The notes beneath the pieces were generated by a model. That model had not been told where the DNA came from. It searched no databases and worked only from the letters and a program-made list of their open reading frames with translations. A DNA stretch of 64,000 nucleotides from the NCBI RefSeq assembly GCF_009392895.1, contig NZ_CP045488.1, positions 496,001 through 560,000 on the forward strand, written 5' to 3'. Of the stretch, positions 1-64,000 are shown piece after piece. Origin of the DNA: Natronorubrum aibiense (GTDB lineage Archaea; Halobacteriota; Halobacteria; Halobacteriales; Natrialbaceae). Numbering within the stretch: the first letter of the stretch is position 1; every line of letters begins with the position of its first letter. Position numbers and translations under genes: made by a program.

Positions 1-1283
1 CCGACGTGCTCGAGTTCGAGCGTCGCTTCGGTGGGATCGACATCGGAGAGTACCGGCGTCGGCACGCCCTCACGGCGGGCGAGACTGGTCAAGCGGGCCT
101 CGAGCGTCGTTCGCTCGCGTCGAAGGCGTTCGTCGAGGTCGGGGTGGCGATACCCCTTCGATTCGCGGCGTTTCCTCACGCGGCCGGCGTCGGGCTCGAG
201 GTCCACGAGGGCTTCGGCGCCCTGTTCCGTCCCCGTCTCGCGGCCGCGCTCGAGGTCCTCGCTTCGCTTGGACTCCCCACGCCACGTCACGGCCACCTGA
301 TCGGGCCGATAGTTCGGGTTCACACGCGACTCGGGGAGTGCGAGCGTATCGCCGGCGTCGTACATCTTCGCGCCGAGGACGGCGATCATGCCCGCGTTGT
401 CGCCAAGAAATCGGGGCTCGGGGGCGTGGAAGTCGGCCCCGCGTTGGTCGCACATTGTCTCGAGCATCTCGCGCAGGCGGGCGTTCTGTCCGACGCCGCC
501 GCCGAGGACGAGTTCGTCGCTGCCGGTCAGCGAGAGGGCGCGTTCGGCGACCTCCGTGAGCATCCCGAAGATGTTCTCCTGAAGTGAAAAACAGATGTCC
601 TCGACGGGAACGCCGTCGTCGTGGGCCTGCTTCGCGGCGCTCATGATGCCCGAAAACGAGAAATCCATCCCCTTGACGACGTAGGGGAGGTCGACGTACT
701 TGCCGTCTTTCGCGGCCGCTTCGACCTTCGGGCCGCCGGGGTGTGACCAGCCGACGTGGCGGGTGAACTTGTCGATCGCGTTGCCGACGCCGGTGTCCAT
801 CGTCTCCCCGAGGACGCGATAGCGGCCGTTGCGATACGCGAGAAGGTGGGCGTTGGCTCCGCTCGCGTTCAGACAAACTGGCGAGTCGAAGTCGGCTGTG
901 TGGCGACCGATCTCGAGGTGGGCGACCATGTGATTGACGCCGACCAGCGGAACCTCGAGGGCCTGACTCAGTGCCCTCGCGGCCGTCCCGACGATCCGCA
1001 GACAGGGGCCAAGGCCAGGACCTTGCGAGAAGGCGACGGCATCAACTGGTGGCTCCGTCGGTGGTCCGTCGTGGGTTTGGCGGGCGTGCTCGAGAGCCGT
1101 TTCGACGACGCGCGGGATCGCCTCGTGCATGTGTTCTGCGGCCTCGCGGGGATGGATGCCACCGCTTTCGGGCTCGTAGGCGTCGCTCTCGATGACGACC
1201 TCGTCGGTCGCGCAGTCGTACACCGCCGCGCTGGCTGCCCAGGCGGTGCCCTCGATGCCGAGGATTCTGGTGTCAGAACTCAC
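1..1283 (-). CDS. Bifunctional Kae1/Bud32 KEOPS protein (3' end outside window)
   Basis: This is the KEOPS subunit pair Kae1 (ASKHA-fold threonylcarbamoyl transferase) fused to the small kinase Bud32. KEOPS makes t6A37 on ANN-decoding tRNAs in the cytoplasm. The reading frame opens with GTG at 1283 (MSSDTRILGIEGTAW) and runs off the left edge. About 427 residues are visible. Kae1 fills roughly residues 1-330, with the nucleotide-binding start LGIEGTAW, the metal-binding His pair in NHMVAH near residue 118, and SFSGIMSAAK and GGGVGQNARL further on. The acidic, Arg-rich stretch after residue 330 is the linker and the start of Bud32; its kinase residues are outside the window. The S27ae and S24e genes lie just upstream on the same strand, so this is probably a translation operon. 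The fusion is usual in haloarchaea. The start is GTG because no ATG precedes the conserved N-terminus. Confidence 0.95.
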   Translation of the reverse strand, partial: MSSDTRILGIEGTAWAASAAVYDCATDEVVIESDAYEPESGGIHPREAAEHMHEAIPRVVETALEHARQTHDGPPTEPPVDAVAFSQGPGLGPCLRIVGTAARALSQALEVPLVGVNHMVAHLEIGRHTADFDSPVCLNASGANAHLLAYRNGRYRVLGETMDTGVGNAIDKFTRHVGWSHPGGPKVEAAAKDGKYVDLPYVVKGMDFSFSGIMSAAKQAHDDGVPVEDICFSLQENIFGMLTEVAERALSLTGSDELVLGGGVGQNARLREMLETMCDQRGADFHAPEPRFLGDNAGMIAVLGAKMYDAGDTLALPESRVNPNYRPDQVAVTWRGESKRSEDLERGRETGTEQGAEALVDLEPDAGRVRKRRESKGYRHPDLDERLRRERTTLEARLTSLARREGVPTPVLSDVDPTEATLELEHV

Positions 1284-1334
1284 GTGTGGTGTCTGCAGGA
1301 AGACGCGAGACGTGGTGAAACCGCTCGGTGCCGA

Positions 1335-1469
1335 TTACGCCCACTCGGTGTAGCCGCACTTGCCACAGTGGGTGCGGTCGCCGTGGTCTGCGAGGAACAC
1401 GTCGCCACAGCGGGGACACATTTCGCGGTCGGTGGTACCGTCGTCGTTGTAGAGTTCGTGGCGTGCCAT
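1335..1469 (-). CDS. rps27ae: 30S ribosomal protein S27ae
   Basis: A 44-residue zinc-ribbon protein, the archaeal S27ae of the small ribosomal subunit (not fused to ubiquitin as in eukaryotes). It begins [18 protein letters not shown] and ends GKCGYTEWA. Four cysteines in two CxxC pairs (residues 18/21 and 35/38) bind one zinc. The stop of S24e is only 1 nt upstream of this start, and Kae1-Bud32 follows about 50 nt downstream, so the three are probably co-transcribed. Length and motif agree with the archaeal family. Confidence 0.95.
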
Positions 1470-1470
1470 C

Positions 1471-1788
1471 TTAGGCCTCCTCCGCTTCAGCGTCAGCGTC
1501 TGCTTCGTCAGCGCCGATCTTGTTTCGCTCGAGCATGTGGTCCTGTTCGACCTCGCGGGCGTCGTCGGCCGTGTCGTAGACTTTGGCCTCGCCGACGGTC
1601 TTTCGCATCCCGAACTTGGTGTCGAGTTTGCGGATGACGACCTCGTCAGCGTCCTTGTTCAGCTTGGCCGCGAGACTGTCACGGACCTGCAGGCGCGAGG
1701 GGGTCGCGTCCTCGTGGGTCAGCTCGAAGGTGACGTCCGCTCGATGCAACATGGGGTTCTCCGTTTCGGAGATGATGTCGACGTCCAT
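1471..1788 (-). CDS. rps24e: 30S ribosomal protein S24e
   Basis: A 105-residue small-subunit protein. It begins [19 protein letters not shown], the typical S24e N-terminus, followed by the region around [13 protein letters not shown] and [12 protein letters not shown]. The C-terminal tail is Ala/Glu/Asp-rich, a common haloarchaeal adaptation to high salt. It is the first gene of the S24e-S27ae-Kae1/Bud32 run. About 130 nt separate it from the next gene upstream on the same strand, and this gap probably contains the promoter. Confidence 0.95.
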
Positions 1789-1922
1789 GATATCACTCAG
1801 TTACTCTACTATCCCCGTGTAGCGCCTAAAAGGATTTCGAAGCATGCACCCTGAACGGATTTCGAACGTCGATCCGGTGTGTTCGGCCACTCGAGTCACA
1901 CCTTGGCGTGTCTCAGCGGCGT

Positions 1923-2936
1923 CTATTCGGAGACGACCGCCAGCCCGCGCGGAGCCTGCGTCTCGAGTGGCTCGTCCCAGTCGATGTCGAGCCGGTGCCA
2001 CGAGTCGCCGAACTCCTCGCTGACGAACACGCCGCGGTTGTGTAGCGCGTAGACGACGCCGTCCGTACCCGGCGTGTCGAAGACCGCGCGAACGACGCCG
2101 TCGCCCATCGGTATCCCGCGGTCGTCGAGTCGGTCCCAGTCGCTCTCGCCCGTGCGACGGTAGATGTACGATTCGGCCCGCGCGGTCGTGTGTGCGCTCG
2201 AGGCCCCGCGTGCGCTCGAAAGGATAACTGCATCCCGATCGGCGGGGTCGACGGCCAGCCCCCAGCAGTAGGTGTGCTCGAGGCCTCGTTGGGGGTGCGT
2301 CCACGTCTCGCCGCCGTCGTCGCTCTCGGCGTAGCCGTCGCCGGCAGCAGTGTAGACTCGCCCCGCTCGATGGGGGTGGGTCGCCAGCGTGTGGTTGTCC
2401 CGGCGCGACCCCGGCGGGCGCTCGTGCCACGTCTCGCCGCCGTCGGTGCTCAGCACGAACGCACCCGCTTCGATTCCGACGTAGAGCCGATCGGGGTCGA
2501 ACGGATCGACCTCGAGCCAGCGGACGTGATGGGTGTGGGGCCGCGGCGGGAAGAACCACTCGTCGGCGGAGGGGAGGTCGATCAGCCCCGAGCGTTCGGT
2601 CCAGGAGTCGCCGCCGTCCGCAGAGCGGTAGACGCGACTCGGTTCCGTCCCGGCGTAGAGCACGTCCGGATCGTGTGGACTAATGGCGAGTGACATTACC
2701 GCCTCGCTGACGAACGGCGTCTCAAGGCGCTCGAACGACTCACCACCCGTCCGGGACCGAAACAGGCCGTCCTCGAACGTGCCGACGAAGACTCGTTCCG
2801 GGCGAGCGGGCGAGACGGCGAGACACTCGAGTGAGGTGCCCTCGAGTGCCGTCGTCGTCGACCACGCGTCGGGACCGCGGTCGGCGCTCGAGCAGACGAG
2901 CAGGCGGTCTCGGAGGGCGACGTAGACGGTTGGCAT
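1923..2936 (-). CDS. BNR/sortilin-type beta-propeller protein
   Basis: A 337-residue protein made of repeated beta-propeller blades. Asp-box-like motifs recur: GGESFERLE, SADGGDSWTERSG, STDGGETWHERPP, SDDGGETWTHP and EEFGDSWHRLD, each with the S/T-x-D-x-G-x-T/S-W signature of BNR/VPS10 repeats. There is no signal peptide or membrane helix, so it is probably cytoplasmic. Archaeal proteins of this kind are often annotated as glycosyl hydrolase or photosystem-assembly-like, but no catalytic residues can be named and the substrate is unknown. It is a single gene on the minus strand upstream of the ribosomal cluster. Confidence 0.85.
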   Translation of the reverse strand: MPTVYVALRDRLLVCSSADRGPDAWSTTTALEGTSLECLAVSPARPERVFVGTFEDGLFRSRTGGESFERLETPFVSEAVMSLAISPHDPDVLYAGTEPSRVYRSADGGDSWTERSGLIDLPSADEWFFPPRPHTHHVRWLEVDPFDPDRLYVGIEAGAFVLSTDGGETWHERPPGSRRDNHTLATHPHRAGRVYTAAGDGYAESDDGGETWTHPQRGLEHTYCWGLAVDPADRDAVILSSARGASSAHTTARAESYIYRRTGESDWDRLDDRGIPMGDGVVRAVFDTPGTDGVVYALHNRGVFVSEEFGDSWHRLDIDWDEPLETQAPRGLAVVSE

Positions 2937-3044
2937 AGGCGTCTAGAGGCGCCGCCAGCACCTAACGATTCGGGGCCGCAGTGTCATCGGCGACGATATG
3001 AAGGCAAGCGTTCATCCGCATCGGTTCACAACCGCTGGCCAGCC

Positions 3045-3359
3045 ATGCCCGCCCGTCCCCCATCCCCGCAGACACCCGTCGGCAGGTCGCTCGAGACCGA
3101 CGACGGTCGCACCCTCGCGACGACCGCCCAGCTCGCCGCCAGCATCGAAGCCACGACCGGCTACCGCCTCGACGAAGCCACGCTCGAGGCCATCTTGCTC
3201 GAGTTCGACCGTGGCGACTACGTCGAATGGACCACCGTCACCCGCGACGGCGAGTACGTCTGGGACCTGACCGAGACGCCTGATCGGATCGGTGACGCCG
3301 TAGCGACCGCCATCCTCGAACGGATACACTCGTGGCTTGGGGACGAGACGACGCCATAG
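3045..3359 (+). CDS. Small haloarchaeal protein of unknown function
   Basis: A 104-residue ORF with haloarchaeal codon use and acidic composition. After a Pro-rich start the sequence becomes regular (TTAQLAASIEATTGYRLDEA), predicted mostly helical. The stretch VEWTTVTRDGEYVWDLTETP could be a beta-hairpin, so a small winged-helix fold is possible, though no motif proves it. There are no membrane segments and no Cys pairs. It stands alone between the divergent propeller gene and the non-coding tract to its right. I do not recognise the family. Confidence 0.7.
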   Translation: MPARPPSPQTPVGRSLETDDGRTLATTAQLAASIEATTGYRLDEATLEAILLEFDRGDYVEWTTVTRDGEYVWDLTETPDRIGDAVATAILERIHSWLGDETTP

Positions 3360-3495
3360 TATGGAATCGGCAGTCGGACAGCAGCGCTGAGTGCTCGCTC
3401 GAACGTCCTGGACTGTCTTGGACGCGACAGTCGTGGCCCGGTCGAACGCGACGACTGCGAAAACGCAACGAGGCCGGCTCGGGACCCGAAAGCCG

Positions 3496-3531
3496 GGCTG
3501 GAACCTACCAGCACCACCTACCGTTCCAGCC
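3496..3531. ncRNA. Candidate structured RNA element, copy 1
   Basis: A perfect 9-bp stem, GGCTGGAAC (3496-3504) with GTTCCAGCC (3523-3531), closes an 18-nt loop containing CACCACCTACC. Just upstream, CCGGCT (3471-3476) can pair with AGCCGG (3491-3496), with TCGGG-A-CCCGA nested inside. This second hairpin shares bases with the first, so the two would be mutually exclusive. The same loop and stem core recur at 3835-3870. The strand of transcription is unknown; a protein-binding DNA site is an alternative. Confidence 0.4.
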
Positions 3532-3834
3532 AGTTCAGAATATATACCCCACCATATATAACGATTCTGCACAAGATTGGAACCAGTCGTCCGATCACGA
3601 CTCGAAGGCGTAGCCATCGGGACGGGTTCAACCGCTCCGACACATCACGGCTCCGACAGCAACGGGTCCGCTCGACTCAAGAGAACGCCACTACCTGAGC
3701 GAGTAGACGCCCGTCGCACTGTCGTCTGGCGATAGCGTATCAACTGTCACACACTCGCTCTCAGTTCGGCTCTCGTATGTGCGGTGATACCGACTATCGT
3801 GTGATTAAAGAGTGGGGTTCTCGAATCGGAAAAC

Positions 3835-3870
3835 GGGCTGGAAACGAACCACCACCTACCGTACCAGCCC
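3835..3870. ncRNA. Candidate structured RNA element, copy 2
   Basis: A perfect 7-bp stem, GGGCTGG (3835-3841) with CCAGCCC (3864-3870), closes a 22-nt loop. The segment ACCACCTACCGT followed by CCAGCC is shared with the copy about 340 bases to the left, while flanking DNA differs. Conserved loop and stem in otherwise diverged DNA suggest that the structure itself is selected. The function is not known. Confidence 0.4.
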
Positions 3871-3999
3871 ACTTCTGTATCAGTTCGCTTAGGTAATAGC
3901 CGTTGTGGCCAGCAGTTAGTAGTGCTCGAGAAACTCCTTTAGTTGATATCCAGTCGCTGTACCGGTAGGCGTATTCTTTAGTTCTGACACAGAGGAAGT

Positions 4000-4249
4000 A
4001 TGCGACAGCCCGGCGACTGGATGCAACAGCCGACCGACGATCGAGTTCTCGAGGCGTTGGATTCGTCGGGTATGATTCTCTCTCCAGCAGTGCTCGCGAA
4101 GAACATCGAACGAAGCCGCAAAGAGGTTACTCGTCGACTATGGGCTCGTCACCCGCGTCGAGCGAGGGTACTACGAGATCACCGATCTCGGTGAGCAGTA
4201 TCTCGCTGGTGAACTCGATGCAGCCGACCTCAAGCCGGATGACAGCTGA
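4000..4249 (+). pseudogene. Broken PhiH1-repressor-like winged-helix regulator
   Basis: The first frame starts at 4000 (MRQPGDWMQQPTDDRVLEAL) and carries the recognition-helix region NIERSRKEVTRR. It then reads into nonsense. Shifting frame at about 4134 restores VDYGLVTRVERGYYEITDLG and a normal C-terminus ending LKPDDS at 4249. Together these match the haloarchaeal PhiH1-repressor-like family of small winged-helix DNA-binding proteins. About five residues (expected RLSEL-like) are missing exactly at the shift. The junction reads act-cgtcgac-tat, consistent with a deletion between two short CGTCGAC-type repeats. The deletion removes the end of the recognition helix and shifts the frame, so the product should be inactive. 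Confidence 0.75.
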
Positions 4250-4254
4250 CCGAC

Positions 4255-4491
4255 TCACGAACTGATCCCCTCGAGTCCGGCAACGTCGCCGTTCACGCCG
4301 AAGATCCAGTGACGGCCGTTCGGAATCCGCACATCGACACGTACGCGGTTCGTCGGTAGTCCCGTAATCTCGACTCGAGCCGTTCGTCCGTCCGGTAAAT
4401 CGACAGTAAATTTGTCGAGCGAGTTCGTTGTGTTCGATCCAGATCTGGTTGCTATCCGTGACATACACGGGAGAAGGAACGAAGATCCCAT
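4255..4491 (-). CDS. Small haloarchaeal protein of unknown function; start uncertain
   Basis: The C-terminal two thirds looks genuine: DKFTVDLPDGRTARVEITGL, then NRVRVDVRIPNGRHWIFGV and an ending GLEGISS. This predicts a small beta-rich domain. The N-terminal part (MGSSFLLPCMSRIATRSG) does not look like haloarchaeal protein. In the next frame a more natural start, MYVTDSNQIWIEHNEL, opens at 4468 and would join at DKFTV if 1-2 bases were changed near 4415. The gene may therefore be frameshifted near its start, or begin at an internal Met. It converges on the broken repressor gene, 5 nt from its stop. Confidence 0.5.
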   Translation of the reverse strand: MGSSFLLPCMSRIATRSGSNTTNSLDKFTVDLPDGRTARVEITGLPTNRVRVDVRIPNGRHWIFGVNGDVAGLEGISS

Positions 4492-4661
4492 ATTCCTACA
4501 CCGGCAGTGGCCGGAAAACGACTATATTCAATATATCGGCTGAAAACAGCACTGAGAGAGACTGAAACCGGTGGCCGGAAAGTGGCCGGAAGTTGGCCGG
4601 GAAGAATCTTGAAGTCCTGGTATTCAGAGCTAATCCCGCGTGAAAGACACTCTCACTACAC

Positions 4662-4916
4662 CTACGTGTCGATTGCGTCGAGAAACTCGTCGAGTGTATC
4701 GACGCAATCAAGAGACGTTCGGTGGTTCGACGACTCGAGGGGGGTGTACCGAAGGACAATCATGTTCTCCTCCGTCGTGTCCCGTGCCTGATCGACGCTG
4801 CGGACGCCTTGCCAGATTCCGGTGACTTTGACGGGGCCATGCCGTTCATGCGTGTAGGTCTCGTCCTGCTTGATGATCTGCTCGGACGCAGAGTTAAGAG
4901 ACTCCTCGGCAGACAT
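4662..4916 (-). CDS. Small acidic protein of unknown function
   Basis: An 84-residue protein starting MSAEESLNSASEQIIKQDET and ending TLDEFLDAIDT. The middle (VKVTGIWQGVRSVDQA and MIVLRYTP) predicts short beta strands, and the C-terminus a helix. No Cys motifs, no membrane helix. Codon use is haloarchaeal despite the AT-richer surroundings. The family is not recognised; similar short proteins are common in haloarchaeal accessory islands. Confidence 0.6.
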   Translation of the reverse strand: MSAEESLNSASEQIIKQDETYTHERHGPVKVTGIWQGVRSVDQARDTTEENMIVLRYTPLESSNHRTSLDCVDTLDEFLDAIDT

Positions 4917-4919
4917 TAG

Positions 4920-5285
4920 CAGTGGCTACCATAGTCGAGGATTTAGAGGTTAGGCCTTTGATGGCCGACAGCAGGCACTGATGCAGATACGAATTCTATA
5001 ACTCAGCCCGTCATAGGTCGTGGATACAACACACATGGATTTCGTCGGTTATCGGGGAGGTCCAGATCACTCGACATTGTCGCTTCACAGTGAAGTCCAA
5101 CATATGTTGGATTCAGGATTATGTACCAGTTGCTGGTATAGCTGATGTGGACGGCAGCCCGGCTAAATCCCACTTCGGACGGCCGTCTACATATCACTTC
5201 GTTCTGACTCACCCATTATTCACAAAGATGGGTCGTGATCCCTGGCCGCCACCCTTACCCAGTTACATAATCGGCAGCGATCGCG
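4920..5285. other. AT-rich spacer without recognisable genes
   Basis: Open frames here (for example 5090-5323 on the plus strand) have unlikely composition and no family resemblance. The 14-mer CACCCATTATTCAC at 5210-5223 recurs once at 6326-6339, flanking the frameshifted DUF7344 gene. No promoter or RNA could be assigned. Confidence 0.5.
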
Positions 5286-5971
5286 CTATTGGACAGTCTG
5301 TACACTATACGTTACTGTGGTAGATGTAGTGACATTGAACTCGGTCGCTGACCGGAAGTTTGAGAACGTCGTCGCAACTGTCGCCAGAATGAACAGGGTA
5401 GTGATGAGCGCAACGAGTGTCTGATCAGGGATCAACAGCAGGCCGCCCACGGAGGCGATCAGCAGGCTCGCGCTCGCTCCAATAGTTGTTACGTAGTAGT
5501 TTTGGCGGTACGCGAACCGAGAGAGTCAAGATCGGATTCCCGGCGCTCGCCGTCGCGCGAGTTCGCCGCCTCGAGATAGGACTGGAAGAGTTCCAATCGA
5601 TCGGCCGGGCGCACGATTCCGCGGGGCTTGTTGTAGTCAATGATTCCTTTCTCGTCGAGTTTCGGGAGATGTGTCTGATAGAGTGAGATGTAGACGCGCT
5701 GGCGCTGGGTAGGGGTCAGTTGTGCAACGGTCGTTTCATGTTCTTTCGCTGCGATGACCTCAGCGAGATGTCCCATCTTGACGGGACCCTCTTTGGCTAA
5801 TAAATAGTCAATCACGTCTCTTCTACGGTTAGTCTGGAGGATCTGGAAAACTTCATTTGAGGACAACTTCGATGGTGCGTCGGATGGGGAGTCGCTGGAG
5901 GAAGAGTCCGGCACGCAAAAGAGGCGGTCTGTATCGATTATCATTGTCTGAGAAAGAGATTGGAGGATCAT
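5286..5971 (-). pseudogene. DUF7344-type winged-helix membrane regulator, frameshifted
   Basis: From 5971 the frame encodes about 160 residues with the haloarchaeal DUF7344-type winged helix: LSSNEVFQILQTNRRRDVID, then EVIAAKEHETTVAQLTPTQR and RVYISLYQTHLPKLDEKG. It stops at 5489 after TAKTTT. In the next frame the same DNA continues as RFAYRQNYYVTTIGASASLL, followed by GGLLLIPDQTLVALITTLF and ILATVATTFSNF, and stops at 5286. That is the two-helix membrane tail usually present in this family. A one-base change near 5520 thus separates the DNA-binding half from its membrane anchor. A better start than 5971 may be MIIDTDRLF at 5944. Whether the soluble half is still expressed cannot be told. 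Confidence 0.75.
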
Positions 5972-6549
5972 AAGCAGCGTTCCAACAGAATTTGGTGTGT
6001 TGAAATATCTCTATCAGACAATCATCAATGGATTTGTGTTATCACTGACTACCAACTTCGGTCAGATGCATGTCCGAGAAGTACGACGGGACAGAGTAGT
6101 ACGGCTCTGTTGAAAGTCTATTCTTTAGATGTTTTTTGCGTGAAACACACGCTCATTACAGCTGCGAACTGAGCGGTGCAACAGATGTACTAATTAGAAT
6201 TGTAAATATTCTGAATCAGTTGTCACTCATCGCGGCAGGGTTTCTACTGGGTAGGTTCCTTACTCCCTCACGCGTGACGAAGAGAATTAGACACCTGTAG
6301 GAGGGTGTCATACAACAGTTCCCAACACCCATTATTCACGAGACCAGCCATGAATAAAGCAGACAATTGGCGAAATCACCAGATTACACAGCGTATCATA
6401 GAATGCTTCTCGTCCCCGTCGAAGTGATAGATACAGAGGGTGTAGTCATCATCGACGGGAGATCGGAACATTACCACAGGATTTTGATAGCTCGATACGA
6501 ACCGTCGCTGCGACCAGTATCCGAGTGGGCAGGAGAATTCGGGAGAATA
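5972..6549. other. AT-rich intergenic region
   Basis: No supported gene. A small hairpin GACACC-tgtaggag-GGTGTC lies at 6290-6309 and the 14-mer CACCCATTATTCAC follows at 6326-6339. The 164-residue plus-strand frame beginning at 6367 is mostly the antisense shadow of the SnoaL-like gene and was not accepted. Confidence 0.5.
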
Positions 6550-6981
6550 TTAGTGTTCCTCGACAATTCCGAGTTGTTGGAGCATGCCAAGATCGTCCTG
6601 TTGATACCTTTTTTCGGCGATCTTTTCATCTTCCATCCGGAAGATCGCCAGACCTGTGATCTCGAAGGACCGGTTCGTCGCAGGAATATCAAAGAGGTCG
6701 TTTTCTTGGGTTCCAGTGAAGGTCCAGCGTGCAGCAACTTTCTCCCCGGACTCGAAGTAATCTTCCAGTTCGATATGGGCATCAGGGATCCCAGACAACG
6801 TCTCCGTCCACCATTCGCCATACTCTTCGATACCGTTCACATCTCCATCGGCACCGATTAATCCCTGAACAAGGACATCCTCAGTCACCAGCTCCGGCAA
6901 CGCGTCCACATCTTGCTCGTTGAACGCCTCGAGATACCGCTCGATCACCTGTTTGTGCTTGGATGGTGTGGCTTGGGCCAT
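6550..6981 (-). CDS. SnoaL-like/ester cyclase family protein
   Basis: A 143-residue NTF2-like fold protein. It begins with the typical first helix (KHKQVIERYLEAFNEQDVDA) and has the WWTETLSGIPDAHIELEDY and AARWTFTGTQ segments of the SnoaL/ester cyclase family, then ITGLAIFRMEDEKIAEKRYQ and an ending DLGMLQQLGIVEEH. Family members are polyketide cyclases or, more often, uncharacterised small enzymes or binding proteins. The substrate cannot be deduced. It appears intact although its neighbours on both sides are damaged. Confidence 0.85.
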   Translation of the reverse strand: MAQATPSKHKQVIERYLEAFNEQDVDALPELVTEDVLVQGLIGADGDVNGIEEYGEWWTETLSGIPDAHIELEDYFESGEKVAARWTFTGTQENDLFDIPATNRSFEITGLAIFRMEDEKIAEKRYQQDDLGMLQQLGIVEEH

Positions 6982-7128
6982 AGGATCTTCACCCCAGTAG
7001 ATCTATGTGATGCAGTAGCATAGAGTCGCTGAGTGAAAAATCGGCAAGGACTGCACGGGAACCGGTCGATGAAAGATACGCAGGATCTATCCAACAGCCT
7101 ATTCGACGAATTTTTGGTGAAAATACCT

Positions 7129-7142
7129 CCCCCCCCCCCCCC
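7129..7142. repeat. Homopolymer run of 14 C
   Basis: Fourteen consecutive C residues follow AAATACCT. The run lies about 80 nt upstream of the response-regulator start at 7224. In a GC-rich genome with low sequence redundancy this is the longest homopolymer in the window. It could vary in length by slippage and affect the spacing of upstream promoter elements, or be a sequencing artefact. Confidence 0.9.
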
Positions 7143-7223
7143 TTGAGGACAGTTCTATGACACGCTCACCTGTATTGTAGTCGTTAGAGTTGCAGTTTTA
7201 ACCTTGCAGCTTCAGGCTTTAGT

Positions 7224-7685
7224 ATGGCACCCATGAACAATGGTGATAACAACGATATTGGGGAAGCCATCGATATTTTACTTGTCGAGCCGAATCCCGG
7301 TGACACTCGGCTTTTCGAGGAGAACTTCCGAGACGCAAAGCTCGCGAATGCTGTTCACGCCGTAACGGATGGTGAGGAAGCTCTCGACTTCGTTTATCAG
7401 CGTGGTGATTATGAAGACGCACCAAGGCCCAATCTCATCTTGCTTGAGCTACAGCTCTCCGGAATGAGTGGCCAGGATGTTCTCTCCGAACTGGAATCCG
7501 AGGAAGCTCTTAGCGAGATTCCAGTAATAGTTCTCACCGGTTCCAAGGCCGGTGAAGATCTTGTAAAGTCGAGTGGTATTGACGCAGATGAGTATATTCA
7601 AAAGCCAGTCGAGGCCGAGGAGTTCATCGAGTTTGTACAGGAGGTCGAGGACTTTTGGTTCGCAGTCGTCAAAAACGACGAATGA
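7224..7685 (+). CDS. Stand-alone receiver-domain protein with Glu at the phosphosite
   Basis: A 153-residue single-domain response regulator of the Rcp1-like type. The fold is complete: ILLVEPNPGDTRLF at beta-1, LILLELQLSGMSGQDVLSEL around beta-3, VIVLTGSKAGED at beta-4, and YIQKPVEAEEFIEFVQEVE at beta-5/alpha-5. The Thr of VLTG and Lys of QKP are kept. The usual phospho-acceptor Asp (LLDLNLPG in relatives) is Glu here (LLELQLSG), and one acidic pocket residue is Pro (VEPN instead of VEDN). It should not be phosphorylated normally and may mimic the active state. There is no output domain. Start may be Met1 or Met4 (MNNGD, 7233). Confidence 0.85.
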   Translation: MAPMNNGDNNDIGEAIDILLVEPNPGDTRLFEENFRDAKLANAVHAVTDGEEALDFVYQRGDYEDAPRPNLILLELQLSGMSGQDVLSELESEEALSEIPVIVLTGSKAGEDLVKSSGIDADEYIQKPVEAEEFIEFVQEVEDFWFAVVKNDE

Positions 7686-7790
7686 GTGCTATCAACGCTT
7701 CCAGCAAGTAGATACGAATAATGGCTACCCAGTACTGACCGCTATGGGGGTGTCAAATAAACCAGCCAGAGAGTATCAACAAAACCGCCG

Positions 7791-8630
7791 TCAGAGATCC
7801 GGAATCGAGTAGTTCTTTCCTCTTCCCGTCCCGGTAGTCTCGAGCAAGCCGTACTTATCGACGAGCGTGGAGAGATACCGTCGACGGGTTCGGTTCGGCT
7901 TTGGATTACCGATCCGTTCCTCGTACGTTGCATAGAGATCCGTGACACCGATCCGGCCAGCGTCGGCGACGATATCGTACAACAACCGCTTGTGCGTTCC
8001 CAAGGTATCGATGTGATCCTGTCGCAGATCGGTCCGGGCTGCACCGTGGATTGCATTAACATCGTCGTGCCTGATCTGCGATCGATCGTCTCGCACGACA
8101 CGCTTGGTGGCTTTCTCGAGGTGCTTGATCGCCTCTCGAGCATCACCAGCTGCGATATCGGGATGTACTCGACGACATCCATCGTGATCACGCCGGGCCG
8201 AAGCCCCGCGTCGATCCGCGCCAGCAGGATGGTCGACTAACTCTTGATGTGTGTACTTCCGAAGCCGAAGCGTCTCGGCACTCGAGAAGCTAGATTTGAC
8301 CCGCCCATTCAGCTGGTAGTTGGAGAAGAAGTCGTCTTCGTCGATCGTGATACCGACGATCGTCACGTTCGGGAGATCGCCGAGTCCCAACAGGAGTGTC
8401 TCGTCTTCCAGGACGTCGACCTCGTCGAGGATCGCAACGATGTGGTCGTCCGTGTCTCGAAACGTCTTGATGAACGTGCTGGCGGCCGTTCCGTCTCGAG
8501 AGAGGTGATTTCCGATTCCCGAGTCTTGTGCAAGCCCATGGAGCACCTCTGTCTTCGACGACTCGAGCAACTTGACGGTCTCGGTCGACTGGATGGACGG
8601 CGCGGACTCGAGCGCGACGGCGGATATCAC
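7791..8630 (-). pseudogene. Truncated, frameshifted Orc1/Cdc6 origin-binding protein
   Basis: The sequence resembles the haloarchaeal Orc1/Cdc6 AAA+ initiator: HIVAILDEVDVLEDETLLLG (Walker B), NVTIVGITIDEDDFFSNYQL (sensor 1), LRLRKYTHQELVD, DIAAGDAREAIKHLEKATKR (sensor 2), and a C-terminal winged helix ending GLLETTGTGRGKNYSIPDL. The N-terminal part with Walker A is absent. Between YTHQELVD and DIAAGDA the continuous frame is nonsense; the neighbouring frame there reads ILLARIDAGLRPGVITMDVV, so one shift near 8235 and a compensating one near 8160 are present. The remnant is probably from a plasmid or integrated replicon. Confidence 0.8.
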
Positions 8631-8726
8631 GGAGTCGATCGAAGCGAGCGAACCACTTCAGCACGGCCGTCGAGAAACGCATGGCTCGCAAGCGTCGGTT
8701 CGACCTTGAGCGAGCCAGCTGGCACG

Positions 8727-8969
8727 ATGATCGAACATGCCAACGGCCAGCCGGGAAACTTCAAAGTCTACCGAGCGTACCACGAGAAACTACGCCAAGC
8801 GGACGGCTGGTACTGCTTTGTCGTCTACAAGCCCCACGGTCGTAGTGGGTTGACCGTGCTGAAAGACAAGATGGTTCGCTCGAGCGATCTCCCGTTGCTC
8901 CGGTGGCACGGTGGCGGCGATCACCGCGGGACCCAACAGGCGAAGATCGCGATCGGCGATATCTTCTGA
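8727..8969 (+). CDS. Small haloarchaeal protein, possibly a C-terminal remnant
   Basis: About 80 residues from Met at 8727 (MIEHANGQPGNFKVYRAYHE), with GWYCFVVYKPHGRSGLTVLK, SSDLPLLRWHGGGDHRGTQQ and the end KIAIGDIF. Codon use and composition are haloarchaeal. The open frame continues upstream through LSEPAGT, with TTG possible at 8706, and proteins with this tail are usually longer, so it may be a fragment. I do not know a function. It runs divergently from the broken orc1/cdc6 and belongs to the same plasmid-like debris. Confidence 0.55.
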   Translation: MIEHANGQPGNFKVYRAYHEKLRQADGWYCFVVYKPHGRSGLTVLKDKMVRSSDLPLLRWHGGGDHRGTQQAKIAIGDIF

Positions 8970-8983
8970 GCGGTTTTCGTAGT

Positions 8984-9343
8984 CTATATGACTAGCATCT
9001 CGAGGGGTGCTTGCCCGCTCATTAGGAGGATGACGTTGTTGCTCGCACAGAATGCGTACACGAGAACAGCACCTGTAGCGAACAGCGCATCGTATGGTTT
9101 CGAGAGATAGTGTCCGATCAAGACGACGACAGCAGCGTAAATGCTACCCGCAAGAACGACGCCGGGTAATCCAATCGCCGCGTAGAAGGTGGTCGTAATC
9201 GGATTGAGTTCGGTTGCATACGGGACGAGAAAGAGGAACACCGTGGCGACGAGATCAACCAGCCAGAACAGACCGAACGAGATACGTATCGGTGAATTTG
9301 CCGGACGGTTCAACGCTACCCCGCGGGTTACTGTCGGTTCCAT
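8984..9343 (-). CDS. Small membrane protein of unknown function
   Basis: A 119-residue protein with about four hydrophobic segments: FGLFWLVDLVATVFLFLVPY, FYAAIGLPGVVLAGSIYAAV, ALFATGAVLVYAFCASNNVI and a weaker C-terminal end. The N-terminus (MEPTVTRGVALNRPANSPIR) is polar. An Asp in the first helix and Asn residues in the last are unusual inside the membrane. It converges on the plus-strand fragment to its left, 14 nt away. The family is unknown. Confidence 0.7.
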   Translation of the reverse strand: MEPTVTRGVALNRPANSPIRISFGLFWLVDLVATVFLFLVPYATELNPITTTFYAAIGLPGVVLAGSIYAAVVVLIGHYLSKPYDALFATGAVLVYAFCASNNVILLMSGQAPLEMLVI

Positions 9344-9462
9344 ACCTCCATTGGAATGGTATGGCTCAATGTTTTTAGGACTGCCGAAACCAGACGTGTT
9401 GAGAGCTGTTACACTAGTATTCTAGAGTATAATCATTTGAGAAGGGGTGCTCAATTCGAGGG

Positions 9463-9726
9463 TCACATCTCTCCTTTCGTCACCACTGAGACAGTCGTGT
9501 CGACATCAAAACTCACCGCTCGAGTACTCAGCGTCTCGGCGATTTCCCGTCGCTGCTCGAGCGTCAGATCATCTCGCTCGAGGACCTGCTGAATAGCGCG
9601 GACGAAATGCGGGACGTCATCGCAGGCACTGACCACGGCTTTCGTCTTGTTGCAGTCGTAGAAGTCAGCTGCTCGCTCGATCGCATTCCGTCGATACGCG
9701 TAGTCGCCGTCGGTTCTGATTCGCAT
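9463..9726 (-). CDS. DUF7692-like small protein
   Basis: An 87-residue protein from Met at 9726 (MRIRTDGDYAYRRNAIERAA); an upstream Met at 9738 is possible but adds only MCTS. The pattern DFYDCNKTKAVVSACDDVPH, followed by a helix (AIQQVLERDDLTLEQRREIA) and a short strand (VSFDVDTTVSVV), resembles the haloarchaeal DUF7692 family, frequent on plasmids and in integrated elements. The first half looks like a ribbon or helix-turn-helix DNA-binding segment, which is an inference. It overlaps the tail of the next upstream frame. Confidence 0.7.
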   Translation of the reverse strand: MRIRTDGDYAYRRNAIERAADFYDCNKTKAVVSACDDVPHFVRAIQQVLERDDLTLEQRREIAETLSTRAVSFDVDTTVSVVTKGEM

Positions 9727-10013
9727 ACTCGTACACACGACCCCCGAAATCCTCGTTTTCTCGGCTCACTCAACGGCCCATATCGGCCCAAAACGGGGTG
9801 ATCTGTCGGCCCATCGGAGATGAATCCCGGCTCGAGGTGACGATCGACTCGCGATATGCACACGGCGTTTCCGATCTCGTGTGCATATTCGGGATAGCCT
9901 TCGAACGGCACACCGAGCATCACCGACGACAGCGCATCGTACGGTCCGCGGCCCCAGTCGGCCCATTTCCAGCGGCCCTCGATCTCGTGCGGTGTCGTCT
10001 CGACTTGCGACAC
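9564..10013 (-). CDS. Accessory-island protein of unknown function; C-terminus doubtful
   Basis: GTG at 10013 starts 2 nt after the stop of the upstream zinc-ribbon gene, so coupling is likely. The first ~100 residues look genuine (HEIEGRWKWADWGRGPYDAL, PFEGYPEYAHEIGNAVCISR, HPVLGRYGPLSEPRKRGFRG). The last ~45 overlap the DUF7692-like gene in another frame and have Ser/Arg-rich, shadow-like composition. Either the protein has lost its natural end by a small shift near 9730, or the two genes overlap. No motif identifies a function. Confidence 0.45.
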   Translation of the reverse strand: MSQVETTPHEIEGRWKWADWGRGPYDALSSVMLGVPFEGYPEYAHEIGNAVCISRVDRHLEPGFISDGPTDHPVLGRYGPLSEPRKRGFRGSCVRVCESEPTATTRIDGMRSSEQLTSTTATRRKPWSVPAMTSRISSALFSRSSSEMI

Positions 10014-10015
10014 CG

Positions 10016-10306
10016 CTACTCACCTTGCTCCGACTCGAGCAACCCAGTCAGGACCGCAACCGGATTCCACCACGTCGTGCCCTTGCAGGAGTGACAGACG
10101 TGCTTGAACGCTGTGAGATCACTCGTCTCGAGCGTGGTTGGATCGACGTGTGGCACCTGTTCCAGCTCCTCGAGGGTAGCGCGTTTGATTCGAACGCGCC
10201 TACAGCCCACGCACTTCGCGTCGACGGGGATGCCGAAGTGACCAGCTGCTGGACTCTCGAGTTCCGCTTCGATATTGCGACCATTGCGATCGCCGTCGAC
10301 GCTCAT
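10016..10306 (-). CDS. Small zinc-ribbon protein
   Basis: A 96-residue protein with two Cys pairs, CVGC (near residue 32) and CHSC (near residue 71), spaced as in a zinc ribbon. Between them lies a helical acidic segment (TLEELEQVPHVDPTTLETSD). The C-terminus is VAVLTGLLESEQGE. It is the first gene of a small minus-strand operon with the following GTG-started gene. Nucleic-acid binding is likely but not proven. Confidence 0.65.
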   Translation of the reverse strand: MSVDGDRNGRNIEAELESPAAGHFGIPVDAKCVGCRRVRIKRATLEELEQVPHVDPTTLETSDLTAFKHVCHSCKGTTWWNPVAVLTGLLESEQGE

Positions 10307-10414
10307 CGCGCACCACCGGGCTCGTGAGTAGTGTCTGTTTCTCCCGATCGATCGAGATGCAGCCCTAACCAGTTGGGTGCTACAGCAAAGACGTTAGCTG
10401 AACGTAGAAACCCT

Positions 10415-10570
10415 ATGAAAGGCATAGAAGATGTTAACCGAATTATCGCCATCTGTACCGACTGTCGTACACCGTACGCTGCTCGTCGGTGGCCAGATGG
10501 GGCAATCCGGTTGATCGGAACGGGGTCCGACTGTCCCTGTGGAGGAACCGAGTTTCGGTCGATCGACTGA
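10415..10570 (+). CDS. 51-residue zinc-ribbon microprotein
   Basis: From Met at 10415 the frame reads MKGIEDVNRIIAICTDCRTP and ends GTEFRSID. Cysteines at CTDC and CPC form a compact zinc-ribbon-like knuckle, with a Trp and an acidic loop between. An in-frame Met at 10331 would add a basic, low-quality extension, so the shorter form is preferred. Such tiny Cys-rich proteins are abundant in haloarchaea. Confidence 0.55.
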   Translation: MKGIEDVNRIIAICTDCRTPYAARRWPDGAIRLIGTGSDCPCGGTEFRSID

Positions 10571-10797
10571 TTAGTACCACCATCAGCCCAACTCTCTTGC
10601 TGCTCGAGCGCACGCCGTACGGCATCGTCGATCGCTTGACGGGCCGGATGGGCGATGGGAGTCTGACTCCCGACGTCGTACAGCCGACTCGCAGGAACGA
10701 ACGATTACTCACGCATCGGCCTCGCCTCCGTGACGGCCGGGCGACGTCTCCGGATCTGGAATCCCGACGTCCACCCAGCTGCGGAGCCGCGGCTCAG

Positions 10798-10938
10798 TCA
10801 CGCGTAGGTGTCGCACTCAGAACAGCGATGGACGTGATCGGCGTCGTCACCGAACACGCGGCTGAACCGGTCGGAGACATGAGCGTCGCAGTGACGGCAA
10901 CTCGAGTCATCGACTGACGACCGAAGCGAGATCGTCAC
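10798..10938 (-). CDS. DUF7563-like zinc-ribbon microprotein
   Basis: A 46-residue protein from GTG at 10938: MTISLRSSVDDSSCRHCDAH, then VSDRFSRVFGDDADHVHRCS and the end ECDTYA. The pattern CxxC-x(4)-V-x(3)-F-x-RVFGD-x(5)-VH-x-CxxC is that of the haloarchaeal DUF7563 family, normally encoded next to plasmid or virus genes. The four Cys should bind one zinc. It is too short for normal gene-calling thresholds and has no ATG. It is the last gene before the tRNA-Ala. Confidence 0.75.
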   Translation of the reverse strand: MTISLRSSVDDSSCRHCDAHVSDRFSRVFGDDADHVHRCSECDTYA

Positions 10939-11114
10939 GCCGACCACCCCCGATTTCCTTCGCGCAAATCGCCAGCCATCACGGAGGCGAAACCCGCACC
11001 GGCAATCACTCGATCTTGAGGGGGTGTTTGTACGGTCGAGCGCTACTTCATAATGGAGCGTCAGTCGCTAAGGCTGCGACTATCGACGTAATTCGAAACG
11101 TTACAAAATGGTGA

Positions 11115-11186
11115 TGGACTCGCCGGGATTTGAACCCGGGGCCTCTTCCTTGCGAAGGAAGCGATCTGCCACTGATCTACGAGCCC
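11115..11186 (-). tRNA. tRNA-Ala (anticodon CGC)
   Basis: A 72-nt cloverleaf on the minus strand. The acceptor arms GGGCTCG and CGAGTCC pair, with discriminator A. The D arm contains GATCAGTGGCAGATC, the anticodon stem is CTTCC/GGAAG around the loop TTCGCAA (anticodon CGC, decoding GCG), and the T arm is CCGGG-TTCAAAT-CCCGG. CCA is not encoded and no intron is present. Its 3' end points toward the accessory tract, the usual position relative to an element integrated at a tRNA gene. Confidence 0.95.
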
Positions 11187-11266
11187 TCGAGCATTCATAC
11201 CCGGGGTTTGTATTTGTAGCTTGTGTTTCGGAGACAGAGCGACAGCGATCCTCACAGTGACTCGAG

Positions 11267-11944
11267 CTACGCGACGGTGCGACGTGAGTCGACCGAGAGG
11301 ATGCGAGCGCGCCCGGCGAGCAGTCCGAGGACGAAACCCGAGAAGTGAGCGAGCAGTGCAACGCCGGGGGCCGTGGTCGCGAGCGTAACGGCCACAGCGA
11401 GCGCGATGACGATGACGGCGGCCAGCCACGGTGGAACGTCGACAACCGATCGCAGCCCGCTCGAGAGTCGGTTCGCAGCGACGAGGTAGCCGAGAAGCGC
11501 GAAAACAGCGCCGCTAGCACCGAGGACGCCTGCAGTGCCGGCGACACCAACGAGCGGGATCGCCGCCGCGGCGTTCGTTACGAGGATCTGTACAACGCCA
11601 GCGATAGCACCCGTAACGAGAAAGAAAGCGTGAAAGCGCAGTCGCGTCGTCGCCCGGGCGACCGGCCAGCCGAAGACGACCAACGCGAGGCTGTTCGAGA
11701 GCAAGTGACCGACGCTGCCGTGGGCGTAGACGCTCGTGACGATTGTCCACGGGTTCGCCGACAGCGGTGGCGTGAGGACGAACAGTCCAGCCATGAAGCC
11801 GAGACTGATCAGGGCCGTCAGCTGCTGGAGTGCGAAGATGACGACGAAGACGACGACCAACTCGTAGATAGGGCTCTCCGAACCGCTGGCGGTCGTCCCG
11901 GAGCGGTCGCTGGATTTCGAGCGCGACCGTGAGCGAGGCGTCAT
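11267..11944 (-). CDS. Rhomboid family intramembrane serine protease
   Basis: About 225 residues from Met at 11944 (MTPRSRSRSKSSDRSG); an earlier Met at 11980 gives only a basic extension. It has six or so membrane helices. Catalytic and structural rhomboid motifs are visible: HGSVGHLLSNSLAL (HxxxH-xxxN), the nucleophile motif GASGAVFALLGYL, and the histidine helix HFSGFVLGLLAGR. Rhomboids cleave transmembrane substrates inside the membrane; the target here is unknown. The Ser-rich N-terminus is probably cytoplasmic. Confidence 0.85.
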   Translation of the reverse strand: MTPRSRSRSKSSDRSGTTASGSESPIYELVVVFVVIFALQQLTALISLGFMAGLFVLTPPLSANPWTIVTSVYAHGSVGHLLSNSLALVVFGWPVARATTRLRFHAFFLVTGAIAGVVQILVTNAAAAIPLVGVAGTAGVLGASGAVFALLGYLVAANRLSSGLRSVVDVPPWLAAVIVIALAVAVTLATTAPGVALLAHFSGFVLGLLAGRARILSVDSRRTVA

Positions 11945-12021
11945 AGCGGACCGTCGGTGGCGAGAACCAAAAGTCCTCACGACGATGTGGGATGGAACCG
12001 ATCGAACGCGGTCGCTCTCTG

Positions 12022-12065
12022 TGAAATAAAGAAAACGGTGAAAAACGGATTCCGATCGCGATCGG
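12022..12065 (-). terminator. Probable terminator after the EF-1alpha/S10 operon
   Basis: Three nt after the S10 stop is the perfect palindrome CCGATCGCGATCGG (12052-12065). On the minus strand it is followed by T-rich tracts (CGTTTTTCACCGTTTTC then TTTATTTC) down to about 12022. Haloarchaeal transcription typically stops at such T tracts, with or without a hairpin. Confidence 0.55.
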
Positions 12066-12068
12066 CCG

Positions 12069-12377
12069 TTAGTCTTCGAGGACGATCTCGATGGAGACGT
12101 CGTTTGGCACCTGAATGCGCATGAGCTGTCGGAGTGCGCGTTCGTCGGCGTCCAGATCGATCAGGCGCTTGTGGACGCGCATCTCCCAGTGCTCCCACGT
12201 GGCGGTGCCCTCGCCGTCAGGCGACTTCCGGGTCGGCACCTCGAGGGTCTTCGTCGGCAGCGGGATCGGACCGCTCAGGTTGACGCCGGTGTTGTTCGCA
12301 ATCTCGCGGACGTCGTCACAGATGTCGTCTAAGTCGTCTGGACTCGTGCCCGCGAGTCGAACGCGTGCCTGCTGCAT
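12069..12377 (-). CDS. rpsJ: 30S ribosomal protein S10
   Basis: A 102-residue small-subunit protein beginning [20 protein letters not shown]. The conserved core [20 protein letters not shown] and the motif [15 protein letters not shown] are clear, followed by [12 protein letters not shown]. It directly follows EF-1alpha, whose stop abuts this start, the standard archaeal arrangement. Acidic residues are increased as usual in halophiles. Confidence 0.97.
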
Positions 12378-13640
12378 TTATTTCTCGTGAACCTCGAGGA
12401 CCTTGCCGGCCGCGATGGTCTGACCCATGTCGCGGATGGCGAAGCTCCCGAGCTCTGGGATTTCGCTGGATGGCTCGATGCTGAGGGGCTTTTGTGGTCG
12501 GATGGTGACCACAGCAGCGTCACCCGACTGGATGAAGTCGGGGTTCTCCTCGGCGACCTCGCCGCTTGCGGGGTCCATCTTCTTGTCGATCGACTCGATC
12601 GTACAGGCGACCTGAGCCGTGTGGGCGTGGAAGACTGGCGTGTAGCCGGCCGTGATCACGGATGGGTGCTGCATGACGACGACCTGTGCCTGGAACGTCT
12701 CGGCGACGCTTGGTGGGTCGTCGGCTGGACCACAGACGTCACCACGGCGGATGTCGTCCTTGCCGATGCCGCGGACGTTGAATCCGACGTTGTCACCGGG
12801 CTCGGCCTTTGGCACCTCTTCGTGGTGCATCTCGATCGTCTTCACTTCGCCACCGACGTCCGATGGCTGGAAGGAGACGTTGTCGCCGATGTTCATGACA
12901 CCGGTCTCGATACGTCCGACTGGGACGGTACCGATGCCGGAGATGGTGTAGACGTCCTGGATTGGGAGTCGGAGCGGTGCGTCCGTTGGTGGCTCCGGTG
13001 CCGGCAGGTCGTTGAGTGCCTCGAGCAGGGTACGGCCGTCGTACCACGGCGTGTTATCGGAGGCTTCTGCGATGTTGTCGCCTTCGAACGCCGAGATCGG
13101 GATGAACGAGGCGCCGTCGGTCTGGAACTGAACCTGCTTGAGCAGCTGTTCGACTTCCTCGACGACCTCGTTGAAGGTCGATTCCTGGTAGTCGACGACG
13201 TCCATCTTGTTGACGCCGATGATGAGTTCGTCGATACCGAGGGTACGAGCCAGGAAAACGTGCTCCTGGGTCTGGGGCGCGACACCGTCGTCAGCGGCGA
13301 CGACGAGGACGGCGTTGTCTGCCTGGGATGCGCCCGTGATCATGTTCTTCACGAAGTCGCGGTGGCCAGGACAGTCGACGATGGTGAAGTCGTAGGCGTC
13401 CGTGGAGAACTCCTGGTGGGCGATGTCGATGGTGACACCACGCTCTCGCTCTTCGGCGAGGTTGTCCATGACGTAGGCGAACTCGAATCCGCCCTTGCCC
13501 TTCTCTTCTGCTTCTTCGCGGTGCTGTTCGATGACGTGCTCTGGTACGCTCCCCGTCTCGTAGAGGAGGCGTCCCACGAGCGTACTCTTCCCGTGGTCAA
13601 CGTGACCGATGATGGCCAGGTTCTGGTGTTGTTCGCTCAT
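12378..13640 (-). CDS. tuf: Translation elongation factor EF-1alpha
   Basis: A 420-residue GTPase that delivers aminoacyl-tRNA to the ribosome. G motifs are complete: GHVDHGKST (residues 12-20), the switch region with [23 protein letters not shown] and NKMD. Domain II ([20 protein letters not shown]) and domain III ([20 protein letters not shown] through [18 protein letters not shown]) follow, matching the full archaeal length. It is co-transcribed with S10. A 436-residue open frame on the opposite strand is an antisense shadow. The 280 nt upstream to the homoserine dehydrogenase stop hold its promoter and no other gene. Confidence 0.98.
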
Positions 13641-13921
13641 TGTTGTAGCTCACGCGCAGAGGCGCTTATATCGGTCCCTTTTGCTCGTTGCGGTTAAAAC
13701 CATTTCGAAAGCGTGTTCAGCCGATCACGCCGCCTTCTTGCGGTTTGTCTAGTATTCACACGACATGGGACGTTCAGACACGGTGATGATCGCAAACCAA
13801 GTGACTCGAGGACGACCGACCGGCACCGGGCACTCGATGCGGTGTGCAACGCTCGGCAGCGGAAAGGGACAGTGCACGAGTACACGCGAGAAATAAGAGA
13901 AGTCGACGCGGAACCTGCCGA

Positions 13922-14869
13922 CTACAGCGGCGGGAGTCGGCCGACGTCCGAGAGCACGGCAGTCGCCGTCTCCGGGCCGCCAGCGCCGCGGCCGCTCGAG
14001 TGAAGCGAGCCGGCATTTCGCGTCTCGATCTGGACGATGTTTCGCGTGCCGGTGACGGCCAGCGGGCCGTTTTCGGGCACGAGTCGCGGGCCGACGCGGA
14101 CGCCGTCGCGGGTCGCCTCGCCGATGAGGCGGATCGTGCGCCCGTCTTCGGCGGCGAGGTCGAGGGCACTGCCGGGAATGTTCTGGATGCCTTCGACGGT
14201 GGCGTCCTCGAGCGAGAAGCCGCCGTCGGCGAGGACGTTCGCGAGGATGACGAACTTGAGCGCGGCGTCGGTGCCGTCGACGTCGAACGTCGGGTCGGCC
14301 TCAGCCACACCGAGGTCTTGGGCTTCCGCGAGGACGTGCTCGTAGTCGAGGCCCTCGGCGGCCATCCGGGTCAGGATGAAGTTCGCGGTCCCGTTCAGAA
14401 CGCCACGAGCCGCAGTGACGGCCTGTGGTGTCGAGTCCTCGATGGTCGACAACACCGGAATCGCGCCGCCGACGGTGGCCTCGAAACGGATCGAGCCCGC
14501 GCTGTCGGCCTCGAGTGCGCGGAGTTCTTCGTAGCGTTCCGCGACGGGGCCTTTGTTGGCTAACACGACGTGGCGGTCGGCCTCGAGGGCGCGTTTGACG
14601 TGCGAGAAGCCGGGTTCGGCGTCGCCCAGCGTGGTCGGGGTCGCCTCGACGAGGACGTCGTAATCGGCGTCGAAGACGTCTGTGGGGTCGCTCGAGCCCA
14701 GCGGTTCGTCGCCGGCTTTCCGCTCGAGCGCGCCGGCGATGTCGATTCCATCGTCGTCGACCGCGGCGGTCGTCGAGTCAGCGAGCGCAACGACGTCGTG
14801 TCCGTACTCACCGGCGAGGTCGGCGACCGAGCGGCCGACGTCTCCGGCACCGAGAATTGCGAGTTGCAT
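13922..14869 (-). CDS. hom: Homoserine dehydrogenase
   Basis: A 315-residue NAD(P)-dependent enzyme that reduces aspartate semialdehyde to homoserine for threonine and methionine synthesis. The Rossmann motif GAGDVGRSVADLAGEYG opens the protein. The catalytic region VLANKGPVAERYEELRAL and FEATVGGAIPVLSTIEDS is typical, as are GTANFILTRMAAEGLDYEHV and EADPTFDVDGTDAALKFVI (substrate-binding). The C-terminal ACT domain of many bacterial enzymes is missing; instead, a separate ACT protein is encoded immediately upstream with a TGATG overlap. Confidence 0.95.
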   Translation of the reverse strand: MQLAILGAGDVGRSVADLAGEYGHDVVALADSTTAAVDDDGIDIAGALERKAGDEPLGSSDPTDVFDADYDVLVEATPTTLGDAEPGFSHVKRALEADRHVVLANKGPVAERYEELRALEADSAGSIRFEATVGGAIPVLSTIEDSTPQAVTAARGVLNGTANFILTRMAAEGLDYEHVLAEAQDLGVAEADPTFDVDGTDAALKFVILANVLADGGFSLEDATVEGIQNIPGSALDLAAEDGRTIRLIGEATRDGVRVGPRLVPENGPLAVTGTRNIVQIETRNAGSLHSSGRGAGGPETATAVLSDVGRLPPL

Positions 14870-15435
14870 CAGGCATCACCTCCGAGGAGTGGTTCGACGA
14901 CAGTGAGTTCCTTGTCCGTGCCGATCGTACGGATCGCTTCGAGCGCAGCGTCGGAGCGTCCGGAGTCGATCGCGAGTCGAACGCGGGCGCTCGAGACGGC
15001 GTCCGTGCCCTCGGGTGCGGCAAGCGAGAGGTCACGGACGACGGCGTCGGCCTCGTCTTCGATCCGCGAGAGGGTGTTCGAGAGGTCGCGCTCGACGAGG
15101 TTGCCGACGAGGACGACGCTGATCTCCTCGCCGTAGTGTTCGGCACCGGCCTGAATGACGTTGACGCCAGCGTCGCGAAGGGCGTCGACGATGCCGTCGA
15201 ATCGGTCGGGCGGACACTCGAGGTCGACCTCCACAGGGATGTGCCCGCGCGGGGTCATATTACCGCGTTCGTGATGGATACTCAGCAGATTGCCGCCGTT
15301 GTCGGCGATGGGTGAAAGCGCGCGAAGTAACTCACCGGGTTCATCGACGAGTTCGAGTCGAACGGTGTACGCACGGACACCGCCGTCCGTCTCCGTCTCG
15401 TCCTCGTCGACGGGGTCGTCACTCACTGCCGTCAC
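14869..15435 (-). CDS. ACT-domain protein, probable regulator of homoserine dehydrogenase
   Basis: A 188-residue protein with an N-terminal ACT domain (YTVRLELVDEPGELLRALSP, then NGGNLLSIHHERGNM). A second, more divergent regulatory part follows (VSVVLVGNLVERDLSNTLSR and later TIGTDKELTVVEPLLGG). ACT domains bind amino acids and regulate biosynthetic enzymes. Its stop codon overlaps the start of homoserine dehydrogenase (TGATG), so the two are translated together. The likely role, by inference, is threonine or methionine feedback in trans. Confidence 0.85.
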   Translation of the reverse strand: MTAVSDDPVDEDETETDGGVRAYTVRLELVDEPGELLRALSPIADNGGNLLSIHHERGNMTPRGHIPVEVDLECPPDRFDGIVDALRDAGVNVIQAGAEHYGEEISVVLVGNLVERDLSNTLSRIEDEADAVVRDLSLAAPEGTDAVSSARVRLAIDSGRSDAALEAIRTIGTDKELTVVEPLLGGDA

Positions 15436-15613
15436 CTCCTTCGTTCGGGCGTCGACGCGTCGTCATGGTGTACGGTTCCGTAATAGGAGCGTAAAAGGGT
15501 ATAGGACTTCCCAAAACTCTCCGACCGTGCTATCGTAGCACGCACGATCCGGAGATCGCGGGACGGAGACGTGATCGGTCGCAAAACGGTGAAGCAAATC
15601 GCCGAAGCCGGCG

Positions 15614-15997
15614 CTAGAGGTGGTCCTTTCCGGGGTTCGACGAGCCCCAGTCACCGCGGCCGCCTTCGGTGCGGTCGACACCCATGATCGATTCGGCCTG
15701 GTCGGGACCGCCGAGGCTCTCGCGAGCGTCTGGCACGCGAACCGTAATATCGTCTATTTCCGGCCACGTGAGTAGTTCGGCCTCGATGTTGCTCGTCGTG
15801 ATGTTGCTCACCGAACACCCCTTGCAGCCGCCCCCGAGTTCGATGATGACTTCACCGGTCTCCGGGTCAGCCTCACGGACGGCGCTCGTCCCACCGTGCA
15901 TCTGGATGATCGGCATCTCGCGGCTGAGCCAGCGTTCGACGCGCTCGCGGAGTGACGGTTCGGCGTTGGCGTCGGAACTGGCGTCGGAATCTGTCAT
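15614..15997 (-). CDS. NifU-like C-terminal domain protein (Fe-S scaffold)
   Basis: A 127-residue protein. The core matches the NifU C-terminal domain, which carries labile iron-sulfur clusters: WLSREMPIIQMHGGTSAVRE, ETGEVIIELGGGCKGCSVSN and ITTSNIEAELLTWPEIDDIT, with the CxxC cluster ligands in GGCKGCS. After the domain a polar tail (SIMGVDRTEGGRGDWGSSNP) extends to the end. No other Fe-S assembly gene is adjacent; it stands alone between two gaps. Confidence 0.9.
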   Translation of the reverse strand: MTDSDASSDANAEPSLRERVERWLSREMPIIQMHGGTSAVREADPETGEVIIELGGGCKGCSVSNITTSNIEAELLTWPEIDDITVRVPDARESLGGPDQAESIMGVDRTEGGRGDWGSSNPGKDHL

Positions 15998-16091
15998 TGT
16001 ACGAGCTAGGGGTTCGAGCGATCAATAAGGTTTTGACGTCTGCTACCGACCATCACGGTTGTTCCTGAACGTTTGGGCGGGGTAGCAGCGG

Positions 16092-17456
16092 CTACTGGCC
16101 GTCGGTTCCGCGGCGTCTGCGCAGCCACTCGAGGCCGACGGCTCCGGCCGCGAGGCCGACAGCGCCGGCAGAGCCAGTGAATCCCGGAACCGAGTCGAGA
16201 AGTCCCGTACTCGAGTCCGGGAGAGAAAGGTCGGTCGAAAACGTGTACAGCGCCCCCTCGGTGTCCGCGTTGGGGATCAGCGGCGTGCTGCTCGCGACGA
16301 GCGTCTCGCTGGGGTCGGCGACGCGAGCGGTCCAGAAGCCCGCGGTGTCGGCGTCGCGCCAGTGGGCGCGCTCTTCAGGTGCGCCGGGGTCGCTGACGTC
16401 GTGTACTTTGATGCCGCCCTGATACCACGACGAGTAGAGACGGCCGTCGTGCAGATCGAAATTGTGCGAGGTCGTCCACGTGCCGCCGTAGTACGACGCG
16501 TCGTCGGCCGCTGGGGCGTCGATCGTCGACAGCCGCTCCGGTTCGGCGGGATCGCTGACGTCGTAGAGGTCGATTCCGCCCGGCCCGTCCGGCGCGTCAC
16601 CATCCACCGACCAGGCCTCGCGACCGACTGCGAGGAGGTCACCACCGTCACCGAGCATCGCGTAGTGGTCGTTGCCCGGTAGCCCCATGTACGCCTCCCG
16701 ATCTCCGAGGTCCCGCTGGGCCTCGAGGTCAGTTTCGCGAACCCGTGAGAGCAGTTCGGGGGCGGTCGGATCGCTGACGTCGAGTAGGTACGTGCCGGCG
16801 TCCCAGTGGGGGAGAACAGCGATGTCGCCGTGGATCGTCACGTCGTGGAGATATCGCGCGAGCCAGAAGGCATCCGCCCACTCGGGCTCGTGCTCGAGCA
16901 GCGACCAGCGGCCGATTTCTTCAGGGTCGTCACTGACGTCGAAGATAACCAGCGAGTGGCCGTCGGTGTCGTTTTCGACGACGTAGAGCAGGTCGTCCTC
17001 GAGCGCACAGTTGTGGATGTGAGAGCCGGTTTCGTAGGGGTCGCCGACGACGACGGGGTCGGCGGGATCGCGCACGTCGTAGAGCACGAATCCGTGGAAG
17101 GTGCCGTCGTCTCTCGGGTTGGCCGGGCCGACGACGGCTAGCCGGTCGCCGTCGACGGCCACATCGAGGAGTTCGGTCATGCGCGCGCCATCGGCCTCGA
17201 GGTCGAGGCGCTCGGCGAGGACGGCGGGCGCTGTGGGGTCGCTGATGTCGACGGTCGCGAACCCGGTGGTGGCGGCGAGATACGCTGTCTCGCCGTCGTC
17301 ACCGACGACGGCTTCGGCAGCGCCCTCGACGTCAACGCGACCCAGCGGCCCGGTGTCCGACCCGTCGGCGGCAGCCGTCGACGCCGTCACCGACTGTGGG
17401 AGGGCCACCGTCGCGCCGGCGACACCGCCTGCTCGAAGGAACGCTCTCCGCTGCAT
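16092..17456 (-). CDS. LVIVD-repeat surface protein with Tat signal and PGF-CTERM anchor
   Basis: A 454-residue exported protein. The N-terminus MQRRAFLRAGGVAGATVALP is a twin-arginine signal. The body is a beta-propeller of LVIVD-type repeats, each with a phrase like YDVSDPAEPERL or LDVSDPTAPELL, about seven times. The C-terminus carries VPGFTGSAGAVGLAAGAVGL followed by EWLRRRRG, the PGF-CTERM signal processed by archaeosortase with lipid attachment. The protein should therefore sit on the outer cell surface. No catalytic function can be read; such propellers often bind proteins. Confidence 0.9.
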   Translation of the reverse strand: MQRRAFLRAGGVAGATVALPQSVTASTAAADGSDTGPLGRVDVEGAAEAVVGDDGETAYLAATTGFATVDISDPTAPAVLAERLDLEADGARMTELLDVAVDGDRLAVVGPANPRDDGTFHGFVLYDVRDPADPVVVGDPYETGSHIHNCALEDDLLYVVENDTDGHSLVIFDVSDDPEEIGRWSLLEHEPEWADAFWLARYLHDVTIHGDIAVLPHWDAGTYLLDVSDPTAPELLSRVRETDLEAQRDLGDREAYMGLPGNDHYAMLGDGGDLLAVGREAWSVDGDAPDGPGGIDLYDVSDPAEPERLSTIDAPAADDASYYGGTWTTSHNFDLHDGRLYSSWYQGGIKVHDVSDPGAPEERAHWRDADTAGFWTARVADPSETLVASSTPLIPNADTEGALYTFSTDLSLPDSSTGLLDSVPGFTGSAGAVGLAAGAVGLEWLRRRRGTDGQ

Positions 17457-17622
17457 ACGTGATCCTGCGTCCGAGCGGTCAAGTAAGGCGTGGTCGGGTG
17501 CAGCCAGTGATACGGTCTACTGTAACGATGTACTGGTGCAACCGCAGGACGGTCGCGGTTGCACCGGTAACGACGTACAGCAGTCCGTATGATGGGACCG
17601 CGAGCGAGAGCGAATACGACGG

Positions 17623-18594
17623 TTACAGCCGCTTGCGGTCGCCCGTCCCTCCGGTTAGCGCGCTGGCGATTGCGCCCTCGAGGACGACGTCGTCACCGAG
17701 GTCGGTGACACGGATTTCGGGGACGTTGGTCATCACCATCTCCGAGACGCGCTCGCGGATGGGATCGACGACCAACTCCTCGTTGTGCAGGGCGACGGCC
17801 CCGCCAAAAGAGACCACGATCGGCGCAAAGGAGTGAACCACGTTCGTGACGCCGATCGCGTTCCAGTGGGCGAGTTGCTCGATGACGTAGTCGGCCAGTT
17901 CGTCCTCGCCGGCGAACTCGAAGACGTCTTTGGCGGAAAAATCTGGGCTCTCGAGCGGGATGTCGGTCGAGATCGTCGGATCGTCTTCGGCGAGCAGTCG
18001 GGCGTAGTTCGGGATCGCGTTGCCCGAGCAGTAGGCCTCCCAGTGGCCGTCGCGACCACAGCCACAGGTCAGGCGCCCGTGCGGGTCGACCACGAAGTGG
18101 CCCACCTCGCCGGCGTTGCCGTCCCAGCCGTCCATCACGACGCCGTCACAGCAGACCCCGGCACCGATCCCCGAGGAGATCGTGATGTAGACCATGTCGT
18201 CGGGGTTGCGGTCGGAGTGAAAGCGCTCGCCGATGACGCCCGCGTTCGTGTCGTTGTGGAGGTAGACCTCCCCACTATCGATCAGTTTCTCTATCGGGCC
18301 CGTCAGCGGGATGCGGTCGATCGAATCCGGCAGGTTCGCCGGATCGACGACAGCCCCTTCCGCGAGGTCGAACGGACCGATCGAGCCGATTCCAGCCGCG
18401 ACGACCTCCTCGGGTGCGATCCCAGCGTCGCCGCAGGCACTTCGAAGCGTTCGAAGCACGCCCTCCGTGACGTCGATTCCCGTCGGACCGCGTGGGGTGG
18501 CTCGACGATCCAACCCGATCGTCGTTCCGTCGTCCGTCGCGACGGCTGCCCGAACGTTCGTCGCGCCGAGATCGACGCCCGCGTAGTAGTCCAT
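17623..18594 (-). CDS. ROK family sugar kinase, probably glucokinase
   Basis: A 323-residue ROK kinase that phosphorylates a hexose with ATP. Visible motifs are DLGATNVRAAVA (phosphate-binding loop), HNDTNAGVIGE (catalytic Asp), ISSGIGAGVCCDG, and the ROK signature GEVGHFVVDPHG with the zinc cluster CGCGRDGHWEAYCSG. Glucose is likely because archaeal glucokinases of this size belong here, but fructose or an amino sugar cannot be excluded. It starts MDYYAGVDLG. No transporter or sugar enzyme is adjacent. Confidence 0.85.
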   Translation of the reverse strand: MDYYAGVDLGATNVRAAVATDDGTTIGLDRRATPRGPTGIDVTEGVLRTLRSACGDAGIAPEEVVAAGIGSIGPFDLAEGAVVDPANLPDSIDRIPLTGPIEKLIDSGEVYLHNDTNAGVIGERFHSDRNPDDMVYITISSGIGAGVCCDGVVMDGWDGNAGEVGHFVVDPHGRLTCGCGRDGHWEAYCSGNAIPNYARLLAEDDPTISTDIPLESPDFSAKDVFEFAGEDELADYVIEQLAHWNAIGVTNVVHSFAPIVVSFGGAVALHNEELVVDPIRERVSEMVMTNVPEIRVTDLGDDVVLEGAIASALTGGTGDRKRL

Positions 18595-18734
18595 CTTGTC
18601 CTAAAGACGACCGTCGCCGTACTTAACTACACAGATCGTACTCGACAACGAGTAATAGTTCCAATAGATCAGCGCTCATGAGACACCATCTCGTCGGCTC
18701 GCTCGAAACGGTCCGAAAAACGTCAGTGAGCGAC

Positions 18735-19199
18735 TTACTCCATCACGTCGAGGTCACGGAAGTACGTGACCGGACACGGTGCCTGCAAAATGATTTCCTG
18801 AGAGACGGAGCCGAGGACGGCCTTTTCAGCGGGCGAGCGTCGTCGGCCGCCGACGACCATTCGGTCGGCATCGACGTCGATCGCCATGTCGACGACCTTA
18901 CTGCTGACCTCGCCGAGTGCACCCTTGACCTCGTAGTCGACGCCGGCGTCGGCGAAGATCTCCTCGAGATCGCCGACTGGGGCGCGTTTGGCGGCGACTT
19001 CGTCGGGATCGACGTCTTCGACACGGGCGTCCATGCCGAGGTCGTCGTGGATGTCTTCGTACTCGTCTTCGGTGAAGGCGTGGCCGATCACGACCTTCGC
19101 ATCGAGTGGCTCTGCGATCTCGAGGACGGTGTCGGCGAGTTCCTCGGCGCGGACGGTGTCCATCGGCCCGACTGCAAGCAGTATCGTATCGATCGCCAT
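18735..19199 (-). CDS. Universal stress protein (UspA family)
   Basis: A 154-residue UspA-fold protein (MAIDTILLAVGPMDTVRAEE). The nucleotide-binding region is present in a modified form, VVGGRRRSPAEKAVLGSVSQ, in place of the standard GxxGx(9)GS. A possible TATA element, ATACTTAAG, lies about 30 nt upstream of the start. Its closest paralog in the window is the gene at 19755-20210, with the same order, strand and RRRSP motif, so the pair arose by tandem duplication. Confidence 0.9.
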   Translation of the reverse strand: MAIDTILLAVGPMDTVRAEELADTVLEIAEPLDAKVVIGHAFTEDEYEDIHDDLGMDARVEDVDPDEVAAKRAPVGDLEEIFADAGVDYEVKGALGEVSSKVVDMAIDVDADRMVVGGRRRSPAEKAVLGSVSQEIILQAPCPVTYFRDLDVME

Positions 19200-19289
19200 A
19201 TCAGCACAGTGGTAGTGCCACCTGCTTAAGTATTCTCGTCGACACAGTATTCTGGCGGTAGCCCCGTCGGCTATCTATCTGCGAGGAGA

Positions 19290-19700
19290 GAATCCCGTCG
19301 TTTACGGCGTTGACGAGAGCGGAGCTCTCGTTCGCACATCAGAACGCGAAGCGTTCTGAGGACGGGAGTGAATCTGACAACGCCAACACAACCACCGTTC
19401 AGCAGCAGAATGTATATATAAGTCGAATCGCTCCGTAGCATGACGTACACCGAGGCGGTCACACCGCCCACTCAAATGCACAATATCGGGATTTCGAGAC
19501 CTAGAACGTTAGAGACTCCCTCTCGAACCGCTGTGGTGTCTCGGTCAGCAAGATAACTCCGAGTCCCCTGCCGGGATAGGAGTAACGGCAGTGTGGCCCT
19601 GCCAGCGGCCTGTCATGCCGACAGGTCGTAAACCAGCAAATATCCCAACCTAACGGTGCGGTGCCGTGGGAAGCCTCGCCGTTTACGGCGAGGAGGAGGT
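19290..19700 (+). mobile_element. Relic of an IS200/IS605-like (TnpB-type) element
   Basis: No transposase survives, but several end features remain. On the left are adjacent perfect hairpins ACGAGAGC-gga-GCTCTCGT (19313-19331) and AGAACGC-gaa-GCGTTCT (19341-19357). They are followed by a TATA box (TGTATATATAAG) and an ATG at 19440. The 38-residue frame from there (MTYTEAVTPPTQMHNIGISR, end VVSRSAR at 19556) resembles only a TnpB C-terminal tail. On the right, CCTCGCCG-ttta-CGGCGAGG (19674-19693) resembles the terminal hairpin downstream of haloarchaeal tnpB genes. The 19557-19673 stretch would correspond to the omega-RNA region. Borders are approximate, and family assignment is by resemblance. 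Confidence 0.5.
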
Positions 19701-19754
19701 CACATCGAAGCGTCCCGAATACGGGCCGACACCCGGGTCCGTATGGGAGCTGAC

Positions 19755-20210
19755 TTACTCATCATTTCGGACGAACGTCACCGGACACGGGGCCGAGAGA
19801 AGGACTTCCTGAGCTGTCGAGCCGAAGACCGCTTTGCCGGTCGGCGATCGCCGACGGCCACCGACGATGACCCGGTCGGCGTCGACGCTGCTTGCGAGAT
19901 CGACGATCGTCGGACCATGTTCGCCGATCGCGCCGCTGATCTCGTAGTCGATGTCGTGCTCGTCGAACGCGGCAGCGAGATTGTGGATCGTCGAATGCCG
20001 CGTTGCGACCTCGTTCGGATCGATCTCGTCGATGCCAGCGTCGAAGTCGAGGCGGTCTACCACCTCGTCGTACTCGCTACTCGTAAAGACGTGGGCGAGC
20101 GAGACGGTGGCATCGGCCGGTTTCGCGACTTCGATGACAGCCTCGGCCAGTTCGTCGATTCGGTCGGCGTCACCGGGTCCAACAGCGAGCAGAACAGTAT
20201 CGAGCGTCAT
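19755..20210 (-). CDS. Universal stress protein (UspA family), paralog
   Basis: A 151-residue UspA-fold protein (MTLDTVLLAVGPGDADRIDE) with the motif VIVGGRRRSPTGKAVFGSTA and the ending APCPVTFVRNDE. It aligns along its whole length with the gene at 18735-19199. Upstream are a good TATA box (TTTAAATAG near 20234-20242) and an AGGAGG sequence. The IS-like relic lies between the two paralogs, so insertion happened after or during the duplication. Confidence 0.9.
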   Translation of the reverse strand: MTLDTVLLAVGPGDADRIDELAEAVIEVAKPADATVSLAHVFTSSEYDEVVDRLDFDAGIDEIDPNEVATRHSTIHNLAAAFDEHDIDYEISGAIGEHGPTIVDLASSVDADRVIVGGRRRSPTGKAVFGSTAQEVLLSAPCPVTFVRNDE

Positions 20211-20336
20211 GGACCGACTATATTTCGCCTCCTATTTAAACTCTCGACGTACTGTCAACACGGTGTCCGGTCGACGATTGATCGACTCGAGTGCGATGCC
20301 CGTGTGATTTTTCCACCCGGTCGTCGACCATCGTGT

Positions 20337-21077
20337 ATGGACGGACCCGACCTCGAGGGACGGACGGTGCTCGTGACGGGCAGTGCGAAAGGCGTCGGCC
20401 GCGAACTCCTGCTTTCGACGGCCGACTGTGGCGCGAAGACGGCCGTACACTACCACTCGAGTGCGGACGCAGCCGACGAGGTGGTCGCGGACGCGCTGGC
20501 CCGCGGCGCACGTGAGTCGATGACCGTTCAGGGCGACGTCACCGATCCCGAGAGCGTCGACGAACTCTTCCGGGCCGTCGAGTCGGAACTCGGGAGCGTC
20601 GACGTGCTCGTGAACAACGTCGGCGATTTCGCGCCCGTCCACTGGGCCGACCTCAAGTTCGAGACGTGGAATCGGGTGCTCGAGACCAACCTCAACGGCA
20701 CCTATCTCTGTTCGAAACGCGCGCTTCCAGCCATGCGCAATCAAGAATACGGCCGCATCGTCAATATCGGCTACGCCTCGAGCGAGCGGGGCCTCGTCAG
20801 CCCGAAGAACTTCCCCTACTTCGTCGCGAAGGCGGGCGTGTTGCTGTTCACGCGGATGCTCGCGGCCGACACGCAAGACGACGGAATCACCGTCAACGCC
20901 ATCTCACCATATGTCGTCGAGAACTCCGACGAGTTCCCCGACGAGTTGCCCCGCGACCGGCCCGCGAGCTTCGAGGACCTGATCGTCCCGCTGTATTTCT
21001 TCCTCGATCCCGACAGTGGGTATATCAGTGGCGAAAATATCGAGGTCGATGGCGGCTGGCTGCCCGAGACCGTGTAA
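20337..21077 (+). CDS. Short-chain dehydrogenase/reductase
   Basis: A 246-residue classical SDR from Met at 20337 (MDGPDLEGRTVLVTGSAKGV); the open frame extends upstream but that part is antisense to the Usp gene. Motifs are TGSAKGVG (cofactor loop), NNVG (central strand), Ser in NIGYASSERG, and the YFVAK catalytic Tyr-Lys pair. The C-terminal GYISGENIEVDGGW is typical of 3-oxoacyl-ACP-reductase-like members. Cofactor preference and substrate are unknown. The last 13 codons are repeated 111 nt downstream. Confidence 0.9.
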   Translation: MDGPDLEGRTVLVTGSAKGVGRELLLSTADCGAKTAVHYHSSADAADEVVADALARGARESMTVQGDVTDPESVDELFRAVESELGSVDVLVNNVGDFAPVHWADLKFETWNRVLETNLNGTYLCSKRALPAMRNQEYGRIVNIGYASSERGLVSPKNFPYFVAKAGVLLFTRMLAADTQDDGITVNAISPYVVENSDEFPDELPRDRPASFEDLIVPLYFFLDPDSGYISGENIEVDGGWLPETV

Positions 21078-21188
21078 GTGATCGAGCCGCGGCGCTGTGC
21101 GCCGCGGGACGTTTTTGAGCCAGATTGTTGCGAGGAGCGGGGCTCGAGCACGGCGAGAGCCCCCGACGAAGTAAAAAGGTGGATGTAA

Positions 21189-21230
21189 AACATCGAAGTC
21201 GACGGCGGCTGGTTGCCCGAGACCGTCTGA
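21189..21230 (+). pseudogene. Relic of a second SDR gene (C-terminal 13 codons)
   Basis: The DNA encodes NIEVDGGWLPETV and a stop, the same peptide that ends the intact SDR at 21036-21077. The two 42-base segments differ at six sites and every difference is synonymous (aat/aac, gag/gaa, gat/gac, ctg/ttg, gtg/gtc, taa/tga). The copy has an in-frame stop directly before it and no start, so it cannot be expressed as a protein. It is best explained as the tail of a diverged tandem paralog whose body was lost. Confidence 0.8.
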
Positions 21231-21285
21231 GTTAGTATGACTCGTTTGGCAGCGAGTTGAAACCTCGGTACGACCAACGTCGTGT

Positions 21286-21978
21286 ATGGTGCTACCGATC
21301 GCGATGGGGTGGCGACACCTGTTGTTTGCCAACTGGCCGGTCGATCCCGACGTCGTCGCGACGCGCCTTCCCGACGGCCTCAGCGTCGACACGTACGACG
21401 GCCGGGCGTGGCTCTCGGTCGTGCCGTACCTGAACGTCGACGTCCGCCCGCGTGGGGTTCCCGGCCGTGTCGGGTTCGAGTTGCCCGAACTCAACCTCCG
21501 AACGTACGTCACGTGCGACGGCGAACCCGGCGTCTACTTCTTCAGTCTCGACGCCGAGGGGCTGCTCGGCGTCCTCGGTGCGCGTCTCTGTCACCACCTG
21601 CCGTACTACGTCGCCGACATCGACCTGACCGCAGCCGACGGCGCGATCGCGTTCGAAAGCGCCCGTCACCATCCGGGTGCGTTCCCCGCCAGATTTTCGG
21701 GGACGTACACGCCAGTCGGCGAAGCGTACGTTCCCGACCCGGATTCGCTCGCGGCGTTTCTCACCGAGCGCTATCGCTACTACACGACGGGGCGCGACGG
21801 CGCGATTCGCTACGCCGACATCGACCACGAGCCCTGGACGCTCCGGGAGGCGTCGGCGACGATCGAGACGAACACCCTCTTCGAGGCCAACGGCTTCGAG
21901 CCGGCGGGCGGCTCGCCGGTCTGTTACTACAGCCGCGGCGTCGACATCACAGCCTCGAGAAACCGTCGCTGGCAATAA
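21286..21978 (+). CDS. DUF2071 (YqjF-like) protein
   Basis: A 230-residue protein of the DUF2071 family. Characteristic segments are the start MVLPIAMGWRHLLFANWPVD, RLPDGLSVDTYDGRAWLSVV, ELPELNLRTYVTCDGEPGVY, FFSLDAEGLLGVLGARLCHH and LTERYRYYTTGRDGAIRYAD. The fold is all-beta and acetoacetate-decarboxylase-like, but the activity is unknown. It is followed 75 nt downstream by the MOSC gene on the same strand. Confidence 0.85.
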   Translation: MVLPIAMGWRHLLFANWPVDPDVVATRLPDGLSVDTYDGRAWLSVVPYLNVDVRPRGVPGRVGFELPELNLRTYVTCDGEPGVYFFSLDAEGLLGVLGARLCHHLPYYVADIDLTAADGAIAFESARHHPGAFPARFSGTYTPVGEAYVPDPDSLAAFLTERYRYYTTGRDGAIRYADIDHEPWTLREASATIETNTLFEANGFEPAGGSPVCYYSRGVDITASRNRRWQ

Positions 21979-22053
21979 GCGAAGGGGAAGGCACGTGGAG
22001 ACGCCGTACGAGAAACGTTCGATATACCACGCTCGCGGCCGTCGCACCGATCG

Positions 22054-22515
22054 ATGAGGACTGGAACGATCCGCGCGATCCACGTCGCCGCCGAACAGGG
22101 TGCGCCGATGGAACCGCGTGAATCAGTGCGTGCAGTCGCCGGCCGAGGTCTCGAGGGCGACCGCTACTTCGACACCGAAGGAACCTTCGCCGACCGGGCG
22201 GGCAGCGACCTTACACTGATCGAATGCGAGGCACTCGAGGCGGTCGAGCGCGACTACGACATCCCCCTCGAGTCGGGCGTCCACCGACGAAATTTCACGA
22301 CCGAAGGGGTCACGTTGAACCACCTCATCGGCGAGCGGTTCCGAATCGGCGAACTCGTCTGTGAGGGGACCGAGCGCTGCGAGCCGTGTTCGTATCTCGA
22401 GGCCCACCTCGAGCGACAGGGCGTTCGTGAGGCACTGGTCCACCGCGGCGGGCTTCGCGCGCGGATTCTCGAGGGTGGCGTCGTGCAAGTAGGCGATGCC
22501 ATCGAGCGCGTGTAG
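22054..22515 (+). CDS. MOSC domain protein
   Basis: A 153-residue MOSC domain (a sulfur-carrier domain related to the molybdenum cofactor sulfurase C-terminus). Visible segments are GRGLEGDRYFDTEGTF, SDLTLIECEALEAVERDYDI, RRNFTTEGVTLNHLIGERF and CEGTERCEPCSYLE, the last with the Cys expected to carry persulfide or bind the cofactor. Single-domain MOSC proteins such as YiiM/YuaD act in molybdoenzyme-dependent detoxification. A molybdenum-dependent sulfite oxidase is encoded about 9 kb away, but no direct link can be claimed. Confidence 0.85.
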   Translation: MRTGTIRAIHVAAEQGAPMEPRESVRAVAGRGLEGDRYFDTEGTFADRAGSDLTLIECEALEAVERDYDIPLESGVHRRNFTTEGVTLNHLIGERFRIGELVCEGTERCEPCSYLEAHLERQGVREALVHRGGLRARILEGGVVQVGDAIERV

Positions 22516-22600
22516 TGGACTGCTGGCCCCTCATATGTTCGGCGGTCGAAATACCGAATCGAACCTAAACATACATTTCTGCGAGCGCCAAGGGTCGAGT

Positions 22601-23398
22601 ATGAACGAGCCGGGAGTCCAATCGCTGATGGATCAGGAGACGCTGGACCAGCGGGTCCGCGATGGCGACGCCCCGGAGTGGGTCGCCGATCACTGGGAGT
22701 CGTTTCAGGAGGGGCTGCTCGGCGAACGAAACGGGAGCCCGTTCCCGTGTTACTTCGGCGTCGAGTCGGTCCAGCAGGGTGAACCACTCTATACCGCCGT
22801 CCCCTCGATGAGCGACGCCGACGCGCTGTTGACACTACGGGATCGGGTCCTCGAGTACCTCGACGTCTATCAGGATCACTCCGATCGGGCCTCGCTCGTC
22901 ACGTTCTTCAAGCCACCCGAAGTGCCGCTTTCGGAGCGGGAATACCACGAGTCGCTCTGGCACATCCTCCAGACACTGCACCTGCACGACCCCGAGCCGT
23001 GGCCCGAGGACATCCCGACCGATCCGGACGATCCTCACTGGGAGTTCAGTCTCGGCGGTGAGCCCATGTTCCCGACCTGCCGAGCGCCGTTTTACGACCG
23101 CCGAAAGAGCCGCTACTGTCCCATCGGCCTCGAGATCACGTTTCAGCCCCGAACGCTGTTCGAGAACCTCGGCGTGACGGCCGACACCGACGCCGGCCAG
23201 CACGCGCGCGACGTCATTCAGGACCGAATCGAGGAGTACGACGGCGTCTGTCCCCATGCCGATATCGGCGACTGGGGCGTCGAGGGCGACCGGGAGTGGC
23301 ACCAGTACATGCTCTCGTCGGACGACGAGCAGGCGCCCGACGAGTGTCCGATCACGGTCACGCGGGATCACCCGAAACCCGCCGCCAGACTGCCATGA
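22601..23398 (+). CDS. YqcI/YcgG family protein
   Basis: A 265-residue protein from Met at 22601. The family start [20 protein letters not shown] (Cys in PFPC) and the conserved [19 protein letters not shown] and [20 protein letters not shown]-like segment (here [11 protein letters not shown]) are present, then [18 protein letters not shown]. Family members are uncharacterised; one Cys and several His/Asp residues are well placed for a redox or metal function, which is speculative. Its stop overlaps the start of the isochorismatase-like gene (ATGA), so the two are coupled. Confidence 0.8.
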
Positions 23399-23955
23399 GC
23401 GACGTTGCTCATACGCTCGAGGACGCCGTCCTCGTCCTGATCGACTTCCAGACGGGGTTCGACGCCGACGGCTGGGGCACGCGGAACAACCCCGACGCCG
23501 AAGCGAACGCGGCGCGCCTGCTCGAGCGCTGGCACGAGACGACTCGCCCGGTCGTCCACGTGCGTCACGACTCGACCGAACCCGATTCGCCGTTGCGCGG
23601 CGACGAACCCGGCTTCGCGTTTAAACCCGAGACGGCCCCGCTCGAGGGCGAAGCGACGTTCGTCAAATCGGTCAACGGCGCGTTCATCGACACGGGACTC
23701 GAGGAATGGCTGCACGAACGCGGCCTCGAGCATCTGGTGCTTGCCGGGTTGACGACGGATCACTGTGTCTCGACGACTACTCGTATGGCCGAAAATCGTG
23801 GCTTCGACGTGACGGTCGTCGCCGACGCGACTGCGACCTTCGACCGGTCGTTCGACGGTGACCACTTCGACGCGGAGACGGTCCATCGAACCGCGCTGGC
23901 CCACCTCGAGGGCGAGTTCGCGACGGTCGCGACGACGGCCGAGTTGCTCGAGTAA
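23395..23955 (+). CDS. Isochorismatase-family cysteine hydrolase
   Basis: A 186-residue hydrolase with the Asp-Lys-Cys triad: Asp in LIDFQTGFD, Lys in [11 protein letters not shown], and the nucleophile Cys in [12 protein letters not shown]. The family includes nicotinamidases and isochorismatases; the substrate is not determined by the visible motifs. It starts at 23395, overlapping the stop of the YqcI/YcgG-like gene by ATGA. This partnership suggests a shared pathway. Confidence 0.85.
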
Positions 23956-24002
23956 CTGTCGGCGTGAACACGGTTATGGACGTTCCTGTCCTCGAATGAA
24001 CC

Positions 24003-24465
24003 ATGCGAGTGGTAGTCGCCGGCACGTTCGGGCCGATCCACGACGGCCATCGGACCCTATTCGAGCACGCGCTGCGATTCGGCGAAGACGGCGTCGTCGT
24101 CGCGTTGACGAGCGACGACCTCGCCGTCAACACACGAGCCCCGCCCGATTCCGTCCTTCAACGAGCGCGTGCGGGCGGTAACCGACGAGATTGCGGCCCT
24201 CGACGAGTGGGGGCGTGACGTCGAGATCCGGACATTGTCCAGCGAACACGCCATCGCGATCGACGACCCTTCGATCGACGCGCTGGTCGTCTCCCCCGAG
24301 ACGGCACCCGAACTCGAGGCGATCAACGCGTGCCGCCGCGAGCGCGGCCTCGAGCCCCTGTCGGGGATCGTCGCACCGTACGTCCTCGCCGACGACGGCG
24401 AGCGGATCTCCTCGACCCGGATCGTCAACGGCGAGATCGACGAACACGGCACCGTCCTCGAGTGA
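24003..24465 (+). pseudogene. coaD: Phosphopantetheine adenylyltransferase, frameshifted as written
   Basis: Archaeal PPAT joins 4'-phosphopantetheine and ATP to make dephospho-CoA. From 24003 the frame gives MRVVVAGTFGPIHDGHRTLF (T/HxGH nucleotidyltransferase motif) and ALTSDDLAVNTRAP. It then becomes nonsense. From about 24140 the +1 frame continues with IPSFNERVRAVTDEIAALDE, LVVSPETAPELEAINACRRE and the second motif ISSTRIVNGEIDEHG, ending at 24465. The combined length, about 153 residues, is normal. The shift falls within gagccccgcccgatt, a C-rich stretch prone to read errors. Because the enzyme is normally essential, a sequencing error or a functional second copy elsewhere is more likely than real loss. 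Confidence 0.85.
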
Positions 24466-24538
24466 TCGCGATCACGGTATTCCTCGAAGCCGGGAGATGA
24501 CCCAATAGTAATAGCTGCGGAGACAGTCTGTCGAGCTA

Positions 24539-24946
24539 ATGAGTACGGATCGACGGCCGTTGTTGCTCGTGCTGTTGGGCAGTGCAGTGCTCGCGACGTT
24601 GGTGGTCCACTTCTCGTTCGTCCCACAGTACTTCCGCGAGGACCCGTTTATGACCGGGCTGGCGCTGGCTTTCGGCTGGCTGACGTACGCGCTGATCTTC
24701 TATGCGGCCAGCCGGCTCTGGTCGGATCCACAGGAGTTGCCGAGTATGCGGACCGCAGACATCGGGATCGCGCTCTTTCTCGTCTCGCTGTTGCTCGGGG
24801 CCGCGCTCGACGCCTTTGGCTTCACGCTCGAGGCGATCCTCGAGGCGTACGTCGTGCCCGCGATCGGGATTTACGTCGGCCTCGCGCTGCTCGGGTGGGC
24901 GATCGGTCGCCGAACGGAAGCGATCAACGCGATCGTGCGACAGTAG
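24539..24946 (+). CDS. Four-helix membrane protein of unknown function
   Basis: A 135-residue protein starting MSTDRRPLLLVLLGSAVLAT with four hydrophobic helices: near residues 7-25, 38-57, 72-92 (IGIALFLVSLLLGAALDAFG) and 100-120 (VVPAIGIYVGLALLGWAIGR). Loops are short and contain a DPQELP motif. No known family was recognised. It is convergent with the Usp gene at 24948, which ends 1 nt away. Confidence 0.75.
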   Translation: MSTDRRPLLLVLLGSAVLATLVVHFSFVPQYFREDPFMTGLALAFGWLTYALIFYAASRLWSDPQELPSMRTADIGIALFLVSLLLGAALDAFGFTLEAILEAYVVPAIGIYVGLALLGWAIGRRTEAINAIVRQ

Positions 24947-24947
24947 C

Positions 24948-25388
24948 TTACGCCGACTCGTCGGCGTTGGCGACGAACACGGGGATGTCGCCGAAGCGAA
25001 TGACGTGATCGGTCACGCTCCCCAGCGCCATCCGCTGGACGCCACCCCGACCGCGGGTCGCCATCACGACGAGGTCGACCCCGACGTCGTCGACGTACTC
25101 GAGGAGTTCGTGTTCGGGCGGGCCCTCGAGGACGGTCCCCGTTACGTCGAGTCCTGCGCTCTCGACGCGTTCGACGACCGAATCAACGTGTTCTTGCGCG
25201 CGACCGCGCATCGCTTCTTCGGCGCTCGCGGCATCGCCCGGGAGTCGGAGGTCGCCCAGCGGGCCGGTATCTGCGACGCAGACGACGTGGATCGCGGCGT
25301 CGTGGTGTGTCGCGAGTTCGATCGCGGTCTCGGCGGCAGCCTCGGCGTGGGCACTCCCGTCGGTCGGAACCAAAATCGTGTCGAACAT
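24948..25388 (-). CDS. Universal stress protein (UspA family)
   Basis: A 146-residue canonical UspA protein from Met at 25388 (MFDTILVPTDGSAHAEAAAE). The complete ATP-binding motif is visible: VVMATRGRGGVQRMALGSVT, with the final strand IPVFVANADESA. The frame extends upstream of 25388, but that part is not Usp-like and starts within the neighbouring region. It is closer to the double-domain Usp at 35785 than to the pair at 19 kb. Confidence 0.9.
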   Translation of the reverse strand: MFDTILVPTDGSAHAEAAAETAIELATHHDAAIHVVCVADTGPLGDLRLPGDAASAEEAMRGRAQEHVDSVVERVESAGLDVTGTVLEGPPEHELLEYVDDVGVDLVVMATRGRGGVQRMALGSVTDHVIRFGDIPVFVANADESA

Positions 25389-25497
25389 CGTAGCAGTGGC
25401 TACAGCGAGAGTCGCCAAATTCCTGCCGAATGGCAGGTCACGAGGACGCGCGATGAGAGACGCCGAATTCGTGCAAACCGAGGCCGTACGTCGGTCG

Positions 25498-26742
25498 TTA
25501 CAGGAAGCGGTTGAGGTTGAGTTGCTCTTTGGCGAACTTCGCCAGCATCGGGATGTCGCTTGGCTCGAGCAGTTGCGCGATGGCAGCGATATGCCCCCGA
25601 TTCGCGTTCGCCAACGTGTCATTGTCGAGCTGACGGAGGTCGGCCATGAGTTGGTCGTAGCGCTCGTTCGGCGCGAGATAGAGCAGCTGGGTCATCAGCA
25701 GCCGTTTTCGTTGGTTCGGTGCGACGTCGCGATGCCAGAGGGTGTCGTACACCTCGAGGTTCTCGGCGGTCGGTTCGAGGTTGCCGTGTTTGAGACAACT
25801 GTCGGCCGTGGCGGCTGCCGCGCGGCCCGATTGCATACACTTGTTGATGCCTTCACCCCACAGCGGATCGACCGTCGGGACGGTGTCGCCGATGGCCATG
25901 AACCGGTCGGTGTGCATCTTTTCTGGCAGTTGGATATGGGCCGAGCCGCGGTGTTGTTTCCCTTCCAGTTGCGTGGCGTTTCGGAAGCGCGGATCCGTCT
26001 CGATCCAATGGGTGAGATAGTCGTCGATCGAGAAGTCGTCGCGTGCGTACTGGTCGTGGCTGTCGTTTTGGATGTAACAGAGACCGACCTTGGCGGTGTC
26101 GCCGCCGGTGTGGAAGATCCACGAGTAGCCGCCGGGGGCGAGTTCGTGATCGAGCCGCAGCATCATCGAATCGTGGAGGTCCGCGAAGCCGGGGCGGTCG
26201 ATGTCGATGCCCTCGAACTCGTACTCGATACCGATCGCGTGGTTCTCGCGTTTGAGATCGACGACGCCGAGTTTCTTCGCGAGCGGCGCGGCCGGCCCCG
26301 TCGCGTCGATGATGATCTCGCCGTAGACCTCCTCGTCGCCGTTGTATCTGACCCCGACGATCTCGCCGTTTTCCATGATCGGCGCGGTGACGCGCGCGTC
26401 GAATCGGTACTCCGCACCATCGGCGCGGCTGTCCTCGACGAGGAACCGTTTGAAGTCGGCGAACTCGAGGACGGCACCGGACTGTTCGCGGACGTAGTGG
26501 TCCGTGGGCGACTCGAGGACGACGCTATCGGTGTACTGCATCACGACGTCGTCCGGAATCCCGAACGACGCCATCATGGAGTGGAACGTGCCTGCGGTGG
26601 ATTTGTTGCTCTGGCGCGGGAACTCGTCTTCGGACTCGGTCTCGAGGACCACGACGTCGTAGCCCCGGGCAGCGAGGTCACGCGCACACTGGCCGCCGGC
26701 CGGGCCGGCACCAGCGATGACCACATCGTAGCGGTTGTTCAT
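25498..26742 (-). CDS. Geranylgeranyl-reductase-like FAD-dependent oxidoreductase
   Basis: A 414-residue flavoprotein. The FAD-binding motif DVVIAGAGPAGGQCARDLAA opens the protein, followed by GRD-type segments such as IIIDATGPAAPLAKKLG and the second FAD motif RFMAIGDTVPTVDPLWGEGI. These are the features of archaeal geranylgeranyl/digeranylgeranyl lipid reductases, which saturate isoprenoid chains of membrane lipids, quinones or carotenoids. The exact substrate is not clear. Met at 26742 is preferred over 26769, because an AATAAACTA TATA element lies about 30 nt upstream of 26742 and the shorter N-terminus fits the family. Confidence 0.85.
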   Translation of the reverse strand: MNNRYDVVIAGAGPAGGQCARDLAARGYDVVVLETESEDEFPRQSNKSTAGTFHSMMASFGIPDDVVMQYTDSVVLESPTDHYVREQSGAVLEFADFKRFLVEDSRADGAEYRFDARVTAPIMENGEIVGVRYNGDEEVYGEIIIDATGPAAPLAKKLGVVDLKRENHAIGIEYEFEGIDIDRPGFADLHDSMMLRLDHELAPGGYSWIFHTGGDTAKVGLCYIQNDSHDQYARDDFSIDDYLTHWIETDPRFRNATQLEGKQHRGSAHIQLPEKMHTDRFMAIGDTVPTVDPLWGEGINKCMQSGRAAAATADSCLKHGNLEPTAENLEVYDTLWHRDVAPNQRKRLLMTQLLYLAPNERYDQLMADLRQLDNDTLANANRGHIAAIAQLLEPSDIPMLAKFAKEQLNLNRFL

Positions 26743-27075
26743 ATCCTCGAGACTATTTCGAAGACTCATTAGTTTATTCAGTCACGACGGACGACCGCCT
26801 CGCCATTCGAACACGTCCGGCATTTTGATGAGACTGGTGTCACGTCCGCTCGAGTTAGCATGAAAAACGGGAGGTGACGACGGACGAGAAGGGGGGGCGG
26901 CACGCTACGCGGACGGTTCGTGTCGAAGTCATGCCGAACGAACCCGACTTCGAGGATTGTGAGGACCTCATCGGTTGGAACAACGGCCACCGACAGAAAC
27001 ACGAATGGGATGCTTGCAAGTCCAACGGATGCTATAAGGGACGTGGATGGGGTATGTTTGTGAAGCACTGTCACA
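26743..27075. other. Divergent promoter region
   Basis: About 330 bases between two divergent genes. It carries the TATA element of the reductase (near 26772-26780) and a GCTATAAGG element about 40 nt upstream of the NrfD start. A run of seven G lies near 26890. No gene is supported; open frames on both strands are shadows of the NrfD gene or low-quality. Confidence 0.5.
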
Positions 27076-28425
27076 ATGAGCACGAAAACGCCACGAAAGG
27101 CCGACATACTGCGTCCGATACAAAACACGTCGTCGAAGTATTTTGCGCTGGTCGGCGGTGCCGGACTGGTGTTCACCCTCTTTCTGATCGGCTGGTTCTA
27201 CCAGCTCTATCGGGGTATGGTCGTCACCGGACTGTCGGACTGGGGAACCGGCGGCGGTGTAACGTGGGGGCTGTACATCGGTGCGTTCATCTGGTGGGTC
27301 GGGATCGCCCACGGCGGGATTATCCTCTCGGCAGCCGTTCGGCTGCTCGGGATGGAGCGGTACATGCCGGTCGCCCGACTGGCCGAACTGCTGACGATCG
27401 CCGGCCTTTCGGCGGCGGGCTTCTATATCATCATCCACTTAGGCCGGCCCGATCGGATGGTCACGAGCGTGCTGACACACTACCACATCACGGTCCACAA
27501 CTCGCCGCTGGTGTGGGACGTGACCGTCATCACGGCGTATTTCGTGTTGACGGCGACATATCTCTCGTTGACACTTCGGTACGACGTCACCCGGTTGCGC
27601 GGTGAGCTACCGGATCGCCTCGGACCCGTCTACAGGTTCATGACCATCGGCTACACCGAGAAAGAAGACGAGATCGTCGAGCGGATGGTCTGGTGGCTCG
27701 CCCTCGCGATCATCATCATGGCGCCGCTGTTGCTCCACGGTGGCGTCATTCCGTGGCTGTTCGCCCTGATCCCGTCGATGCCCGGCTGGTTCGGTGCCAT
27801 TCAGGGCCCGCAGTTCCTGACGATCGCGCTCACGTCTGCGATCAGCGGCGTCATCTTGCTCTCATATGGCTTCCGGTGGGCTTACGACTGGGACCACATC
27901 ATCACCGACGATATCTTCCGCGGCCTCACGCTGTGGCTCGGCTTTTTCTCGATGCTCTTTTTGTGGCTGCAACTCCAGCAGATGGTTACCGGCTCGTTCG
28001 TCGCACCGGTGGATCTGACCCACGTCTGGGAGGCGAACTTCGGGAATCTGCTCTATCTCTTCGCGATCGGACTCGTCCTCGTGACCCTCGCCTACATTTT
28101 CGCGCAGACGATCCGCCCCGCACTGTTCACCAAGAAGCGAGCCGTCGTCGCCGGCCTCGCGGTGCTCACCGCGACGCTCACCGAGAAGATCCTCTTCGTC
28201 GTCGACGGCCTCTTGCACCCGACGTTCGACATTTACGACGCGACGCCCGGCGTGTACATTCCGAGTCTGATCGAAGTGATGTCCGTCCTCGGCACCATCA
28301 GCATGGTGATCCTGTTTTTCCTCACCGTAGCCAAAGTCTTCCCCGTCGTCGAACTGCACGCAGTCGAGCACTTACGGGAGAAACAGGAACACGAACAGGG
28401 GTCGGAATCGGTACGCCACGACTGA
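27076..28425 (+). CDS. NrfD/PsrC-like polytopic membrane protein
   Basis: A 449-residue integral membrane protein with about ten helices and the NrfD/PsrC pattern: GGGVTWGLYIGAFIWWVGIA, GGIILSAAVRLLGMERY, LTIAGLSAAGFYIIIHLGRP and NSPLVWDVTVITAYF. Such subunits bind quinone and pass electrons to or from an Fe-S subunit in molybdopterin or alternative complex III oxidoreductases. Here, no Fe-S or molybdenum partner gene is adjacent, so the electron partner is encoded elsewhere or not needed. The charged C-terminus (LREKQEHEQGSESVRHD) is probably cytoplasmic. Confidence 0.9.
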   Translation: MSTKTPRKADILRPIQNTSSKYFALVGGAGLVFTLFLIGWFYQLYRGMVVTGLSDWGTGGGVTWGLYIGAFIWWVGIAHGGIILSAAVRLLGMERYMPVARLAELLTIAGLSAAGFYIIIHLGRPDRMVTSVLTHYHITVHNSPLVWDVTVITAYFVLTATYLSLTLRYDVTRLRGELPDRLGPVYRFMTIGYTEKEDEIVERMVWWLALAIIIMAPLLLHGGVIPWLFALIPSMPGWFGAIQGPQFLTIALTSAISGVILLSYGFRWAYDWDHIITDDIFRGLTLWLGFFSMLFLWLQLQQMVTGSFVAPVDLTHVWEANFGNLLYLFAIGLVLVTLAYIFAQTIRPALFTKKRAVVAGLAVLTATLTEKILFVVDGLLHPTFDIYDATPGVYIPSLIEVMSVLGTISMVILFFLTVAKVFPVVELHAVEHLREKQEHEQGSESVRHD

Positions 28426-28446
28426 CCGCCCCGGTTCGCTTCGGCG

Positions 28447-29157
28447 CTACTTTCCCTGTGTCGACTCGTCACACTCGACTGCATCCGGAACGGCGCGCGC
28501 GATCGACCGCAACCACGCCGCTCGATCCGACGCCTCGAGCGCTGCCGAGGCCGCACCCGCCGCATCGACACCGCAGGAGAACGCTCGCTCGACGTCCTCG
28601 GCTGTCCGGATGCCGCCGCCGACGAACACGTTCGTTCGCGGGTGCTCGGCATCGACCATGTCGACGAACGCCGCGATGCGCTCAGGATGTGTTCGGACCA
28701 GCCCCGATTCGCTGGCGATGTCGGCGGGTCGCTCGAAGAGCAGCCAGTCGGGATCGTACGTCAGCGCAGCCCGACCCTGCTCGCGGCTGGTGACACAGAC
28801 GATCGACTCGAGGCCGAGGTCGTCACAGCGGTCGACCGCACGGGCCACGTCGGCGAAGGTCGCCTCGTTCTGCGGGTGATTGACGAAAACGGCATCAGCG
28901 CCGGCTGCGGCGACCGCCTCGTACGTCGTCGCCCCGAGAGTGGCGTCCTCGCGGCGCGTCGCGGACTGGGCAACGATGGGCAGCGACGTTCGATCGGCGA
29001 CGAGTCGGAGATCCGTGAGCTGAGGCGCGACGGCGAAGTGACGCTCCGTCTCGTCTCGCACGCGCTCGATCGTCCGCGCGAACGCGAGCCCGTCCTCGCC
29101 GATCGTCTCCGTGGCGGTCTTGAAATTGATCAGAAAGTGCGGCTGCGGGAGTGCCAT
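28447..29157 (-). CDS. Triose-phosphate-isomerase-like TIM-barrel protein
   Basis: A 236-residue protein from Met at 29157 (MALPQPHFLINFKTATETIG). Counterparts of TIM catalytic residues are visible: Asn and Lys in INFKT, His in VNHPQN, Glu in LLFERPAD, and the phosphate-binding VFVGGGIRTAEDVERAFSCG. The catalytic loop 6 is unusual (RPADIASESG rather than PPELIGTG) and VNHPQNE replaces NHSEK/R. This suggests a paralog with altered substrate rather than the housekeeping enzyme. The frame extends upstream past 29157 but that part overlaps the next gene and lacks similarity. Confidence 0.75.
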   Translation of the reverse strand: MALPQPHFLINFKTATETIGEDGLAFARTIERVRDETERHFAVAPQLTDLRLVADRTSLPIVAQSATRREDATLGATTYEAVAAAGADAVFVNHPQNEATFADVARAVDRCDDLGLESIVCVTSREQGRAALTYDPDWLLFERPADIASESGLVRTHPERIAAFVDMVDAEHPRTNVFVGGGIRTAEDVERAFSCGVDAAGAASAALEASDRAAWLRSIARAVPDAVECDESTQGK

Positions 29158-29165
29158 CCTCGCGG

Positions 29166-29315
29166 TCACTCGGAGTAGCCTTCCTGGAGGAACGCGCCTT
29201 CGGTCTCGTAGATCGTGACGAGTTCCTCGAGGAACTCCGCGTAGGTTTCGTCTTCCTCGCAGTGGCTGTCGAGTCGTTCTTTCAGGTCGTCGCTGATCTC
29301 GATCGTGTGGGTCAT
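29166..29315 (-). CDS. DUF7557-like antitoxin-type microprotein
   Basis: A 49-residue protein: MTHTIEISDDLKERLDSHCE, then EDETYAEFLEELVTIYETEG and the end AFLQEGYSE. It is a short beta strand followed by two helices, the ribbon-helix-helix layout seen in DUF7557-type haloarchaeal proteins and in some antitoxins. Its stop is 8 nt before the start of the TIM-like gene, so the two are probably co-transcribed. No toxin gene is adjacent, so a toxin-antitoxin role is not supported here. Confidence 0.75.
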   Translation of the reverse strand: MTHTIEISDDLKERLDSHCEEDETYAEFLEELVTIYETEGAFLQEGYSE

Positions 29316-29320
29316 TGCTG

Positions 29321-29509
29321 TCACGAAGCAGTTGCTTCGGCCGTATGCTCATCAACCAGCGTCAAATAGGTCGGGGGCGCAGCGACGAGTACGCCGTCGG
29401 CGTCGGACTCGAGGCCGACGACGCCCGCCGCGAGTGACGCCGCGGCCGTCTCGTGCCGGCCGAACAGGTATCGGCGTGGTCGTGAACGGATGGGGTATGA
29501 ACGCCACAT
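29321..29509 (-). CDS. Possible small protein, 62 residues
   Basis: The C-terminal 50 residues look like genuine haloarchaeal protein (RYLFGRHETAAASLAAGVVG, then GVLVAAPPTYLTLVDEHTAE). The N-terminal dozen (MWRSYPIRSRPR) look artificial and overlap the start of the PRC-barrel gene on the other strand. The gene may begin at a non-ATG codon further in. It sits 5 nt upstream of the DUF7557-like gene and could be the first gene of that short operon. Confidence 0.35.
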   Translation of the reverse strand: MWRSYPIRSRPRRYLFGRHETAAASLAAGVVGLESDADGVLVAAPPTYLTLVDEHTAEATAS

Positions 29510-29736
29510 TGACCGGCGACGACGTCGGCAAAACGGTCGTCGACGCAGCGGGGAAAGAACTCGGTATCGTCGCGAAAGTCGACGGTAACCGCGCCGCCGT
29601 CGATCCGAACCCCTCGGTCGCAGAGCACGTGTTCGCGTCGCTGGGAATCGAAGGCGAAGACGAGGAAGACTACGTCGTCACGGAGTCGATGCTCGAGTCG
29701 GTCGACGACGAGATCGTTCTTCGGGGAACGATCTGA
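29497..29736 (+). CDS. PRC-barrel-like small protein
   Basis: A 79-residue protein from Met at 29497. LTGDDVGKTVVDAAGKELGI, VAKVDGNRAAVDPNPSVAEH and VTESMLESVDDEIVLRGTI match the small haloarchaeal PRC-barrel-like family: a beta-barrel with a conserved GKxVVD...G-x-xVG pattern. Relatives bind RNA or the photosynthetic reaction centre, but single-domain archaeal members have no known role. It is probably co-directional with, though not coupled to, the aminotransferase 80 nt downstream. Confidence 0.75.
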   Translation: MNATLTGDDVGKTVVDAAGKELGIVAKVDGNRAAVDPNPSVAEHVFASLGIEGEDEEDYVVTESMLESVDDEIVLRGTI

Positions 29737-29816
29737 GCCGGCCAGAACTGCCGGCGGCGGTCCTCACGACGGTGCCAACCGCAACTCGCTAATGAGAGCG
29801 GGTCGCATGACTGGGT

Positions 29817-30881
29817 ATGAACGTCACACCGGGACCGACGGCGGTACCGCCGGCGGTCAGAGAAGCGATGGCCGAACCGCAGCCGAATCCGGACATCGAA
29901 GCCGCGTTCGCGGATCGCTACGCCGACGTCTGTGCGAAACTCGAGACGATCTACGACACCTCCCACGACGTCGTCGTCCCCGGCGGCGAAGGGATCCTCG
30001 GCCTCGAGGCAGCGATCGCGTCGCTGGTCGCGCCCGGCGACCGCGTGCTCTGTATTTCGAACGGACTCTACGGCGACGGCTTCGCCGACTTCGTCGAGTC
30101 CTACGACGGCGAAGCCGACCTCGTTTCCGTGCCATACGACGAGCCGTACGACCTCGAGGTCATCGCAGCGGCGCTCGAGGCAGCCGACGCCGACGACGAG
30201 CCGTACACGCTGGCGACGATGGTCCACTGTGAAACGCCGACGGGGACGCTCAACGACCTCGCGCCCGTGCTGGACCTGCTCGACGAGCACGACGTGTTGA
30301 GCGTCGTCGACGCGGTCTCCTCGCTCGGAGGCACGCCGGTGCCGACCGACCGAATCGACGTCTGTCTCGGGGCGTCCCAGAAGTGTTTCAGCGCGCCGCC
30401 GGGGTTGACGACAGCAGCGATCAGCGACCGCGCGTGGGACGCGATGGAAGCTCGAGAGCCGTCGTCGCTCTATACGAACTTCCTTCCGTGGCGGGACGTC
30501 TCCGAGGGGTTCCCGTACACGCACCTGAGCGCGAACGTCGCCGCACTCGACGTGGCGCTCGACCTGCTACTCGAGGAGGGTCTCGACGACGTCTACGCGC
30601 GCCACGAGACGGCCGCCGAACGCTGTCGCGAGCGCGGCGCCGAACTCGGCCTCGAGCGGTATCCCGATCCCGAACGGAGTTCGCCGACCGTGACGGCATT
30701 TCGGCTGCCGGGCGAGGCGAAACGGGTCCAGCAGCGAGTCGCAGACGAGGAAGACGTCGTTCTCGCGACGGGCCTCGGCGACATGGCCGACGACATCCTT
30801 CGCATCGGCCACATGGGATACAACGCCGACCTCGAGACGGTCGACCGAGCGATGGACGCCCTCGAGGCCGTTCTCGAGTAA
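29817..30881 (+). CDS. Class V aminotransferase (alanine-glyoxylate/serine-pyruvate type)
   Basis: A 354-residue PLP enzyme. It begins MNVTPGPTAVPPAVREAMAE, with the N-terminal TPGPT signature of alanine-glyoxylate transaminases. The PLP-binding Asp lies in SVVDAVSSLGGTPV and the Schiff-base Lys in LGASQKCFSAPPGL (about residue 188). Arg/His for substrate carboxylate binding sit in the LGDMADDILRIGHMG region. Alanine-glyoxylate or serine-pyruvate transamination is most likely; the exact amino donor is not determined. Confidence 0.9.
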   Translation: MNVTPGPTAVPPAVREAMAEPQPNPDIEAAFADRYADVCAKLETIYDTSHDVVVPGGEGILGLEAAIASLVAPGDRVLCISNGLYGDGFADFVESYDGEADLVSVPYDEPYDLEVIAAALEAADADDEPYTLATMVHCETPTGTLNDLAPVLDLLDEHDVLSVVDAVSSLGGTPVPTDRIDVCLGASQKCFSAPPGLTTAAISDRAWDAMEAREPSSLYTNFLPWRDVSEGFPYTHLSANVAALDVALDLLLEEGLDDVYARHETAAERCRERGAELGLERYPDPERSSPTVTAFRLPGEAKRVQQRVADEEDVVLATGLGDMADDILRIGHMGYNADLETVDRAMDALEAVLE

Positions 30882-30920
30882 CCCACCACTGGGCAGCGGA
30901 CGTACCGGATCGACGGTGAC

Positions 30921-30930
30921 TTTTTACGAT
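30921..30930 (+). promoter_or_regulatory. TATA box of the SlyD-like gene
   Basis: TTTTTACGAT lies 21-30 nt upstream of the ATG at 30951. The spacing implies that transcription starts at or within a few bases of the ATG, a leaderless mRNA. Confidence 0.55.
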
Positions 30931-30950
30931 ATTGTGAGATATATACACGC

Positions 30951-31484
30951 ATGGTAAAAGAAGGACAGATCGCGGTCGTCCACTACACCGCCCGGCTGGT
31001 CGACGGCCCCGACGCGGGAGAAATCGTCGACACAACGGACGTCGACGTCGCGCGGCGCGAGGGGATCTATCACGACTACCGCGACTACAAACCGCTCGAG
31101 TTCCGCGTCGGCGACAGCGGCGTCGCCCCGGTGCTCGAGGACATCGTCCAAGATCTCGAGCCCGGTGAGACACGGACCGTGATCGCCGACCCCGAACGGG
31201 TCTTCGGCGAGTACGACGAGGGCGAGGTCCACGACCTCGAGCCCGATGCCGTCGCGGAACTGGTCGGCGAGGTACCCACGGAAGGGAGCCTCGTGACGAC
31301 CGAAAATAATCGGACCGGCTGGGTGACGGCTGTCGACGACGACCGCGTGGTGCTCGATTTCAACCACGAACTCGCAGGTGAACGACTCGAGGTCGAGGTC
31401 AGACTGCTCGACGTCTACGGCGAGCCGGGCGACGACAGCGCGAAAAACTGGGAGAAAAAGTACGGGAAACGACGGTCGACGTGA
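30951..31484 (+). CDS. FKBP-type peptidyl-prolyl isomerase, SlyD-like
   Basis: A 177-residue cis-trans prolyl isomerase/chaperone. MVKEGQIAVVHYTARLVDGP, the pattern PLEFRVGDSGVAPVLEDIVQ and the end of the FKBP half, VEVRLLDVYGEP, flank an IF (insert-in-flap) domain (EVHDLEPDAVAELVGEVPTE). That insert gives SlyD-type proteins their chaperone activity. The usual His-rich metal-binding tail is absent; the C-terminus is KNWEKKYGKRRST. Its stop is one base from that of the convergent sulfite oxidase gene. Confidence 0.9.
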   Translation: MVKEGQIAVVHYTARLVDGPDAGEIVDTTDVDVARREGIYHDYRDYKPLEFRVGDSGVAPVLEDIVQDLEPGETRTVIADPERVFGEYDEGEVHDLEPDAVAELVGEVPTEGSLVTTENNRTGWVTAVDDDRVVLDFNHELAGERLEVEVRLLDVYGEPGDDSAKNWEKKYGKRRST

Positions 31485-32948
31485 CTACAGTTCGACGGTT
31501 ACGTCGACGCCGTGTGGTTCGTACGAGTTGTTGCAGTAGCCCCCCATCTCGTAGGGGAAGCTGTCGTCTTCGATCGTGAGCTGGCCGTCCTCGATGTCCG
31601 AGATGTCGCGCGGCTGGGTTCGGCCGTTCTCGTCGGTGGCCCGCGAGACGAGCGTGTAGTCGCCGCTCTCTTCTGGTTCCCACATGTAGCGGAACTGCCG
31701 CCAGGCGTAGGGACCGTTGTCCTCGCCGAAGAACTCCGCGTTCTCCCAGGTCTCGCCACCGTCGGCCGAGATTTCGACCTGCTCGACGGCGTCGTCGCCG
31801 GCCCAGGCGACGCCTGTGACCTCGATCATGCCGTCTGCATCCCGCGGCGAAACGGTGCTATCGATCCCGGGGTAGCCGATCAACGACTTCACGAGTTGGT
31901 CGTAGATGTACGGCGGTACCTCCTGCTCGCCGCTTGCCTCCATGTCCATCTGGGTCTGAGTATCGAACTCGTCGATGGACTCGACGCGGATCGACTCCTG
32001 GCCCTCGGCGAGGATTCGGTAGGAGTTGTGCTGCCAGTGGAGGTAGTTCTCGTAGTCGTCGGTCTCGTAATCCTCTAAGAACAGGTCCTCGTCGTCGCCC
32101 ATCATCATCCGCTCCATGACTTCGATCTCCTCGAGCCACTTGACGTTGTTATTGCCGTACCAGCCAGGGACGACGACGCGAACGGGATGGCCGTGTTCGG
32201 CAGTCATCTCCTCGCCGTTCATCTCGTAGGCCAGAATGCAGTCTTCCATGACTTTCTGCATCGGGATCGAGCGGGCGAACACGCGCTCGCCCTCCGGACT
32301 GTCGCCGCCGGCGAACATCACCCACATGCCGTCGCTCGTGTCGGCGCCGTACTCCTCCATGATCTCACTGAGCGGCGCGCCGGTCCACTCGGCGTTCCCG
32401 ACCGCGCCGTAGCGCCAGGGATTGCCGGCGACTTCCGGGTCGAAGTACGACCGACCGTTACCGGAACACTGCATGACGTGGGTGACCGTCTCCGTCGAAA
32501 ATTCCTCGCGGAGCGCGTCGACCGAGATGTCGGCCTCCTCGTCAACCAGCCCACCGAGCGAGATCGTCCACTCCGATTCGTCGATCCGCGGGGCCAGATA
32601 GTGGTTCCGGATGTAGTGTTCCTCCGAAGGGGTGATGTACTCGGTATACGTCTCCCGTTCGGCTGCCTCCCCGTTTTCCGGATCTGCCGAGTGGATCAAC
32701 AGGCCCGGGAACTTCTCCTCTAAGTACTCTCGATCGCCGGGTTCGGGCTCGCCGTCGTCGCCATCGTCCGTTCCGTCCTCGTCGTCGGCTTCCTCCTCGC
32801 CGGCACAGCCGGCGAGCGCGACGGTCGCCGCAGCTCCGCTCGCCAGCATAAACCGTCGGCGGTCGAGAAACCGGCGTCGGCGGTCGTCTACGGTTGATTC
32901 GTCGTCCTGTGCGTCTCGGGTTCGTTCGGTTGTATACTCTGATGACAT
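31485..32948 (-). CDS. Molybdopterin-dependent sulfite oxidase, Tat lipoprotein
   Basis: A 487-residue exported enzyme from Met at 32948 (MSSEYTTERTRDAQDDESTV); an upstream Met overlaps the preceding gene. RRRFLDRRRFMLASGAAATV with the lipobox LAGC is a twin-arginine lipoprotein signal. The Mo-binding domain is clear: THVMQCSGNGRSYF contains the Cys that coordinates Mo, and GAVGNAEWTGAPLSEIMEEY and HGHPVRVVVPGWYGNNNVKW follow. A C-terminal dimerisation (Mo-co oxidoreductase) domain is visible at VTGVAWAGDDAVEQVEISAD. No haem domain is present, so electrons should leave through another protein, very likely the halocyanin encoded 2 nt upstream. Confidence 0.9.
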   Translation of the reverse strand: MSSEYTTERTRDAQDDESTVDDRRRRFLDRRRFMLASGAAATVALAGCAGEEEADDEDGTDDGDDGEPEPGDREYLEEKFPGLLIHSADPENGEAAERETYTEYITPSEEHYIRNHYLAPRIDESEWTISLGGLVDEEADISVDALREEFSTETVTHVMQCSGNGRSYFDPEVAGNPWRYGAVGNAEWTGAPLSEIMEEYGADTSDGMWVMFAGGDSPEGERVFARSIPMQKVMEDCILAYEMNGEEMTAEHGHPVRVVVPGWYGNNNVKWLEEIEVMERMMMGDDEDLFLEDYETDDYENYLHWQHNSYRILAEGQESIRVESIDEFDTQTQMDMEASGEQEVPPYIYDQLVKSLIGYPGIDSTVSPRDADGMIEVTGVAWAGDDAVEQVEISADGGETWENAEFFGEDNGPYAWRQFRYMWEPEESGDYTLVSRATDENGRTQPRDISDIEDGQLTIEDDSFPYEMGGYCNNSYEPHGVDVTVEL

Positions 32949-32950
32949 TG

Positions 32951-33430
32951 TCACTCTTCGACGTGTATCTGACCAACCATTTGTGGGACGTGCGGCGTGC
33001 AAACGTACACGTACTCCCCAGCGACCTCGAACGTGTGTTCGAACTCGGCACCCTCTTCCATGACTGAATTGTGGTTTTCCCCCTCGTAGGAGGTGAACGG
33101 CTCAGCCCCCTCCGGGTTCTCACACTCGGTTGCTGCATCCGGGTGCGACGTGACGTTGTGGCCAGCGCTATCGAAGTACCACGTCACGGTGTCGCCTACG
33201 GTGATCGTGAGTTCCTCGGGATCGAACTCCCAGTTTCCGTCCGGGCCAGCGATGACCTCGTGTTCGTCCGACTGTTCATCGTCGGACCCACCGTCTCCAT
33301 TGGAATCGGCATCCGAAGAGCCGTCATCCGAAGCGTCTGTGTCGTTATCGAGACACCCCGAAAGTACAATCCCACTGATGGCACCGGCGTATTTCAGACA
33401 TCCCCGACGGCTGTGTGTCTCGTTAGCCAT
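32951..33430 (-). CDS. Halocyanin-type blue copper lipoprotein
   Basis: A 159-residue exported cupredoxin. The N-terminus MANETHSRRGCLKYAGAISG and the lipobox LSGC form a Tat lipoprotein signal, followed by an Asp/Ser-rich linker. The copper domain reads DPEELTITVGDTVTWYFDSA, with the first His in GHNV and Cys, His and Met in YVCTPHVPQMVG, the normal type 1 copper ligands. The sulfite oxidase start lies 2 nt after its stop. This is the probable electron acceptor of that enzyme. A TATA element (TTATCAAAA on the plus strand, near 33455) is about 25 nt upstream of the start. Confidence 0.92.
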   Translation of the reverse strand: MANETHSRRGCLKYAGAISGIVLSGCLDNDTDASDDGSSDADSNGDGGSDDEQSDEHEVIAGPDGNWEFDPEELTITVGDTVTWYFDSAGHNVTSHPDAATECENPEGAEPFTSYEGENHNSVMEEGAEFEHTFEVAGEYVYVCTPHVPQMVGQIHVEE

Positions 33431-33703
33431 CTACACGATCTATGGTGCCATTTATCAAAATAACCGAGATAGCAGAAACATCATCCCATAGATAACGTAA
33501 TTCGATGACTAGTTGCTGAAAGAATAACTACTATCAGCTAGTATACTGGCGATTATCTCCTGTATCTATTACAAAATCACTCCGGGGTGACAGTCGAGTT
33601 TCGGTGTCGGACTCGAGTCCCAGACGGGCTGTTGGAACTCATTTTCTGGATCGACCGCAAACTGGTTCGCGGTCGCTCCGGGAAACAGTCACGACAAGCC
33701 GTC

Positions 33704-34477
33704 TCAGTCGAGCGATTGCTCGCGCCAGGTCGTCCAGTCGTACAGGCGTTCGAGTTCGCCGCCCTGCTGGCGGATCGCAACGGCGGTATCGAACAGGAAC
33801 GCGGCAACGAGCGTCGTCCCGACGATCCACGCGGCGTCGGCGAGTGCATCGTAGCCGGCGAGCGCGCCGGTCAACAAGTCGACGAAGACGACACCGGCGA
33901 CACAGAGGATCGCCGGCAACAGGTGACGGGTGAGCGCGGCGAGCGTTGTGCCTTCGTGAACGCGGACGGTCTGGACGGCATAGAGGATCGCCCACGCGGA
34001 GGTCAGCACCCAGCCGGCCGCGACGACGAGGCGCGTCCAGTCGGTGTCGACGAGGAATGCACCCCACCACGCGGCGACGAAGACGGCGATGACGGCGTAA
34101 TCGGCCCACGCCGGCAGGAGTTGTGAGCGGTCCTCGCCCGGTCGCGCAGCATGGTACATCGCACGGATTCCCAGGGCGAAAAAGAGGATAAAGAACAACA
34201 CGGCACCATCGACGAACAGCGAGAGCGTATCTGACTCGAGTAACAGCGTCCCGATTCCGGCGACAGCGTAGACGATTGCAGCGCCGATGCCGGCAAACAG
34301 GTACCACTGTGCCTCGGTCACGTCGGCCGCCAGAACGTCACTGACGTAGATGAACGTGTAGTACAACAAGACGACCGCAGCGATGCCGATCGCGAGATAC
34401 GCGAACAACTGGCCGAGTGTGACCGTCGTCTCGGGATCGCTCGCATCGAGCGTGATCGACGGTGCGAAGACGAACAT
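33704..34477 (-). CDS. Seven-helix membrane protein of unknown function
   Basis: A 257-residue protein with seven predicted membrane helices, among them LGQLFAYLAIGIAAVVLLYY, AGIGAAIVYAVAGIGTLLLE, FVDGAVLFFILFFALGIRAM, YAVIAVFVAAWWGAFLVDTD and HLLPAILCVAGVVFVDLLTG. The topology recalls rhodopsins, but the expected retinal-binding Lys in helix 7 is not seen (AWIVGTTLVAAFLFDTAVAI), so a photoreceptor is unlikely. The C-terminus is acidic and short. No partner gene is adjacent. The 270 nt to its right hold only the halocyanin promoter. Confidence 0.75.
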   Translation of the reverse strand: MFVFAPSITLDASDPETTVTLGQLFAYLAIGIAAVVLLYYTFIYVSDVLAADVTEAQWYLFAGIGAAIVYAVAGIGTLLLESDTLSLFVDGAVLFFILFFALGIRAMYHAARPGEDRSQLLPAWADYAVIAVFVAAWWGAFLVDTDWTRLVVAAGWVLTSAWAILYAVQTVRVHEGTTLAALTRHLLPAILCVAGVVFVDLLTGALAGYDALADAAWIVGTTLVAAFLFDTAVAIRQQGGELERLYDWTTWREQSLD

Positions 34478-34587
34478 GGTAGCCGGAACTGAAAACTGGA
34501 ACCACTAAAAGCGCACCCCCGAATTGCCGTGTTTCGGGAACAGGACAACACCACAGACGACGACAGTATATTATCCGCCGACACAGA

Positions 34588-35721
34588 ATGCATCGCATGA
34601 TGACGCCGACGGAACTCCGCGAGACGATCCCCGCACTCGAGGCCGGTACCTACCTGAACTGGGGCGCTGGCGGCCCGAGTCCGCGACGTGTCGTCGAGGC
34701 AGCCGAATCGTGTCTCGAGGCCCACGAGTACGAGTCGCCGACGACCGGGGGGATGTACCCCGCGGCGTTCGACGTCTACGACGACGCGCGGGTCGCCGTC
34801 GCCGGCCTGCTCGGGGCCAAACCGACCGACATCGCCCTCACGGAGAGCACGACCGACGGGATCAACCGTGTCGCCACGGCGTTCGACTGGGATGAAACCG
34901 ACGTCGTCGTCCGGACGGATCTCGAGCACTCCTCGGGCATCCTCCCGTGGCAGCGCCTCGAGCGCGAGTACGGCGTCGACGTCCGCGTTCTCGAGACCGA
35001 GGATGGCCGACTCGATCTCGAGGACGTGAAGGCGGCGGCGAGCGAGGCGACGCTGTTCTGTCTCAGTTCGCTCACCTGGACCCACGGCACCCGGCTACCG
35101 ATCGCGGACGTCGTCGACATCGCCCACGACGCCGGCGCGCTGGTCCTCGTCGACGCCGTCCAAGCCCCCGGGCAGGTGCCGGTCGACGTCGCCGAGTGGG
35201 GTGCCGACCTCGTCGTCGGGTCGGGCCACAAGTGGCTGGTCGGCCCGTTCGGCTCCGGCTTCCTGTACGTTCGGCCGGGGCTCGAGGACGAGCGGGACCT
35301 CGTCCCCGCTGCGATCGGCTACCGGAGCGTCGTCGACGCGAACGACCCCGAGTACCGCTACGAAGCCGGCGCTCGCCGGTTCGAGGTCGGCACGGCGAGC
35401 CCCGTCGCTCACGCGGGGTTGATCGAGGCGATTGCCCTGCTCGAGGAAGTCGGCCTCGAGCGAATCCAGCACCGAATCGAGACGCTCACCGAGCAGCTGA
35501 AAGCCGGCGTTCCCGACGAGCAGTTGCTGAGCCCGCGAGCGTACGAGTCGGGGCTCGTGACGATCGCCGTCGACGACCCGGAGGCGACCGTCGAGCGACT
35601 CGCCGAGCAAGGGATCGTCGTCCGAACGCTGCCCGGTCCCGACGCGATCCGGGCGTCGGTCCACGCCTATAACAGCCGCGAGGATATCGAGACGCTACTC
35701 GAGGCGCTCGAGATAGCCTGA
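34588..35721 (+). CDS. Class V aminotransferase, cysteine-desulfurase-like
   Basis: A 377-residue PLP enzyme of the cysteine desulfurase/selenocysteine lyase branch. NWGAGGPSPRRVVEAAESCL, TTDGINRVATAFDWDETD, DLEHSSGILPWQRLEREYGV and the PLP pocket VLVDAVQAPGQVPVDVAEWG are clear. The Schiff-base Lys lies in GSGHKWLVGPFGSGFLY (near residue 215). The loop that normally carries the catalytic Cys near residue 330 shows none in the visible sequence, so a true desulfurase is doubtful; a lyase or aminotransferase is more likely. Starts at Met 34588 or at MMTP nine bases later; a TATA element (AGTATATTAT) lies about 20 nt upstream. Confidence 0.85.
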   Translation: MHRMMTPTELRETIPALEAGTYLNWGAGGPSPRRVVEAAESCLEAHEYESPTTGGMYPAAFDVYDDARVAVAGLLGAKPTDIALTESTTDGINRVATAFDWDETDVVVRTDLEHSSGILPWQRLEREYGVDVRVLETEDGRLDLEDVKAAASEATLFCLSSLTWTHGTRLPIADVVDIAHDAGALVLVDAVQAPGQVPVDVAEWGADLVVGSGHKWLVGPFGSGFLYVRPGLEDERDLVPAAIGYRSVVDANDPEYRYEAGARRFEVGTASPVAHAGLIEAIALLEEVGLERIQHRIETLTEQLKAGVPDEQLLSPRAYESGLVTIAVDDPEATVERLAEQGIVVRTLPGPDAIRASVHAYNSREDIETLLEALEIA

Positions 35722-35784
35722 GATACCTCCCGGTCGGTGGGAACTGTGGGGAAGCGGTAAGTGACTCTGCGACGACGATACTGT

Positions 35785-36618
35785 ATGTTCGAACGCATTC
35801 TCGTTCCGACCGACGGGAGCGGGCCGGCGAACGCGGCACTCGAGTACGCCGGGGAAATCGCCGCCGCGGAGAACCTGACCGTCCACATCCTCCACGTCGT
35901 CGATCCGGACGCTGATCCCGCCGAGCGAACCGAGCCGCTTTCGGATGGCCGCGAGTGGGCGGGCGAGACCGGTGCGCCCGTCATCGACGAGGTTCACACC
36001 GGCGAGCCGGAGGATGCGATCCTCGAGTACGCCGCGACCCACGACGTCGACGCGATCGTCATGGGAACCCGAGGCCGACGCGGCGTCGGACGACTCCTAC
36101 TCGGCAGCGTGACCGAGGCGGTCGTCCGCGACGCGCCCGTCCCCGTCCTCGTCGTTCGGGGCGCACCCGAGGTCAAACGGGAGTACCCCCTCAAGACGAT
36201 CGTCGTCCCGATCGACGGCAGTACCCACGCCGACGCTGCCTTCGAGGAGGCGCTCTCGATCGCGAACCATCACGACGCGACCGTCCACCTCCTCTCGGTC
36301 GTCGACGTCGCACCCGTGGGCATCGACGAGGAGAACGATTTCAGACTCGAGCAACTCGAGCAGTACGCCCAGCAGGTCCTCGAGGATGGGATCACGCAGG
36401 CCGAATCCGCTGGCGTCGACGCCGTGAGCGCGGTCGAGCACGGGTCGGCCCATCGACGCATCCGAGACTATACGGACGACGTGGATGCCGATCTCGTCGT
36501 CATGGGAACACACGGCCGACGCGGACTCGATCGACTCCTGCTCGGTAGCGTCACGGAACGCGTATTGCGGACGGCGACGGTGCCGGTGTTGACGGTCCGA
36601 GCAGCCGACGAGGAGTGA
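35785..36618 (+). CDS. Tandem-domain universal stress protein
   Basis: A 277-residue protein of two consecutive UspA domains. Domain 1 (MFERILVPTDGSGPANAALE) has the complete ATP motif GTRGRRGVGRLLLGSVTEAV; domain 2 (KTIVVPIDGSTHADAAFEEA) has GTHGRRGLDRLLLGSVTERV. It therefore binds two nucleotides and acts as an intramolecular dimer. The preceding Met at 35761 gives a basic extension, so 35785 is preferred. It is the fourth Usp gene in the window. Confidence 0.92.
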   Translation: MFERILVPTDGSGPANAALEYAGEIAAAENLTVHILHVVDPDADPAERTEPLSDGREWAGETGAPVIDEVHTGEPEDAILEYAATHDVDAIVMGTRGRRGVGRLLLGSVTEAVVRDAPVPVLVVRGAPEVKREYPLKTIVVPIDGSTHADAAFEEALSIANHHDATVHLLSVVDVAPVGIDEENDFRLEQLEQYAQQVLEDGITQAESAGVDAVSAVEHGSAHRRIRDYTDDVDADLVVMGTHGRRGLDRLLLGSVTERVLRTATVPVLTVRAADEE

Positions 36619-36666
36619 ACCGCCGACGGCTGGGTCCGGTCTTCGAAGCTGGGGCAACAGTGAGTC

Positions 36667-38664
36667 TCAGTCAACAGCCCCCGTCTGGATCTCGAATCTC
36701 GCCCCGCCCGCGGCGCTGTCGGTGATCTCGAGCGACCAGCCGTGAGCGTCGACGATCGTCTGGACGATCGAGAGTCCGAGTCCAGTGCCGTCGTCGGCCG
36801 TCGTATACCCCGTCTCGAGGATGCGCTCGCGCTCGGCATCGGGAATGCCGACACCGGTGTCGGCTACGTAGAAGCCGTCGTCGGTGCGACCGACCCGAAC
36901 AGTTAGCTCGGTGTCGGCGGCCACGGAGGTGTCGGCGACCTGCGGTCGACTGCTCGTCGCGCCGTGTGAAACGGTGTCCTGACGAGCGTGCGACTCAGGG
37001 CTCGTCGAACCGTGGTCAACGGCGTTTCGAAACAGGTTCTCGAACAGTTGCTGGAGGCGCCCCGGATCGGCCAGCACGCGTCGGTCGCCCTCGAGTTCGA
37101 ACGCCACGTCCGGCGCGGCGACGGCCTCCCAGGCGTTCGACGCGACCGCAGCGAGCGACACGAGCTCCGGCTCGTCGATGCCGCGATCTTCGCGGGCGAG
37201 CCACAGCAAATCGTCGATGATCGTCGCGATGCGTTCGTGGGCCTGAACGACCTCCTCGAACGCCATCTCGTCGTTCGTCTCGCGGGCGCGCTCGAGTTCA
37301 CCCATCGCGACGGTCAGCGGGTTTCGCAGGTCGTGTGAGACGACGTGTGCGAACTTCTCGAAGCGCTCTTTCTGACGCTCGAGTTCCCGTTCGCGAGAGA
37401 GGCGGTCGAGGGTGGCCTCGAGATTCGAGGCGACGACGCGAAGCAACGCGGTGTCAGCCTCGTCGAACGCGGCCGCCGAGCGGGAAGCGACGAGCAACAC
37501 GCCGTGCTCGCCGAGCGGACAGGCCATCTCACATCGGATCGGCGTCTTGGCATTGCACACGCCGGATGCGTCGCGAACGTCGTCGTACAGCTCTGCCTCC
37601 CCCATTTCGAAGACGCGCCGGACGATTCCGTCGTCCTCGTCGTATCGAGACTGGATCTCGAACGTCTCCGCGACGGCCTCCGAAACGGCAGCCGGGCGAA
37701 GCTCCCCGCTCGCATCGTCGGAGAGGAAGACGGCGCTGCATTCGTGGTCGAAGAGTTCTTCGAGGTTCGCGACCGTCCGCGTCGCGACGGCGTCTGGCGT
37801 CGTCGCCTCGAGCCACTCGCCGACGGCCTCGTGAAGCCGTCGTAGTTGTCTCTCCCGGCGTTTTTGGTCCGAAATGTCCGCGTTGACCGCGACGAAGTTG
37901 CTGATGGTGCCGTCCGCGTCCGTGATCGGCGCGATCGTCTGGTTGACGGTGTAGGTCGTGCCGTCCTTTCGCCGGTTGACGATCTGATTCTCCCAGACGT
38001 CGCCGGTGAGGATCGTCCGCCACAGCTCCTGATAAAACGAGCTCCCGTGAACGCCCGACTTGAGCAGCCGCGGCGTCGAGCCGATCGCTTCGGCGGCACT
38101 GTAGCCGGTGACGGCCTCGAAAGCGGGGTTGACGTACTGAATCGTCCCGTCAGGTGCCGTGATGTAGATCGAGTGGCCCGCCTGTTCGACTGCCTGTTTG
38201 AAACTTCGAGCGCTGTGAGACTGGTGCAGCCGTGCCGGACAGTCGCTGTGAGAGTCGTCGAGTACATCGCAGTCGGAGTCGGCTCGAGTCGCCGAATCAG
38301 CGAGCGCGCGTTCGAGGCGATCCGCGAGCACGCCGTATCCCGCATCACGATGGACGTAGTCGGTACCACCGGCACCGAGGACGGCACTCGCGAGCGCTTC
38401 CGAGCCATCCTGCGGAAAGACGACGATCGGCAGCGATCGAAAGCGACCACGAAGCCGTTCGACGGCGGTGACGGCGTCGAGGACGGCGGCGTCGTGATCG
38501 ACTACGACGGCGTCGAACGACGCCGACTCGAGCCTCGAGCAGGCGCGTTCTAGGGTCGAAGCTGCCGAGATCGACGCCGTCGTGAGCAGTTCCGAGAGCG
38601 ACGCGGTGGTTTCACGGCGAGCGGACGGTGCTGGGATGAGACAGAGCACCCGAGCCGTCATCAT
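36667..38664 (-). CDS. Sensor histidine kinase with receiver-like, PAS and GAF domains
   Basis: About 665 residues without transmembrane helices, so a cytoplasmic sensor. Residues 1-125 form a receiver-like domain (ARVLCLIPAPSARRETTASL, with the acidic strand AVVVDHD). A PAS domain follows (HSIYITAPDGTIQYVNPAFE, then GVHGSSFYQELWRTILTGDV). A GAF domain covers SAVFLSDDASGELRPAAVSE to CEMACPLGEHGVLLVASRSA. The kinase core has the H-box VSHDLRNPLTVAMGELERAR near residue 440 and a HATPase with FENLFRNAVDHGST, VADTGVGIPDAE and GTGLGLSIVQTIVDAHG. No cognate regulator is adjacent. The ligand cannot be deduced. Confidence 0.9.
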   Translation of the reverse strand: MMTARVLCLIPAPSARRETTASLSELLTTASISAASTLERACSRLESASFDAVVVDHDAAVLDAVTAVERLRGRFRSLPIVVFPQDGSEALASAVLGAGGTDYVHRDAGYGVLADRLERALADSATRADSDCDVLDDSHSDCPARLHQSHSARSFKQAVEQAGHSIYITAPDGTIQYVNPAFEAVTGYSAAEAIGSTPRLLKSGVHGSSFYQELWRTILTGDVWENQIVNRRKDGTTYTVNQTIAPITDADGTISNFVAVNADISDQKRRERQLRRLHEAVGEWLEATTPDAVATRTVANLEELFDHECSAVFLSDDASGELRPAAVSEAVAETFEIQSRYDEDDGIVRRVFEMGEAELYDDVRDASGVCNAKTPIRCEMACPLGEHGVLLVASRSAAAFDEADTALLRVVASNLEATLDRLSRERELERQKERFEKFAHVVSHDLRNPLTVAMGELERARETNDEMAFEEVVQAHERIATIIDDLLWLAREDRGIDEPELVSLAAVASNAWEAVAAPDVAFELEGDRRVLADPGRLQQLFENLFRNAVDHGSTSPESHARQDTVSHGATSSRPQVADTSVAADTELTVRVGRTDDGFYVADTGVGIPDAERERILETGYTTADDGTGLGLSIVQTIVDAHGWSLEITDSAAGGARFEIQTGAVD

Positions 38665-38851
38665 TCGCGTACCCACTCGCACGCGGTGGGCAATACCTCA
38701 CAGCCGACCTCGAGGCGCGGATCGAAACCACTCGTTGCGACGTTCCACAGCGGGGAGACCACGAGCCGTCGAGACATGTTGAATGTATCATATAATCCAG
38801 TACGACGTAATAACGGTTGTTGCCGGCCGACGGCTGCTGCTGAAGACGGAC

Positions 38852-39355
38852 CTACTCGTCGTCGTCAGCCGACGACGCGTCCGTGACCGCTTCGACCAAC
38901 GTCTGTCGATCGTCGAAGTACGCCGGCGCATCGTTGTCGGCTTCGAGGCGAACCACCCGGTCTAACGCCTCGTCGGCGTCGTCGACCGACGACTGGAGTT
39001 CCGCGGCGAGGTCGGTGTACGCTGCAGCGAGGTCCTGAAAGATCTGCATCCGCGTCTGTTTGGCCTCGACGAGGAGCTGTTTCTCTTTGACCTCGCGCTC
39101 GAGCGCTTCGAGCGCGTCGATATCGGGGTCGGTACCGTCCGGGCCGGGCGGCGTCGACGGGCCGTCGGGTCCCTCAACCGTCGTGTGCGCCTCGAGTTGG
39201 TCGCGAATGTCGGCCATTTCGGCATCGATCTCGGAGAGTAAGTCGTCGGCTTCGGTCCGCATCGTTTCGACGCGTCCGGAGAGGAGGCCGGCCTGGGTCT
39301 GACAGTAGTCGACGAACTCGTCGACCGACAGCCCGGGTCCGGTGTCGTCGCTCAT
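38852..39355 (-). CDS. Coiled-coil protein of unknown function
   Basis: A 167-residue acidic protein. Two long helical stretches with heptad character (LLSGRVETMRTEADDLLSEI onward and DALEALEREVKEKQLLVEAK onward) are separated by a flexible Pro/Gly linker (GPDGPSTPPGPDGTDPD). There is no membrane segment and no Cys motif. The shape suggests a structural or adaptor protein. It is divergent from uvrA, 200 nt away. Confidence 0.75.
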   Translation of the reverse strand: MSDDTGPGLSVDEFVDYCQTQAGLLSGRVETMRTEADDLLSEIDAEMADIRDQLEAHTTVEGPDGPSTPPGPDGTDPDIDALEALEREVKEKQLLVEAKQTRMQIFQDLAAAYTDLAAELQSSVDDADEALDRVVRLEADNDAPAYFDDRQTLVEAVTDASSADDDE

Positions 39356-39556
39356 GACAGCCCATTCGGGCTTCCAGCCGAAGATACTTTGGACCGGGCG
39401 ACGGGTGGGTCCGCGTCGACTCGCCGACGAGAGAATGCTATTCGATACCGTAGCATTCGCCTTTCAGACTCGTTAAGTTCGTTGGGCCACTGACTCATCC
39501 ACAGTGAACCGAGCCGTGAGTCACGAATCAACCCAGCCACCGGTACCCATCGAACC

Positions 39557-42523
<2,967 letters not shown>

Positions 42524-42547
42524 GCAGCGCTCGGCGCGCGTTTCAGC

Positions 42548-42736
42548 TCACTGCCGACCGTCGGTATCCAGCGAGTGCGTTCTCGACTCGTTGATGAGCA
42601 TCGGTACGAGCACCCCGACCCCGATGAGGATCGCCAATCGAACGACCGGATTCCCCGTGAGGTCCAGTGAAACGTACCAGAGAAGGAGGCCGAGCCCCGC
42701 AAACGCCGTCGTGGTTCGTGTGTCTTTCTCACTCAT
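42548..42736 (-). CDS. Small two-helix membrane protein
   Basis: A 62-residue protein: a charged start (MSEKDTRTT) followed by two hydrophobic helices (FAGLGLLLWYVSLDLTGN and RLAILIGVGVLVPMLI) and a polar tail. It converges on uvrA, with 24 nt between stops. No family was recognised. Confidence 0.65.
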   Translation of the reverse strand: MSEKDTRTTTAFAGLGLLLWYVSLDLTGNPVVRLAILIGVGVLVPMLINESRTHSLDTDGRQ

Positions 42737-42910
42737 AGACGTTCTCTTACCCTCGGTCGCTAATAACGTCGTGGGCTACACTGGACAACCGCCGTTCGAG
42801 ACGGCAGGCGTGCCGTCGGTTATGAGTCGGGTCGCGTCTCGAGTCGGATTGTCGACCGTGCGGGCGGCGATCCGAACCGTTAACGGCGGCTGCCGGTCAA
42901 CCCCAACCCA

Positions 42911-43327
42911 ATGACCAGCGGAACGCGAATCGTTCGTCGCGGACTCGCCGGTGGCGGCCTCGTGACTCTCCTGCTTGCGGCCAGCTTTCTCGTCCTTGGT
43001 GAGTCGACACAGCTGACGACGGTGGTGCTGGTGGCGTGGCTCGTCGTCGTCGGTGCGGCGATGCTTGCCGCCGGCACCCGAGAGCGCGTGACAGTCGGCT
43101 CGAGGACGCTCGAGTGGCCCCGCGTCGCCGCAGTCGCGATCACGATGCTCGCGGTCGGCTGGGCCACCATCAGCGCCGTGAGCCTGCTCGAGGGCGACGG
43201 GATCACCGGGCTCGGAACGCTCGAGGCCGTCGTCACCGTGTTCGTGGTCGGCTACTTCGCGTGGTTCGCCCGCGAGTGCTGGGTCGGCGGCGCGCTGCTC
43301 GACGACGAGACGTTCGCCGTCGACTGA
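42911..43327 (+). CDS. Four-helix membrane protein of unknown function
   Basis: A 138-residue integral membrane protein. Its helices lie at VRRGLAGGGLVTLLLAASFL, QLTTVVLVAWLVVVGAAMLA, RVAAVAITMLAVGWATISAV and TLEAVVTVFVVGYFAWFARE. The loop between helices 2 and 3 carries TRERVTVGSRTLEW. It is probably single-cistron; the next gene starts 60 nt downstream. Confidence 0.7.
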   Translation: MTSGTRIVRRGLAGGGLVTLLLAASFLVLGESTQLTTVVLVAWLVVVGAAMLAAGTRERVTVGSRTLEWPRVAAVAITMLAVGWATISAVSLLEGDGITGLGTLEAVVTVFVVGYFAWFARECWVGGALLDDETFAVD

Positions 43328-43387
43328 GTCTGTCCTTACGTCGAGACCGGCCATACAGCCAAGTCGACTGCGAGCCAAGTGATAGCT

Positions 43388-43765
43388 ATGCAAGAGGATA
43401 CCAGTCACGATGAGATCGAGGAGTCGGCGCCGGAACCGATCGCGGAGGATCCGACGGACTCGTTCGACCTCGAGCATCCGGAACACGTCGAGGTTGGCGT
43501 CACCCGCGGCGAGACCGACCTCGAGTTCGGGCCGCCGCGGGACTATCCGGACCGGGCGGACGTCTCGGTTCGGCCCGAAGACGACGGGGGCCATCGACTC
43601 GTAATGAGCATCGACGCGATGGCCGGCGACCACGGAACGGGACACGCAGACGTCACGCTGACACCGGCAGAGGCTCGAGCGCTTCGAGACCAACTCGACG
43701 AAACCGTCCGCTGGATGACCGAAGACGACGCCGAACCGACAGCATCGGACGACGACGCGCGCTGA
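43388..43765 (+). CDS. Acidic protein of unknown function
   Basis: A 125-residue, very acidic protein. The N-terminal 40 residues are disordered and Asp/Glu/Pro-rich. The folded part appears from HVEVGVTRGETDLEFGPPRD through RADVSVRPEDDGGHRLVMSI and ends with DVTLTPAEARALRDQLDETV. The last phrase is a recurring haloarchaeal motif but no function is attached to it. Met at 43388 is preferred over the Met at 43379 by fit to the acidic start. Its stop faces the CBS gene, 1 nt away. Confidence 0.7.
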   Translation: MQEDTSHDEIEESAPEPIAEDPTDSFDLEHPEHVEVGVTRGETDLEFGPPRDYPDRADVSVRPEDDGGHRLVMSIDAMAGDHGTGHADVTLTPAEARALRDQLDETVRWMTEDDAEPTASDDDAR

Positions 43766-43766
43766 G

Positions 43767-44171
43767 TTACGCTGGGCTCGGCGTCTCCACGCGAGAGAGG
43801 TACGACGCCAGATCCGACGTGGTGAGCATCCCGATGACGCCCTCGTCTTCGTCGACGACGGGGGTGTGGTGGAAGCCGTGTTCGACCATCACGTCCGCAG
43901 CGTCGCGGATGTCGTCCTGTGCGGTGACCGTAATTACGTCTCGGGTCATGTACGCCGATACCGGCGTCCGGTCTTTGGGTTTGCGTTCGGCGACGATCTG
44001 TACGAAGTCCGTCGTCGTCAGAATGCCCTTGAGTCGGTTGTCTTCGTCGACGATCATCACCGAGCCGATATCCTCCTCGAGCATCAGTTTCCCGGCGTCC
44101 TCGACGAGCGTCTCCGGCGTGACCGTATGTACGTCTGAGGACATGACTCGCGCAACGAAAATGTCGTCCAT
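43767..44171 (-). CDS. CBS-domain pair protein
   Basis: A 134-residue protein made of two CBS domains: MDDIFVARVMSSDVHTVTPE, then IGSVMIVDEDNRLKGILTTT and a second repeat RDVITVTAQDDIRDAADVMV, then HHTPVVDEDEGVIGMLTTSD. Such stand-alone pairs bind adenine nucleotides and act as energy sensors of a partner enzyme. No enzymatic domain is present and no partner is adjacent. Confidence 0.9.
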   Translation of the reverse strand: MDDIFVARVMSSDVHTVTPETLVEDAGKLMLEEDIGSVMIVDEDNRLKGILTTTDFVQIVAERKPKDRTPVSAYMTRDVITVTAQDDIRDAADVMVEHGFHHTPVVDEDEGVIGMLTTSDLASYLSRVETPSPA

Positions 44172-44334
44172 ATACGATTGTTCCCATGGGTCGTGATAAG
44201 GATTGGCAAATCGGCAGCGACAGCGAAACGACGACCCGCATCGGCGAGTCGAGCGAGACGCGACCTCGAGTTCGGCCCTCGTCGCGCCGCAGGTTTAAAT
44301 ACGAACTCGGCCATACAGAGGGACAGATCAACTG

Positions 44335-46551
44335 ATGGCGTCCCCGCCGTTCCCGCTCGAGGGCACGTGCAAACTCCTCCCCGAGCCCGTCCCGAGCGAC
44401 GCGTTGTTCGATCGTCTGGCCACGGAGTACGCCGCCCTCGCCGACGAGTACGGCCCCCGGAACGTCCTCGTCCTGAAACGACATCCGGCGGGCCTCGAGT
44501 CGCTGACTGACGCCCTGACTGGCGTCGACGCGACGACCGACTCGCCGCGATCACCGCGCGTCGAGTCGCTGCCGGAGCACGCCTCGAAAGTGCTCGAGGA
44601 GTACGACCCGACGCTCGATCGCCTCGAGTACGAGGAGCGTATCGAACTCATCTCGCTGGTGATCGACGGCGCTAGCCGTGACGTACCGGACTACCTCGAG
44701 CGCGCGGCGAGTCACGAGAGCTTCGCCCGCGACGTCGGGCAACTGCTGCTCGAAGCGACCCGACAGCGGCTTCGGCTCGACGAGTTCGACGCCGCCCCCC
44801 ACGACTGTCTGGCGTTTCTCTACGCGATGAACGATCGCTTCCACGCGGAACTCGACGACCGCGGATACGTCGAACGGGCGGACGTGATCCCACAGGCCGT
44901 CGACCTGCTCGAGTCGGATACGGACGGCCTGCGCGGCCGAATCGGCGATTCGATCGACGCCGTCCTCGCCGTCGAGTTCGAGGAGTACCGACGGCTCGAT
45001 CGGCGCTATCTCGCGGCGCTCACCCGTGAGACGGACCTCGTCTGTCTCGGTGAGCACCACGCCAGCGTCGAGCGGACACGCGTCGAACCCGGTCGCATCG
45101 AGGATCACGTCGGCGACGGTCTCGAGATCGAGCACCTCGATGCGCTCGCGGAGACAGACGATGGAGACCCACCACACCGAGCGATAACGCGATTTCTGGC
45201 TACGGGGGACACGCCCGCGTCGGACACGGCGAACCAGCCGTCCGGACGGACACGCCGAATCCGGGCTCGAACCGCCCGCGAACAGGTCAAACGCGTCGCC
45301 ACCGAAATTCAAGCGCTTCGCGACCGCCACGACTGGCGATACGACGACTTCGCCATCGCGGTGCCGCGGATCGAGCGGGTGCCAGAGACGCGATCTCAAC
45401 TCCGTGAAGCCGGCGTGCCGACGGCGACGATCGGCACGCCCTCGCTCGCTGAGGACCCCGCCGTCAACGAACTATATGCGTTCGTCACGTTGCAGTGTGA
45501 CCTCGAGCGAGGCGGTGATCGGCTCGATCGACTCGTCGCCGACGACGCTCGCACGGCGGACGATCCCCGTACGGTCGCGATCGAGCGCCTTCGGGCTCGC
45601 GTCGACGACTTCTCGCCCGAGCTGCTCGCGTCGTGTGCCGGCTCGAGCGTCTCTCGGTCGCTCGAGCGCTGGCTCCATCGTGCGGATCTGAAGGGGCGAA
45701 TCGCCCGCGAGGAGACGTGGGTCGACGCGCGCGAACAGTACGAAGGCGTTCGTCGCGTGCTCGAGATCGCCCGGTTCGTCGAAGAGACGGATCTCGTCGG
45801 CCCGGACTGGCAGGGGTTGCGACGGATGCTCCGGCGGACGATCCAGTACGACGCCCCCTACGTCCACGCGGTCGAGACCCAGTCGCCGACCGGCGGCGTC
45901 GCGGTCTGTGCCGTCGACGACCTGAAATACGACTCGCGGGAAGCCGTCTTCCTGCTCGATCTGATCGACGACAACTACCCCGGCGAGCAGTTTCTCACGC
46001 AGCTGTTCCCGACGGCGTGGCTGCGCGAAATGCCGTCGTATCCGGCCGTCACCGATCCCGCTCCCGCCGAACTGACGGCGACGTTCGACACCGTCGCGCC
46101 CGACGGCGTCGGCGACCCGTTCGAAACGTACCACGCCCACCGGTCCCGGCGACGGCTCGCTCTCGCATCCCGGGCCGCCCGAACGCGCCTCTACTGTTGT
46201 TCGTACGAACGCGGCTCCGGCGGTCTCCGGCGAACGTACGACGAGTCGCGCTACCTGCACCTGCTCGACGCGACACCCGGCCTCGAGCTCGCGGCCGTCG
46301 ACGACGAACCGACGGCGGCGATCCACGGCGAGACAAACGCTCTCGAGGCGCTGCTCGCCCATCCCCACGGCGAACTCGAGCGAATCCTGCGGGAGGCGAG
46401 TACGGGCGGCGAGGCCGACCTCGGGACGACCGAAGAGCTGTTCGAGGAGATCGCAGTCGTCCTCGAGGAGGGCGACATCGACGACGAACTCGCCGAGGCG
46501 GTTCGCTCGCAGTTCGAGTTCGCCGCGGGAGAGGTGGTTCGGAATGACTGA
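44335..46551 (+). CDS. AddB-like inactive helicase subunit (helicase half of a split AddB)
   Basis: A 738-residue protein without a clear bacterial name. It looks like an SF1 helicase fold that has lost catalysis. At the place of motif I, NVLVLKRHPAGLESLTDALT lacks GxGKT. At the place of motif II, VLAVEFEEYRRLDRRYLAAL replaces DEFQD, followed by LVCLGEHHASVERTR in place of the GD-x-Q motif III. Later segments are RIRARTAREQVKRVATEIQA (like the AddB-type region RARTPLEEVRRIARDI), VAVCAVDDLKYDSREAVFLL (motif V-like, without the Lys-Gly), and ALASRAARTRLYCCSYERG (motif VI-like). The start is Met at 44335, 4 nt upstream of the ORF's first conserved region. Its last 8 nt overlap the next gene. Confidence 0.7.
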   Translation: MASPPFPLEGTCKLLPEPVPSDALFDRLATEYAALADEYGPRNVLVLKRHPAGLESLTDALTGVDATTDSPRSPRVESLPEHASKVLEEYDPTLDRLEYEERIELISLVIDGASRDVPDYLERAASHESFARDVGQLLLEATRQRLRLDEFDAAPHDCLAFLYAMNDRFHAELDDRGYVERADVIPQAVDLLESDTDGLRGRIGDSIDAVLAVEFEEYRRLDRRYLAALTRETDLVCLGEHHASVERTRVEPGRIEDHVGDGLEIEHLDALAETDDGDPPHRAITRFLATGDTPASDTANQPSGRTRRIRARTAREQVKRVATEIQALRDRHDWRYDDFAIAVPRIERVPETRSQLREAGVPTATIGTPSLAEDPAVNELYAFVTLQCDLERGGDRLDRLVADDARTADDPRTVAIERLRARVDDFSPELLASCAGSSVSRSLERWLHRADLKGRIAREETWVDAREQYEGVRRVLEIARFVEETDLVGPDWQGLRRMLRRTIQYDAPYVHAVETQSPTGGVAVCAVDDLKYDSREAVFLLDLIDDNYPGEQFLTQLFPTAWLREMPSYPAVTDPAPAELTATFDTVAPDGVGDPFETYHAHRSRRRLALASRAARTRLYCCSYERGSGGLRRTYDESRYLHLLDATPGLELAAVDDEPTAAIHGETNALEALLAHPHGELERILREASTGGEADLGTTEELFEEIAVVLEEGDIDDELAEAVRSQFEFAAGEVVRND

Positions 46552-47596
46552 GCACGCACGCGACGACGAGACGGACGCGACGAAACTGACGGTCGACGGC
46601 CTCGAGACGTACCTGCACTGTCCGCGCCAGTACGAGTTCGCCCACGACCACGGCCTCGCCGGCAGCGACGACGACACGACGATCGACGACCGCGTTGCCC
46701 TCCTTCGGGCGGCGATCTGTGACGGGCTTCGGGATGGTGAGACCGACCACGGGGTCCTCGTCGACGCCATGCAGGACCGGCTCGAGGCGCTGTGGGCCGA
46801 CCACGACGAGCCGTTTCACTCGCTGGCCCAGCGTCGCCACGAGCGACGGGTGCTCGAGGCAACGCTCGAGGCGTACGTCGACCGCGTCGGCGTCGACCAC
46901 GCGAGTGGTATCGAGACGTTGACGGCGGAGACCGACCGCAGGGCGCTGGTCGGCCCGGAAATCGAACTCTCGAGTACGGTGTCGGTCCCCGGGCCGGACG
47001 GGAGCGACGAGACGCGAGTTTCGATCGAGTCGACCGTCGACTACGTCTACGCCGATGGCTCCGCGGTCGTCGGCGTCCGGTTCGTTCCGACGCTCAGATC
47101 GCTCGGCCTGCTCCGCTACCGATCGGACTGGGAAGGAGCCGTCGCCGAGCAGTTCACCGACCACTTCGACCCCGAGACGGACGTCTTCGAACCGGCATTC
47201 GTGGGCGCGCTCTTCGAAACGGCCGTCATCGTCGGTGGCCTCCGGGCCCGCTGTGAGCAACTGGGACTCGAGGACCGAACCTGCCGGTACATCCAGGTGC
47301 CGCTGGCTGACCGCTCGCGGACGGCCGTTAATTGGGCCAGCGAAACCGTCGAAACGAGCCTCGAGGAGGTAGATTTGACCGACGCCTACATCGACCACCA
47401 CACGTTTGGCATGACACACGAACACCGCAACCGAACCGTCGACGACCGGCTGGCGACTGTTGCCAGCCAGCTGGCCGCGGGCGAATTCGAGCCGACTGAT
47501 CGCTGGGACGAGATTGCGAGCGACGTCTGTCCGAACTGTGAGTACAGCGTCTGCTGTCAGGAGTACATCGCTCAGGAGGTCCGATTCGATGGGTGA
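46544..47596 (+). CDS. Iron-sulfur RecB/AddB-like nuclease-fold protein (nuclease half of a split AddB)
   Basis: A 350-residue protein. The first Cys lies at the start of the fold, in YLHCPRQYEFAHDHGL (Cys 26), and three more near the end in CPNCEYSVCCQEYI. The C-x(~300)-CxxC-x(5)-C arrangement matches the 4Fe-4S staple of AddB/Cas4-type nucleases. The PD-(D/E)xK core is altered: SIESTVDYVYADG keeps an Asp, but the usual D-Y-K of the next strand is VVGVRF. It therefore probably lacks nuclease activity and serves DNA binding or structure. Genes on both sides overlap by 8 nt, which suggests translational coupling in one complex. Confidence 0.7.
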   Translation: MTEHARDDETDATKLTVDGLETYLHCPRQYEFAHDHGLAGSDDDTTIDDRVALLRAAICDGLRDGETDHGVLVDAMQDRLEALWADHDEPFHSLAQRRHERRVLEATLEAYVDRVGVDHASGIETLTAETDRRALVGPEIELSSTVSVPGPDGSDETRVSIESTVDYVYADGSAVVGVRFVPTLRSLGLLRYRSDWEGAVAEQFTDHFDPETDVFEPAFVGALFETAVIVGGLRARCEQLGLEDRTCRYIQVPLADRSRTAVNWASETVETSLEEVDLTDAYIDHHTFGMTHEHRNRTVDDRLATVASQLAAGEFEPTDRWDEIASDVCPNCEYSVCCQEYIAQEVRFDG

Positions 47597-50500
47597 ACGC
47601 CGGCCAGCTGCCGTCGACGAACCGAAAGGGAACCAGCAGGCCGTCATCGACAGCCGAGCGGCCTGTACCTCCGTCGACGCCGGCGCGGGGACGGGCAAGA
47701 CGACGACGATGCTGCTGCGGATCGAGCGGGCGATCGACCGGGGCGACATCGACCCCGACGACGTCCTCGTACTGACGTTCGCGAACGAGGCCGCCAGCAG
47801 TATCCGCGATGCGGTCGCCGAGCGCCTCGATCCCGAGGCCGCAGCGGCGATCGACGTCTACACCTATCACTCGTTTTGTTACCGGCTGGTCCGCGAGTAC
47901 GCCTACTACCTCGGCTACTCCCCCGAGTTCGACGTGATCACAGAACGCAAACGGCGGCGGATCGTCGGCCGACTGCTCGCCGGCAACGACTACGACTTCG
48001 CGGCCGCGTCGGTACGCGGCGACGGCTCGCCCGAGGAGCTTGCAGCCGACGTCGACCGGTTCATCCAGTCGATGAGTCAGGAGGACATCACGCCCGACCA
48101 GCTCCGAGCCGCGCTGCCGGCCGTCCGCACCCTCGAGCTCTGTAACCAGTTCGTGCTCTGGCTCGAACGCCGGGCGCGAGCCGACCTCTCGTTCGACAAC
48201 GAGGCGCTTCGCTACTTCAACAGCGACGACCACCTCGAGGCGGCCCGGGAGTCGCTGGTCGGCTACGGCAAACTTCTCGAGTACTGTCGTGAGCAGATCG
48301 CGGAGGCCCCGGCGGCGTTCCGCGAGGACGACGTCGTCCGTGACGTCGATCGATACCTCCGGGTGTTACAGGACTGTGTGACGACCACGATCGACGTGCT
48401 CGACCTCGAGGACCCGACGACGAAACAGCTGCCGCGGGCGCTGTTCGGCAACGAGATCTGGCGGACAGCGACCGAACGGATCGAGCAGAGCCCGTTCGGG
48501 CGGTTGAAACACTACATCGAGTTCCTGCGACTCGCGCGCCACTACACCGACGTCTACGCCGACTACCACGACCACCTCGAGCGCGAACGAACGCTGGATT
48601 TCGACGAACTGGTGCGAACGGCGACGGAACTGCTCGACGACCCCGAAATCGCCGCCGAAATCACGAGCCAGTGGACGCAGGTCTACTGCGACGAGTTCCA
48701 GGATACCGACGAGACGCAGTTCGCGCTCATCACCGAACTGACGGACGGTCCCGACAGACCCGACTTACTAGCAATTGGTGACAAAGATCAAGCAATTTAC
48801 GGCTGGCGGGGCACCGACCGGGAAGGGCTCGACAGACTCGCCGACGCGTACGACGACCACGAGGCGATCGAACTCGAGCTCAACTTCCGCTCGCGCCAGG
48901 AGATCCTCGATCTGACGAATCACTGTGAGTACGGCCCCCAGTCGACGAAGACGCTCCGCGAGGACGGGCGCACACCCGGAGAGTACGCGACCGACGACGA
49001 GGAAAGCGACCGCACAAACGGGCCGCCGGACCGCGTCGTCAAGATCGAAAGCGACGAGATCGACCGCTCGACGGCCGAACAGGTCGCAACGACCGTCTCG
49101 CGGCTCCTGAACGACGACGCAGAAAATATCCCCCAGCGCACGCTCGAGGACATCGCGGTCATCGTGCGGACGAACCGCCATGCACAGGCGGTCGCCGACG
49201 AACTGCGAGACCGACAGATCCCCTACGAGATTTCGGGCACCCCACGCGGCGAAATCCAGCCGGGAATCCGGACGCTGCTGTCGTATCTGCGCGTGCTCGT
49301 CGATTCGGACGCCGATGCCCATCTCCGCCGCGTGTTGCTCTACCGGTACCGCCTCTCCGAGAGCGACCTCGCGACGCTGCAGGGCCAGACCGGATCGCTG
49401 TACGATGCCGTGATGACGATCGATTCAGCGACCCTCGAGTCTCCCGACCGCCTCGTGCGAGCGCGCTCGCACCTCCAGACACTTTCGACGTATCGGGACG
49501 TCTACCCGCTGTCGGGCTTTTTCAGCCGGTTTCGTGAACTGACGCGGCTCGAGTGGTTCCTCACAGCGGCGGAACGAGACGAACTCGAGCGCGTCGAGCG
49601 CTTCGTCGAGGCGTACACCGCCGACTCGGTGATTCAGACGCTGACGCCACGCTTTGTCGACGCGCTGGAGGGCACGCTCGAGGGGACCGGCACCGACCGA
49701 ACGCGGGGGACGCAGTCGACCGATTCGGTCGACGTGATGACCGTCCACCAGGCCAAAGGCCTCGAATTCGACACTGTCCTCGTGCCCTACCTCTCCGACG
49801 AGGAGTGGTGTGTCGAACGTGATTACGCCGAGCGGGCCCAGTACCGGCTGCTCGCGGCGGCACTCGACGACGAGACCGACTCGCCGCTGTGTGCCGACCT
49901 CGCGACCGAGACCGTCGGCGAGGAGTGGCGCGTGTTGCACGTCGCGCTCACCCGCGCCGAGAACCACCTGTTCGTCTTCGGTTCCGAGTACGACTACGAC
50001 GGCGAGGAGGGCGAACTCGCGGCGTCGACCGCCGAGGCGTGTCTGGCGAGCGAAATCGAGTGGTCGGTCACCGGCGAACGGATGAACCTCTGGGCATCGC
50101 TGCGGGCGAGCTTCGAACGTGTCCGGGAGACGTATCCCGCTACCGTCATCGACCGAACCGACGAACTCGCGCTGTCGGCCAGCCGCAACCCCGGGACGAT
50201 CACCTACTATGCCGGCTACGACGACCGCCGGCACGAACCCCTCGAGACGCGCGAGGCGATTCGGACGGTCCATCGGCTGGGTCGCTTGCTCCGCAAAGGG
50301 GCGTTGCTACCGGCAGCCGACGCGGCGAGTCACGGTCGCCTCGAGCGCGAAACCGAGGGAGTGACGCAGTCGGTGCCGAGCGGTCGCCGGGCATCCGCGC
50401 TGACGACCGAGACGGTTCGGTTCCCCGTCGAGACGCTCTCGAACGCGACCGAGCTGCCGGTCGCAATGCGCCACAGCTACACGGCGATGGAGACCCACGA

Positions 50501-51269
50501 CACCTGTCCGCGAAAGCACTACCTCGACCACGTCGTGCGGGCAACCGACGATCCGCTGGCGTCGCTCCCCGACGCCGACCCAGTCGGCAAGACGGGCTCG
50601 CGGCTCGTCGGCACGCTCTTCCACGACATCGCCGAGGAGGCGTTCTACCGGGAGTATCGAACCATAGCGGAGTGGCGAACGGCCGCCATCCGACAGCTGA
50701 CCGCGCGTGATCTACTCGAGCACCGCGAAGCCGTGTTAGCCTGCATCAGACGCTACTTCGAGGCGAGTGCGTCCGCGTTCGATGCACCGGTCGCCGACTG
50801 GGAGCAGGTCGCCGCGGAACTCCCCTTCACGCTCGAGGACATCGACGGCGTCACCGGCAGCCTCGTGGGCTACATCGACTCGATCCGGCGAACGCCGGAC
50901 GGTGACCTCGCCGTCCTCGACTACAAGGCGACGGCCGAGCGGATCGACCCCGCCGACGCGACACAGTTAGCGCTGTACGCCCGCGCCTGCGAGCAGCGCT
51001 TCGACGAGCCACTCTCGGTCGTCGGCTACGTCTACGTCGGCGACGTCGACGGGCCGCGCGTCGACCTCATCCACCCCGACGACCTCCCGCCGTGGTCGGT
51101 CGTCCGCGAGACGCTTACCGCAGTCGACGACCCCTCGCTCGAGGAGACGACGCCGGGCGAGCACTGTCAGTACTGTCCGCATCGGTCGCTGGGCTGTGCG
51201 CCCGAGGAGTACACGAACGCGGGCGGCGCGCCCGACGACGTGGACGCCCGCCTGCAGCCGAGCGAGTGA
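47589..51269 (+). CDS. AddA-like UvrD helicase fused to an Fe-S nuclease domain
   Basis: A 1226-residue motor-nuclease. UvrD/REP motifs are complete: Walker A DAGAGTGKTTTML (residues 30-42), motif II YCDEFQDTDETQF (near 367), motif III LAIGDKDQAIYGWRGTD, motif V VHQAKGLEFDTVLVPYL (near 718) and motif VI LHVALTRAENHLFVF (near 781). The C-terminal RecB-type nuclease has CPRKHYLDHVV (Cys near 973), GTLFHDIAEEAFY, the catalytic DGDLAVLDYKAT with upstream Asp in GYIDSIRR, and CQYCPHRSLGC, forming an iron-sulfur staple. It should unwind and resect DNA ends. Met at 47589 is chosen over an upstream TTG at 47460 because it starts next to the Q-motif-like GNQQAV and overlaps the previous stop by 8 nt. 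Confidence 0.85.
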   Translation: MGERRPAAVDEPKGNQQAVIDSRAACTSVDAGAGTGKTTTMLLRIERAIDRGDIDPDDVLVLTFANEAASSIRDAVAERLDPEAAAAIDVYTYHSFCYRLVREYAYYLGYSPEFDVITERKRRRIVGRLLAGNDYDFAAASVRGDGSPEELAADVDRFIQSMSQEDITPDQLRAALPAVRTLELCNQFVLWLERRARADLSFDNEALRYFNSDDHLEAARESLVGYGKLLEYCREQIAEAPAAFREDDVVRDVDRYLRVLQDCVTTTIDVLDLEDPTTKQLPRALFGNEIWRTATERIEQSPFGRLKHYIEFLRLARHYTDVYADYHDHLERERTLDFDELVRTATELLDDPEIAAEITSQWTQVYCDEFQDTDETQFALITELTDGPDRPDLLAIGDKDQAIYGWRGTDREGLDRLADAYDDHEAIELELNFRSRQEILDLTNHCEYGPQSTKTLREDGRTPGEYATDDEESDRTNGPPDRVVKIESDEIDRSTAEQVATTVSRLLNDDAENIPQRTLEDIAVIVRTNRHAQAVADELRDRQIPYEISGTPRGEIQPGIRTLLSYLRVLVDSDADAHLRRVLLYRYRLSESDLATLQGQTGSLYDAVMTIDSATLESPDRLVRARSHLQTLSTYRDVYPLSGFFSRFRELTRLEWFLTAAERDELERVERFVEAYTADSVIQTLTPRFVDALEGTLEGTGTDRTRGTQSTDSVDVMTVHQAKGLEFDTVLVPYLSDEEWCVERDYAERAQYRLLAAALDDETDSPLCADLATETVGEEWRVLHVALTRAENHLFVFGSEYDYDGEEGELAASTAEACLASEIEWSVTGERMNLWASLRASFERVRETYPATVIDRTDELALSASRNPGTITYYAGYDDRRHEPLETREAIRTVHRLGRLLRKGALLPAADAASHGRLERETEGVTQSVPSGRRASALTTETVRFPVETLSNATELPVAMRHSYTAMETHDTCPRKHYLDHVVRATDDPLASLPDADPVGKTGSRLVGTLFHDIAEEAFYREYRTIAEWRTAAIRQLTARDLLEHREAVLACIRRYFEASASAFDAPVADWEQVAAELPFTLEDIDGVTGSLVGYIDSIRRTPDGDLAVLDYKATAERIDPADATQLALYARACEQRFDEPLSVVGYVYVGDVDGPRVDLIHPDDLPPWSVVRETLTAVDDPSLEETTPGEHCQYCPHRSLGCAPEEYTNAGGAPDDVDARLQPSE

Positions 51270-51345
51270 CTGACCGCGGCGCACTCGGGCGTGCCGCGCT
51301 GGGCCGAGCGAACACCCTTATCCTACCGCGGGCGAACGCTGAGAT

Positions 51346-51855
51346 ATGCGCGAGACGACGCTGTGTTTTCCGATGCGGGAGAGAAGCGACGATGGGACGG
51401 AGGTGCTCTTGATCGAGAAGCGACGTGGCCTCGGTGAAGGGTGGTACAACGGCCCCGGCGGGAAACTCGAGGCCGGCGAAACCCCGCGCGAGTGTGCCGT
51501 CCGGGAGACCCGCGAAGAGGTCGGTCTCGAGGTCGAACCCGGTGCGCTCGAGAAGGCGGGCGAACTCACCTTTCTGCTCGACGGCGAGGCACACACGTTC
51601 TGTCACGTCTACCGCACGCGGTCGTTTACTGGCGAGCCAACCACCTCGGACGAGGCGTATCCCGAGTGGGTCGCGGTCGACGACGTGCCCTACGAGCAGA
51701 TGTGGGACGACGACCACCTCTGGCTTCCGGGCGTCCTCGAGGGAAAGACCGTCGCCGGCGAGTTTCGATTCGAGGGCGGGAAACCGCTGGACAAGGCCGA
51801 ATTCGTCGGGCACGATCTCGAGTGGGGTGTCTCGTTTGCAGCCGGTCAAAAATAG
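51346..51855 (+). CDS. NUDIX hydrolase, MutT/8-oxo-dGTPase-like
   Basis: A 169-residue NUDIX enzyme. The Nudix box is complete: GPGGKLEAGETPRECAVRET followed by REEVGLEV, with the REUXEE core. The N-terminus MRETTLCFPMRERSDDGTEV and the region EEAYPEWVAVDDVP-like (DEAYPEWVAVDDVPYEQMWD) resemble eukaryotic MTH1-type 8-oxo-dGTP diphosphatases. It probably cleans the nucleotide pool. A CCTTATCC TATA-like element is about 30 nt upstream. Confidence 0.9.
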   Translation: MRETTLCFPMRERSDDGTEVLLIEKRRGLGEGWYNGPGGKLEAGETPRECAVRETREEVGLEVEPGALEKAGELTFLLDGEAHTFCHVYRTRSFTGEPTTSDEAYPEWVAVDDVPYEQMWDDDHLWLPGVLEGKTVAGEFRFEGGKPLDKAEFVGHDLEWGVSFAAGQK

Positions 51856-51864
51856 AAGAAATGG

Positions 51865-51874
51865 TTATAAATAA
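51865..51874 (+). promoter_or_regulatory. TATA box of the membrane microprotein
   Basis: TTATAAATAA lies 28-37 nt upstream of the ATG at 51902, in an AT-rich pocket between GC-rich genes. The spacing predicts a leaderless or nearly leaderless transcript. Confidence 0.5.
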
Positions 51875-51901
51875 TATTATTCTCTACAGTAGTGTCAACT
51901 A

Positions 51902-52027
51902 ATGGTAGACATGTTCGAAATGATGAGTGGGATACTCAATGCACTCACATATATCGGAGCCGTTGGTGGCCTCATGTATATTGCTGACCGAATGGGGATA
52001 TCGCTCCGCATTTCGGACGAAAAGTAG
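51902..52027 (+). CDS. 41-residue membrane microprotein
   Basis: An ORF too short for usual gene callers: MVDMFEMMSGILNALTYIGA, then VGGLMYIADRMGISLRISDE and a final Lys. Residues 9-28 form one hydrophobic helix; a short basic segment and an acidic tail follow. It is AT-rich in contrast to its neighbours but uses a strong TATA box at the correct distance. The role is unknown; single-helix proteins often act as regulators of larger membrane complexes. Confidence 0.6.
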   Translation: MVDMFEMMSGILNALTYIGAVGGLMYIADRMGISLRISDEK

Positions 52028-52099
52028 TGTATCAGAACAGACTGCTGTCGAAGCGTTGGTCGACAAATCGAAGCGTGAAAACGTTGGTCGAACGCCGAG

Positions 52100-53071
52100 T
52101 TAGGGTTTGAGCACGACTTTGCCGGAGCTCTTGCGATCCTCGATGTACTGGTGGGCCTCGGCTGCGTCCTCGAGTGCGAACGACTCGCCGACGATGACCT
52201 CGAGGTCGCCGGTCGTCAGCCCCTCGGTGAGTTCGGGGACGGCCTTCATGATCCGACTCGGGTCGTGGGTGGCGGCCTGACCGAGGTGGAAGCCTGAAAC
52301 GGTCTTGTTCTCGAACAGGAGGCGGCGATTTTCGGCTGCGGCTGGAACGCCGCTGGCGACGCCGTAGGTGACCATGCGGCCGAAATGGGCCATCGCGTCG
52401 AGGCTGCGTTCGAAGACGTCATCACCGACGCTCTCCAAGACGAGGTCGACGCCCTCGCCGTCCGTTTCGTCGTCGACGACCTCGCGGAAGTCGGTCTCGG
52501 TGTAGTTGATCGGATGGTCGCAGCCCAACTCGGCGGCGAGGTCGAGCTTTTCCTGGGTGCTCGCGGTGCCGAAGACCTCCGCGCCGTGGTTCGAGGCGAG
52601 CTGGACCGCGGCCGTTCCGACCCCGCCCGCGGCGGCCTGGATCAGGACCGATTCGCCTTCCTCGAGGCCGCCCCACTCGAACAGACAGCTGTGGGCGGTG
52701 AGAAACTGGACGGGGAAGCCGGCGGCTTCCTCGAAGCGCATCCCCTCCGGAATCGGGAAGAGCATCTGGGCGTTCGCGGTCGCGTACTCGGCGTAGCCGC
52801 CGCCGTTGAGCATCGCGACGACGCGGTCACCTTCGTCCAGGTCGACGTCCTCTCCAGTCACGTCGATCGTGCCCGCAGCCTCCATGCCGGGGACGTATGG
52901 CGCGTCGGGACCGCCGGGATAGACGCCGCGGCGTTGCATGATATCCGCGAAGTTGATTCCCGCCGCTTCGACCTCGAGGCGGACCTCGCCGGCCCCCGGT
53001 TCCGGCAGGTCGGCGTCGACGACTTCGAGTTGATCGCTGTTGCCGTAGTCGGCTACCTGGATCGCTTTCAT
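52100..53071 (-). CDS. Quinone oxidoreductase (MDR family)
   Basis: A 323-residue NADPH-dependent medium-chain dehydrogenase/reductase from Met at 53071 (MKAIQVADYGNSDQLEVVDA). No structural zinc Cys cluster is present. The segments GINFADIMQRRGVYPGGPDA, VPGMEAAGTIDVTGEDVDLD and the cofactor motif VLIQAAAGGVGTAAVQLA are those of NADPH:quinone reductases. Upstream Met codons give a weak, non-family extension. It is divergent from proS; the two share the 130-nt intergenic region. Confidence 0.9.
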   Translation of the reverse strand: MKAIQVADYGNSDQLEVVDADLPEPGAGEVRLEVEAAGINFADIMQRRGVYPGGPDAPYVPGMEAAGTIDVTGEDVDLDEGDRVVAMLNGGGYAEYATANAQMLFPIPEGMRFEEAAGFPVQFLTAHSCLFEWGGLEEGESVLIQAAAGGVGTAAVQLASNHGAEVFGTASTQEKLDLAAELGCDHPINYTETDFREVVDDETDGEGVDLVLESVGDDVFERSLDAMAHFGRMVTYGVASGVPAAAENRRLLFENKTVSGFHLGQAATHDPSRIMKAVPELTEGLTTGDLEVIVGESFALEDAAEAHQYIEDRKSSGKVVLKP

Positions 53072-53172
53072 GCCCAGTTCTGTGTGATACACCTGCATAA
53101 AGCTCCGAGAACCGGAGTGAACGGACGGGCCGTTGCTCGCCCCGTTTTCAGGGTGGATCTGCCTTCGCATGG

Positions 53173-53178
53173 TTTAAG
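53173..53178 (+). promoter_or_regulatory. TATA box of proS
   Basis: TTTAAG lies 26-31 nt upstream of the ATG at 53204, consistent with a leaderless proS transcript. The divergent quinone oxidoreductase promoter must lie to the left of it. Confidence 0.5.
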
Positions 53179-53203
53179 CCCGCGCTGACTGCATATCGAC
53201 ACA

Positions 53204-54685
53204 ATGAGCGACGAGAGTCAAGAACTCGGCATCACCGAGTCGAAATCGCACAAGCCCGGCGACTGGTACGCCGAAGTCGTCCAGAAGGCAGGTCTCGCGG
53301 ATTACGCCCCGATGGGCGGCTTCATCGTCACGAAACCGCGCGGCTACGCGCTGTGGGAGGGCATTCAGGACGCTCTCGACAGCGAGTTCAAAGCGACCGG
53401 CGTCGACAACGTCTACTTCCCGATGTTCATCCCCGAGAGCTTTCTCGAGCGGGAGAAGGACATCGTCGAAGGATTCGACCCCGAGGTTGCGTGGGTGACC
53501 CACGGTGGCCACGACGAACTCGAGGAGCGCCTCGCCGTCCGACCGACCAGTGAGTCGATCATCGCGCCGTTCATGGCCGACTGGACCCGCAGCCACCGCG
53601 ACCTGCCGCTGCGGCTCAACCAGTGGTGTTCGGTCGTGCGCTGGGAAGCAACGGAGACGAAGCCGTTCTTCCGGACGAAGGAGTTCATGTGGCAGGAAGG
53701 CCACACGGCCCACGCCTCGAACGAGGGTGCCTGGGAGGAGGTCTGGACCCGACTCGGCCAGTACGAGAGCCTCTACGAGGACGTGCTGGCGATTCCGGTT
53801 CTGCGCGGCAAGAAGCCAGAACACGACAAGTTCCCTGGAGCCGACACCACGACAACGGTCGAGGCGCTGATGCCCGACGGCAAGTCCGTCCAGGGGGCGA
53901 CGAGCCACAACCTCGGGCAGAGTTTCGCGGAGGCGTTCGACATCACCTTCGCCGACGAAGACGAGGAAGAGCGAACGGCCTACACCACCTCGTGGGGGCT
54001 GTCCTGGCGAGCGATCGGTGCGCTCATCATGACCCACTCCGACGATCAGGGGCTCGTGCTCCCGCCGACGATCGCGCCCACGCAGGTCGTCATCGTCCCC
54101 ATCTGGCAGGAGGACACGAAAGACGACGTCCTCGAGTACTCGCAGAACATCGCCGACGAACTCGAGGCGGCCGGATTCCGCGTCGAACTCGACGACCGCG
54201 ACGAGCGCAACCCCGGCTTCAAGTTCAACGAACACGAGTTAAACGGCGTGCCGTTGCGTCTCGAGATCGGCCCCTACGAGGTCGAAGACGAGGAGGTCAC
54301 GCTGGTTCATCGCCCGGACAACGAGGAGGCCGTTGCGGACCGCGCCGAGATCGTCGACGCCGTCGACGAGCATCTGGACGAGATCTTCGACAAATTGTAC
54401 GACGCGGCCGAAGCGAACCTCGAGGAGAACGTCCGCGAAGCGTACAGTCCGGAGGAGATCCTCGGCACGATCGGCAAACACGGCGGCTACGTGAAGACGT
54501 CGTGGTGTGGCGACGAGGCCTGCGAGGAGGCGATCAAAGAGAAGATCGCCGCTGAAATCGTCATGCAGCCGCTCGAGGACGAAGGCGGCAGCACGGCCGG
54601 CGAGGTTCCCGAACCCGACCACGACGAATGTGGCGTCTGTGGCGACCCCGCAGACGAGATTGCGTACTTCGCGAAGTCCTACTGA
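53204..54685 (+). CDS. proS: Prolyl-tRNA synthetase
   Basis: A 493-residue class II enzyme that charges tRNA-Pro. The archaeal/eukaryotic type is shown by the zinc-binding C-terminus (CGDEACEEAIKEK and DECGVCGDPADE) and the ending AKSY. Catalytic motifs are visible: motif 2 in WCSVVRWEATETKPFFRTKE, FMWQEGHTAHAS, and motif 3 in YTTSWGLSWRAIGALIMTH. The anticodon-binding domain starts at PTQVVIVPIWQE. The N-terminus MSDESQELGITESKSHKPGD fits halophilic members. Confidence 0.97.
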   Translation: MSDESQELGITESKSHKPGDWYAEVVQKAGLADYAPMGGFIVTKPRGYALWEGIQDALDSEFKATGVDNVYFPMFIPESFLEREKDIVEGFDPEVAWVTHGGHDELEERLAVRPTSESIIAPFMADWTRSHRDLPLRLNQWCSVVRWEATETKPFFRTKEFMWQEGHTAHASNEGAWEEVWTRLGQYESLYEDVLAIPVLRGKKPEHDKFPGADTTTTVEALMPDGKSVQGATSHNLGQSFAEAFDITFADEDEEERTAYTTSWGLSWRAIGALIMTHSDDQGLVLPPTIAPTQVVIVPIWQEDTKDDVLEYSQNIADELEAAGFRVELDDRDERNPGFKFNEHELNGVPLRLEIGPYEVEDEEVTLVHRPDNEEAVADRAEIVDAVDEHLDEIFDKLYDAAEANLEENVREAYSPEEILGTIGKHGGYVKTSWCGDEACEEAIKEKIAAEIVMQPLEDEGGSTAGEVPEPDHDECGVCGDPADEIAYFAKSY

Positions 54686-54843
54686 CCCCGTCACGACGAT
54701 AGCGACGCGTCAGTGACGATTTTTTGTTAGATAGTGGCACACCAGACCCGAGCCGCTGGTGAGGGCAACTCCGAGAGAGCGTGGTAGAGTGTTACAGCCA
54801 GACCTAACTCTTTAACCACATATTGCTTATGGGTGGCAAGATA

Positions 54844-54915
54844 ATGAAGAATCGTGGTGTTCACTCTGGTGGGTGAGCACTACGTGCCTCTGACACTTCT
54901 GCCCACACCGGGCAG
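54844..54915 (+). ncRNA. Candidate structured RNA or leader element
   Basis: A micro-ORF encodes MKNRGVHSGG (54844-54876). Its end overlaps the hairpin GAGCAC-tac-GTGcCTC (54875-54890), and CTGCCC-acacc-GGGCAG (54899-54915) forms a second perfect stem. GGTGGG in the first part can also pair with CCCACACC in the second, giving an alternative fold. This is leader-peptide-attenuator-like in form, but it lies 215 nt before gltB, with other TATA boxes between, so it may be a separate small RNA. Confidence 0.4.
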
Positions 54916-55103
54916 TCATTTCGGTTCGACCGAGCGATAGCGACGTTTCATACGCTCGAACGTGCCTCAGCAGTGTCGTCGTTGTACTCGACCTCCGAGT
55001 GGACAGCTGCCGAACGGTATATTATTTACTATCATTAAGAACAATACACCTTATATACGATTATATGTGTCTATAATACACTTAGTCATTATGGATCAAC
55101 CTC

Positions 55104-55109
55104 TTATAG
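55104..55109 (+). promoter_or_regulatory. TATA box of glutamate synthase
   Basis: TTATAG at 22-27 nt upstream of the ATG at 55131. This position implies transcription starting at the ATG and supports 55131 over the GTG at 55110, which would lie only a base after the TATA box. Confidence 0.6.
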
Positions 55110-55130
55110 GTGTTTTCGCTATCTGTGCGT

Positions 55131-59675
<4,545 letters not shown>

Positions 59676-59759
59676 TCGGGTCGACGGCCCATAGCTTCGG
59701 TCGCACTCTGCAGTGAATCGCGTGAGAACAGCTGTTTTCGTGCAGTCGACGAGTTCGGA

Positions 59760-60746
59760 TCAGTCCGCGAGTTCTTCGTCCGGAATGGATCGCGTCTCCT
59801 CGGCAGTTGCCTGTCGCGACTGGATCTTCCCGACCAGTACGGCCCCGATGTAGATCGCGACGGCGACGAGGACGATCGTCCCACCGGCCGTCGCCTCGTA
59901 CTGGTACGACAGCGTGATCCCGACGAGCACCGCGATCTGTGCCAGGACGACGGAGGCCAACAGCGCCTCTCTGAAGCTTCGGGCGAACTGCGCAGCGCCG
60001 GCGACCGGGACGACGAGCATCGCAGCGACGAGGATCACGCCCATGATCTGCATCGCCCCGACGACGACCATCGCGGTGAGCATCGACATCACCCGGTTGT
60101 ACCAGGGGACGCGGAGCCCGGCGACTCGAGCAGCCGTCTCGTCGAACGTTACGTACAGGAGCTGTTTGTAGGTGAGCGAGACGACCAGCGTGACGACCAC
60201 GAACAGGACGACCAGGATGATCACGTTCTCCCGCGAGACCGTCGCGAGGTTTCCAAACAGATACTGGTTGATCCCGACCGCAAGCCCGCCGGTGTTAATG
60301 CTGATCAGCACGGCTCCGAGGGCGAACCCAGTCGAGAGGACGATCGCCATCGAGACGTCGTTGTAGGCGTCTGTCACCTCCGAAATCAGCTCGATCGCGA
60401 GCGCGGCGATCATCGCCACGACGACGGCCGTAATATACGGCGAGATGCCGGTCCCGAACGCCGCGTTGACGAACAACCCGACTGCGACGCCGGCGAAGGC
60501 GGTGTGGGCGAGGGCGTCGCCGATGAGCGCGAGCTGGCGGTGAACCAGAAAGGTGCCGATCAGCGGGGCCATCACGGCGATGAGGCCACCGACGAGGAAC
60601 GCGTGGTGCATGAACACGTAGTCGAGCATCCCGATGCCGAACGTCTCGCCGATCCAGCCGAGTCCGTCGCTCCAGCGCTGGATCAGCCAGTCGAGCGCGT
60701 CGTAGAGGACGCCGAACACGACGACGGCGAGTAATGCAGCGCTCAT
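59760..60746 (-). CDS. znuB: Zinc/manganese ABC transporter permease
   Basis: A 328-residue membrane permease of the metal ABC-3 family. It has about nine helices, including FMHHAFLVGGLIAVMAPLIG, FLVHRQLALIGDALAHTAFA and AVGLFVNAAFGTGISPYITA, with the family motif LIGDALAHTAFAGVAVG. The C-terminus is cytoplasmic (QATAEETRSIPDEELAD). Its start overlaps the stop of the ATPase gene by 4 nt. Zinc is inferred from the substrate-binding protein; manganese is possible. Confidence 0.9.
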   Translation of the reverse strand: MSAALLAVVVFGVLYDALDWLIQRWSDGLGWIGETFGIGMLDYVFMHHAFLVGGLIAVMAPLIGTFLVHRQLALIGDALAHTAFAGVAVGLFVNAAFGTGISPYITAVVVAMIAALAIELISEVTDAYNDVSMAIVLSTGFALGAVLISINTGGLAVGINQYLFGNLATVSRENVIILVVLFVVVTLVVSLTYKQLLYVTFDETAARVAGLRVPWYNRVMSMLTAMVVVGAMQIMGVILVAAMLVVPVAGAAQFARSFREALLASVVLAQIAVLVGITLSYQYEATAGGTIVLVAVAIYIGAVLVGKIQSRQATAEETRSIPDEELAD

Positions 60747-61525
60747 GACGTCACCACCCCATCATCACGACGAACGTTCGTCCCGTAAGCGCGGTCGAGC
60801 GCGTCGCTGTTTGCGAACGCCACCGGGTCGCCGTCGAAGTAGAGCTCTCGATTGAGACAGATCACGCGCGAGGTGTGCTCGAGAACGGCCCCGATATCGT
60901 GTTCGACCAGCAGGATGGTCATCCCGTCGTCGTTGAGATCCGTGAGCAGGTCGAAGAAGGCATCGACGGACTCCGCGTCGACGCCGACCGTCGGCTCGTC
61001 GAGCACGAGCAGTTCGGCCTCACCGGCGAGTGCGCGGGCGATGTACGCGCGCTGGCGCTGGCCACCGGACAGCTGCGTGATCTTCCGATCGGCGAGATGG
61101 TCGATGCCAACGGTTCGAAGCGCCTGCTGGGCCCGGTCGCGGTCGTCGCTCGAGACGCGGCCAAAGCCCGCGTGGGGAAACCGCCCCATCAGGACGACTT
61201 CTGCGACGGTGATCGGCATTCGTTTCGTGTTCTCGGTGACATCTTGGGCAACGTAGCCTACTTTTTCGCGCTCGGCGAACGCACTCGCAGAGTGGCCGAG
61301 CAATTCGATCCGGCCCTCGTCGGGATCGTGCAAGCCAAGGAGCAGTCGCAACAGCGTACTCTTTCCGGAGCCGTTCGGGCCGATAATTCCGGCGTACTCG
61401 CCGCGCTCGACGGTCAGGGAGATGTCCTCGAGGACGGAATTCGCCGTGTAGCCGAACGAAACGTCGTCGACTGCGACGACGCGGTCAGTGCGGTCGGTGC
61501 GATCGTCGGTTTGGGGTTGTGTCAT
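60743..61525 (-). CDS. znuC: Zinc/manganese ABC transporter ATPase
   Basis: A 260-residue ABC ATPase from Met at 61525 (MTQPQTDDRTDRTDRVVAVD). Walker A is GPNGSGKSTLLR, Q-loop YVAQDVTENTK, signature LSGGQRQRAYIARAL, Walker B LLVLDEPTVGVD and switch His in VEHDIGAVLEH. It powers import through the permease. The start is 7 nt after the stop of the substrate-binding protein gene, and its stop overlaps the permease start. An upstream Met in the same frame adds a non-family Arg/Ser-rich extension over the previous gene. Confidence 0.93.
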   Translation of the reverse strand: MTQPQTDDRTDRTDRVVAVDDVSFGYTANSVLEDISLTVERGEYAGIIGPNGSGKSTLLRLLLGLHDPDEGRIELLGHSASAFAEREKVGYVAQDVTENTKRMPITVAEVVLMGRFPHAGFGRVSSDDRDRAQQALRTVGIDHLADRKITQLSGGQRQRAYIARALAGEAELLVLDEPTVGVDAESVDAFFDLLTDLNDDGMTILLVEHDIGAVLEHTSRVICLNRELYFDGDPVAFANSDALDRAYGTNVRRDDGVVTS

Positions 61526-61532
61526 GGGTAGC

Positions 61533-62558
61533 TTACGGCTCGAAGTTCCGGCCGTAGTCCGCGAACGAGACCTCTTCGGGCGACGTGACATCCGCGAGCA
61601 GGCGGAAGGTAGGCATGTTGACGTTGCGCGCGATATCGAAGTAGCCCCAGCCACGCTCGTGCCACGACTCGGCCGTGCCGGCGTACGGCGTCACCGGATA
61701 GTAGGCCTCGACATCCGTCTGCTCGAGCAGTTGTCGTGCGGGCCGAATCGGTTCGAAGACCGCAGCTCCGATGTGGCGGATGCCGTTGTCCGCAATCGTC
61801 TCCTGTGCCCGTTGCATGTCCGCCGGGCGCACGTCGTCGTTGGCCGCGAGGTTGACGACGAGCGGTTCGATCGTCACGTCGTAACGTCGGGCAACGTACT
61901 CGAAGGCGTTGTGTGCGGCCAGAAAGAGGACGTCGCGGTCGGCCGCATCGAAGATCGTCCGCCACTCCTCGTCGATGGCCTCGAGTTCCGAGTTGAGGTC
62001 AGCAGCATGCTGGGCGAACGTGTCCTCGTGATCCGGCGCGATTTCCGTCAGTCCGTCGGCGATGTTGTCGACCGACGTCATCGCCAGTTCGGGATCGAGC
62101 CAGAAGTGCGGGTCCTTTGCATCCCCGACCGCCTCCTCGTCGGTCAGCGTGTCGGCGAGGTCGACCAGATTGACGCCTTCGCGGACGTTGATCAGACTCG
62201 TTTCCTGCGTCTCGGTCTGGACGGTATCGATCGCTCGGTCGGCCCACGGCTGGAAGTCGGGACCGACGTGGATGAACGCGTCCGCGTCGGTGATATCGCG
62301 CTGAATCGACGGGTCGGGCTCCCATCCGTGGCCGTGCATTCCCGTGGGAACGAGGTTCTCGACCGAAACGGGCGTCTCCGCGGCGATCCGTCTCGCGAAG
62401 TCGTAGAACGTAAAGAAGGATGCAACGGCGACGGGCCCGCCACCGTCCTCGTTCGAACTGCCGAGACAACCAGCCAGTCCGGCGACCGCAGAGCCGCCGA
62501 CTGCCGACACGACGTGTCGACGCGACCATCGGCCGTTGCGGAATCGAGTATCGCTCAT
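61533..62558 (-). CDS. znuA: Zinc/manganese-binding lipoprotein (ZnuA type)
   Basis: A 341-residue substrate-binding protein. The signal RRHVVSAVGGSAVAGLAGC is a Tat lipoprotein signal. The ZnuA/TroA fold has metal ligands in HGHGWEPDPS (first His), a His in DPHFWLDPE, His in FLAAHNAFEYV, and Asp/Glu near the C-terminus. It lacks the long His-rich loop of bacterial ZnuA. It heads the znuA-znuC-znuB operon on the minus strand; the promoter and inverted repeats are upstream. Confidence 0.92.
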   Translation of the reverse strand: MSDTRFRNGRWSRRHVVSAVGGSAVAGLAGCLGSSNEDGGGPVAVASFFTFYDFARRIAAETPVSVENLVPTGMHGHGWEPDPSIQRDITDADAFIHVGPDFQPWADRAIDTVQTETQETSLINVREGVNLVDLADTLTDEEAVGDAKDPHFWLDPELAMTSVDNIADGLTEIAPDHEDTFAQHAADLNSELEAIDEEWRTIFDAADRDVLFLAAHNAFEYVARRYDVTIEPLVVNLAANDDVRPADMQRAQETIADNGIRHIGAAVFEPIRPARQLLEQTDVEAYYPVTPYAGTAESWHERGWGYFDIARNVNMPTFRLLADVTSPEEVSFADYGRNFEP

Positions 62559-62583
62559 GCTACGAGAGACTGATTCGCCAACA

Positions 62584-62632
62584 TATATAATTAACTAACT
62601 CAAATAGATGGTTTAGTTATGTCTAATTTAGA
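62584..62632 (-). promoter_or_regulatory. znu operon promoter with inverted repeats
   Basis: TATATA (62584-62589) lies 26-31 bases upstream of the znuA ATG, predicting a leaderless transcript. Next to it is the inverted repeat TAACTAA (62592-62598) and TTAGTTA (62613-62619), then the palindrome TCTAA-t-TTAGA (62622-62632). This position upstream of the TATA box fits an operator or activator site for a metal-responsive regulator of the DtxR/SirR type, which is an inference. Confidence 0.5.
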
Positions 62633-62910
62633 TTGGCTTCGAGGATGATGGATTGCGGTCAGCAACCGACCGAGCCACTGTGGGAGGGTAGAACGCACTC
62701 GAGAGAGGGAACAATGCTCCACTTGAGCGGTACTGACGCAAGTCGCCGTCGGCGAACTCACGGACGAATTCAGTCCCGTATTTAGATGGGACTAATTTGG
62801 AGAGCTAGTTCAGAGAAGGATATGTTCACCTCGGCGGAAACGGTTCGATCGCTCTCGAGTGGCGACGTTCGTCGAGACTCGGAGTCGGCCTCGATCGGAG
62901 GCGCGTGACG
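62633..62910. other. Spacer between the znu promoter and the AhpD-like gene
   Basis: No gene or clear regulatory signal was seen. Open frames on both strands are shadows or carry no family features. Confidence 0.5.
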
Positions 62911-63504
62911 CTACCGACCGAGCGTGTGGAACTCGTCGTTCGGCCGCATCTCCGCAAACATCGCGAGTCGGTTGCTCAGGTTGTAAAAGGCCGTGACGGC
63001 CGCGATATCCCAGATCGCCTCCTCGCTGAAGCCAGCCTCGCGCAGCGCCTCGAGGTCGTCCGGTTCGACCTCGGTCGGGTTCTCGGTCAGAGTCACGGCC
63101 ACGTCGAGCATCGTCCGGTGGGCGTCGTTGATATCCGCCGTCCGGTAGTTGGCGACCAGCTGATCTGCAAGTAAGGGGTCGTCGGCGTAGATCCGGACGA
63201 GCGCCCCGTGGGCCACGTTACAGTAGTAACAGTGATTGACACCGGAAACGGCGACGACGATCATCTCGATCTCCTCGCGCTCTAAGGCGGCGTCCTCGAC
63301 GAGGGCGTCGTGATACTGGAAGAAAGCGCGGAAGTGAGAGGGCTTGTATGCCATCGCCGAGAACACGTTCGGCGTGAAGCCGGCGCGCTCGGTCTCGGAT
63401 TCGATTCGCTCCTGCAGATCGTCCGGAAGGTCGTCGAACGCCGGGACGGGGAATCGGGCCATCGCATCATCGCCGAGTTTCGGGTCGGTGTCGGAGTTAC
63501 TCAT
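62911..63504 (-). CDS. AhpD/carboxymuconolactone-decarboxylase-like peroxidase-related protein
   Basis: A 197-residue protein of the AhpD-like superfamily. The active-site CxxC with the proton-relay His is present in NHCYYCNVAHGALVRIYADD. Other family pieces are RAFFQYHDALVEDAALEREE and RTMLDVAVTLTENPTEVEPD, and the C-terminal WDIAAVTAFYNLSNRLAMFA. Such proteins reduce peroxides or serve as thiol redox partners. It is monocistronic here; a DUF123 gene lies 45 nt upstream on the same strand. Confidence 0.88.
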   Translation of the reverse strand: MSNSDTDPKLGDDAMARFPVPAFDDLPDDLQERIESETERAGFTPNVFSAMAYKPSHFRAFFQYHDALVEDAALEREEIEMIVVAVSGVNHCYYCNVAHGALVRIYADDPLLADQLVANYRTADINDAHRTMLDVAVTLTENPTEVEPDDLEALREAGFSEEAIWDIAAVTAFYNLSNRLAMFAEMRPNDEFHTLGR

Positions 63505-63548
63505 GGCTACCGATTCACACGCATCCGTAATAACTCAGGGGCTCGAGT

Positions 63549-63965
63549 TCACTGCTCGTCGTCGACGACGCCACCGGCATCGACTGCCGCCTCGAGGACG
63601 GTCGCTTCGCTCGACGTCTCGAGCAGATGGGCCACGCAGTCACAGTCCGACGCCCCGAAGTCGGGGACGGGGTCGCCGGGGAGCGAGGCTGCTAGTTCAC
63701 ACTCCCGGTCGGCGTCGGGGAACGTGATCACGCGCTCGAGGGTCGTCTCCGGGTGGCCGAGCAGGTAGTCGATGTGCCAGTGGCGCGTCGCTCGCTCGCC
63801 GGCGGCGAGTTCGCGGTGGCGGTCGACGCGTGCGAACCCGCCCGGGCCGAACGCGCTGCCGACGTACGCGTAGGTTCCGGCGGTGAACTCGCGAGCGCCC
63901 AGCGCGCCGACGTCGATGCTCGTCGCTCGAGCGACGTCGACGACGAGAACGTAGGTTCCGCCCAT
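63549..63965 (-). CDS. DUF123/GIY-YIG-like nuclease-fold protein
   Basis: A 138-residue protein of the DUF123 family, related to GIY-YIG nucleases. GTYVLVVDVARATSIDVGAL, AREFTAGTYAYVGSAFGPGG (GTYAYVGSA replaces GIY-YIG), RHWHIDYLLGHPETTLERVI and CDCVAHLLET are typical. Catalytic Arg, His and Glu of this fold appear conserved. The natural substrate is unknown; roles in DNA repair have been proposed for similar proteins. Start at 63965 gives MGGTYVL. Confidence 0.85.
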   Translation of the reverse strand: MGGTYVLVVDVARATSIDVGALGAREFTAGTYAYVGSAFGPGGFARVDRHRELAAGERATRHWHIDYLLGHPETTLERVITFPDADRECELAASLPGDPVPDFGASDCDCVAHLLETSSEATVLEAAVDAGGVVDDEQ

Positions 63966-64000
63966 ACGGAACGTCGACAGCGAGGCGACAAAAACGGGCG

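Follow-up and report, generated by a model that had tools for sequence, protein, structure and literature searches.

Two related hairpins in a 64,000-nucleotide stretch of the Natronorubrum aibiense genome (the window, by which we mean the whole stretch of DNA that was analysed) are probably paralogous genes of a family of trans-acting small RNAs (sRNAs) which, judged by comparison across genomes, would block translation of a gene encoding a DUF7344 protein. At the level of sequence we find an RNA family with a covarying stem, a conserved loop and a promoter-like box, together with a conserved mRNA leader to which the loop is complementary. A broader reading, which we find as easy to believe as to doubt, is that each genome carries one or more paralogous RNAs on interchangeable scaffolds, all antisense to one 39-nt leader and controlling a single DUF7344 regulator beside superoxide dismutase (SOD), with selection acting on the antisense segment and the leader whilst the carrier turns over.

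Two hairpins with a common loop

The hairpins share an 11-mer loop motif (CACCACCTACC, at 3512-3522 and 3850-3860, a spacing of 338 bases), which occurs twice on the forward strand and not at all on the reverse strand of the 4.35 Mb genome; a control with the reversed pattern gave no match. The features of the two copies are as follows:

3475-3495 (+): upstream hairpin of copy 1, CGGCTCGGGACCCGAAAGCCG, from the predicted fold.
3496-3531 (+): copy 1 hairpin, 9-bp stem and 18-nt loop, from the predicted fold and matches to the family models, of which this hairpin is itself a seed.
3496-3504 and 3523-3531 (+): the two sides of the copy 1 stem, GGCTGGAAC paired with GTTCCAGCC.
3513-3524 (+): copy 1 antisense segment, ACCACCTACCGT, a 12-nt perfect complement of the leader (duplex −25.8 kcal/mol).
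3555-3570 (+): copy 1 3′ box, TATATAACGATTCTGC, recognised by eye, resembling TATAATGGTTCTGC of other members.
3798-3810 (+): copy 2 promoter-like block, CGTGTG followed by a TATA-like ATTAAAG (3804-3810), common to genomes G295 and G217.
3835-3870 (+): copy 2 hairpin, 7-bp stem, GGGCTGG (3835-3841) paired with CCAGCCC (3864-3870).
3844-3863 (+): copy 2 antisense segment, ACGA(ACC)ACCACCTACCGTA.

Sequence and folds bear out the initial annotation, which had described two related stem-loops with a common loop. Compared with dinucleotide shuffles, the hairpins folded alone gave z-scores of −2.60 (51 nt) and −2.96 (56 nt), the signal being weaker in longer pieces (−1.90 for 95 nt around copy 1, −0.18 for 101 nt around copy 2), and the convincing support for the predicted hairpins is comparative, not single-sequence folding.

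The annotation had also given copy 1 an alternative upstream hairpin that excludes the main one, as in an attenuator. The upstream hairpin exists, but the exclusion does not hold, as the minimum-energy fold of 3451-3545 contains both hairpins together, competing for about one base (in this piece the outer six pairs of the main stem have pairing probabilities of 0.41–0.59). A transcription attenuator, or some other cis-acting leader of the next gene, could make use of the upstream hairpin in copy 1, yet this co-existence speaks against it, as does copy 1 having no TATA-like box at the usual distance upstream, and the predicted downstream genes differ between loci, lie on either strand and are often hundreds of bases away. 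Across 44 loci and the window, our own simple gene-prediction script placed only one doubtful locus (L127) inside a predicted gene, with flanking genes on either strand and no gene consistently downstream. We find the attenuator scarcely credible.

Range, stems and promoters of the RNA family

The 4227 models of Rfam returned only a tRNA from the window at gathering scores, and no match at E ≤ 1 from 3380-3960. A BLAST search with 3440-3900 recovered copy 2 in three more genomes of the same genus (4 of 31 genomes, the window's own included). A broad gapped pattern, run over 293 genomes, matched in at least 122, mostly by chance judging by a control that also matched widely, and among the matches listed only those in G240 (two places), G249 and G106 were taken on; a contig scan yielded 74 stretches, three with haloarchaeal names and 71, left unread, with bacterial names.

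Covariance models extended the set considerably. The first, built from nine hairpins, produced 28 hits at E ≤ 0.1, spread over 20 of the family's 125 genomes. The second (28 sequences), run over 392 genomes of the order, matched in 29 at E ≤ 0.05; 28 were of the same family, including two doubtful ones (L121, L122), and in the sole genome from outside it (G129) the match lies inside a long predicted gene. The third model (31 sequences) matched in 31 of the 125 family genomes at E ≤ 0.01 and in 65 at E ≤ 1, with at most four matches per genome at the latter threshold. We read 40 of the 54 matches to this model at E 0.001 or weaker by eye: about half combined the loop with a TATA-like box or had a similar layout, the rest were coding-like or unclear. 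These searches, which include the check that the annotation had named for itself, found further copies in dozens of genomes, and the hairpins appear to belong to an RNA family that in the samples searched is confined to the Natrialbaceae.

The loop is damaged in a few members (L061, L272, L302, L304). In L288 (G340) and L335 (G337) the same antisense segment, ACCACCACCACCTACCG, is seen by eye between two small hairpins, not in a loop. Before the counts over 69 members given below we dropped, by our own judgement and not blind, L121, L122, L127, L277, L278, L280-L283, L285, L287, L295-L298, L300, L303, L307, L308, L310 and L311, along with all lax-search hits other than L318, L328 and L335. Among the latter was the repeated hairpin of G223 (CAGGGTCGAATCGAACCACACCACCG..), found among six model matches in that genome (L317, L330, L339) and rejected as a family member as it resembles a mobile repeat.

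The stem changes in a manner that preserves its pairing. In alignment A5 all nine stem pairs show two-sided changes, which fill 47 cells where the shuffles average 9.8 and none of 500 reached that number, and slid controls fell far below the true pairing; alignment A3 behaved likewise, with 28 cells, both alignments having been fitted to the model and so biased in its favour. Gene order, which is independent of these model-fitted alignments, shows that the stem has been replaced at one position. Near aIF2beta-DUF5789 (less than about 0.7 kb from DUF5789 and less than about 1.2 kb from aIF2beta) there are ten loci from five genera, in which the stem is GGGCTGG in two and GCGGTAG in eight, with an ACC-rich loop in all. 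The stem would be a scaffold, its sequence free to change whilst pairing and loop are kept. Besides these two unrelated stems at one gene position, the seemingly interchangeable scaffolds by eye also take the form of a double hairpin or of a linker between two hairpins. A protein-coding reading was rejected, as hairpin lengths, from 38 to 52, differ by non-multiples of three.

At a second conserved position, flanked by S24e/BNR and EF1A, lie the copies of the window, G295, G217 and G240, and G305, G307, G327 and G211 match it on one side; the remaining members lie at other gene positions. Conserved blocks that flank the hairpins at fixed distances on either side, and two direct copies 338 nt apart, would also be expected of a mobile element or recombination site, such as the end hairpins of IS200/IS605-type elements or REP-like repeats, and relatives of a small protein, DHRGT, lie near 8 of 26 loci compared. 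Such an origin nevertheless fits poorly with so few matches per genome, with the conservation of both gene positions in several genera, and with stems that differ between members whilst the loop is kept, which leaves it very improbable. The end of the upstream block resembles what we take to be a haloarchaeal repeat, and a CRISPR-repeat or creTA origin was considered.

The DHRGT protein itself (..WHGGGDHRGTQQAKIAIGDIF) is encoded in the window at 8727-8966 (+). Its relatives stand directly upstream of the RNA gene in L072, L073, L081 and L087, a longer relative in L087, which contains WEFKA, being nuclease-like by eye. Neither Pfam nor NCBIfam gave a match for the window's DHRGT protein or for the 104-aa neighbour.

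A promoter-like signal precedes the hairpins, at positions outside the models. Over 47 hits, which include doubtful ones and many close relatives, A+T content is 81–83% at −30/−29 from the hairpin start and 13–17% at −36/−35. The family-wide A+T peak spans seven positions (−31 to −25), which we take to fit an archaeal TATA box; the G/C dip at −36/−35 is not special alone, because the single positions −48, −43 and −24 are equally low. In many of L052-L054, L064-L068 and L071 a block like GTYAACYAATANCGTGGG stands right before the TATA-like box (about −46 to −33), and may be where a regulator of the RNA gene binds. On the other side of the hairpin, by eye, the box TATAATGGTTCTGC follows after about 31 nt in L044, L045, L048, L053 and L068, where an RNA end and a downstream promoter are both possible readings. 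Since copy 2 retains the promoter-like box and copy 1 the 3′ box, copy 2 is probably the active one. A similar pair in G217, 316 nt apart, has the same division of promoter-like box and 3′ box, as if an old tandem duplication had been followed by complementary loss.

Complementarity to the DUF7344 leader

The genome contains the complement of the loop, GGTAGGTGG, at eight further sites, one of which lies 7 nt ahead of the ATG that opens a 131-aa frame. This frame matches DUF7344 (PF24035, E 1.9e-21) and has an iron/manganese superoxide dismutase gene downstream:

G000:C1, about 43520-43951: DUF7344 gene, 131 residues, on the same contig as the hairpins and away from them.

The leader of this gene is found in 10 of 10 Natronorubrum genomes, where it varies little from GGTGGTTTCGAATGG-NAAY-NNN-SGGTAGGTGG, ending at the ATG. 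A pattern search allowing up to three mismatches detected the 39-nt leader in 108 of 125 family genomes, in single copy except for two in G329, and nothing with the reversed control. In the order sample it was present in 81 of 392 genomes, all among the 96 of the same family, and in 0 of the 296 others. A scripted scan of 40 loci found a long frame with a similar start sequence, beginning 7 nt after the block, in 39 (L219 escaped the expression) and an SOD motif downstream of the leader gene in 37; a TATA-like CTAAT stands at a near-constant distance from the leader, so that the mRNA start is expected at about GGTGG. A full-text literature search, whose scope mostly excludes subscription papers, found no paper on DUF7344.

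The conserved loop had been taken in the annotation to suggest RNA pairing, and its complementarity to a conserved mRNA leader supports this. In copy 1 the last two bases of the antisense segment lie in the stem, and 11 nt of the match fall within a 32-nt leader block. Copy 2 matches the leader over 13 unbroken nucleotides (3851-3863; ACCACCTACCGTA with TACGGTAGGTGGT) across the ribosome-binding site (RBS), and four more pairs past a 3-nt bulge bring the duplex to −27.0 kcal/mol. Over the 69 members the median unbroken match is 10 nt at this site (site 2) and 7 nt at the leader's 5′ block (block 1, site 1).

At site 2 the match is in part circular, since it was a search for the loop complement that led to the leader, and site 1, whose leader block played no part in finding the members, is the better test. 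There, 14 of 83 hits match over at least 10 nt (300 shuffles averaged 0.08 such hits and never exceeded 7, and the reversed and sense controls gave 0 each); in this set 17 dropped hits were restored, L318, L328 and L335 were left out, and leader-less genomes could not enter. The 14 hits come from six genera, but with eight from genus g2, and a few having been model seeds, they are not 14 independent events; some seeds already carried the site 1 complement, which makes the hits concerned less than fully independent. In genus g2 the RNA bears TCGAAACCACCACCTACCG, the two halves of which are complementary to the two leader blocks, and in G036 a hairpin without a clear TATA-like box matches block 1 over 16 nt.

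Protein-binding hairpins, too, typically combine a conserved loop with a variable stem, and the (ACC)n repeats resemble a tandem single-strand motif; the loop could on this account be the site of an RNA-binding protein, as a sponge or processing signal, matching the leader through a common partner or by chance. We regard this as quite improbable, given that the loop is antisense to the leader and does not resemble it (0 of 83 in the sense control) and that the complementarity is unbroken over as many as 12–16 nt in some members.

The 3′ end of 16S rRNA is CACCUCCU, and the C-rich loop resembles it. A general anti-Shine-Dalgarno RNA would pair through such a loop with many G-rich ribosome-binding sites, the DUF7344 leader being one of many. 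The energies leave room for this: by bare-loop duplex energy the leader's median rank among 467 upstream regions is within about the top 3%, and it comes first for 1 of 69 members, a modest rank because C-rich loops pair with many G-rich sites, and a number of other upstream regions equal the leader. Bare-loop duplex energy is a weak discriminator. The number of ACC repeats also varies between members, for example in L056 and L058, as might be expected of such an RNA. By longest unbroken match, the leader is unequalled by any of 479 control regions for 34 of the 69 members, and for the other 35 at least one control region does as well. Against a general anti-Shine-Dalgarno RNA, CTACC is retained in most loops and suits this leader's unusual GGTAGG rather than GGAGG, a second segment (CGAAACC, CCATTCGAAAC) in several genera fits leader block 1, which is not a Shine-Dalgarno (SD) sequence, and RNA and leader have the same taxonomic range in the searched samples. 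We consider it unlikely, and prefer an RNA directed at the DUF7344 leader.

Changes in the leader offer some further comparisons. Block 1 reads GGTGGCTTCG in two genomes; in one of these L118 carries GAAGCCAC, a match of 8 nt which was reached in 6 of 500 shuffles, and in the other L059 carries GAGGCCAC, which would fit via a G-U pair, a pattern that is no more than suggestive. Where site 2 has changed to CAGGAGGTGG, in five genomes, the search yielded no RNA whose loop compensates.

The RNA and the leader also co-occur. At E ≤ 0.01 the RNA was matched in 31 of 108 leader-bearing and 0 of 17 leader-less genomes (p 0.007, ignoring kinship), with 77 of the 108 leader-bearing genomes giving no RNA match at this threshold. 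Laxer filters applied to 23 leader-bearing genomes produced candidates in G036, G145 and G337 and unclear ones elsewhere, and by eye nothing convincing was seen in the 17 leader-less genomes, of which at least G350 (66% complete) is too incomplete to weigh much. A manually judged count of 49 genomes with the RNA gives a smaller p, the judgement not having been blind.

Proposed mechanism and known archaeal sRNAs

We propose that a TATA-box promoter ~30 nt upstream would start the transcript, which is predicted to begin at or just before the 5′ foot of the copy 2 hairpin. The stem would act as a scaffold and the loop would display the segment antisense to the 39-nt 5′ leader of the DUF7344 mRNA. 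Pairing would cover GGTAGGTGG, which stands where a Shine-Dalgarno sequence is expected, 7 nt ahead of the ATG, and would extend to the leader's 5′ block, GGTGGTTTCGAATGG, in some species other than this one. As the loop is antisense to the ribosome-binding site, the messenger would probably be switched off, ribosome binding being blocked and the DUF7344 gene likely repressed; activation or mRNA decay instead is possible. In the window, the RNA gene would have been tandemly duplicated. From these sequences we infer expression of the RNA, its pairing in the cell and a resulting hindrance of translation.

Compared with RBS-masking, trans-encoded sRNAs as a class, the candidate is at the sequence level a separate intergenic gene with its own promoter-like signal (copy 1 lacks the box), has a conserved secondary structure, and shows complementarity to the ribosome-binding site which is not unique by energy. 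RBS masking by an sRNA is already known in archaea, and scaffold turnover is the unusual trait here. In Methanosarcina mazei, loop 2 of sRNA154 masks the glnA2 RBS and sRNA41 is proposed to mask RBSs, as described in excerpts of a review (PMC5867862). As far as those excerpts go, the likeness lies in a stand-alone archaeal RNA gene for which antisense pairing of a loop or segment with an RBS is proposed, whereas those RNAs are experiment-based and from another lineage, the hairpins here are predicted from sequence, and the Natrialbaceae RNA matches a single near-invariant leader whilst its stem turns over. The M. mazei sRNA162 targets a bicistronic mRNA encoding a transcription factor (abstract of PMC3510493, excerpts of PMC5867862); likened by these descriptions, it too is a trans-acting archaeal sRNA with a target that encodes a regulator, but the target here is a DUF7344 gene beside SOD, in another archaeal class. 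Within the haloarchaea, sRNA132 of Haloferax volcanii is, in the excerpted text, found in Haloferax only, has predicted sites in ORFs or the 3′ UTR, and concerns phosphate (PMC6560208). On that partial account, both it and the Natrialbaceae RNA are intergenic haloarchaeal sRNAs at a conserved gene position, the site of the latter differing in being at the ribosome-binding site.

The oxidative-stress sRNAs of Haloferax volcanii reportedly include SHOxi. Likened by description, it is a haloarchaeal sRNA like the candidate, whose target adjoins superoxide dismutase.

Haloarchaeal (Haloferax) mRNAs are mostly leaderless according to the available excerpts of two papers (PMC6560208, PMC5867862), and an SD-directed sRNA across a haloarchaeal family would, if true, be a clear counter-example. 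It would also be the first regulatory link for the DUF7344 gene, and the near-invariant 39-nt leader is a ready target on which the pairing is testable base by base. A literature search by titles and abstracts, with subscription papers mostly outside it, found no paper on the hairpin motif, which does not prove novelty.

Elsewhere in the window we noted, by eye, a small winged-helix-like gene at 4000-4245 (+) which is apparently frameshifted, and a Cdc6/Orc1-like ATPase fragment at 7791-8630 (−), apparently broken over frames, in a region resembling decayed mobile DNA. A non-coding run of fourteen C at 7129-7142 lies ahead of a response-regulator gene.
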